Source: Rubrivivax sp. (lineage in GTDB: Bacteria; Pseudomonadota; Gammaproteobacteria; Burkholderiales; Burkholderiaceae_C). Taken from it: DNA of 36,656 nt. A program made the translations under genes and the position numbers. Below the pieces are notes generated by a model. The model had not been told where the DNA came from, did no database searches, and saw only the letters and a program-made list of their open reading frames with translations. Of this stretch, positions 1 to 36,656 are shown in pieces. The stretch covers positions 1 to 36,656 of the forward strand of contig JAHCKS010000047.1 of the NCBI GenBank assembly GCA_026125665.1, given 5' to 3'. Position 1 is the stretch's first letter, and every line of letters begins with the position of its first letter.

Positions 1-474
1 CGCGCCCGGCATCGCGCCGACCACGATCGGCCCGGGCGCCTCGAGGAACTTCTGGTACTCGGCCCAGAACATCTCGGCGTGGCCGACGGTGCAGATCGAG
101 TGCGTGTGGCCGCCGTGCGGACCGGCGCCGGGCACCTCGTCGAACGAGAGCTTCGGGCCGGTGGTGATCACCAGGTAGTCGTAGTCCAGCGCCTGGCCGT
201 TGTCGAGCGTCACCCGGTTGGCCGCCGGGTCGATCGACGAGGCACCGCTGGCGACGAAGCGGATGCCCTTGCGCTCGAGCATCGGCGCGATCGGCAAGGT
301 GACCACCGAGCGCTCGCGCCAGTCCACCGCGACCCAGGGGTTGGACGGGGTGAACTGGAAGGTGTCGCTCGGGTTCACCACGGTCACCTGGTGTTCCGGG
401 GGCAGCAGGGCCCGCAGTTCGTAGGCGGCAGGCATGCCGCCCAGGCCGGCGCCCATGATCACGATGTGGGCCAT
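1..474 (-). CDS. sqr: Sulfide:quinone oxidoreductase (FAD flavoprotein), 3' end cut by window edge
   Basis: Translating the minus strand from the ATG at 474 gives 158 residues that run off the left edge. The N-terminus has a dinucleotide-binding glycine motif (GAGLGG, residues 8-13) and then an FTPSNPWVAV stretch typical of SQR. Further on are ITTGPKL and SICTVGHAE, the latter placing the first redox cysteine near residue 133. The visible part ends in PGPIVVGAMPGA, just before the second redox cysteine is expected. The family oxidises sulfide to polysulfide or sulfur and passes electrons to quinone at the cytoplasmic membrane. An AGGAG ribosome site lies just upstream of the start. The gene is last in the soe gene train, 37 bp after the FadL-type gene. 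A flavocytochrome c sulfide dehydrogenase-like protein is a less likely alternative. Confidence 0.8.
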   Translation of the reverse strand, partial: MAHIVIMGAGLGGMPAAYELRALLPPEHQVTVVNPSDTFQFTPSNPWVAVDWRERSVVTLPIAPMLERKGIRFVASGASSIDPAANRVTLDNGQALDYDYLVITTGPKLSFDEVPGAGPHGGHTHSICTVGHAEMFWAEYQKFLEAPGPIVVGAMPGA

Positions 475-511
475 GCGGTGTCTCCTTTGTGCGTGGCGCG
501 CCGCGCCGGGT

Positions 512-1813
512 TCAGAAGCGGCGGCTCCAGGCAAGACCGATCGAGTACTGCCGCATGCGGATGGTCTCGCTTCCGCCGGCGCCCGGTCCCATCAGCTGAT
601 TGAACAGCGAGGTGCCGCTCACGCTTTGACGTGGCGCATACATGAAGGCGGCCGTCAGCTCGTTGGCCGGGTCCATGGCCCAGCTGAAACCGGCCGTGTA
701 GTGCGTGGTCATCACGCCCGGCGCGAGGATGTTGAAGGTGACGTCGGCGGACTCGATCGGGTTGTCGCCGTGGTTCACGCCGGCGCGCAGCGTCCAGGCC
801 GGGCTGGCGCGCCACGGCACGCCGAGCTTGAAGACGTCGATGTCCTTCCAGCCGAAGCCGGGGCCGTTCGGGGCGCCCAGCTGGCCCTGCGGCAGGCTGG
901 CGCGGCCCACCGAGGGCACGCCGCTGTACTCGATGCGCTGGTAGTCGAACGCGACGGTCAGCGCCGGCGTCGGCGTGAAGGCCAGCCCGATCGCGTAGTG
1001 CGCCGGGATGTCGAAGTCGCCGCCGCCGGCGAACAGGCCCTTGTACTCGTCGAAGGCGCTCATGTTCATCTTCGGCGCGTAGGCGGCACCGATCGTCAGC
1101 GAGTCGATCGGCCGGCCCAGGTAACCCAGGCGCACCCCGAAGCCGTGCGAGCGCGAGTAGCCGCGGTTGGTGACGCTGCCCGGCGCGCTGCTGAAGTTCG
1201 GGATGTTCTCGAAGGCCTGCAGGCCGTGGGCCTCGAACTGCTGGTAACCGAGCAGCAGCGAGACGCCGACCGAGTGGTTCGGGTTGAGCTTGTACGACAC
1301 GGTCGGCGCGACCACCAGCTGCATCAGGTCCACGCCGAGCCCGCCGCTGCCGCACAGCATGTTGCCCGGTGCCACCGTGGTCGGGCTGTTCGGGCACTGG
1401 AACGGGCCCTGCGGGTAGTCGGTGTTCATGCCGCCGTTGCCGTACACGGTGACGCCCAGCGCCAGGTCGCTGCCGAGCAGGTGGTTGTAGCCGAGCTCGG
1501 GCACGTAGAAGAGCTTGCTGTCGCTGTCCACCGAGCCGTTCAGCGAGGCGACGCCGGCGCCGCTGCGCTGCGCGTCGCGCCGCGGCGAGAACAGGTCGAC
1601 GCCCAGGTCCAGGCGGGGGCCGGCCCAGACCATGCTGGCCGGGTTGTTGGCGCCGCCCATCGCGTCCTCGGTCATCGCGACCGAGGCCCCGCCCATGCCC
1701 TTGGCGCGGATGCCGTAGCCGTGCGGGAAGTAGCCGTTGGTGGCGAGTGCCGGGCCGGCGGCCAGCGCCGCCGCGAGGGCGAGCGCGGCGGGCGCGTAAC
1801 GAAGGCGGTTCAT
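512..1813 (-). CDS. FadL/OmpP1-type outer-membrane transport protein
   Basis: The 433-residue protein starts with a clear signal peptide (hydrophobic Ala/Leu run ending ALA at about residue 24). The mature N-terminus, TNGYFPHGYG, is the short hatch-like start typical of FadL/OMPP1/TodX channels, followed by GMGGASVAMTEDAMGGANNPA. The rest is rich in alternating aromatic and Gly residues and ends in a C-terminal phenylalanine (WSRRF), the usual beta-barrel assembly signal. The family carries hydrophobic molecules such as fatty acids or aromatic hydrocarbons through the outer membrane. Here it lies between the Rieske fusion gene and sqr, so the cargo may be a sulfur compound or elemental sulfur species, but that is inference. 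AGGAG lies 8 bases before the ATG. Confidence 0.88.
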   Translation of the reverse strand: MNRLRYAPAALALAAALAAGPALATNGYFPHGYGIRAKGMGGASVAMTEDAMGGANNPASMVWAGPRLDLGVDLFSPRRDAQRSGAGVASLNGSVDSDSKLFYVPELGYNHLLGSDLALGVTVYGNGGMNTDYPQGPFQCPNSPTTVAPGNMLCGSGGLGVDLMQLVVAPTVSYKLNPNHSVGVSLLLGYQQFEAHGLQAFENIPNFSSAPGSVTNRGYSRSHGFGVRLGYLGRPIDSLTIGAAYAPKMNMSAFDEYKGLFAGGGDFDIPAHYAIGLAFTPTPALTVAFDYQRIEYSGVPSVGRASLPQGQLGAPNGPGFGWKDIDVFKLGVPWRASPAWTLRAGVNHGDNPIESADVTFNILAPGVMTTHYTAGFSWAMDPANELTAAFMYAPRQSVSGTSLFNQLMGPGAGGSETIRMRQYSIGLAWSRRF

Positions 1814-1886
1814 GGTGTGTCTCCTGTTGTCGTGGTCGTGGTCGGTGTCGGATCGGTATCGGGTCGGTCGGTGGAACTCGGGGTGT

Positions 1887-2525
1887 TCACCAGCGCGCCT
1901 GCACGCGACCGCCCTCGACGCGGCATTCCCAGCGCGTCAGCGGCGTGTCGCCCTTGGCGACGCACCGGCCGCTGCGGATGTCGAAGGCCCACTCGTGCTT
2001 CGGGCAGGTGAGCCGCGTGCCCTGCAGCGCGAGGTGCGGGATGTCGGTGGTCTGGTGCGGGCAGCGGCTGTCGTACACGTGCCAGTCGTCGCTGCCGCCG
2101 TCGCCCGTGCGGTGCACGAACACGGCGCGCCCATCGCACTCGACGCGCCGGGTCTGGCCGGGGGGCAGTTCGTCGGCACCGAGCAGGTCGTGCCAGCTCG
2201 ATTCGCCGTGCAGCGCCTCGGGGCTGAAGCCCGGCAGGTTCATCGCCAGGATCAGGTCGGCGGCCCAGACGATCTTCGCCAGCCCGAGGGCCGGGAAGGC
2301 CATCAGCAGCGCATCGAGCACCTCCATCGGCGTGCAGCCCTCGCGCAGCGCGCGGTTCACATACTGCTTGAAGCCGCGCTCGGTCTGCGCGTGCACCTTG
2401 GTGATCACCGAGATCAGGTTCCGGGTCTTCGGGTCGAGGTGCTTGCCGCACTCCTTCAGGAACTTGAAGTAGTGGCCGAGCGCATCGGGGCGGGCCTTGA
2501 CGAGGTAGGCGAGGGCGTCGCTCAT
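1887..2525 (-). CDS. Carboxymuconolactone decarboxylase-like domain fused to a Rieske [2Fe-2S] domain
   Basis: The 212-residue protein has two parts. Residues about 10-100 resemble the all-helical AhpD/carboxymuconolactone decarboxylase fold (LDPKTRNLISVI, then EGCTPMEVLDALLMAFPALG), but the usual CxxC redox pair is replaced by HAQTER, so peroxidase-like chemistry is unlikely. Residues about 115-212 form a Rieske ferredoxin domain with C155-P-H157 and C174-P-K-H177, the full set of cluster ligands. There is no signal peptide, so it should be cytoplasmic. The ATG overlaps the stop of the upstream stress-protein gene by 4 bp, which implies coupled translation. A role as a small electron carrier or redox adaptor in sulfur oxidation is inference. 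Longer in-frame extensions upstream are shadows inside the usp gene. Confidence 0.8.
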   Translation of the reverse strand: MSDALAYLVKARPDALGHYFKFLKECGKHLDPKTRNLISVITKVHAQTERGFKQYVNRALREGCTPMEVLDALLMAFPALGLAKIVWAADLILAMNLPGFSPEALHGESSWHDLLGADELPPGQTRRVECDGRAVFVHRTGDGGSDDWHVYDSRCPHQTTDIPHLALQGTRLTCPKHEWAFDIRSGRCVAKGDTPLTRWECRVEGGRVQARW

Positions 2526-3385
2526 GTCCGGGGTCCTGTGGAGGAGGGCGAGGGGGTGATGCACACCAGCACCGGCTGCTCGGCCAGGCCGATGACCTTC
2601 TGCGCCACGCCGCCCAGCCAGGCATGGGCCAGGCTGTCGCTGCCGTGGCGGCCGATCACCAGCAGGTCGGCGCCGAGCTGCTTCGCACCGGCGACCACCT
2701 GCTCGTGCGGCCGGCCCACGCGCGTGGCCGCGTCGACCGCGACGCCGAAGCCGCGCGCCGCCGACCAGGCCTGCTGCAACGCGCGCTCGGCGTGCTGCAT
2801 CGCCTCCGCGGCCGGACCGGCGACCGCCAGCACCGACAACGGCAGGCCGCATTCGGCGGCGATCGCCGCGGCCGTCGACACCGGCGTCATGTCGGGGCTG
2901 GTCGGGTCGAGCGAGACCAGCACGCGGCGCTGCCACATCGCCGCGGCGCGCGGCACCACCAGCACGCTGCAGGGGGCGTGCGCGACGACGTTGCGCACCA
3001 TCTCGCCGACCAGCAGGTTGGCCAGCAGGCCGCGGCGGCCGCGGCGACGGATGACGAGCAGGGCGGCGCCGCGCGCCTTCGCCTCGTCGAGGATCTCCGC
3101 GTGCGGCAGCGGCCCGCGGCGCACGCGCAGCTCGAGCGCGACGCCGGCGGCGCGCGCCTGCGCCTCGAGCGCCTCGCGGCGCCGGCCCGCTTCGTCGTCG
3201 GCGCGCGCGGCGACATCGGGGGCCGCCATCTCGAGCTCGGCGTTGCTCTCGATCGGCAGCACCACGGCCAGCGGCGCTCCGCGCCGTTGTGCCAGCGCCA
3301 GCGCCAGTGCCTCGGCCCCCGCGTCCTGCTCGGTGTGCTGCGTGGCCAGCAGCAGCGCAACGGGTGTCGTGGGATGTGCGTCCAT
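2522..3385 (-). CDS. Universal stress protein, tandem UspA domains
   Basis: The 287-residue protein has two UspA-like alpha/beta domains (about 1-140 and 148-287). Each ends in the typical strand after a glycine-rich nucleotide loop: GRRGLLANLLVG then APCSVLVVP in the first, GRHGSDSLAHAWLGG then QPVLVC in the second. The ATP-binding G-x2-G-x9-G pattern is partly kept, but the following Ser/Thr is missing in both copies, so nucleotide binding is uncertain. The ATG at 3385 gives a normal tandem-Usp length; upstream in-frame sequence is low-complexity. It lies 47 bp after the small membrane gene and overlaps the Rieske fusion gene by 4 bp. Usp proteins often accompany redox operons; the role here is unknown. 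Confidence 0.88.
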   Translation of the reverse strand: MDAHPTTPVALLLATQHTEQDAGAEALALALAQRRGAPLAVVLPIESNAELEMAAPDVAARADDEAGRRREALEAQARAAGVALELRVRRGPLPHAEILDEAKARGAALLVIRRRGRRGLLANLLVGEMVRNVVAHAPCSVLVVPRAAAMWQRRVLVSLDPTSPDMTPVSTAAAIAAECGLPLSVLAVAGPAAEAMQHAERALQQAWSAARGFGVAVDAATRVGRPHEQVVAGAKQLGADLLVIGRHGSDSLAHAWLGGVAQKVIGLAEQPVLVCITPSPSSTGPRT

Positions 3386-3432
3386 CGCTGCCCTTCGTGT
3401 CGTGGTCCGCCGTCCGCGTGCCGCCGGTGCCG

Positions 3433-3870
3433 TCAATGCCCGACGCCGATCCAGCCCGACGCGGCCAGCGCGATCACCGCCACCTGGGCCAGGCACAACG
3501 CGACGAACGCGCGGTCCCCGCGCCGCAGGTACAGCGGCAGCAGCGCCACCAGCGGCACCACCGAGCAGCCGGACAGCAGCGCGATGCCGGCCAGCGAGGC
3601 CATGTCCCCATGCCGCACGTCGGCCAGCCAGCCCCAGCCCGGAGCCAGACCGGTGGCCTTCAGGTATTGCTCCACCGGCATCGTCCACAACTCGGCCAGG
3701 CGGTCCGTCGGCACGCGCGACGGCACCAGGCCGACGACGTAGGCCGCGAAGGCCAGCACCGTGAGCACGAGCCCGATCCTCGCGCACCACTCCAGCAGCG
3801 TGGCGTAGCGCAGCTGCTCGGGCGACTGCCCGGCGGGCTCGTTCACTGCCGCATCCGTCGTCTCGCTCAC
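3433..3870 (-). CDS. Small integral membrane protein of the soe operon, unknown function
   Basis: The GTG at 3870 overlaps the TauE/SafE stop codon (GTGA), giving 145 residues. An initial hydrophilic segment (about 1-27) is followed by three hydrophobic stretches near residues 30-50, 90-115 and 120-140, with a polar loop of about 40 residues between the first two that probably faces the periplasm. I recognise no catalytic or metal-binding motif: there are only a few cysteines and no paired histidines. Coupled translation with the exporter gene suggests it works with the exporter or with SoeC. I cannot assign a named family with confidence. Confidence 0.72.
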   Translation of the reverse strand: MSETTDAAVNEPAGQSPEQLRYATLLEWCARIGLVLTVLAFAAYVVGLVPSRVPTDRLAELWTMPVEQYLKATGLAPGWGWLADVRHGDMASLAGIALLSGCSVVPLVALLPLYLRRGDRAFVALCLAQVAVIALAASGWIGVGH

Positions 3871-4835
3871 GGCCACACCCCCGTGCCCTTGAGCAGCGCG
3901 CGCAGCCCGGCGAAGAGCAGCACGGCGATGACCAGCCGCCGGATCACCGCGCCGCGCAGCACGTCGAGCAGCCTTGCGCCGATGCGCGCACCGAGCATCA
4001 TGCCCAGCACCGACGGCACGGCGATCATCGGCAGCACGGCGCCCTGGTTGATGTAGACCCAGGCCGCCGACGAGTCCACGAGCGACAGCACCAGCCCCGA
4101 GCTGCCCGCGGCCACCTTCAGCGGCGCGCCCATCAGCAGGTTCAGGGCCGGCACGTTGGCCCAGCCGGCGCCGATGCCGAACATGCCCGCGAGCACGCCG
4201 ATGCCGGTGAACAGCAGCAGCCCCTGCCAGGTGCGATGCACCTGCCACGACACGGCCTGCCCGGTGGCGCGGTCGACGAAGACGCCGTTCAGCGCCAGCG
4301 CCCGCGACAGTGCGTCGGGCTCGCGCACGAGCGGGAACTCGCTTCGCTTCGAGATGAACATCACCGCCACGATGCCCAGCACCAGGCCCCCCAGCAGGAT
4401 CTGCACCACCGCCACGGGCATCGCCAGCCCCAGCAGCGCACCGAAGATCGACGAGGCCGAGGCCAGCACGGCCAGCGGCAGCGCCAGGCGAACGCTGCCC
4501 AGGCCGCTGCGCAGCAGCGTCGGCCCGGCAGCCAGCGCGCTGGCCAGCGCGACGAGCAGGCCGGCACCACGCACGTAGTCGAGGTGGAACGGCAGGAAGC
4601 TGCCGACGATGGGCACGAACAGCGTGCCGCCGCCGATGCCCGCCGGCACCGCGACGATGCCCATGACGAAACAGGCCACGAACAGCACCGCGGGCCACAC
4701 CCACCAGGGCACGCCGCCCGCAACGCCCGCTGCGCCTGCCGCACCCACCGGCGCGGCCAGCAGCAACAGCGCGCCCCCGAAGGCCGGCGGCCAGACCCGC
4801 GCGCCCCGGCGCCACACGCCTGCCCCGCGTCTCAC
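3867..4835 (-). CDS. tauE: TauE/SafE family sulfite/organosulfur exporter
   Basis: The GTG at 4835 overlaps the soeC stop (GTGA), giving 322 residues with about eight hydrophobic segments. The two internal repeats of the TauE/SafE fold are visible: VPAGIGGGTLFVPIV in the first half and GMFGIGAGWANVPALNLL in the second. A long cytoplasmic loop (about residues 140-200) separates them. The family exports anions such as sulfite or sulfoacetate. Directly after soeABC the natural substrate is sulfite or sulfate, so it may relieve sulfite build-up or move it to the enzyme; the direction is not decided by sequence. The GTG is chosen for the 4-bp overlap; a much longer open frame upstream is a shadow of soeC. 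Confidence 0.87.
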   Translation of the reverse strand: MRRGAGVWRRGARVWPPAFGGALLLLAAPVGAAGAAGVAGGVPWWVWPAVLFVACFVMGIVAVPAGIGGGTLFVPIVGSFLPFHLDYVRGAGLLVALASALAAGPTLLRSGLGSVRLALPLAVLASASSIFGALLGLAMPVAVVQILLGGLVLGIVAVMFISKRSEFPLVREPDALSRALALNGVFVDRATGQAVSWQVHRTWQGLLLFTGIGVLAGMFGIGAGWANVPALNLLMGAPLKVAAGSSGLVLSLVDSSAAWVYINQGAVLPMIAVPSVLGMMLGARIGARLLDVLRGAVIRRLVIAVLLFAGLRALLKGTGVWP

Positions 4836-5782
4836 GACACCGCCTGGTAGTAGAGGTTCTGCGGGTGTCGCGCCTGCGCGAAGAAGTACCAGCGCTCGGC
4901 CAGCAGCCCGAGGCCCTGCACGAGCAGCGCGGCGGCCAGCAGCCACTGGTTGGTGACCGCAGGCCCCTCGAACACCAGCACGAATGCCAGCAGCGCGGCT
5001 GGCAGCACCACGCCGGTGCCGAGCATCACCCATCGCACCCAGCGCAGCGTGCCCGGGCCGCGCCCGTGGAAGAACTCGCGCGTGTTGAACGAGCCGCCCA
5101 TGAAGCCCATCGCGCGCTGGCGGATCGTCGGGTGGCGCACGCCGATCGCCGTCTGCAGCGTCGAGCGCGGCACGAGCCGGGCGTTGCGCGCCAGCGCCGC
5201 GCCGCGCGTCGCGCCGGCCACGAGCGTGAGTGCCAGCGCGAGCGCCGTCAGTGCCGGCACCAGCGCCGGCGCGCGCGCACCGGCCAGCGCCGCGGCCAGC
5301 GTGGCCCCGCTGGCCAGCCCGATCAGCGTGTAGTTCACGAGCGTCCAGCCGCTCGCCCACTCCTGGATGAAGCGAATGCTGGCGTAGATCATCGCCGTGC
5401 ACAGGAAGAGCAGCACCGCCACCACCGCCGCGGCGGCACCGACCGGCCGCGTCCAGCCCGCGCCGGTCCAGTGCCCGAAGGCCCAGCCGAGCGCGCCGGC
5501 CAGGAACAGCGGCAGCACGATCACCTCGCGCGACAGCCACGACGTGCGCCACATCGCGGCGGCGCGCCAGGCCCGCTCGGGGCGCCCGAGGTGGAAGAAC
5601 GACGCGGCGAGCGCGGCGAGCGCCAGCGCGAAGGCGGCGGCGCCGCCGAGCGCGAAGAAGCCGGGGCCCGTGCCGCCGCGGCCGGCGTAGCCGGCGAGCT
5701 CGGCGCCGTAGAGCACGAGCAGCAGCCCCTGCGCGGCGCCGCACAGCGTTGTGAGCAGGATGACGGACCAGGCCGGGTTCAT
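4832..5782 (-). CDS. soeC: SoeC: DmsC-type membrane anchor of sulfite dehydrogenase
   Basis: The 316-residue protein has about eight or nine transmembrane segments. It carries the DmsC-like stretch FHLGRPERAWRA followed by TSWLSREVIVLPLFL in the first third, and a soluble loop with MGFMGGSFNTREFF in the second half. In the SoeABC complex this subunit takes electrons from the iron-sulfur subunit to the quinone pool at the cytoplasmic side of the membrane. It follows soeB by 43 bp and overlaps the exporter gene. The length matches SoeC of purple sulfur bacteria. A generic DMSO-reductase-like anchor would look similar; the assignment rests on the gene set. Confidence 0.83.
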   Translation of the reverse strand: MNPAWSVILLTTLCGAAQGLLLVLYGAELAGYAGRGGTGPGFFALGGAAAFALALAALAASFFHLGRPERAWRAAAMWRTSWLSREVIVLPLFLAGALGWAFGHWTGAGWTRPVGAAAAVVAVLLFLCTAMIYASIRFIQEWASGWTLVNYTLIGLASGATLAAALAGARAPALVPALTALALALTLVAGATRGAALARNARLVPRSTLQTAIGVRHPTIRQRAMGFMGGSFNTREFFHGRGPGTLRWVRWVMLGTGVVLPAALLAFVLVFEGPAVTNQWLLAAALLVQGLGLLAERWYFFAQARHPQNLYYQAVS

Positions 5783-5825
5783 CGGGGTTGCAGGGCGCGC
5801 ACGCGGCTCATGTCTTCACGGGGCC

Positions 5826-6560
5826 TCAGATGCTCGCATCCTCGAGCGTGGCGGCACCCGCGGCAGGCTTGGGCGGATGCCCTTCCACCTTCAGCGGGTT
5901 GTCGGCCCGCACCAGCTCGTCGGCATGGATGCGAAGCTTCGTCTTGCGCCGCGGCAGGTAGTGGTTGGCCGGGTGCGTGCCCCACTCGGGCATCAGCGCG
6001 TAGCCGCCGTTCTCGCGGATGGCCTGCGAGGCCTCGCTGTCCGGGTCGTGGATGTCGCCGAAGATGCGTGCCGAGGTCGGGCAGGCCTTGACGCAGGCGG
6101 GCTGCCGGTCGATCTCGGGCAGCCGTGGGTCGTAGATGCGGTCCACGCACAGCGTGCACTTCTTCATCACCTTCTGGTTCTCGTCGATCTCGCGAGCGCC
6201 GTAAGGGCAGGCCCACGCGCAGTACTTGCAGCCGATGCACTTGTCGTAGTCGACGAGCACGATGCCGTCTTCCTCGCGCTTGTAGCTGGCGCCGGTGGGG
6301 CACACCGGCACGCAAGGCGGGTCTTCGCAATGCAGGCAGCTCTTCGGGAAGTGCACGGTCTCGGTGTGCGGGAACTCGCCCACCTCGAAGGTCTGCACGC
6401 GGTTGAAGAAGGTGCCGCTGGGGTCGGCGCCGAACGGCTGCTGGTCGCTCATCGGGCCGGCGGCGCCGGCGGTGTTCCACTCCTTGCAGCTCGTCACGCA
6501 GGCATGGCAGCCGACGCAGACGTTGAGATCGATGACGAGCGCGAGCTGGCGCCGGCTCAT
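5826..6560 (-). CDS. soeB: SoeB: four-cluster ferredoxin subunit of sulfite dehydrogenase
   Basis: The 244-residue protein has four cysteine groups for four [4Fe-4S] clusters: CVGCHACVTSC (C15-C25), CLHCEDPPCVPVC, CIGCKYCAWACP, and CTLC paired with ACVKACP. No signal peptide is visible, so it acts in the cytoplasm, as expected for Soe and unlike periplasmic polysulfide or tetrathionate reductases. It relays electrons from the molybdenum site of SoeA to SoeC. Its ATG overlaps the soeA stop by 4 bp (6557-6560), consistent with equimolar production. Length and cluster spacing agree with the DmsB/PsrB/SoeB superfamily. Confidence 0.87.
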   Translation of the reverse strand: MSRRQLALVIDLNVCVGCHACVTSCKEWNTAGAAGPMSDQQPFGADPSGTFFNRVQTFEVGEFPHTETVHFPKSCLHCEDPPCVPVCPTGASYKREEDGIVLVDYDKCIGCKYCAWACPYGAREIDENQKVMKKCTLCVDRIYDPRLPEIDRQPACVKACPTSARIFGDIHDPDSEASQAIRENGGYALMPEWGTHPANHYLPRRKTKLRIHADELVRADNPLKVEGHPPKPAAGAATLEDASI

Positions 6561-9499
6561 CGCGAGTCTCCTCGGCGGCCGCGCAGCGCAGCCGCGGCGC
6601 CGTTGCCGGCCAACTCGCGGGGCCGCGCCTTCATCCCGGGGTACAGGCGCATCGGCGCGAACTGCGGCTCGCTGACCTCGGGCTCGCCCGGCTCGGCCTT
6701 GACCACGCGCACGCGCACGTCGTACCAGGCGGCCTGGCCGGTGATGGGGTCGGAGTTGGAAACACGTGCGTCGCCACCGCCGCCATCGTGAGGGGCCGGC
6801 AGCTCTTCACTGATGACGTGGTTCAGCAGGAAGCCCTCGCGCGCCTCGTTCGCCGCCGGGTCCAGGTTCCACGCGCCGCTCGCTTTGCCGATGGCGTTCC
6901 ACGTCCACACCGTGCCCGGCTCCACCGCCTGCGAGTGCACGGCGCGGCAGCGCACGCGGCCCCATTGCGATTCCACCCACACCCAGTCGCCGTCGCCGAT
7001 GCCGGCGGCGCGCGCCGTCTGCGTGTTCATGTGCAGCACGTTGTAGGTGTGGATCTGCCGCAGCCAGGCGTTCTGCGAGTCCCACGAGTGGTACATCGCC
7101 ATCGGCCGCTGCGTCACCGCGGCGAGCGGGAACTTGTGCTTGTCGGTGACGTGCGACTCCAGCGGCTCGTAGTAGAAGGGCAGCGGGTCGAAGTAGGTCT
7201 CGATGCGCTTCTTCAGGTGCTCGGGCGGCTTGCGCGTGATGCCGCGGCCCTGCGCGGCGGCGCGGAAGTGCTGAAGGACCTCCGAGTACAGGTGGATCAG
7301 GATCGGCTCGGCGTAGCGGGTGATGCGGTGCGAGCGGCTCCACTCCAGGTAGCCCTGGTTCCAGTTGCGCATGTACTGGTAGCTGCGCGGCAGCTCGTGG
7401 TGGAACACGCAGTTGTGCTGCGCGTACATCTCCCACTGCCGCGGGTTGGGCTCGCCGACGAGGAACTTCTCGCCGCCCTTGCCTCGCCAGCCGGCGAGGA
7501 AGCCGATGCCGCTGCCGGGCTCGGTTTCCCAGTTGACGATGAAGTCGGGGTAGTCGCGGTACTTGCGCTTGCCCTCCTTCGTCACGAACGTGGGCAGCTT
7601 GAGCCGCGTGCCGAGCTCGATCAGCACCTCCTGGAACGGCTTGCACTCGCCGGTGGGGGGCAGCACCGGGATGCGAACCGCATCCACCGGCCCGGTGAAC
7701 TCGCTGATCGGCCGGTCGAGGATCGACATCACGTCGTGCCGCTCGAGGTACGTGGTGTCGGGCAGGATCAGGTCGGCGAACGCCGTCATCTCCGAGTGGA
7801 AGGCGTCGGCAACGACGAGGAACGGGATCTTGTATTCGCCGCTCGCCTCGTCGCGGTCCTCCAGCATCTTCCTCACCTCGGCCGTGTTCATCGTGGAGTT
7901 CCACGACATGTTGGCCATGAAGATGAGCAGCGTGTCGATGCGGTAGGGATCGCCGCGCCAGGCGTTGGTGACCACGTTGTGCATCAGCCCGTGCACCGAC
8001 AGCGGGTACTCCCACGAGAACGCCTTGTCGATGCGCACCGGCGAGCCGTCGTCGTTGACGAAGAGGTCGTCGGGGTCGCTCGGCCAGCCGAGCACGAGGC
8101 CGTCGAGCGGCCGGTTGGGCTGCACGGCGCGCGGGTCGTTCGGCGTGCGCGGGCAAGGCGGGATCGGGCGCGGGAACGGCGCCTTGTGGCGGAAGCCCCC
8201 GGGCCGGTCGATCGTGCCGAGCAGCGACATCAGCACGCCGAGTGCGCGCACCGTCTGGAAGCCGTTGCTGTGCGCCGCCAGCCCGCGCATGGCGTGGAAC
8301 GCCACCGGGTTGCCGTGCACGGTGTCGTGCTCGTTGCCCCAGGCGTCGGTCCAGGCGATCGGCAGCTCGATGCGCTGGTCGCGCGCGACGATGCCCATCT
8401 CGTGCGCGAGGCGGCGGATGGTCTCGGCCGGGATGCCGGTGATCTGCGCCGCCCACTCCGGCGTGTAGTCGCGCACGCGTTCCTGCAGCAGCTGGAAGGC
8501 CGGCTTCACCGGCGTGCCGTCGGCCAACTTGAACTCACCGAGCAGGAACGGATCGGCGCCCGGCGCGTGGCTCAGCACCGGCTTGTTCGTGTGCCGGTCC
8601 CACCACAGCTTGTTCTGCGGGTCGTAGCAGGCCTCCTCCTCGGGCACCTCGGTGCGCACGAACATGCCGTACTCGTCGTGCGCGGCGTCGAGGTTCACCA
8701 GCTCGCCGGCGTTCGTGTACTGCACGACGAACTCGCGGTCGTACAGGCCCAGGCGCAGGATCTCGTGGATCACCGCCAGCAGGAAGGCACCGTCGGTGCC
8801 GGGGCGGATCGGCACCCATTCGTCGGCGATGGCGCTGTAGCCCGTGCGCACGGGGTTGATCGAGACGAAGCGTCCGCCGTCGCGCTTGAACTTGCTGATG
8901 GCGATCTTCAGCGGGTTGCTGTGATGGTCCTCGGCGGTGCCGAGCATCACGAACAGCCGCGCGCGGTCGAGGTCCGGCCCGCCGAACTCCCAGAAGCTGC
9001 CGCCGATGGTGTAGATGAGCCCGGCGGCCATGTTCACCGAGCAGAAGCCGCCGTGCGCGGCGTAGTTCGGCGTGCCGAACTGGCGCGCGAAGAGGCCCGT
9101 GAGCGCCTGCATCTGGTCGCGCCCGGTGAAGAGCGCGAACTTCTTCGGGTCGGTGGCGCGGATCTTGGCCAGGCGTTCGGTGAGCGTGGCGAAGGCCTCC
9201 TCCCACGAGATCTCGACGAAGTCGCCGTCGCCGCGCGCCGCGCCTTCGCGGCGCTTCAGCGGCCGCGTCAGCCGCGCCGGCGAGTACTGCTTCATGATCC
9301 CCGAGCTGCCCTTGGCGCAGATGACGCCCTGGTTCAGCGGGTGCTCTGGATTGCCGTCGATGTAGCGCACGACGCCGTCGCGCAGGTGCACGCGGATGCC
9401 GCAGCGGCATGCGCACATGTAGCAGGTGGTGTTGCGCGTCTCGGCCACCGCGTCGGCGTGCGGATCGGCGGTGGGGTCGTGCAGCGGGATGTGCGCCAT
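6557..9499 (-). CDS. soeA: SoeA: molybdopterin catalytic subunit of sulfite dehydrogenase
   Basis: The 980-residue protein belongs to the DMSO-reductase superfamily. An N-terminal [4Fe-4S] motif is complete: C26-x2-C29-x3-C33-x27-C61. It is followed by the molybdopterin domains and a C-terminal dinucleotide-binding domain (about 790-940, with HTYNVLHMNTQTARAAGIGDGD). A candidate Mo ligand is the cysteine in HGGFCSVN near residue 165. There is no twin-arginine signal, so the enzyme is cytoplasmic; together with the SoeB/SoeC partners and a TauE neighbour this favours sulfite oxidation over polysulfide or tetrathionate reduction. An in-frame TAG just upstream (9503-9505) fixes the earliest start at 9499, though the ribosome site is weak. 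It leads the operon and is divergent from sat. Confidence 0.83.
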   Translation of the reverse strand: MAHIPLHDPTADPHADAVAETRNTTCYMCACRCGIRVHLRDGVVRYIDGNPEHPLNQGVICAKGSSGIMKQYSPARLTRPLKRREGAARGDGDFVEISWEEAFATLTERLAKIRATDPKKFALFTGRDQMQALTGLFARQFGTPNYAAHGGFCSVNMAAGLIYTIGGSFWEFGGPDLDRARLFVMLGTAEDHHSNPLKIAISKFKRDGGRFVSINPVRTGYSAIADEWVPIRPGTDGAFLLAVIHEILRLGLYDREFVVQYTNAGELVNLDAAHDEYGMFVRTEVPEEEACYDPQNKLWWDRHTNKPVLSHAPGADPFLLGEFKLADGTPVKPAFQLLQERVRDYTPEWAAQITGIPAETIRRLAHEMGIVARDQRIELPIAWTDAWGNEHDTVHGNPVAFHAMRGLAAHSNGFQTVRALGVLMSLLGTIDRPGGFRHKAPFPRPIPPCPRTPNDPRAVQPNRPLDGLVLGWPSDPDDLFVNDDGSPVRIDKAFSWEYPLSVHGLMHNVVTNAWRGDPYRIDTLLIFMANMSWNSTMNTAEVRKMLEDRDEASGEYKIPFLVVADAFHSEMTAFADLILPDTTYLERHDVMSILDRPISEFTGPVDAVRIPVLPPTGECKPFQEVLIELGTRLKLPTFVTKEGKRKYRDYPDFIVNWETEPGSGIGFLAGWRGKGGEKFLVGEPNPRQWEMYAQHNCVFHHELPRSYQYMRNWNQGYLEWSRSHRITRYAEPILIHLYSEVLQHFRAAAQGRGITRKPPEHLKKRIETYFDPLPFYYEPLESHVTDKHKFPLAAVTQRPMAMYHSWDSQNAWLRQIHTYNVLHMNTQTARAAGIGDGDWVWVESQWGRVRCRAVHSQAVEPGTVWTWNAIGKASGAWNLDPAANEAREGFLLNHVISEELPAPHDGGGGDARVSNSDPITGQAAWYDVRVRVVKAEPGEPEVSEPQFAPMRLYPGMKARPRELAGNGAAAALRGRRGDSR

Positions 9500-9793
9500 G
9501 TCCTACGTGCGTTGCCTTGTCGAAGCGTGCGGCGCATGCCGACCACCCGCAGGCCGGGCCGCGTGCGGGCCCGCACGGCCCCTCACCGGTCGCAACCCGA
9601 CGCGCGATTAGCGCAGCGCAACACCGCAGCGTCTACTACCTCGATGGCGTAGCAGGCGGCCTGGTCGGCCCATTTTGCGCGGGCGTGTTGCATCAACGTG
9701 GCTTATGGGCCGATCAGCAATTCGGCTTTGCCGCCTTCGCACGGCCTGCCGAGAATGCCTCGCGGTCGAGCCCGAAGGCCGCGGAGCGTTCAG
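9500..9793. promoter_or_regulatory. Divergent soeA/sat promoter region
   Basis: The 294 bp between the divergent starts of soeA and sat must contain both promoters. No convincing gene is visible inside. A perfect 16-bp palindrome is present close to soeA (annotated separately). GGAG about 8 bases before the sat ATG is a good ribosome site. I see no consensus -35/-10 pair that I would assign. Confidence 0.5.
9562..9577. promoter_or_regulatory. Perfect 16-bp palindrome upstream of soeA
   Basis: CGTGCGGGCCCGCACG is fully self-complementary. Short GGGC/GCCC flanks partly extend it. It lies 63-78 bases upstream of the soeA start, inside the divergent region, where an operator for a dimeric regulator would be expected. 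With no loop it is a better duplex operator than a hairpin terminator. The regulator is unknown and chance palindromes are common at this G+C. Confidence 0.35.
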
Positions 9794-10972
9794 ATGCCGG
9801 CCCTGGTTCCGCCTCATGGCAGCCCCGTCCTCAAGCCGTTGGACGTGCCGCCCGAGCAGTTGAGCAGCGAGCGGGCGCGGGCACGGACGCTGCCCGTGCT
9901 GCGCGTGAGCTCGCGCGAGAAGGGCGACCTGATCATGCTCGGCATGGGTGGGTTCACGCCGCTGGAAGGCTTCATGGGCCGCGCCGACTGGCAGGGCGTG
10001 TGCGACCGCATGCACACGGCCAGCGGCATCTTCTGGCCGATCCCGATCACGCTGTCCACCGACGCGGCCGCCGCCGAGGCGATCGCCGTCGGCACGGAAG
10101 TCGCCCTCGCCGACCCCGACGGCGGCGAGCTGCTGGCCATCCTGCGCGTGAGCGAGAAGTACCGCATCGAGAAGCGGCACGAGTGCCTGCAGGTCTTCAG
10201 GACCGACGACGAGGCGCACCCGGGCGTGCGCATGGTGATGCAGCAAGGCGAGGTGAACCTGGCGGGGCCGGTACGCGTGCTCTCGGACGGCGGCTTCAGG
10301 GCGAGGTACGGGGCGCTCTTCATGACGCCGGCCCAGACGCGGGCCGAGTTTGAGCGCCTGGGGTGGTCGCGCGTCGCCGCGTTCCAGACGCGCAACCCGA
10401 TGCACCGCTCGCACGAATACCTGGCCAAGGTCGCCATCGAGACCTGCGACGGCGTGCTCGTGCACTCGCTGCTCGGCAACCTGAAGGCGGGCGACATTCC
10501 GGCCGACGTGCGCACGCGTGCCATCGGCCTGCTGATCGAGCGCTACTTCGTGCCGGGCACCGTGGTGCAGGCGGGTTATCCGCTGGACATGCGTTATGCC
10601 GGCCCGCGCGAGGCGCTGCTGCACGCGGTGTTCCGCCAGAACCACGGCTGCGCCTACCAGATCCTCGGCCGCGACCACGCCGGCGTCGGCAGCTACTACG
10701 GGCCTTTCGACGCGCACCGCATCTTCGACGAGGTGCCGGCCGGCGCGCTGCAGATCCGGCCGATGAAGATGGACGTGACGTTCTGGTGCTACCGCTGCGG
10801 CGGCATGGCTTCGGCCCGCACCTGCCCGCACGGCGATCACGACCGCCTGCAGGTCTCGGGCACGCAGCTGCGCAAGTGGCTCGAGAACGACGAGCACGTG
10901 CCCGAGGAGTTCAGCCGCCGCGAGGTGCTCGAGGTGCTGCGCGAGCACTACGCCGGGTTGGCGCGTGCCTGA
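9794..10972 (+). CDS. sat: ATP sulfurylase (sulfate adenylyltransferase), Sat type
   Basis: The ATG at 9794, preceded by GGAG, gives 392 residues, the normal length for homo-oligomeric Sat. Active-site motifs are intact: QTRNPMH (198-204) for phosphate binding, and GRDHAGVG (292-299). A CxxC-x8-CxxH arrangement (C332, C335, C344, H347 region) matches the zinc site seen in some bacterial and dissimilatory Sat enzymes. The enzyme interconverts ATP + sulfate and APS + PPi. Next to soeABC it may run toward ATP and sulfate during sulfur oxidation, but no aprAB is in the window, so an assimilatory role cannot be excluded. A longer frame from 9698 lacks a ribosome site and family similarity. Confidence 0.92.
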
Positions 10973-11035
10973 GCGCGCCTTCGCGATCCATCGATCAGGC
11001 TCTTGTCCGACGCCGTCACTCGCCAGGGGGTGGCG

Positions 11036-11152
11036 GGATCGGGACGGCGGGGTGCCCTGCGCAGTGAATGTCCTCTTCAGGCGGCCCAGCTTCGCTGGTC
11101 CCCCTGATGCCCCCTTGATTTCACTGCGCAAGGCACCCCGCCGTCCCGATCC
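11036..11152 (+). repeat. Structured intergenic repeat, copy 1
   Basis: The unit is bounded by 33-nt inverted arms (11036-11068 and 11120-11152) with a single mismatch, enclosing a 51-nt core. Inside, TCAGG (11077-11081) pairs with CCTGA (11103-11107), and CCAGC-TTC-GCTGG (11086-11098) forms the tip hairpin. The 66 nt from 11064 to 11129 recur in reverse orientation at 11220-11285 with six differences. All six fall in paired positions and are compensated. It lies between the convergent sat and slipin genes, so it could also end transcription. It may be a dispersed REP-like element or a structured RNA. Confidence 0.85.
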
Positions 11153-11207
11153 GGCACCCGCAGTGGCGCACGTCCGTCGAGGACCGATGCGGGTGCCCGC
11201 CAAGGAC

Positions 11208-11302
11208 GCCGGGTGGTCGGCGCAGCGAAATCAAGGGGGCATTGGGGGGACCAGCGAAGCTGGGCCGCCCAAAGAGGACATTCGCGGAGCCGACCACCCG
11301 GC
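11208..11302 (-). repeat. Structured intergenic repeat, copy 2 (inverted)
   Basis: This is the second copy of the element at 11036-11152, in the opposite orientation. Its outer stem is a perfect 14-bp pairing (11208-11221 with 11289-11302) whose sequence is unrelated to the outer stem of copy 1. The inner core 11220-11285 is about 91% identical to copy 1 and keeps the same fold. The two copies together could also form one large cruciform. Confidence 0.85.
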
Positions 11303-11348
11303 GGCCTCGGCGCGCCGCGACCTCGAGGCGCCCTTCGCCGCCGCAGCC

Positions 11349-11380
11349 GTCTGGCGGTCTGGCGGTCTGGCGGTCTGGAG
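11349..11380 (+). repeat. Tandem 8-bp repeat, four units
   Basis: GTCTGGCG is repeated three times, followed by a variant, GTCTGGAG. The array ends 12 bases before the slipin stop codon. It is a simple-sequence tract that may change length by slippage. It has no spacers, so it is not a CRISPR. Confidence 0.85.
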
Positions 11381-11392
11381 GTCAAACGATCA

Positions 11393-12181
11393 TCAGCCCG
11401 CGCGTGCCGCCTGCTGCGCCTTCATCGCCTCCAGCCACGGCGCGACGATGTCCAGCGGCAGCGGGAAGACGATGGTCGAGTTCTTGTCCGCGGCGATGAC
11501 GGTCAGCGTCTCCAGGTAGCGCAGCTGCAGCGCCTGCGGATGCCGGCCCAGGATCTCGGCCGCATCGGCCAGCTTCTGCGCCGCCTGCATCTCGCCCTCG
11601 GCGTGGATGACCTTGGCGCGGCGTTCGCGCTCGGCCTCGGCCTGGCGCGCGATGGCGCGCACCATCGACTCGTTCAGGTCGACGTGCTTGATCTCGACGT
11701 TGGTGACCTTGATGCCCCAGGCGTCGGTCTGCGCGTCGAGGATCTTCTGGATCGCCAGGTTCAGCCGCTCGCGCTCGGAGAGCATCTCGTCCAGCTCGTG
11801 CCGGCCGAGCACGGCGCGCAGCGTCGTCTGCGCCAGCTGGCTCGTCGCGGCGAGGAAGTTCTCCACCTGGATGATGGCGCGCTGCGGGTCGACGACGCGG
11901 AAGTACAGCACCGCGTTCACCTTCACCGAGACGTTGTCGCGCGAGATCACGTCCTGGCTCGGCACGTCCATGACGACGACGCGCAGGTCCACCCGCACCA
12001 TCTGCTGCAGCCCGGGGATCAGGATCACGAGGCCCGGCCCCTTCACCTTCCAGAAGCGGCCGAGCTGGAACACGACGCCGCGCTCGTACTCGCGCAGCAC
12101 GCGCAGCGAACTGGCCAGCAGCACCAGCAGCAGCACCGCCAGCGAGACGAAGCCGATCGGCAGCTCGGTCAACAGCATCAT
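11393..12181 (-). CDS. Slipin (SPFH/band 7, stomatin-like) membrane protein
   Basis: The 262-residue protein has one N-terminal membrane anchor (about 8-28), then the SPFH domain: [35 protein letters not shown], and [17 protein letters not shown] charged coiled-coil segment follows ([21 protein letters not shown]). These proteins oligomerise in the membrane and organise microdomains. The ATG at 12181 overlaps the stop of the NfeD gene by 4 bp; slipin-NfeD pairs are a known conserved operon in which the NfeD protease cleaves the slipin C-terminus. Two consecutive ATG codons (12181 and 12178) could both serve as the start. Confidence 0.93.
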
Positions 12182-13701
12182 GGGCCTCCTTCGGTGGGTT
12201 GCCGCGCCGGGGCCGCCAGCGGCGCGACCTCCAGCGTCAGCCCGTCGGCACGCAGCACGCGCACGCGGTCGCCGGCACGCAGCCCCGGCGTGGCGGCGCG
12301 CACGCGCCACTTCTCGCCGGCGATCGTCGCCCAGCCCTGCACGCCGGTCGGGCCGGCTGCGCCGCCGCTGTCGATCTCGTCCAGTTCACCAGTGGCACCG
12401 AGCATCGCCGCCGGCCCGGCAACGAGCGGCCGCTGCCGCGCCCGCCCGGCCATGCCGGCCACCGCCGCGACGAACGCCGCCGACACCACCGCCAGCACGG
12501 CGATCAGCGTGCGCGGGATCGCGAAGCCGGGCGCATCGGTGTCGAGCAGGAACAACGCGCCGAAGACGAAGGCGGTGATGCCGCCGAGGCCGAGCACGCC
12601 GAAGCTCGGCATGAAGGCCTCGGCGACCAGGAAGGCGATGCCCAGCGCCACGAGGGCCAGCCCGGCATAGTTGACCGGCAGCATCTGCAGGCCGAACGCG
12701 GCCAGCAGCAGGCACACGCCGCCGATGACCCCCGGTGCGATGAAGCCCGGGTTGAGGAACTCGAACAGCAGCCCGTACACGCCGAGCATCAGCAACACGA
12801 GCGCCACGCCCGGCTCGCTGATCACGGCGAGCAGCCGGCCGCGCCAGTCGGGCTGCACCATCTCCACCGGCGCGCCGGCAGTGGCGAGCACGAGCTCCTT
12901 GCCGCCCGCCTGCAGGCGGCGGCCGTCCAGGCGGCGCAGCAGCTCGGGCAGGTCGGCCGCGACGAGGTCCACCACCTGCTGCGCCTGCGCCTCGGTGGCG
13001 CTCAGGCTCACCGCCTCGCGCACGGCACGCTCGGCCCACTGCGCGTTGCGGCCGCGCAGCTGCGCCAGGCCACGCAGGTAGGCCGCGGCGTCGTGGACGC
13101 GCTTGGCCGTCAAGGCGTCCTGCGGCTCGGCGCGTTCGCCACCGGTGCCGCTGGCCGCGCTCGCCGGCGCCTTCGGCGGCGGCGCCGTGCCCGGGGGTGC
13201 GCCACCGGGCATCGGCAGGCCGACGGCGATCGGCGTCGCCGCGCCGAGATTCGTCGCCGGCGCCATCGCCGCCACGTGGCACGCGTAGAGGATGTAGGTG
13301 CCGGCGCTCGCCGCGCGCGCGCCCTGCGGCGAGACGAAGCCGGCCACCGGCACCGGCGCAGCGAGCACGGTGCGGATGATGTCGCGCATCGCCGTGTCCA
13401 GGCCACCGGGCGTGTCGAGCATCAGCACGACGAGCTGGGCGCCCCGTGCACCGGCACGTTCGATGGCCCGGCGCACGAGGTCGGCACTGACCGGGCCGAT
13501 CGCGCCGTGCAGCTGCAGCGCGATCACCGGGGCGCCGGCCGCTGCGGAGGCGGGCTCGGAGCGCGCGCCGGCAGCCGCTTGCGACGCCGGCGACGCACGC
13601 GCCGCCGGCGCGGCCCCGTGGGCGGGCCCCGGCCCGGCTACCTGCAACCACGCCAGGGCGATGCCGAGCGAGAGCGCGACGACCGACGCGAGGCGCCTCA
13701 T
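12178..13701 (-). CDS. nfeD: NfeD-type membrane serine protease (ClpP-class)
   Basis: The 507-residue protein has a signal peptide (about 1-30), a ClpP-like protease domain (55-280), a cluster of transmembrane segments (about 290-420) and a C-terminal OB-fold NfeD domain (440-500). The candidate nucleophile is S132 in [10 protein letters not shown], and K200 in [13 protein letters not shown] matches the catalytic lysine of the Ser-Lys dyad. [11 protein letters not shown] is the usual substrate-groove motif. A Gly/Pro/Ala-rich insert (about 162-195) lies between the nucleophile and the lysine. It is expected to cleave the partner slipin in the membrane. The ATG at 13701 places the signal peptide at the terminus. 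Confidence 0.92.
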
Positions 13702-13913
13702 CGTGCACCCCCTTCGCGGCGGCGACATCGCCGGCGGCACGCGTCGGGCACACACCGTGCCCCGCGGCGCCGGCGGCGCGCGCCTGCTGGGGACGGGAGG
13801 GTGGTCGTCACCTTCACGACACAGCGCACGGGGAAGCCTTGCCCCCGGCGCCTGCGGCGAGGGTACACCCGCGGCCGCCGCGTGTCTTGCGCCCGCGAGG
13901 CATCATGCGGCCG

Positions 13914-14072
13914 ATGAGGAGCTTCGGTGCCCGCGCCGCGGGCGAACGGCTGGCACGCATGCGGGCCAGCGCGCAATGGGTGGAGGGCACAGGGCCGGCG
14001 GCGCGCACCGCGGCGGCCGAGGGACCGCAGGCGCTCACCTGGCCGAAGGCGTTGCCGTTCCCGCTCGATTGA
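13914..14072 (+). CDS. Short hypothetical ORF, possibly a gene remnant
   Basis: An ATG at 13914 opens a 52-residue frame with GARAAGERLARMRASAQW near the start. This faintly resembles the N-terminal helix of some betaproteobacterial hydrolases (pattern GxRxxxRLxRMxxSP). The rest is Ala/Pro-rich and ends at a stop after PLD. There is no strong ribosome site. It may be the decayed start of a lost gene or a chance frame in G+C-rich DNA; I cannot decide. Confidence 0.25.
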   Translation: MRSFGARAAGERLARMRASAQWVEGTGPAARTAAAEGPQALTWPKALPFPLD

Positions 14073-14161
14073 CGCGGCCGCCGCGCGCGGGCACGGGCCC
14101 GGGCACCGCCCGAACGTGGCAAATCCGGCAAGGTGCGGAAGCCGCACCGCCGGTCCCTCCA

Positions 14162-14167
14162 GATAAT
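14162..14167 (+). promoter_or_regulatory. Candidate -10 element for the caspase-like gene
   Basis: GATAAT stands out in G+C-rich sequence 55 bases upstream of the caspase-like ATG. No clear -35 hexamer is found at 16-18 bases upstream, so the call is weak. Confidence 0.3.
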
Positions 14168-14221
14168 CGTCGGCACCGCGAGCGGGCTCGGCCGCTCGGC
14201 GTTCCAGGGCCCCGCCCGACG

Positions 14222-16105
14222 ATGCACCCCTCCACTTCCCGGCTCGCGCCGCCGATCGTGCTGCACCTGCTGCTCGCCGGCCTCGCGTGGCTGTTCGCCG
14301 CCGGCGCCGCGCTCGGCCAGCCCGCGCAGGGCGGCGACGCGGCGCGCCGCATCGCCCTCGTCATCGGCAACAACGCCTACGCCGACGCGCCGCTGGCCAA
14401 CCCGATCAACGACGCGCGCGACATGGCCGGCGCGCTGCGCGACGCCGGCTTCGCGGTGACCCTGCTCACCGACGTCGACCAGCGCCAGTTCCAGCTGGCG
14501 CTGCGCGAGTTCGGCGAGCGGCTGAAGGCCGCCGGCAGCGGCGGTGCGGGCCTCTTCTACTTCGCCGGCCACGGCGTGCAGATCAAGGGCCGCAACTACC
14601 TGATCCCCGTGCGCAGCCAGATCGTGCACGAGGACGAGGTGGCCTACGCCGCGGTCGACGCGCAGGCGGTGCTCGACAAGATGGAGTCGGCCGGCAACGG
14701 CACCAACATCGTCATCCTCGACGCCTGCCGCAACAACCCGTTCGTGCGCAGCATGCGCAGCAGCCAGCAGGGGCTGGCGCAGATGGATGCGCCGGTGGGC
14801 ACGCTCGTGGCCTACGCCACGGCGCCCGGATCGGTGGCCTTCGACACCTCGCGCACGGGTTCGCCGAACGGGCTGTACACGACGCACCTGCTGGGTGCCC
14901 TGCGCCAGCGCGGGCTGAAGGTGGAGGACGTGTTCAAGCAGGTGCGCGCCGGCGTGCTGCGCGCCTCGGGCAACAAGCAGATGCCGTGGGAGGCTTCGGC
15001 GCTGGTGGGCGACTTCTACTTCCACCCGCCGCGCGATGGCGGCGCCGCGGCGGCGCCGGCGGCGGCCCAGGCCCCGGCCGCGCAGCCGGCACCGCCGGCC
15101 GCGACACTCGATGCCCAGGCGACCCTCGACGACGCGTTGTGGGAGGCGGTGAAGGACTCGCGCAGCAGCGCCGAGCTCTACGCCTACCTGAACCGTTTTC
15201 CTTCCGGGCGGCATGCGCGCGAAGCGCGCCGGCGGCTGCTCGACCTGGCGCAGCCGGGGGGCGCGCCGTCACCCTCGGTGACCGCGGCGCTCCCTGCCGC
15301 GTTGGTCCCCGAGCCCCCGGGGCCGATCATGCCGCCGGGCTTCACGACGCCGCCGCCGCGCACCAGCACCGCGGCCGGTGCCTACGAGGCCGCGCGCGCG
15401 GCCGAGGCCGCCGCCGGTGCGCGCATCGAGGACGCCGTGCGCTGGGGCGCGCGCGGCGGCAACGCGCGGCCGCCGGATCCGAGGCGCAACTCCACGGGCT
15501 TCGCCGAAGGCGACCGCTACCGCTACCTCAAGACCGATTTCTTCGGCCCCGGCAGCACCACCGACTACCTCTGGCAGGTGGACCGCATCGAGCCCGACGG
15601 CTCGTTGTGGGTCAACGGCGGCCGGCAACGCCTCGACGCCCTCGGCCAGCGCCGCGGCGGCAACGACGAGCACACCGGGGCCTGGCTCGACTTCTCGCCG
15701 GCGCTGCCGCTGCTCGAGGCGGCGCAACGCGGCAGCGGCCTCGTCCTGCCCATCACGACCACGGTGCGCATCCGCGACGCCTCGGGGCAGATCGAGCAGG
15801 CCACGCTGGCCGGCATCCTGCGCACCAGCGCCGACTCGGCGCGCGGCCCGCGCGGCATGCCCGACCTGCTGCCGGCGGTGAAGATCGAGGTCGAGCTGGC
15901 CGGCATCGGCCAGCGCACCGACGGCATGACCCGCTCGCTGCAGTGGAAGCACACCTACTGGATCGCGCTGCCGCTGCTGTTGCCCGTCGTCATCGAGATC
16001 CAGGAGTCGGCCGACGGCCTGACACGCCAGCACACGCGGCACGAGCTGATCGCCATCGACCAGCTGAGCCTGGCCGACGCGGCGAGCGCCGGTGGCCGGC
16101 GCTGA
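14222..16105 (+). CDS. Caspase-like (peptidase C14) protein with uncharacterised C-terminal domain
   Basis: The 627-residue protein has an N-terminal hydrophobic signal or anchor (about 11-32) and then a caspase-fold domain (41-260). The catalytic dyad is intact: H117 in FYFAGHGVQ and C169 in ILDACRNNPF. After it come an Ala/Pro-rich linker and a short helical motif (DALWEAVKDSRSSAELYAYLNRFP) often found beside bacterial caspase-like domains. A second Pro-rich linker leads to a C-terminal region of about 220 residues (about 410-620) that looks beta-rich, with GDRYRYLKTDFFGP and WKHTYWIALPLLLPV. I do not recognise that part. Bacterial members act in proteolytic signalling or defence; the role here is unknown. 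It overlaps the methyltransferase gene by 14 bp. Confidence 0.87.
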   Translation: MHPSTSRLAPPIVLHLLLAGLAWLFAAGAALGQPAQGGDAARRIALVIGNNAYADAPLANPINDARDMAGALRDAGFAVTLLTDVDQRQFQLALREFGERLKAAGSGGAGLFYFAGHGVQIKGRNYLIPVRSQIVHEDEVAYAAVDAQAVLDKMESAGNGTNIVILDACRNNPFVRSMRSSQQGLAQMDAPVGTLVAYATAPGSVAFDTSRTGSPNGLYTTHLLGALRQRGLKVEDVFKQVRAGVLRASGNKQMPWEASALVGDFYFHPPRDGGAAAAPAAAQAPAAQPAPPAATLDAQATLDDALWEAVKDSRSSAELYAYLNRFPSGRHAREARRRLLDLAQPGGAPSPSVTAALPAALVPEPPGPIMPPGFTTPPPRTSTAAGAYEAARAAEAAAGARIEDAVRWGARGGNARPPDPRRNSTGFAEGDRYRYLKTDFFGPGSTTDYLWQVDRIEPDGSLWVNGGRQRLDALGQRRGGNDEHTGAWLDFSPALPLLEAAQRGSGLVLPITTTVRIRDASGQIEQATLAGILRTSADSARGPRGMPDLLPAVKIEVELAGIGQRTDGMTRSLQWKHTYWIALPLLLPVVIEIQESADGLTRQHTRHELIAIDQLSLADAASAGGRR

Positions 16106-17108
16106 AAGGCGCGGCCGCGGCCGCGCCGCGCCCGCGCCGCGCGCCGACCACATCACGTGGCTGCACCGTGGCGGCCCGTCGTCGCGCTGGGGCAACCTCG
16201 GGCGGTGGCGCGGCGTGCCGGGCGAAGCCTACGCCGACGCCTGCCGCGCGCTCGCGCTCGCCGTGGGCGAGGCGGCCGGCATCGTCGCGGGCGACTCGGT
16301 GCTGAGTCTGGCCTGCGGCGGCGGCGAGGAGCTGGCGCTGTGGGCCGAGCACTTCGGCGCCGCGGCGGTGATGGGCCTGGAGGTGTCGCCGTCGCTGGCG
16401 GCGCAGGCACGGGCGCGCGCCGAGGCGGTGCACACCAGCGGCGAGCTCGAGGTGCACTGCGCCGACGCGCGCCGCATCGCCGGGCAGGTGCACGGCCGCT
16501 TCCATCGCATCGTCTGCGTCGACGCGCTGTACCACCTCGGCGCGCGGGCACCGCTGCTGCGCGCCGCGCGCCAGCGCCTCTTCGCCGGCGGCTCGTTCAC
16601 CTTCACCGACCTCGTGCTCGACGACGTGCCGCGCGCCGCGGCGTGGCGGCGGTTGGCCCTGCGTGGGGGCGCCGCCCTGGCCGGCATCGCCTTCGGCGAG
16701 GTGCAGGACACTGCCGCCGGCGCCGCGCGCCTCGAGGCGGCCGGCTTCGATGAAGTGCACGTGCAGCGGCTGGACGCCGAGGTGCTCGACGGCTTCTGCG
16801 CCTTCGCCGCGCGGCAGGCCCGCCGCATCGGCGGGGCCGGGCGAACCACGGCGGCGTGGCGGCGGGTCGCCCTCACGGCCTGGCTCATCCGCACCGGCCG
16901 CGAGGCCGGGCTCGGCTACGCGCTCTACAGCGGCCGCGTCACGGCGGCGGCGGGCGATCGCTGCGGCACCGAGCCGGGCCGCGCGCCGCCGCTCGAGGCC
17001 CGCGGCACCACGCCGGCCCCGGCCCGCAGCGCCGCACCCAGCGCACGCGTCACGGCCTCGGCCGACGCCACCGCGCTTTCCAGCAGCGGCATCCCGGGCT
17101 GCGCGTAG
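16092..17108 (+). CDS. Class I SAM-dependent methyltransferase with unusual C-terminal tail
   Basis: A GTG at 16092 gives 338 residues and a 14-bp overlap with the preceding gene. The Rossmann methyltransferase core is clear: motif I VLSLACGGGEEL (about 69-80), an acidic residue after the second strand (GLEVSPS), and VDALYHLG for the motif IV region. The nearest style is the sterol/cyclopropane-fatty-acid-like methyltransferases. Homology-like sequence fades near residue 280 (GYALYSGR). The last ~58 residues are Ala/Pro/Arg-rich and lie antisense to the end of a decayed flavoprotein gene, so the tail is probably read-through into non-native sequence. The substrate is unknown. Confidence 0.75.
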   Translation: MAGAERRGRGRAAPAPRADHITWLHRGGPSSRWGNLGRWRGVPGEAYADACRALALAVGEAAGIVAGDSVLSLACGGGEELALWAEHFGAAAVMGLEVSPSLAAQARARAEAVHTSGELEVHCADARRIAGQVHGRFHRIVCVDALYHLGARAPLLRAARQRLFAGGSFTFTDLVLDDVPRAAAWRRLALRGGAALAGIAFGEVQDTAAGAARLEAAGFDEVHVQRLDAEVLDGFCAFAARQARRIGGAGRTTAAWRRVALTAWLIRTGREAGLGYALYSGRVTAAAGDRCGTEPGRAPPLEARGTTPAPARSAAPSARVTASADATALSSSGIPGCA

Positions 17109-17315
17109 GAGCCGCAGAACCAGACGCGCCGCTCGGGCTCGGCGTGCAGCGCCGCCAACCCCGCCAGCGCCCGTTCGCTCGCCTCGTCCAACACCGGGCG
17201 CTCGAAGCGCGCATGCGAGATCACGGTCCCGTCGCGCGGCGCACGCAGCGGGTGCACGGTCTGGAAGACCGCGGCCGCATCCGGGGCCGCGATCGCGCCG
17301 GTGCCGGCCGCCTTC
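16925..17315 (-). pseudogene. 3' remnant of a FAD-dependent (amine-oxidase-like) oxidoreductase
   Basis: The minus-strand frame from about 17315 to the TAG at 16925 encodes AAVFQTVHPLR, then ARFERPVLDEAS, then RRVWFCGSYAQPGMPLLESAVASAEAVTRAL. The last part is the C-terminal FAD-binding signature of NAD(P)/FAD amine-oxidase-like proteins (W-x-C-G-x, then a Gly and a helix ending in a small-residue run). Upstream the frame becomes low-complexity and runs antisense-like into cysQ, so the N-terminal FAD domain is missing. Such flavoproteins often sit beside cyclopropane-fatty-acid-type methyltransferases, which fits the adjacent gene. A 15-bp tandem duplication lies at its broken end. Confidence 0.55.
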
Positions 17316-17321
17316 TGCGCC

Positions 17322-17351
17322 GCACGAACGGCGGCGGCACGAACGGCGGCG
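17322..17351 (+). repeat. 15-bp tandem duplication at the flavoprotein break
   Basis: GCACGAACGGCGGCG occurs twice head to tail. It lies exactly where the recognisable flavoprotein remnant ends, and may mark a deletion or slippage event. Confidence 0.8.
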
Positions 17352-17459
17352 GCGAGCCCGGCAGGCCGTCGCCGACGACGGCGACTCGCGCGCACCGGGA
17401 GCGCGTGCCCTGGGCAACGAACGGCATCCGCCCTCCTCGCGCCGCGGGCCCTGCGCCGC

Positions 17460-18347
17460 TCAGAGCATCTCGGCCGCACGCCGCGCCAGCTCGGCGCAGC
17501 AGGCGGCGATGAACGGCGGGTTCGGTGCCTCGCGCGGGCGCCGCGGCACGCGCAGGGTAGCGCCTTCGGTGCCGAAGACCACGCCGCCGGCCGCTTCGAG
17601 CACCGCCTGCCCGGCGGCGGTGTCCCAGGCCATCGTCGCCGTGAGTCGCGGGTAGAGGTCGGCCGCCCCTTCGGCAAGCCGGCAGAACTTCAGCGAGCTG
17701 CCCGCTTCGAGGCAGACCAGCGGCTGCGGCAAGCGCGCGAGATAGGCGCGCTGTGCCGCGCCGCCGTGCGAGCGGCTGGCCAGCACGCGCAGCGTCGCCC
17801 CCGGCCCAGGGGGCGGCGCGACGTGGATCGGCTGCACCTCCGGCGCCGCCGCGACGGCGGCGCCCAAGCCGGGCGGGGGCACGCCGAACGCCTTCCACGC
17901 CCCCACGCCGGCGGCGCCCCAGAACGTCTCGCCGAGCGCCGGCGCATGCACCACGCCCGCCAGCGCCCGCTCGCCCTGCACCCAGGCGACGTTGACGGTG
18001 AACTCGCCGTTGCGCGCGAGGAACTCCTTCGTGCCGTCGAGCGGGTCGACGAGGAAGTAGCCGCGTTCGGGGTCCACGCCGTCGTCGCCGGCCTGCTCTT
18101 CGCTGAGCACGGCGGCACCGTCGAACATGATCGGCAGGCGGGCGCGCAGCAGGCGGTCGGCCAGCAGGTCGGCCTCGGTGACGGGCGAGTCGTCGGCCTT
18201 GCGCTGCACGGCCACGCCGCCGGCGCCGCCCACGCCCTGCGCGGCCAGGCGCGCGTACACGCCGAGGATCGCCGCCCCGGCCGCCTCGGCCACGCCGCGC
18301 AGCGCGGCCAGGCGCGCTTCGGTCCATTCGATCGCGGGTCGCGTCAT
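17460..18347 (-). CDS. cysQ: 3'(2'),5'-bisphosphate nucleotidase, CysQ family
   Basis: The 295-residue protein has the inositol-monophosphatase-fold metal sites: LSEEQ (81-85), DPLDGTKEF (101-109) and WDTAAGQAVLEAAGG near residue 240. DPLDGTKEF rather than the DPIDGT form favours CysQ over inositol monophosphatase. It hydrolyses PAP (adenosine 3',5'-bisphosphate) to AMP, recycling the by-product of PAPS-dependent sulfate assimilation. The ATG at 18347 overlaps the adenosine deaminase stop by 4 bp; AMP release next to adenosine catabolism is a sensible pairing. A signal peptide is absent, so it is cytoplasmic or peripheral. Confidence 0.9.
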   Translation of the reverse strand: MTRPAIEWTEARLAALRGVAEAAGAAILGVYARLAAQGVGGAGGVAVQRKADDSPVTEADLLADRLLRARLPIMFDGAAVLSEEQAGDDGVDPERGYFLVDPLDGTKEFLARNGEFTVNVAWVQGERALAGVVHAPALGETFWGAAGVGAWKAFGVPPPGLGAAVAAAPEVQPIHVAPPPGPGATLRVLASRSHGGAAQRAYLARLPQPLVCLEAGSSLKFCRLAEGAADLYPRLTATMAWDTAAGQAVLEAAGGVVFGTEGATLRVPRRPREAPNPPFIAACCAELARRAAEML

Positions 18348-19519
18348 CGTGCCGGGGTCGCTTTCGAGCTGGCCGCGGCCGATGCCGCGGCGGTGGGGGA
18401 GAGGCGGCGCGAGGGCCTGCGCGCACCATTGCCGGCCGGGGCCGCAAGGAGCTCGATCGCCGCGTCGATGCGCCGCAGCGCCGCTTCGCGCGCCGCGTTG
18501 CCGAGGAAGCTCGCCATCGCTGCCTGCCGCGTCATCGCCAGCAGGTCGGCCGGAACGAGCAGCGTGTGCTCGAGCAGCGCCGCCATCTCGGCGCTCATGC
18601 TCGTGCGCGAGAAGAGCGGGTTGTCGGTGTGCACCGAAAGGCTGACGCCGGCGCGCCACAGCGACACGATCGGATGCCTTGCGATCGACGGCGCGGCGCC
18701 CGTGTGCACGTTGCTCGTCGGGCACACCTCGAGGTGCAGGCCGAGCGCGCGCACTTCGTCGACGACGTGCTGGCGCGCCGGGTCGGCCAGGGCCTGCGCC
18801 AGTGCCACGCCATGGCCGATGCGGCGCGCGCCGTGCTGCGCCGCCTCGAGCACGCGCTCGGCGGCGTCGGCCTCACCGGCGTGCAGGGTCATCGGCAGGC
18901 CGGCATGGCGCACGAGTGCCAGTGCCTCGGCATGTTCGGCCGGCGGATGCCCGCGCTCGGCGCCGGCGAGGTCGAACGCAACGACGCGCGGGCCCGCGGG
19001 GCCGCCCGGGCTGCGCCCGGCAAAGCGAAGCGCGAGCCGCGCCGCACGAACCGTCTCGCCGGGCGGCAGGTGGCGCATCGCGCAGACGATCAGGCCGCTC
19101 GGCAGCGCCGGGCACTGCGCGAGACCGTCCAGCAGCGCCTGCACCGCATCGTCAGCTGGCAGCCCGAACGGCTCGAACAGCAGCGGCGCGATGCGGAACT
19201 CGGCCAGCACCGCGCCGTCGGCCAGCGCGTCCTCGGCCGCCTCGCGCGCCACGCGCGCCAGGGCGGCCGGCGTGGCCATCGCCGCCACCGTGAGCGCGAA
19301 GCCTTCGAGAAAGCGCTCCAGGCTGCCGGCGTGCGCGTTGCCGTCCAGCCACGAGGCCATCGCCGCCTCGTCGGCCGCGGGCGCGGCGATGCCGCGCTCG
19401 CGCAGCAGCTCGAGCAGCGTGCCGATGCGCAACGCCCCGTCGAGGTGCTCGTGCAGCACCACCTTGGGCAGCGCGCGCGCCGCGGCCAGCGCCGCGGCGG
19501 GGGTGGGGGCCCGCTCCAT
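18344..19519 (-). CDS. add: Adenosine deaminase
   Basis: The 391-residue protein carries the metal-dependent deaminase motifs: HEHLDG (H23, H25), MTLHAGE with the metal-binding His and catalytic Glu, RIGHG, and VHTDNP with the metal-binding Asp. HTDN in place of the NTDD of enterobacterial enzymes resembles the subgroup common in actinobacteria; it is a subfamily mark, not a lost residue, since the first Asp remains. It converts adenosine to inosine (and deoxyadenosine to deoxyinosine), feeding purine nucleoside phosphorylase encoded further on. The last ~35 residues are an Ala/Ser/Arg-rich tail outside the family. It is divergent from the nucleoside uptake operon. Confidence 0.9.
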   Translation of the reverse strand: MERAPTPAAALAAARALPKVVLHEHLDGALRIGTLLELLRERGIAAPAADEAAMASWLDGNAHAGSLERFLEGFALTVAAMATPAALARVAREAAEDALADGAVLAEFRIAPLLFEPFGLPADDAVQALLDGLAQCPALPSGLIVCAMRHLPPGETVRAARLALRFAGRSPGGPAGPRVVAFDLAGAERGHPPAEHAEALALVRHAGLPMTLHAGEADAAERVLEAAQHGARRIGHGVALAQALADPARQHVVDEVRALGLHLEVCPTSNVHTGAAPSIARHPIVSLWRAGVSLSVHTDNPLFSRTSMSAEMAALLEHTLLVPADLLAMTRQAAMASFLGNAAREAALRRIDAAIELLAAPAGNGARRPSRRLSPTAAASAAASSKATPAR

Positions 19520-19525
19520 GCCGCG

Positions 19526-19531
19526 ATCCTA
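19526..19531 (-). promoter_or_regulatory. Candidate -10 for add with a leaderless start
   Basis: Reading the minus strand, TAGGAT ends 6 bases before the add ATG. If used, transcription would begin at or next to the start codon, giving a leaderless mRNA. No ribosome site is seen before add, which fits; no clear -35 is visible. Confidence 0.3.
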
Positions 19532-19583
19532 TCTGCCCTGCTAGGGCGAACCGCGACGCCTGCGGCGCGCCTCCTTGTTATCC

Positions 19584-19605
19584 TGCCGGCAGCCGTTTGC
19601 CGGCA
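19584..19605. promoter_or_regulatory. Paired TGCCGGCA palindromes upstream of the nucleoside operon
   Basis: Two identical self-complementary octamers (19584-19591 and 19598-19605) are spaced 14 bp centre to centre in the 123-bp gap between divergent add and the binding-protein gene. The layout suits a regulator that controls both directions. The regulator is unknown. Confidence 0.35.
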
Positions 19606-19642
19606 CCACAAGTTCCAACCGGCGCCCGAGGAGGCCCACACC

Positions 19643-20653
19643 ATGTCGTCCACGCCACGCTTGCTCTCGCTGCGACTCGAACCTCTCTTTGCCGGCGCAG
19701 TCGCCGCCGCGCTGGCCGCGGCATCGGGCGCCGCGCTGGCGCAGAAGCAGCCCGCCGTCATCTACGACATGGGCGGGAAGTACGACAAGAGCTTCAACCA
19801 GGCCGCCTTCGACGGTGCCGAGCGCTGGAAGAAGGAAGCGGGCAAGCCCTATCTCGAGTTCGAGATCAGCAACCCGACGCAGCGCGAGCAGGCCAAGCGC
19901 CGCATGGCCGAGCGCGGCGCCGACCCCATCGTCGGCATCGGCTTCGCGCAGGGCTCCAGCACCGAGAAGGTGGCCAAGGACTTCCCGAAGCTCAGCTTCG
20001 CCATCATCGACTCGGTGGTGCCGCTGCCCAACGTGCAGAGCATCGTCTTCAAGGAACACGAAGGCAGCTTCCTCGTCGGCATGATGGCGGCGATGGCCAG
20101 CAAGACGGGCAAGGTCGGCTTCGTCGGCGGCATGGACATCCCGCTCATCCGCAAGTTCCAGTGCGGCTACGAGCAGGGCGCGAAATACGTCAACCCGAAC
20201 GTGCAGGTGCTGGCCAACATGACCGGCACCACGCCCACCGCATGGAACGACCCGGCGCGCGGCGCCGAGCTCGCCAAGAGCCAGTTCGCGGGCGGCGTGG
20301 ACGTCGTCTTCGCCGCCGCCGGCGGCACCGGCGTCGGCGTCTACCAGGCGGCCAAGGACGCGGGCAAGCTCGCCATCGGCGTGGACAGCAACCAGAACCA
20401 CCTGCACCCGGGCACGATGCTGACGAGCATGGTCAAGCGCGTCGATGTCGCCGTGTACAACGCCTTCAAGGGCGTGAAGCCGGGCGTCACGGCGCTCGGC
20501 CTCGCCGAAGGCGGCGTCGACTACGCGCTCGACGAGCACAACGCGAAGCTCGTCAGCGCCGACATGAAGAAGAAGGTCGACGCGGCCAAGGCCGACATCA
20601 TCGCCGGCAAGATCAAGGTCATCGACTACATGGCCGCCAACGCGTGTAAATGA
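19643..20653 (+). CDS. BMP-family (PnrA/Med-like) nucleoside-binding protein of an ABC importer
   Basis: The 336-residue protein has a signal peptide ending ALA (about residue 34). The mature part begins with AVIYDMGGKYDKSFNQAAFDGAERW, the hallmark of the BMP (basic membrane protein/PnrA) family. Later motifs are VGIGFAQ, HEGSFLVGMMAA, GFVGGMDIPLIRKF, FAAAGGTGVGVYQAA and GVDSNQN. It binds nucleosides in the periplasm and delivers them to the following ABC permeases. AGGAGG lies 8 bases before the ATG. There is no lipobox, so it should be soluble. It is first in the operon, separated from the ATPase gene by a hairpin-rich 102-bp gap. Confidence 0.92.
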   Translation: MSSTPRLLSLRLEPLFAGAVAAALAAASGAALAQKQPAVIYDMGGKYDKSFNQAAFDGAERWKKEAGKPYLEFEISNPTQREQAKRRMAERGADPIVGIGFAQGSSTEKVAKDFPKLSFAIIDSVVPLPNVQSIVFKEHEGSFLVGMMAAMASKTGKVGFVGGMDIPLIRKFQCGYEQGAKYVNPNVQVLANMTGTTPTAWNDPARGAELAKSQFAGGVDVVFAAAGGTGVGVYQAAKDAGKLAIGVDSNQNHLHPGTMLTSMVKRVDVAVYNAFKGVKPGVTALGLAEGGVDYALDEHNAKLVSADMKKKVDAAKADIIAGKIKVIDYMAANACK

Positions 20654-20665
20654 GCCCACCCCGAA

Positions 20666-20742
20666 GCGGCCTTCGGCCGCCTCCCCCTCAAGGGGCAACG
20701 CCAGCGGCCCGGCGAAGCCGCTTCCGCGGCGTTCGCCGGGCC
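20666..20742 (+). repeat. Two hairpins between the binding-protein and ATPase genes
   Basis: The first hairpin is GCGGCC-TTC-GGCCGC (20666-20680). The second has arms at 20706-20721 and 20726-20742 with 16 pairs, one bulged G and a TTCC loop. Such hairpins after a periplasmic binding-protein gene commonly stabilise the upstream mRNA and lower expression of the downstream ABC genes. The sequence also resembles G+C-rich intergenic repeats seen in Burkholderiales. Neither has a T-run, so a strong intrinsic terminator is unlikely. Confidence 0.7.
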
Positions 20743-20755
20743 TGACCGCTGACTC

Positions 20756-22308
<1,553 letters not shown>

Positions 22309-22312
<4 letters not shown>

Positions 22313-23448
22313 GCGTGGCCCAGCCAATCGAACTGCCGCGCTGGGTCGACCTTGCCGTGCTGCCGGCGGTCAACCTGGCGCTGGCGCTGGCCGTGGCCGC
22401 CGTCGTCGTGCTGATCGTCGGCTTCCAGCCGGGGGAGGTGCTGGCCCTGCTCGTCAAGGGCGCCTTCGGCTCGAAGGCCGGCATCGGCTACACGCTCTAC
22501 TACGCCACGACCTTCGTCTTCACCGGCCTGGCGGTGGCGGTGGCGCTGCACGGGGGCCTGTTCAACATCGGCGGCGAGGGGCAGGCGATGCTCGGCGGCC
22601 TCGGCGTCGGGCTCGTGTCGCTGGCCTTCGGTCCGCACCTGCCCATGGCGCTGATGCTGCCGCTGGTCGTGCTCGGCGCGGCGCTGTTCGGCCTTGCCTG
22701 GGCGGCCGTGCCGGCGGCGCTGCAGGCCTGGCGCGGCAGCCACGTCGTCATCACGACGATCATGTTCAACTTCATCGCCGCGGCGCTGCTCGGCTACCTG
22801 CTCGTCAACGTGCTGAAGGAGCCGGGCAACATGGCCGCCGAAACAGCGGCCTTCGCCGACAGCGCGCGCGTGCCCGGCGTGCACGAGGTGATGGCGGCGC
22901 TCGGCATCGAGTGGCCGCGCACGCCGCTGAACCTGTCGGTGCTGCTGGCGCTGGCCGCCGCGGTGGCGGTGTACCTGACGGTGTGGAAGTCGCAGCCGGG
23001 TTACGCGTTGCGCGCGGTGGGCTTCGCGCCGGAGGCGTCGCTGTATGCCGGCATCCGGCCGCCGCGGCTCGTCATGCTGTCGATGGCGATCTCCGGCGCG
23101 CTGGCCGGGCTCGTCGGCGTGAACGAGATCGCCGGCGCACACGGGCGGCTGCTCGCCGAGTTCGTCGCCGGCGCCGGCTTCACCGGCATCGCCGTGTGCC
23201 TGATCGGCCGCAGCCACCCGGTGGGCATCGTGCTCGCCGCCGTCCTCTTCGGCGCGCTGTACCAGGGTGGCGCCGAGCTGGCGTTCGAGATCAAGGGCTT
23301 CAGCCGCGACATGGTGTTCCTGCTGCAAGGGCTGATCGTGCTGTTCGCCGGCGCGATGTCGCAGGTGGCGGCACCGTGGCTGGCGAGGCTCGTGGCGCTC
23401 TTCGCCGCGCGGCCGCGCGCCGCGGCGGCGGCCACGCGCGCCGGCTGA
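22309..23448 (+). CDS. nupB: ABC transporter permease, nucleoside import (first)
   Basis: The 379-residue protein has about ten hydrophobic segments of the BPD_transp_2 (branched-chain/ribose-type) permease family. The family motif region ALRAVGFAPEASLYAGI is followed by ISGALAGLVGVNEIAGAHG. There is no ATG at the start: TTG at 22309 overlaps the ATPase stop (TTGA), with a GTG at 22315 as the alternative. I choose the TTG because GGGG lies at a suitable distance and 4-bp overlaps are common in this genome. It pairs with the next permease to form the channel. Confidence 0.88.
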
Positions 23449-23477
23449 CAAGCGGGCCGGGTCGGACCCACACGCAG

Positions 23478-24446
23478 ATGGACGACGTCCTCATCGGTAC
23501 GCTGGTGGCCAGCACGCTGCGGGTGAGCGTGCCGCTCATCCTGGCCGCGCTGGCCGGCTGCCTGAGCGAGCGCAGCGGCGTCATCGACCTCGGCCTCGAA
23601 GGCAAGATGCTGCTCACCGCCTTCGCCACGGCGAGCGTGGGCGCGGTCACCGGCTCGATGGCGCTGGCGCTCGCCGCCGCGGTGCTGGTGGGCGTCGCGC
23701 TGTCGATGCTGCACGGTTATGCCTGCGTCACGCACGGCGGCGACCAGGTCGTGCTCGGCGTGGCCATCACGATGATGGCCGCGGGCCTGAGCGTCGTGCT
23801 CGGCATCGCCTGGTTCAAGCTCGGCGGGCAGACGCCGCCGCTGCCCGAAGCGGTGCGGTTGCATCCGCTGCTCACCGGCGTGGCCGACGTCGTGCGCACG
23901 ATCCCGCTCGTCGGGCCGACGCTCGCGCTGTCGCTCTTCGGCCACAACGCCTTCGTCTACGGCGCGCTCGCCGCCGTGGCCGCCGTGTGGTGGCTGCTGT
24001 ACCGCACGCGCTTCGGGCTGCGCCTGCGCGCCGCCGGCGAGAACCCGAACATGGTCGACGCCGCCGGCGTGTCGGTGAAAGGCACGCGCTACGCGGCGCT
24101 GGCGCTCAACGGCGTGCTGTGTTCGCTGGCCGGCAGCTACCTCGTGCTGGCGATGAACCCGAGCTTCATCCCGAACATGACGGCCGGCCGGGGCTACATG
24201 GCGCTCGCTGCGATGATCTTCGGCAAGTGGCACCCCGTCGGCGCGCTCGCCGCGTGCCTGCTGTTCGGCTTCCTCGACGCGGCCAGCATCCGCCTGCAGG
24301 GCGTGCCGCTGCCGGGGGTGGGGCAGGTGCCGGTGCAGTTCATCCAGGCCATGCCGTACGTGCTGACGGTGGTGCTGCTGGCCGGCTTCATCGGCCGGGC
24401 GGTGGCGCCGAAGGCGCTGGGGCGGCCTTACGTCAAGGAAAGGTAG
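23478..24446 (+). CDS. nupC: ABC transporter permease, nucleoside import (second)
   Basis: The 322-residue protein has about nine or ten transmembrane segments. LSERSGVIDLGLEGKMLL near the N-terminus and FGLRLRAAGENPNMVDAAGVSV in the central cytoplasmic loop are diagnostic of the YufQ/NupC-type permease that partners a YufP/NupB protein. The start is 29 bp after the first permease gene. AAGGAAAGG at the end of the gene lies just before the cdd start, so cdd is likely on the same mRNA. Confidence 0.92.
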   Translation: MDDVLIGTLVASTLRVSVPLILAALAGCLSERSGVIDLGLEGKMLLTAFATASVGAVTGSMALALAAAVLVGVALSMLHGYACVTHGGDQVVLGVAITMMAAGLSVVLGIAWFKLGGQTPPLPEAVRLHPLLTGVADVVRTIPLVGPTLALSLFGHNAFVYGALAAVAAVWWLLYRTRFGLRLRAAGENPNMVDAAGVSVKGTRYAALALNGVLCSLAGSYLVLAMNPSFIPNMTAGRGYMALAAMIFGKWHPVGALAACLLFGFLDAASIRLQGVPLPGVGQVPVQFIQAMPYVLTVVLLAGFIGRAVAPKALGRPYVKER

Positions 24447-24457
24447 GCGGCAGGCCA

Positions 24458-24997
24458 ATGGCGTCCTCCGCGCATCCTGCAGCCCGCCTCGCTGCGCTGT
24501 ACGCGGCGGCGCGCGCCGCGCGGCCGCGTGCCTACGCCCCTTACTCGCGCTTCCACGTCGGCGCCGCGGTGCTCGACGAGCGCGGCCGCGTGCACGCCGG
24601 CTGCAACGTCGAGAACGCCGCCTACCCGCAGGGCCTGTGCGCCGAAGCGTCGGCGCTGGCGGCGATGGTGCTGGCCGGCGGCCGGCGTGCGCGTGCGGTG
24701 GCCGTCGCGGCGGCGCTGAGCGCCTCGGGCGAGCTGACCACGCCTTGCGGCGGCTGCCGGCAGAAGATCGCCGAGTTCGCCGCACCCGATTGCGAGGTGC
24801 ACGTGCTCGGCCCACGCGGCATGCGCCGCGTCTTCATGCTCGGCGAGCTGCTGCCGTTCGGTTTCGGCGAAGGACACCTCCCGGCTCAGCGCGGGGCGAA
24901 GGCGCCGCCGGCGATCGACGCGAAGTCGACGACCGAACCGCTCAGCCAGGCGGCACCCGCCGCCCGGCCATCAGCAGCACGACGCCGGCGAGGATGA
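24458..24997 (+). CDS. cdd: Cytidine deaminase with C-terminal extension
   Basis: The core of about 145 residues is a homotetrameric-type cytidine deaminase: GCNVENAAYPQGLCAEASAL carries the Zn ligand C61 and catalytic E63, and TTPCGGCRQ carries C97 and C100. It converts cytidine and deoxycytidine to uridine and deoxyuridine. The protein then runs on for about 35 Ala/Pro/Arg-rich residues to a stop at 24997. This tail overlaps the last 56 bp of the convergent EamA gene and is unlike the family (usual length ~130-150). The stop codon may have been lost by mutation. The ATG is 11 bp after nupC. Confidence 0.92.
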   Translation: MASSAHPAARLAALYAAARAARPRAYAPYSRFHVGAAVLDERGRVHAGCNVENAAYPQGLCAEASALAAMVLAGGRRARAVAVAAALSASGELTTPCGGCRQKIAEFAAPDCEVHVLGPRGMRRVFMLGELLPFGFGEGHLPAQRGAKAPPAIDAKSTTEPLSQAAPAARPSAARRRRG

Positions 24998-25856
24998 CGC
25001 CGGTGGCGAGCCACTCGCCACCCGTCACCGTCTCGCCGCCGAGCGCGATGCCGAGTGCCATCGCGATCACCGGGTTGACGTAGGTGTAGCTGGAAGCCAC
25101 CCCCGCGCTGGTGCGCGCCAGCAGCAGCATGTAGGCGTTGAAGGCGATCAGCGAGCCGAAGACGACGAGGTACAGCCACGCCAGCGCCGCGCCGGGCGTC
25201 GGCGGCCAGGCCGGCGTCTCGCCGAGGCCCCACGAGATGGCCATCAGCAGCGCGCCGCCGGCCAGCATCTCGCTGGCGAAGCCCATCGCGCCGGGCGCGA
25301 GCGGATAGCGGTGCAGGCTGAGCACGCTGCCCGCGGACCAGCAGACGATGGCCACGGCCTGCGCCGCCAGCCCCGCCGGCGAAGCGGCGAAGCCGGCGCC
25401 GCGCGCCAGCAGCAGCACGCCGACGAAGCCCACCGCCATGCCGGCCACTTCCAGCCCGCGCGGCTTGACGCCGAAGGCGAGGTTGAAGAGGGCAATGACC
25501 ATCGGCCCCACGGCGATGAAGGCGACGACGAGACCCGAGGCGACGGTCGTTTCCGCCAGCGCCGTGCAGCCCATGCCGCCGCCGAGCATGAGCGCGCCGA
25601 CGATCGCGGCGTGTTTCCACTGCCGCGCGTCGGGCCACGGCGTACCGCGCCAGCGCAGCCACGCGGCGAGCAGCGCACCGGCGGCGAGGAAACGCGTGCC
25701 CATCTGGAAGAACGGCGGCAGGCTGACGAGCGCGAACTTGATCGCCAGGTACGTGGAGCCCCAGATCAGCCAGGTGGCCGCCAGGCAGGCGAGCACGAGC
25801 GGCGGCAGGCCGGGCAGGCGCAGGCCGGCGCGCAGGTTCGAGACGAGGGTCGACAT
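24942..25856 (-). CDS. EamA/DMT-family drug/metabolite exporter
   Basis: The 304-residue protein has ten hydrophobic segments forming two EamA repeats. WLIWGSTYLAIKFAL near the N-terminus and TSAGVASSYTYVNPVIAMALGIALGGE in the second half are the typical YedA-like signatures. It exports a metabolite from the cytoplasm; the substrate cannot be read from sequence. It is divergent from an Lrp-type regulator, a common arrangement for amino-acid exporters. Its 3' end overlaps the tail of cdd. Confidence 0.92.
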   Translation of the reverse strand: MSTLVSNLRAGLRLPGLPPLVLACLAATWLIWGSTYLAIKFALVSLPPFFQMGTRFLAAGALLAAWLRWRGTPWPDARQWKHAAIVGALMLGGGMGCTALAETTVASGLVVAFIAVGPMVIALFNLAFGVKPRGLEVAGMAVGFVGVLLLARGAGFAASPAGLAAQAVAIVCWSAGSVLSLHRYPLAPGAMGFASEMLAGGALLMAISWGLGETPAWPPTPGAALAWLYLVVFGSLIAFNAYMLLLARTSAGVASSYTYVNPVIAMALGIALGGETVTGGEWLATGVILAGVVLLMAGRRVPPG

Positions 25857-25924
25857 GGGCGCGAATGCTGCCGTGGCGCCGCCGCGTGCGCCATGGACAA
25901 TGCAAGGCGCCGCCGGTGGTGCCG

Positions 25925-25939
25925 CCTGTAGATTGCAGG
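25925..25939. promoter_or_regulatory. Candidate Lrp/AsnC operator between eamA and the regulator
   Basis: CCTGTAGATTGCAGG is an imperfect 15-bp palindrome with CCTG/CAGG ends and an A/T-leaning centre. Length and form suit an Lrp/AsnC site. It lies in the 123-bp divergent gap. Confidence 0.3.
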
Positions 25940-25979
25940 TTCGCGGGCTCGCCGGCCTTGGAATCGAAAGGAGCCTCCG

Positions 25980-26516
25980 ATGCCCCGCCGTGCCGTTGCC
26001 GCGACCGCATCGTCGACCCGCGCCGTGCCGGCCGCGCCGGCCTTCGACGCCTACGACACGCGCATCCTCGCCGAGCTGCAGGCCGACGCGCGCCTGCCGA
26101 TGGCCGAGCTCGGCCGGCGCGTGCACCTGAGCCAGCCCGCCGTCACCGAGCGCGTGCGCCGACTCGAGGCCGACGGCGTCATCACCGGCTACCACGCCAG
26201 CGTCGACCTGCGTTCGCTCGGCTACGGCATCCGCGCGCTGGTGCGCATCGGCCGCGCCGACTACCTGCGCGTGGCCAAGACCGTGCTCGCGATGCCCGAG
26301 GCGCTGACGGCCTACAACGTCACCGGCGACGACAGCTGGGTGGTGGAGATCGCCGTCATCGACGTCGCGCACCTCGACGCCGTCGTGACGAAGTTCTGCC
26401 TGCTCGCCGAGACCTCCACGGCGATCGTGCTCAACGTCGTGCGCGAGCACCAGCCGGTGCGCCCGGCGCGCGCCGAGGACGTGAAGCCGCCTTTGCGCAA
26501 GGTGGGCATGGCCTGA
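25980..26516 (+). CDS. Lrp/AsnC family transcriptional regulator
   Basis: The 178-residue protein has an N-terminal extension of about 20 Ala-rich residues. The AsnC-type helix-turn-helix follows (DTRILAELQADARLPMAELGRRVHLSQPAVTERVRRLEADGVITGY, abridged to its start and recognition helix SQPAVTERVRRLE). The RAM ligand-binding domain spans about 75-155. An AAAGGAG ribosome site lies 6 bases before the ATG. It most likely controls the divergent EamA exporter gene and itself in response to an amino acid or similar ligand. It is 46 bp before the purine nucleoside phosphorylase gene but probably not part of that operon. Confidence 0.92.
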   Translation: MPRRAVAATASSTRAVPAAPAFDAYDTRILAELQADARLPMAELGRRVHLSQPAVTERVRRLEADGVITGYHASVDLRSLGYGIRALVRIGRADYLRVAKTVLAMPEALTAYNVTGDDSWVVEIAVIDVAHLDAVVTKFCLLAETSTAIVLNVVREHQPVRPARAEDVKPPLRKVGMA

Positions 26517-26545
26517 CGGCGCCGCGGCGCCACGCGCCGCTGCAC

Positions 26546-26551
26546 TACGAT
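26546..26551 (+). promoter_or_regulatory. Candidate -10 for the nucleoside phosphorylase operon
   Basis: TACGAT lies 11 bases before the ATG of the phosphorylase gene. This would give a very short leader, and no ribosome site is present. No clear -35 can be seen. Confidence 0.3.
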
Positions 26552-26562
26552 TCGCGCCACCC

Positions 26563-27387
26563 ATGAACGCCGCCGAGACCGCCATCGACACCAGCACGAA
26601 GCGGTTGTGCGCCGGCGGGCGCCGGCCGGCGGTCGCAGTGCTGCTCGGCTCGGGCTGGGGGCCGTTCGCGCAGGCGGTGCAGGGTGCCGAGGTCGTGCCC
26701 TACGCCGAACTGCCGGCCTTCCCCCGCCTGGCCGTCGGCGGGCACGCCGGCGAGGTGCGGCTCGGCCGCATCGGCCGGCACGAGGTGGCCGTGCTCGCCG
26801 GCCGCAAGCACGCCTACGAAACGGGCACGGCCGACGGCATGAAGGGCGCCGTGCGCACGCTGGCGCGCGCCGGCGTGAAGGTGCTGGTGCAGACCAACGC
26901 CGCCGGCAGCCTGACGCACGCGCTGCCGCCGGGCTCGACGATGCTGGTCAGCGACCACGTCAACCTCGCGCAGGCCTCGCCGCTCTTCGGCGAGGCCGGC
27001 GACGAGCGATTCGTGTCGATGGTGGATGCCTACGACCCGGCGCTGCGCGCGGCCGCGCACGCCGCCGTGGCGCGCCTGGGCGGCGAGCGCGCGAGCATCG
27101 GCGAAGGCGTCTACGCCTGGTTCATGGGCCCGCAGTTCGAGACGCCGGCCGAGATCCGCATGCTGCAGCTGCTGGGCGCGCAGGCGGTGGGCATGAGCAC
27201 GGTGCCGGAGACGATCCTCGCACGGCATGCCGGGCTGCGCGTGCTGGCGGTGTCGCTGCTGACGAACATGGCCGCTGGCCTGTCGGGCGAGCAGCTGAGC
27301 CACGCGCACACGCTGGCCACGGCGGCCAAGGCGAGCGAGCGGGCGGTGGCGCAGCTCACCGCCATCGTCGAAGGCATGGAGCCGTGA
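26563..27387 (+). CDS. punA: Purine nucleoside phosphorylase (trimeric, PNP class I)
   Basis: The 274-residue protein shows the trimeric PNP pattern: VLLGSGWGPF for the phosphate loop, HAYETG, NAAGSL, SDHVNL, GVYAWFMGPQFETPAEIRML and GMSTVPE, then SLLTNMAAG. The N in LLTNMAA is at the base-contacting position typical of 6-oxopurine nucleoside enzymes (guanosine/inosine). It splits purine nucleosides with phosphate into base and (deoxy)ribose 1-phosphate. It begins the catabolic run pnp-deoC-nucleotidase-deoA. The deoC start follows its stop after a single base. Confidence 0.93.
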   Translation: MNAAETAIDTSTKRLCAGGRRPAVAVLLGSGWGPFAQAVQGAEVVPYAELPAFPRLAVGGHAGEVRLGRIGRHEVAVLAGRKHAYETGTADGMKGAVRTLARAGVKVLVQTNAAGSLTHALPPGSTMLVSDHVNLAQASPLFGEAGDERFVSMVDAYDPALRAAAHAAVARLGGERASIGEGVYAWFMGPQFETPAEIRMLQLLGAQAVGMSTVPETILARHAGLRVLAVSLLTNMAAGLSGEQLSHAHTLATAAKASERAVAQLTAIVEGMEP

Positions 27388-27388
27388 G

Positions 27389-28186
27389 ATGACCGGCTCG
27401 AGGACCGCGGCCGTGCCGTCGCCTGCCGGCGACGCGCCGGCCACGGCGCGCCTGGCGCTGGCGTGCCTGGACCTCACGAGCCTGAACGACGGCGACACGG
27501 CCGAAGACATCGAGCGCCTGTGCGAGCGCGCCGTCGGCCCGGCCGGCCGCGGGCCGGTGGCCGCGGTGTGCGTGTGGCCGCGCTTCGCGGCGCTGGCGCG
27601 GCAGCGCTTGCCCGCGCACATCGTGGTGGCCGCGGTGGCCAACTTCCCCGACGGCAGCAGCGATGTCGAACGCGCCGTCGCCGACACGCGCGCCATCGTC
27701 GCCGCCGGCGCGCAGGAGGTCGACGTCGTGCTGCCGTGGCGCGAGCTCGACGCCGCACCGGCGCTGCTGGCCGCCGTGCGCACGGCGTGCCGCGGCCTCG
27801 TGCTGAAGGTCATCCTCGAGACCGGCGAGCTGGGCAGCGACGAAGCGATCACGCGCGCCTGCCGCATCGCGCTCGACGGCGGCGCCGACTTCCTGAAGAC
27901 GAGCACCGGCAGGGTCTTGGTGAACGCAACGCCGCATGCGGCGCGGCTGCTGCTGCAGGCGATCGCCAGCGATCCGCGCGCGGCAACGCGGGTCGGCTTC
28001 AAGCCGGCCGGTGGCATCCGCACCGTCGCCGACGCCGGCGTCTACGCGGCGCTCGTGCACGAGATCCTGGGGCCGCAGGCGCTGGTGCCTCGGCGTTTCC
28101 GCATCGGCGCCAGCGGCCTCCTGAACGACATCGAAGCCGTGCTCGGCACGGGCGGCGCCACGGCGGCCGCACCGGCGAGCTACTGA
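27389..28186 (+). CDS. deoC: Deoxyribose-phosphate aldolase
   Basis: The 265-residue TIM-barrel class I aldolase keeps all key residues: D112 (QEVDVVL), the Schiff-base lysine K170 (FLKTSTG) and K205 (GFKPAGGIRT). It cleaves 2-deoxyribose 5-phosphate to glyceraldehyde 3-phosphate and acetaldehyde, completing deoxynucleoside breakdown. The length matches the E. coli type. It starts one base after the pnp stop. No phosphopentomutase gene (deoB) is visible in the window, so that step must be encoded elsewhere. Confidence 0.94.
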   Translation: MTGSRTAAVPSPAGDAPATARLALACLDLTSLNDGDTAEDIERLCERAVGPAGRGPVAAVCVWPRFAALARQRLPAHIVVAAVANFPDGSSDVERAVADTRAIVAAGAQEVDVVLPWRELDAAPALLAAVRTACRGLVLKVILETGELGSDEAITRACRIALDGGADFLKTSTGRVLVNATPHAARLLLQAIASDPRAATRVGFKPAGGIRTVADAGVYAALVHEILGPQALVPRRFRIGASGLLNDIEAVLGTGGATAAAPASY

Positions 28187-28259
28187 GCAGACATCGAAGG
28201 GGGATGCGGCGCCGCCGCTCCATCGACCGGGAACACAGCCACACCGACGGAGGAGTCCC

Positions 28260-29990
28260 ATGTCGCGCAGCCCGCACCGGCCTGCTCATCGCCACCCCGC
28301 CACGCTGGCCGTTTCCTTCGCCGCCGCGCTCTGGCTGGCCGGCTGCGCCGCCCCGCCGCCGCGCGCCACCGAGCCGGTGCAGGTAAAGGTGCTGGCGATC
28401 AACGACTTCCACGGCAACCTCAAGCCCAGCTCCGGCGGCATCCGCATCAAGGACCCGGCCGACGCGACGAAGACCGTCGTCGTGCCGGCCGGCGGCAGCG
28501 AGCACCTGGCCACGCTGGTGGCGCAACTGCGCGCGAAGAACCCGAACCACATCTTCGTCGCCGCCGGCGACCTGATCGGCGCCACGCCGCTCGTCTCGGC
28601 GCTGTTCCGCGACGAGCCGACGATCGAGTCGCTGAGCCTGATGGGGCTCGAAGCGAGCGCCGTCGGCAACCACGAGTTCGACAAGGGCACCGACGAGCTC
28701 TTGCGCATGCAGCGCGGCGGTTGCGCCAACCACCCCGGCGCCTCGGCCGGCGAGGCGTGCAGGGGCCCGCAACCGTTCAAGGGCGCCGGCTTCCGCTACC
28801 TGGCGGCCAGCACCGTCGTCACGGCCACCGGGCAGACGCTCTTCCCGGCCTACCACGTCAAGCGCTTCCAGGGCATCCCGGTCGCCTTCATCGGCCTGAC
28901 GCTGAAGGACACGCCGACCATCGTCGTGCCCGACGGCGTGCGCGGCTTGAGCTTCCGCGACGAGGCCGAGACGGTGAACGCGCTCGTGCCCGAACTCAGG
29001 CGCCAGGGTATCGAGGCGATCGTGCTGCTCATCCACGAAGGCGGCGTGCCCGCCGGCGACTACAACGAGTGCCCCGGCATCAGCGGCCCGATCGTCGACA
29101 TCGTCAACAAGCTCGACAAGGCGGTCGACGTGGTGGTGAGCGGCCACACGCACCGCGCGTACAACTGCCGCATCGACGGCCGGCTGGTGACGAGTGCCGA
29201 CAAGTACGGCACCGTGGTGAGCGAGATCGACCTCGTGCTCGACCCGAAGAGCGGTGACGTGACGAGCGCAAGTGCCGACAACGTCATCGTGCGCACGAGC
29301 TTCGCGAAGGACCCACGGCAGACGGCGCTGATCGAGACCTACGAGAAGCTCGTCGCGCCGCTGGCCCGGCGCGTCGTCGGGCGCATCGCCGCACCGCTGC
29401 CGCGCGCCCAGGCCCCCAACGGCGAGAGCCCGCTCGGCCAGGTGATCGCCGACGCGCAGCTGGCCGCCACCGCGGCCGAGTTCGGCGCGCAGGTGGCGCT
29501 GATGAACCCGGGTGGCATCCGCGCCGACCTCGGCGCCCGCAACACCGGCAACCCGGCCGACGACCTGCAGGTGCGCTACGAGGACCTGTTCGCCGTGCAG
29601 CCCTTCTACAACAACCTCGTGACGATGACGCTCACCGGCGCGCAGCTGGTGCAGGTGCTCGAGCAGCAATGGGTGAACCAGCCCACGCCGGCGGGCCGCG
29701 TGCTGTCGGTCTCGCGCGGCTTCACGTACAGCTGGGACGCGAGCAAGCCGCCCGGCCAGCGCGTCGTGCCCGGCAGCCTGAAGCTGAACGGCACGCCGGT
29801 CGCGCCGGAGGCGACGCTGCGCGTCACTGTCAACAGCTTCCTCGCCGGCGGCGGCGACAACCTCACCGTGCTGCGCCAGGGGCGCGAGCGGCGCACCGGC
29901 ATGATGGACGTCGACGCCTTCGAGCGGCACCTGCGCGGCACGCCGAACATCACGCCGGGTGCGCTCGAGCGCATCGTGCGCGTGAACTGA
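28260..29990 (+). CDS. Lipoprotein 5'-nucleotidase/metallophosphatase (UshA-like)
   Basis: The 576-residue protein starts with a lipoprotein signal: LWLAGC puts the lipidated cysteine at residue 29. The calcineurin-like metallophosphatase domain has INDFHGNL, GDLIGATPLVS, VGNHEFDKG and VVSGHTHRAYN, all metal ligands present. The C-terminal 5'-nucleotidase domain (about 370-560) has MNPGGIRADL and FAVQPFYNNLV, then NSFLAGGGDNL. It probably removes phosphate from extracellular or periplasmic nucleotides so that the nucleosides can be taken up by the ABC importer. GGAGGAG lies 5 bases before the ATG. The upstream gap of 73 bp has no other gene. Confidence 0.93.
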   Translation: MSRSPHRPAHRHPATLAVSFAAALWLAGCAAPPPRATEPVQVKVLAINDFHGNLKPSSGGIRIKDPADATKTVVVPAGGSEHLATLVAQLRAKNPNHIFVAAGDLIGATPLVSALFRDEPTIESLSLMGLEASAVGNHEFDKGTDELLRMQRGGCANHPGASAGEACRGPQPFKGAGFRYLAASTVVTATGQTLFPAYHVKRFQGIPVAFIGLTLKDTPTIVVPDGVRGLSFRDEAETVNALVPELRRQGIEAIVLLIHEGGVPAGDYNECPGISGPIVDIVNKLDKAVDVVVSGHTHRAYNCRIDGRLVTSADKYGTVVSEIDLVLDPKSGDVTSASADNVIVRTSFAKDPRQTALIETYEKLVAPLARRVVGRIAAPLPRAQAPNGESPLGQVIADAQLAATAAEFGAQVALMNPGGIRADLGARNTGNPADDLQVRYEDLFAVQPFYNNLVTMTLTGAQLVQVLEQQWVNQPTPAGRVLSVSRGFTYSWDASKPPGQRVVPGSLKLNGTPVAPEATLRVTVNSFLAGGGDNLTVLRQGRERRTGMMDVDAFERHLRGTPNITPGALERIVRVN

Positions 29991-30014
29991 CGCCGGCGGG
30001 CGCCGCCGTCGAAC

Positions 30015-31435
30015 GTGCTGCCGCAGGAGATCATCACCCGCAAGCGCGACGGCGGCGCGCTGGCGCGCGAGCAGATCGAGGCCTTCGTCGCCGGCCTGGC
30101 GGCCGGCGCCGATGCGCCCGCCGGCTGGAGCGATGCGCAGGCCGCGGCGCTGGCGATGGCCATCGTCTGCCGCGGCATGGATGCGCGCGAGACGGTGGAG
30201 CTGACGCGCGCGATGACCCGCTCGGGCCGCGTGCTCGACTGGCGCACCGAGGGCTTCGCCGGTCCCGTGCTCGACAAGCACAGCACCGGCGGCGTCGGCG
30301 ACAAGGTGAGCCTGGTGCTGGCGCCGCTGCTCGCCGAGGCCGGCGCGGAGGCCGGCGTCATCGTGCCGATGGTCAGCGGCCGCGGCCTCGGCCACACCGG
30401 CGGCACGCTCGACAAGCTCGAGGCGCTGCCCGGCTACACCGTGAACCCGCCGCGCGACGTGCTGAAGCGGGCGCTGCGCGAGGCCGGCTGCGCCATCGTC
30501 GGTGCCTCGGCCGAGCTGGCGCCGGCCGACCGGCGGCTCTACGCCATCCGCGACGTCACCGGCACGGTGGAGAGCGTGCCGCTCATCACCGCCAGCATCC
30601 TGAGCAAGAAGCTCGCGGCCGGGCTCTCGGCGCTGGTGCTCGACGTGAAGGTGGGCAGCGGCGCGATGATGCGCGACATCGGCCAGGCGCGGCGGCTGGC
30701 GGGTTGCCTCGTCGCCGTGGCGCGCCAAGCCGGCCTGCCGGCGTGCGCCCTCGTCACCGACATGGACCGCGTGCTCGGCGTCGCCGCCGGCAACGCGCTG
30801 GAGGTGCAGGAGGCCATTCACTTCCTTACCGGCCGGCAGCGCGAGCCGCGGCTGCTCGAGCTGACGCTGGTGCTGGCCGCGCACGCGCTGCAGGTCGGCG
30901 GGGTCGTGCGTGAGCTCGGCGAGGCGAGACGCCGCGCCGAGGCTGCGCTCGACGGCGGCGGGGCCGCCGAGCGTTTCGCGCGCATGGTCGCGGCACTCGG
31001 CGGGCCGGCCGACGTGCTGCGCGCGCCGGGCCTCGCTGCCGGCATGCAGCCTCGCCGTGCGCACCGAGCGTGGCGCGCGTCGACGATGCGCACTCGGCCT
31101 GGCCGTGGTGGCGCTTCCGGCGGCGGCGCGCCGCCGGCGGCGAGCGCATCGACGCCCGGGTCGGCCTCACGCAGGTCGCGGTGCCGGGGCAGCGCGTCCG
31201 GGCCGGCGACGCGCTGGCACGCGTGCACGCCGCGGACGACGTCGCCGCTGCGGCGGCAAGCGCTGCCGTGGCGGCAGCCTTCGAGTTCGACGATGCCGCA
31301 GCCGCATCGACGCCAGGTGCGGCCGCAGCAAGCATCGACGACGCCGTGGTGCGCGAGGTCCTCGATGCCGCCGAGGCCAGCGCTGCCGCGGCCGGCGTGG
31401 CGGGGCCACAATCCGACGCGCGAGGTGACTCATGA
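30015..31435 (+). pseudogene. deoA: Thymidine phosphorylase with apparent frameshifts near the 3' end
   Basis: From a GTG at 30015 the frame encodes a normal DeoA body: LDKHSTGGVGDKVSL, SGRGLGHTGGTLDKLEAL, YAIRDVTGTVES and SILSKKLAAG. Near 31045 the frame loses homology. The expected C-terminal stretch is scattered over other frames: SLAVRTERGA and ALGLAVVAL in one, RVDDA and GGERIDARVGL...RAGDALARVHAADD in another, ending at a TGA at 31433-31435. That stop overlaps the next ATG (ATGA), so it is probably the original end. At least two frame changes lie between 31045 and 31130. Either the gene is broken or this G+C-rich patch has sequence errors. The enzyme would cleave thymidine and deoxyuridine with phosphate. 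Confidence 0.8.
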
Positions 31436-31734
31436 AGGCGTCTGCCGGGCCTTTGTTGTTCGTCGTGGGGTTGTTCGTCGCCACCGGTGCGGGGTGGGCG
31501 CGTGCCACGGCCGTTGCCCTCGGCGGTGCGGCGGCGACAGCCGCGAGCAGTGCAGCCGAACGGGTCGAGCGCACGGGCGAAGCCACGGCGCAGGGTGCGC
31601 AGCGTGCCGCTTCGGCGGCCGCCGCCGGCGCCCGACGGGGTGCGACGGCTGCCGAGGGCGGCGTGCAGCGCGGCGCCTCGGCCGCGCCAGCGGCGCGACG
31701 CAGCGCCGCGACGCCGGTGCGAAGTGCGCCATGA
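31432..31734 (+). CDS. Small Ala-rich exported protein with GAxRGA repeats
   Basis: The 100-residue protein has a positively charged start and a hydrophobic segment (about 7-26) like a signal peptide. The rest is an Ala/Arg/Gly repeat: GAQRAASAA, GARRGATAA, GVQRGASAA. The ATG overlaps the deoA stop by 4 bp. After the stop, a further GAQRAAS unit is encoded in another frame (31731-31823), so the real protein may be longer with a frameshift. I recognise no family. It could be a low-complexity envelope protein or a non-native frame. Confidence 0.4.
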   Translation: MKASAGPLLFVVGLFVATGAGWARATAVALGGAAATAASSAAERVERTGEATAQGAQRAASAAAAGARRGATAAEGGVQRGASAAPAARRSAATPVRSAP

Positions 31735-32053
31735 CCTCAGCCACCGGCAACGGCGCCCAGCGCGCCGCCTCGACCGCGGTGCGGGGCGACTCGGTTTGGC
31801 GGGCGGCGGCCAACGGCGCATGACGCGCCGCCAGTGCCGTCAGAGCGGCGCGAACGCGCCAGCGGGCCAATCGGCTGCCGGCGCCAGCTCAGCGGTGCCA
31901 GGCGCCAGCCGCCCGAGCGCGACCCGCAGCCCGGCAGCACCGGCCAGTAGGGCGCGGCACGCGCGTCCGCGCCTGCGGCCCGGCCCGTGCCTTCGCGCTG
32001 TTGTTCCACGCCCCCGCGCATCGCCCTCGACAGTCGCGAGTGAAGGAGGTCGC
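31735..32053. other. Gap before the TrpF-like gene, no clear gene
   Basis: The first ~90 bp contain a 30-codon frame (31731-31823) that continues the GAQRAAS repeat pattern of the preceding ORF. The remaining ~230 bp are G+C-rich with short inverted pieces and no recognisable gene or promoter. A strong AAGGAGG ribosome site ends the gap. Confidence 0.45.
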
Positions 32054-32713
32054 ATGTCCGTCGCAGTGAAGGTCTGCTGCATCGCCGATGTCGACGAGGC
32101 GCGGTGGGCCGTTGCAGCGGGCGCTTCGGCTCTGGGCCTCGTGTCGGCGATGCCGAGCGGCCCCGGCGTCATCAGCGACGACCGCGTCGCCGAGGTCGCC
32201 GCCGCGGTGCGCGACGCCGGTGTGCGCACGTTCCTGCTGACGGCGCGCACGCGCGCCGCCGACATCGCGGCGCAGCACCGGCATTGCGGCACGACGACGC
32301 TGCAGCTGGTCGATCACGTGCCGCTGGCCGAGCTCGCCCGGCTGCGCGAGCTGTGCCCGGGGGTGGAGCTCGTGCAGGTGGTCCATGTCACCGGCGAGGC
32401 GTCGCTCGACGAGGCGCACGCTGCCGCGCCGCATGTCGATGCGCTGCTGCTCGACTCGGGCAACCCGGCGCTCTCGGTGAAGCAGCTCGGCGGCACCGGC
32501 CGCACGCACGACTGGGCGCTCTCGCGGCGCATCCGCGACGCCGTGTTCCCGCGGCCGCTCTGGCTGGCCGGCGGGCTGCACGCCGGCAACGTGGCCGACG
32601 CCGTGCGGCGCGTGGCGCCACACGGCGTGGACCTGTGCAACGGCGTGCGGCACGAAGGGCGGCTCGACCCTGCGAAGCTCGGCGCGTTCATGCAGGCGGT
32701 GGCGACGGCGTAG
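32054..32713 (+). CDS. TrpF-like (phosphoribosylanthranilate isomerase family) barrel protein, divergent
   Basis: The 219-residue protein follows the TrpF pattern: VKVCCI (C8 aligned to the catalytic Cys of KICG, with Gly changed to Cys), ALLLDSG (catalytic Asp), GGTGRTHDW, LAGGLHAGNV and GVDLCNGVR. However, the strand-2 loop that normally has FxxxSPR, whose Arg binds the anthranilate carboxylate, reads SAMPSGPGVI and has no Arg there. The phosphate-binding part is kept, so it should act on a phosphorylated sugar but perhaps not on phosphoribosylanthranilate. No trp genes are near; it follows nucleoside catabolism genes. AAGGAGG lies 5 bases before the ATG. A true biosynthetic TrpF remains possible. 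Confidence 0.72.
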   Translation: MSVAVKVCCIADVDEARWAVAAGASALGLVSAMPSGPGVISDDRVAEVAAAVRDAGVRTFLLTARTRAADIAAQHRHCGTTTLQLVDHVPLAELARLRELCPGVELVQVVHVTGEASLDEAHAAAPHVDALLLDSGNPALSVKQLGGTGRTHDWALSRRIRDAVFPRPLWLAGGLHAGNVADAVRRVAPHGVDLCNGVRHEGRLDPAKLGAFMQAVATA

Positions 32714-32813
32714 CGGGCATGGCGCGCGCGCCCGCGCAGCGAGCGAGCGGGTCGGCGCCCGGCCACCTTGCCCCGGCCCGAGTGCGCTGACGGGAGTGAG
32801 CGGGAGCCGGCAG

Positions 32814-34865
32814 CTACCAGGCGTGGCCGCTCAGCCGGCCGGCGCGCAGCCAGAGCACGTCTTCACCGACGAGCACGCTGCGTTGCTGCGCCAAGGAGCC
32901 GGGCGGTGTCGCCGTCGAAGGCGCGACGAGCGGCTTGGCGACGAGCGTGCCGGCCTGGCGGTCCACTTCCAGGCGGGCCAGCCGGTCCCGGGCGTTGGTG
33001 AAGCCGGCGTCGACGAGGAAGAGCGGCATCGCGAGCCGCGTCACCGCGCCCTGCTCGAGCAGCGCCAGGCCCTGCCGCGAGTGGTCGAGCCCGCTCGCGC
33101 TGCCGGTGGTGCCGAAGACCTGGCTCGCCAGCTCGCGGGGTTGCGCCGCGTCGGCCACGTCGAAGAGCGAGATCTTCACGCCGCCGGCGCGGCCGTTGGC
33201 ATCGGCCTCCTTGCCCACGCCGAGCAGCAGCGTGTCCGACAGCGGCACGAGGTGGTCGGAGAAGCCCGGCACCTCCAGCACGCCGGCAATGCGCGGGTCG
33301 GCCGCGTCGGCGAGGTCGAGCACGTACAGCGGGTCGAACTGCCGGAACGTCACGACGTAGCCGCGCTGGCCCGCGAAGCGCACGCCGTGCACCTGCTCGC
33401 CCGGCTTGCCGAGCGGCTGCGGGCGCTGCGCGTTGGGCAGCGTCGCCAGCGCCTCGAGCCGGCCGCCGCTGGTGCTCATGACCTCGCGCAGCACCGTCAA
33501 CGTGGCCGGTGACGGCGGCACGCTCGCCGCGTCGTTGGCGGTGAGCCAGCCGACCGGGCCGGTGAAGGTCAGCACGCGCAGCAGCCCCTCGTGCTCGCCG
33601 AGGCGCCACGACTTGCGCTGCGGGTCCCAGCCCAGGTGGCCGGGCACGTCGCCGCTGGCGCGGTAGACGAGCCGCCCGGCATCGAACGAGAACTTGTGCA
33701 GGTCAGTGCGGATGGTCTCGGGATAGCGCAGCGCGCCGCCCTGGATGGTGTAGGACCAGCGCGTGCTCGCCAGCACCAGCGTCGCGGGCGTCATGTACAG
33801 CGCCTCGGTGCCGCCGACGAAGCATCGGCTCGCCGGCGCCAGGTCGGCGGCGCGCAGGTCGAGCACGGTGATCGTGGTCACCGACAGCGCCAGCGACGCA
33901 TTGGCCGGCTGCACCCAGCAGTCGGTCTCCGACAGCAGCGCGCGCGTGCCGCCGCCGGGCAGGTGCTGGCGCGGCAGCAGGTCGGTGCCGCGCGTCGCGG
34001 CGATCGCCGCTTCGCGTTCGGCGGTCGGCACCGTCGGCGGCAACTGGTCGGCCGCGAGCATCGGCACCTGCTCGCTGACGAGCACGAGGTGGTCGCCGAC
34101 GCGCCGGGCGTCGACGAGGCGGCCGTCGAACTCGATGCGCGCACTGCTCGCCGGCTGCGCCGGGTCGGCGACGTCGAAGCGCTCCACGGCCACGAGGTTG
34201 CGCATCCATAAGGGGCCGGGCAGCAGGATCGTCGGCGGGCAGACATCGACACACGGGTCACCGGAGAAGCCGGCCCAGGCCTCGCTGGCCACGGCGAGCG
34301 CTCGGCCGTCGGCGGAGTGCACGATGCCGCGCGGCGCGAGTGCGCTGGCGCTGCCCAAGGCGAGCGGCAGCGCGGAGCGTTCTTCCAGCGCGCCCGAGGC
34401 GAGGCGCCGCGTGGTGCGCAGCAGCGGCTTGGCGCTGTCGTGCAGGTCGAGGCTGAAGAGGTGCACGCCGTCGGCTGTCTTCACGAGGTCGGGCTCGTCG
34501 ACGCCGGCCTCCTGCACGAGCGAAGTCGAGAAAGGCACGGCCGTCGCCATCGTCGGTGGCGCCGCCCCGCCGGCCGGCAGCGGCGCGACGGTGCGCGTGC
34601 TGTCGTCGAGAGACGCCTGGCCCCGCTGCCGCTGCGCGGCGCGCTCGCGCAGCACGCGCTGCACGTAGGTGGTGAGGTCGCCGGGCTGGCTCGGCTTCAG
34701 AGCCGGCGCGCCGGCATCGCCGTGGCCGGGCTCCGGCGAGGCGCCGCCGCCCCCGCAGGCGACGAGCAGGCTGCACGACACCGCGGCGATGGACATCGCG
34801 ATCGACGTGATGGGCAAGGCGAAGAGGCCTCGCGAAGCAGGGCGTTCACAGGGCAGGACGGGCAT
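32814..34865 (-). CDS. Lipoprotein with beta-propeller domain
   Basis: The 683-residue protein has an N-terminal lipoprotein signal with C37 in LLVACGGGG. The region after about residue 95 matches the secreted beta-propeller domain family (PF09826-like): QEAGVDEPDLVKTADGVHLFSL, DVADPAQP, YPETIRTDLHKFSF, QVHGVRFAGQRGYVVTFRQFDPLYVLDLADAADPRIAGVLEVPGFSDHL (only key parts shown: DPLYVLDLADAADP) and LFDVADAAQP. The repeated DVADPxxP pattern marks propeller blades. Its function is unknown in the family. GGAG lies about 9 bases before the ATG at 34865. An upstream ATG at 34949 would overlap the palindrome and disrupt the signal. Confidence 0.85.
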   Translation of the reverse strand: MPVLPCERPASRGLFALPITSIAMSIAAVSCSLLVACGGGGASPEPGHGDAGAPALKPSQPGDLTTYVQRVLRERAAQRQRGQASLDDSTRTVAPLPAGGAAPPTMATAVPFSTSLVQEAGVDEPDLVKTADGVHLFSLDLHDSAKPLLRTTRRLASGALEERSALPLALGSASALAPRGIVHSADGRALAVASEAWAGFSGDPCVDVCPPTILLPGPLWMRNLVAVERFDVADPAQPASSARIEFDGRLVDARRVGDHLVLVSEQVPMLAADQLPPTVPTAEREAAIAATRGTDLLPRQHLPGGGTRALLSETDCWVQPANASLALSVTTITVLDLRAADLAPASRCFVGGTEALYMTPATLVLASTRWSYTIQGGALRYPETIRTDLHKFSFDAGRLVYRASGDVPGHLGWDPQRKSWRLGEHEGLLRVLTFTGPVGWLTANDAASVPPSPATLTVLREVMSTSGGRLEALATLPNAQRPQPLGKPGEQVHGVRFAGQRGYVVTFRQFDPLYVLDLADAADPRIAGVLEVPGFSDHLVPLSDTLLLGVGKEADANGRAGGVKISLFDVADAAQPRELASQVFGTTGSASGLDHSRQGLALLEQGAVTRLAMPLFLVDAGFTNARDRLARLEVDRQAGTLVAKPLVAPSTATPPGSLAQQRSVLVGEDVLWLRAGRLSGHAW

Positions 34866-34930
34866 GACGACGGACTCCTTTCGCACCGGGACGGCGGGCG
34901 GCGCGCGCCGCTTGCGTGCCGGTCGATGAC

Positions 34931-34947
34931 GTGGGAAAATATCCCAC
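34931..34947. promoter_or_regulatory. Perfect palindromic operator-like site, GTGGGA-N5-TCCCAC
   Basis: GTGGGAAAATATCCCAC has 6-bp perfect arms around an AAATA centre, an A/T-rich island in very G+C-rich DNA. It lies 66 bp from the beta-propeller lipoprotein start and 80 bp from the DUF6502-like start, in their divergent promoter region. It could bind a dimeric repressor controlling both genes. The AAATAT part may also overlap a -10. Confidence 0.5.
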
Positions 34948-35027
34948 ATGCCGCCCTGCTGTCAACCACGAGGGCGCCGGCCCGCCGGCGGCGGGACCGC
35001 TGCCGGGCGTTCCGGGCGGCCGTGGCG

Positions 35028-35855
35028 ATGAAGCTCACCGGCGGGCCGAGCCCGCTGCTCGTGCGCGTGCTGCAGGCGCTGCGCCCGCTCGTGCGCCTGC
35101 TCGTGCACCACGGCATCACCTACACCGCGCTGGCCGCGGCGCTGAAGCCGCTGTTCCTGGACGAAGCGCGGCGCGAGCTGCAGCGCCGCGGCATGCCCGC
35201 CACCGACAGCGCACTGACGCTGCTGTCGGGTGTGCACCGGCGCGACGTGCGCACGCTGACGCGCGAGCCGCGCGCCGCCGATGCCGCGGTGGCCGCGCCC
35301 GCGGCCATGGGCCTCGCGTCCGAGGTCGTCGGCCGCTGGATGGGCGAGCGGCGCTGGCTCGACCGGCGCGGCCATGCGCGCGTGCTGCCGCGCGCCGCGC
35401 AGGCCCAGGGCGACAAGCCGAGCTTCGACGCGCTCGTCGAGAGCGTCAGCCGCGACGTGCGCCCGCGCGCCGTGCTCGACGAGCTCGTGCGCCTCGGCGT
35501 GGCCGAGGAAACATCGGAGGGCGTGCGCCTGCTCGCCGAAGGCTTCGCGCCGAAACGCGGCTTCGACGAGATGGCCGCGCTCTTCGCCGCCAACCTGCAT
35601 GACCACGCCGCCGCCGCGGTGGCCAACCTGCGCGGCGACGCGAACTTCCTGGAGCAGGCGGTATTCGTCGACGAGCTCGGCGAGGATTCCGTGCACGAGC
35701 TCGCGCAGGCCGCCAAGGCCGCCTGGCAGGCGGCGCTGCGCGACGTGATGGCCAAGGCGCGAGAGCGCTTCGACGCCGACCAGGCCCGCCCACGCCCGGA
35801 GCGCCGCCAGCGGGCGCGGTTCGGCGTCTACTTCTACAGCGAAGCCGAGGAGTGA
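35028..35855 (+). CDS. DUF6502-like protein of unknown function
   Basis: The 275-residue protein begins LVRVLQALRPLVRLLVHHGITYTALAAALKPLFLDEA, with the pattern of a short helical domain (key part: LVHHGITYTALAAALK). A winged-helix-like segment follows (TDSALTLLSGVHRRDVRTL). The second half is helical and contains FAANLHDHAAAAVANLRGD, ending in RARFGVYFYSEAEE. This matches the DUF6502 family common in Burkholderiales and other proteobacteria. The HTH-like N-terminus hints at regulation, but this is unproven. There is no signal peptide. It is followed directly by a lipoprotein gene, and the family often pairs with a small exported protein. Confidence 0.75.
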   Translation: MKLTGGPSPLLVRVLQALRPLVRLLVHHGITYTALAAALKPLFLDEARRELQRRGMPATDSALTLLSGVHRRDVRTLTREPRAADAAVAAPAAMGLASEVVGRWMGERRWLDRRGHARVLPRAAQAQGDKPSFDALVESVSRDVRPRAVLDELVRLGVAEETSEGVRLLAEGFAPKRGFDEMAALFAANLHDHAAAAVANLRGDANFLEQAVFVDELGEDSVHELAQAAKAAWQAALRDVMAKARERFDADQARPRPERRQRARFGVYFYSEAEE

Positions 35856-35863
35856 TCCCGACC

Positions 35864-36427
35864 ATGATTCGCCCGCCTTCCTCCGCCCCCGTGGCGCTGC
35901 GGCGGCTCGTCGCCACCTTCGCCGGCGTGCTGCTCGCCGCGGCCTTCGCCGGCCTCGGCGGCTGCGGCCCCGGCCTCGGCGGCACCGGCACCGGCGCCAC
36001 CGACGACGCGCTGGCCGCGCAGGGCGCACGCGAGGTGCCGGTGTGCGACGCGTCGTTCGCCTCGTTCCTCGGCTGCGCCAGCCCGAGCACCGGCGCCGCG
36101 CCGCTGCCCGCTGCCGGGCCGCGCTTCTTCGCCGAGGCCACGCCGGCCAGCCGGCACCTGCTCGAGCTCGACGGGCAGGACGCACAGCTGCGGCTGCGCT
36201 GCCTGGACAGGGTCTTCATCGGCACCTTCGGTCAAGCCGGCAGCGCCGAGCCGCGCTACTACGGCAACACCATCGAAGGCGGCAGCCGCATCCGCCTGTC
36301 GACGCTGCTCGTGCGGCCGGTCGTGGGCGGGCTGGAAGTGACGCTCGTCGACTCGCTCGGCGTCTCGCTCGCCGGGCCGCTGGTGCTGGCGCCGGTGGCG
36401 GGCACGACGAGCGCCGCGGCCTGCTGA
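35864..36427 (+). CDS. Small lipoprotein, unknown function
   Basis: The ATG at 35864 gives 187 residues. GAGGAG lies at 35846-35851, about 12 bases upstream. A GTG at 35852 overlapping the previous stop (GTGA) is the alternative start. The signal has a lipobox GLGGC with C34, followed by GPGLGGTGTG. Three further cysteines (near residues 58, 67 and 112) may form disulfides. The C-terminal half (FIGTFGQ, YYGNTIEGGSRIRLSTLLVRPVVGG) looks beta-stranded. I do not recognise a family. It is probably cotranscribed with the DUF6502-like gene and may be its envelope partner. Confidence 0.75.
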   Translation: MIRPPSSAPVALRRLVATFAGVLLAAAFAGLGGCGPGLGGTGTGATDDALAAQGAREVPVCDASFASFLGCASPSTGAAPLPAAGPRFFAEATPASRHLLELDGQDAQLRLRCLDRVFIGTFGQAGSAEPRYYGNTIEGGSRIRLSTLLVRPVVGGLEVTLVDSLGVSLAGPLVLAPVAGTTSAAAC

Positions 36428-36447
36428 GGAGGCATATGAGAGGGGTG

Positions 36448-36530
36448 AGGAGGTGTGAGTGAATCTGCTGCGCGCCCCGATCTCACGCCTGCGCTCCTCA
36501 CCGCACGCCAGGTCGGCTTTCACACCTCCT
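36448..36530. terminator. Inverted repeats after the lipoprotein gene
   Basis: AGGAGGTGTGA (36448-36458) is the exact complement of TCACACCTCCT (36520-36530). A second option pairs GTGAGGAG (36445-36452) with CTCCTCAC (36494-36501). Either could form a long-looped stem 20-100 bases after the stop at 36427. There is no T-run. The rest of the window to 36656 shows nothing I recognise. Confidence 0.35.
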
Positions 36531-36656
36531 GATGAGCATCCCAAGCCCGCGACTGCGCCCGGCGTTCGCGAAGAAGCGTTTAGGCGGACCACGATCACGG
36601 CGCGCCGGGCCGATGCCGTGGGGCCGCTCGGGGCATGGCACCCGAACACACGACGA

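Follow-up and report, generated by a model that had tools for sequence, protein, structure and literature searches.

The inverted hairpin pair at 11033-11315 of the window, by which we mean the whole 36,656-nt stretch of Rubrivivax sp. DNA analysed here, belongs to an element that is present in many copies. Comparison of copies and loci argues that this element is probably a non-autonomous MITE-like transposable element, whose body would consist of two large inverted hairpins enclosed by arms, those of one class (type A) ending in terminal inverted repeats (TACGSNTTYGCGWTCGA). The copies are multiple, lie 3′ of genes and vary by compensatory changes in their stems; relatives carry empty sites at corresponding junctions, and the TSA trinucleotides on the two sides of a copy tend to agree.

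The hairpin pair of the window

A sequence-only reading of this DNA had described two inverted 66-nt cores (11064-11129 and the reverse complement of 11220-11285) whose every difference is half of a preserved base pair. The six differences are exactly as described: at core positions 2, 15, 16, 42, 43 and 60 the changes are, in that order, T/C, C/T, A/G, T/C, G/A and A/G, and in the predicted fold 2 pairs with 60, 15 with 43 and 16 with 42. The outer stems of the two hairpins, H1 and H2, are indeed unlike in sequence and each self-complementary (94% and 86%). Taken alone, so few differences in a single pair of copies would be thin support; the covariation that they predict is borne out in the alignment of 40 hairpins presented below.

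Each hairpin measures about 122 nt: an outer stem of some 33 bp leads to a conserved internal loop, rich in pyrimidines, and this to an apical stem-loop. Folded singly as DNA, the four strands reach z-scores of -10.8, -11.1, -7.8 and -6.9 against dinucleotide shuffles; the plus strands of the two hairpins folded as RNA give -11.6 and -6.4. When the 282-nt stretch is folded whole as one RNA, a single long hairpin with H1 paired to H2 is preferred, so that two alternative folds exist.

Resemblance between copies reaches into the flanks beyond the noted pair, and the element at the window extends past the noted cores (Table 1). Its left arm runs to the stop codon of the ATP-sulfurylase gene, directly after which a type-A left end is recognised (score 30, offset one base). 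Since the right arm has decayed, the right border can only be placed by inference, probably near 11392. The codons at the two borders are TGA on the left and TCA on the right, hence no agreeing target duplication, and the left end alone is kept of the terminal inverted repeats. The right arm also contains a tandem repeat, GCGGTCTG, at 11346-11377.

Table 1. Features of the window copy. Scores of the covariance model R1 are for hairpins that were themselves among the sequences used to build it.
Feature	Position	Strand	Basis
TGA stop codon of ATP-sulfurylase gene; left junction, TSA-type target	10970..10972	+	ORF 9698-10972 (PF01747 match, 5.9e-84)
Left arm, type A (GCGCGCCTTCGCGATCCATCGATCAG..GGGGGTG)	10973..11032	+	like left arms of copies in other genomes
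Hairpin H1	11033..11155	+	inverted repeat 94%; fold; R1 134 bits
Conserved internal-loop motif TGTCCTCTT, 5′ side of H1	11069..11077	+	partly invariant in alignment A1; TGTCCYCC in distant copies
Conserved internal-loop motif TGCCCCCTTGAT, 3′ side of H1	11108..11119	+	alignment A1 and distant copies
Linker between H1 and H2	11156..11194	.	32-41 nt in 36/40 genome doublets
Hairpin H2, inverted; core as H1, outer stem different	11195..11315	-	R1 126.3 bits, minus strand
Right arm, decayed; no type-A or type-B end recognised	11316..11392	.	end typing
Stop codon of convergent Band 7/SPFH gene; probable right border	11393..11395	-	ORF 11393-12310, minus strand (PF01145 match, 9e-39)

Copies in relatives and covariation of the stems

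A DNA search of the genome returned 90 matches: 40 places in forward orientation, the corresponding reverse matches and a small number of fragments. Near-full-length doublets are 78-92% identical to the window copy, and identity reaches 98% in a 174-base fragment at the end of a contig. R1, a covariance model built from 40 diverse hairpins, gave at least 139 matches in the same genome, reduced by hand to at least 91 distinct hairpin places, of which 40 inverted doublets account for 80 and the other 11 are single; these counts are lower bounds, as 150 of 16229 first-look candidates were scored. The window DNA was matched in 19 of 60 genomes of the genus, its own included, with long, many-copy matches in five (the genome of the window, G000, and G009, G012, G039 and G043). 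Across the taxonomic family, R1 matched at least 103 of 299 genomes and at least 60 of 141 genera, again including its own, a lower bound with 12 candidates scored per genome. A second model (R2), built from the distant hairpin set, matched 13 genomes of an order-wide sample of 300, including eight that belong to two further families (f13 and f21). The covariance-model search that the sequence-only reading had called for thus yields many further copies, in this genome and in related Burkholderiales. GTDB records with the core pattern were, among the matches listed, Rubrivivax and Burkholderiales MAGs; a plasmid collection gave one weak match, to a Variovorax replicon that holds one doublet.

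At 23 of the 31 distant loci there is at least one complete inverted doublet (24 doublets in all); the other eight hold one hairpin above threshold, or two far apart. Some arrangements are unusual. Two consecutive doublets form a BIME-like cluster in G141 (L172:1297-1890); the doublets of G079 (L253, L267, L279) have one very short apical stem and a linker of about 130 nt; and a small palindrome (AACAGTCC..GGACTGTT) lies inside hairpins of the family in two genera (L032:6929-7015; L146 near 1700-1790).

In the alignment of 40 hairpins, 89.5% of 1818 cells pair, against 74.2% when shuffled and at most 45.5% when slid. Helix 2 is paired in 99.5% of cells; three pairs near the internal loop are poorly kept, for example columns 33-109, unpaired in 34 of 40. 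One apical-stem pair occurs among 114 H1 sequences as U-A in 62, C-G in 39 and G-C in 13. Part of the covariation comes from the difference between H1 and H2, and the apical stem covaries within each class alone too. Among 49 hairpins from the distant loci, with the consensus CTCCGCtcATGTCCYCC, apical stem, YCCYCCTTKAYTTCGCTGCG, 86.8% of cells pair against 59.4% when shuffled and at most 43.7% when slid, in an alignment fitted to R1 and biased toward its structure. Selection on the folded form, as the sequence-only reading had suggested, is supported in own and distant copies alike. That reading had named further copies without covariation as evidence against it; the copies found change on both sides in 33 of 46 pairs (the 40 hairpins) and 41 of 45 pairs (distant), counts that take all copies as independent and uncorrected for relatedness.

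Pairing in the copies also bears on whether the selected form is an RNA. G-U and A-C cells, at 39/40 in H1 and 26/37 in H2, are about equally common, so that no folded strand is clearly preferred, and strand-specific RNA selection was rejected on these figures. Nor did Rfam, searched in view of the structured ncRNA offered as one identity for the pair, give a match above gathering score for the window and 13 further loci. A related view would take the hairpins for structured RNAs maintained by the host, as 3′ UTR stabilisers, RNase III sites or intercistronic regulators, and spread by recombination rather than transposition. In favour of this view, the hairpins fold strongly and sit 3′ of genes, and the internal loop of distant copies carries CCTCCTT, with AAGGAGG on the opposite strand, which we take to resemble the 16S anti-Shine-Dalgarno and Shine-Dalgarno sequences. 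The lack of strand preference argues against a host RNA, however, as do the terminal inverted repeats, the agreement of the TSA trinucleotides and the presence or absence of the element at conserved junctions, and we regard this view as unlikely.

Ends, target sites and proposed mode of movement

The type-A ends read TSA-TAC.. and ..GTA-TSA (hyphens mark junctions), with outer end repeats TACGGCTTCGC/TACGCATTTGC. End typing covered 108 of 117 doublets (duplicates, short flanks and identical arms being excluded). Both ends are of type A in 28 of these and of type B in 10, while 38 have neither type at either end and 32 show other combinations; the cut-offs were lenient, and chance contributes to the calls of single ends. 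TSA is present at both ends in 16 of the 28 doublets with two type-A ends and missing from one or both in 12. The two sides share its middle base in 14 of these 16 doublets (G in 8, C in 6; p 0.002) and differ in L078 and L124. By our reading of the end-typing table, a neighbouring gene has one TSA as its stop codon in 12 of the 16, a coincidence that is partly expected, since the gaps are short and insertions within genes would be lost.

Sites with the terminal repeat pattern number 27+27 in G043 against 1+0 in the control, and 2+2, 5+10, 1+1 and 2+2 in the other four genomes against 0. The unpaired sites that were fetched and examined are truncated copies; inspection revealed no transposase-like gene and no autonomous partner with the same ends among them. 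G043 also holds several copies of a 111-bp palindromic element (L247:829-939, L239:6591-6700) with ends TACGGCTTCGCATTCAA, the outer part of which, TACGGCTTCGC, it has in common with type-A doublets, and with TSA duplications that agree in all 8 pairs whose two ends are readable; a further copy has a single end.

Comparison of loci between relatives shows insertion, as a difference between filled and empty junctions rather than as an event watched happening. The genes flanking the window copy lie on different contigs in the relatives where both are listed (such as G012, G026, G035 and G051) and are no neighbours there, so that empty sites were taken from other loci. At hom-thrC the genome of the window reads CTGA-AATGAAACC..element..GGTGGAGCAAC-TGA-GTTGAAG, and 15 of 20 fetched relatives have CTGARTTGAARTAC or variants of it, with no insert; one relative (L207) was counted neither as empty nor as filled. 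The remaining four (L204, L205, L206 and L211, from G039, G056, G032 and G057) carry a different insert directly after the stop codon, alike in L204, L206 and L211 (GCCCCCA(A/G)GC..hairpin..CCCCC) and looser in L205. The ureB-ureC junction is empty in 16 of 20 relatives, while L226 (G048) has a doublet of the distant type, L215 a decayed doublet, and L213 and L229 short inserts of other kinds. The 20 loci per junction were picked from 60 searched genomes, mostly where two genes stood close, and 15/20 and 16/20 are therefore no frequencies. Filled sites L028 and L040 have TGA at both sides. A longer duplication of 9-10 bp was considered for type B, given the hom-thrC sides CTGAAATGAA and CTGAGTTGAA; TGA alone agrees steadily across copies, and the 3-bp duplication was therefore retained.

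These features lead us to envision a transposase acting in trans that would cut at TSA and duplicate 3 bp, presumably a DDE enzyme making 3-bp duplications. Groups of the IS5 family have TNA targets. As TGA is a stop codon, insertion there would leave both neighbours intact. The hairpins themselves would most likely be kept as folded DNA for transposition or as folded RNA shielding 3′ ends.

The sequence-only reading had proposed a REP-like mobile element and had pointed to a RAYT transposase as something to look for in the genome. REPINs and BIMEs consist of REP-like hairpins moved as single-stranded DNA by such a (Y1 HUH) enzyme, and much about the present copies recalls them: inverted extragenic hairpin doublets, covarying stems and, as the available text of PMC3116915 describes for REPINs, a scarcity of single hairpins relative to doublets (singles make up 11 of 91 places). 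Y1_Tnp genes occur, moreover, in 221 of 299 family genomes. Their distribution nevertheless speaks against a link. Y1_Tnp (PF01797) was not found in the genome of the window (88.6% complete), in G012 (99% complete) or in G039 (95%), the last two belonging to a set of 10 genomes of which 5 have one, nor was it found in 18 of 51 family genomes with at least five scored hairpins. Across the 299 genomes there is no association with the hairpins (73 with both, 30 with hairpin only, 148 with Y1 only, 48 with neither; odds ratio 0.79, p 0.41), and at 20 Y1_Tnp loci the best hairpin match has an E value of 0.27, which means no flanking hairpins. Type-A copies have 3-bp duplications and terminal inverted repeats, and the hairpins measure about 105-125 nt against the 20-40 bp given for REPs in the available part of PMC3733652, a text in which none of the six Burkholderiales genera looked for is named. 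A RAYT-linked REPIN was therefore set aside as quite improbable; the part of the proposal that stands is a multi-copy, extragenic, apparently mobile inverted doublet.

Gene context and copies between coupled genes

Gene context was read from genes called with a simple custom codon model, not a published gene finder. In the Rubrivivax group, 117 doublets (three of them duplicates of the same places) divide into 55 in convergent gaps, 51 in tandem gaps, 1 in a divergent gap and 10 lacking one neighbour. For the window and L057-L140, the 63 gaps with a doublet are 38 convergent, 24 tandem and 1 divergent, against 40, 322 and 73 of the 435 gaps without one at the same loci. Doublets are thus enriched in convergent gaps, avoided in divergent gaps and placed 3′ of genes. 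The 24 distant doublets comprise 10 convergent, 14 tandem and 0 divergent. Bidirectional intrinsic terminators, another identity suggested for the pair, would account for the 38 of 63 doublets in convergent gaps; they would not account for the 24 within tandem gene pairs, some of them inside conserved operons, and a search of 10900-11500, covering the window copy only, found 0 terminator-like sites (a stem followed by a T run). We consider that identity very improbable.

Copies between tandem genes include a class of their own. Where both ends are of type B, as in 10 doublets, the copy is always found between tandem genes and in one orientation; the right arm of these copies reads GTTTCAT..GGTGGAGCAAC-TGANATG, with GGAG before the next start in 9 of 10. 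This arm recurs, with at most 4 substitutions, in L252, L265 and L278 (family f21) and in L189 (another genus). In the genome of the window, 12 copies have a type-B left end or pair or a nested type-B context. The H1 frame continuing from the left end is open in all 12, which are related to one another, the probability of an open frame by dinucleotide shuffles being 0.11-0.36 per copy; the corresponding frame is open in 69 of 104 other doublets and in 7 of 23 distant ones. ATG or GTG stands beside the upstream stop in 10 of the 12, the exceptions being L027, with ACG, and L036, nested behind a fragment. Six frames end at the junction TGA, L028 and L031 at a TGA overlapping the next start, and L015 slightly later, while those of L027, L033 and L036 continue further. 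Of the 12 type-B copies, 10 have a core whose length is 2 modulo 3, against 42 of 102 others. In other genomes, open frames end at the junction TGA after 119 (L226), 115 (L252), 118 (L265) and 114 codons (L189, starting about 40 nt past the called upstream stop); that of L278 is broken after 32 codons, and the left codon is TAG in L252 and L265.

We take this as moderate evidence, drawn from reading frames, that type B is translated. Five of its peptides were tried and had no Pfam or NCBIfam match, so that a function as protein appears less likely than passage of ribosomes. Type B would bring to a tandem gene pair a start near the upstream stop and a frame through the hairpins, together with a Shine-Dalgarno-like sequence; its stop would lie next to the start of the downstream gene. 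Ribosomes could then traverse the copy, and translation of the operon would be retained. Tentatively, with slightly less than even confidence, we suggest that type B occupies the stop/start junction of coupled genes as a translation-transparent transposable element. Such an element would keep coupling by means of its own start, a frame through two structurally selected hairpins, an embedded Shine-Dalgarno and a stop at the next start, a design that would predate the divergence of two or more bacterial families.

As a whole, the element joins a MITE-like nature with a REPIN-like architecture. Open-licence PMC literature offered no description in which we recognised these doublets, the nearest being the Beta-proteobacterial repeat element, BRE (Hot et al. 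2011). In the available part of that description (PMC3110155), BRE is about 90 bp long (75-91 in Bordetella) and is also found in Polaromonas, Delftia, Acidovorax, Rhodoferax and other hosts; mobility is suspected, some copies lie within coding sequences, one is in the region of transcribed bprJ RNAs, and no function is proposed. BRE resembles the present element in being GC-rich, usually intergenic and suspected of mobility, and in an overlapping host range. The same text describes it as tandem and VNTR-like, however, and gives no inverted doublet, fold, covariation, target duplication or target. To judge by BRE's description, the two possibly belong to one superfamily.

Other likenesses are partial and, like that to BRE, are drawn from the available portions of the sources. 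REPINs and BIMEs are likewise inverted hairpin doublets, extragenic and in many copies (PMC3116915, PMC2817692); the present hairpins are much larger than theirs, with terminal inverted repeats and TSA duplications, and no RAYT link was found. Bacterial MITEs are small and non-autonomous, with terminal inverted repeats plus target duplications, and some are said to carry open frames (PMC10969869). They differ from the present element, the body of which consists of two large hairpins that covary and have conserved internal loops, and of which type B carries a frame, a Shine-Dalgarno-like sequence and a stop of its own. Rickettsia palindromic elements are also palindromic repeats compatible with translation, but as in-frame fusions inside genes, whereas type B has a separate frame between genes (PMC10969869).

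What emerges is a small element, its hairpins kept by compensatory changes across many genera, that enters operons at stop codons. It makes testable what folded DNA or RNA contributes to a transposon with target duplications, and also the manner in which mobile DNA enters operons without polarity. If it is kin of BRE, it would provide a structural description for a betaproteobacterial repeat whose function was left open in 2011.
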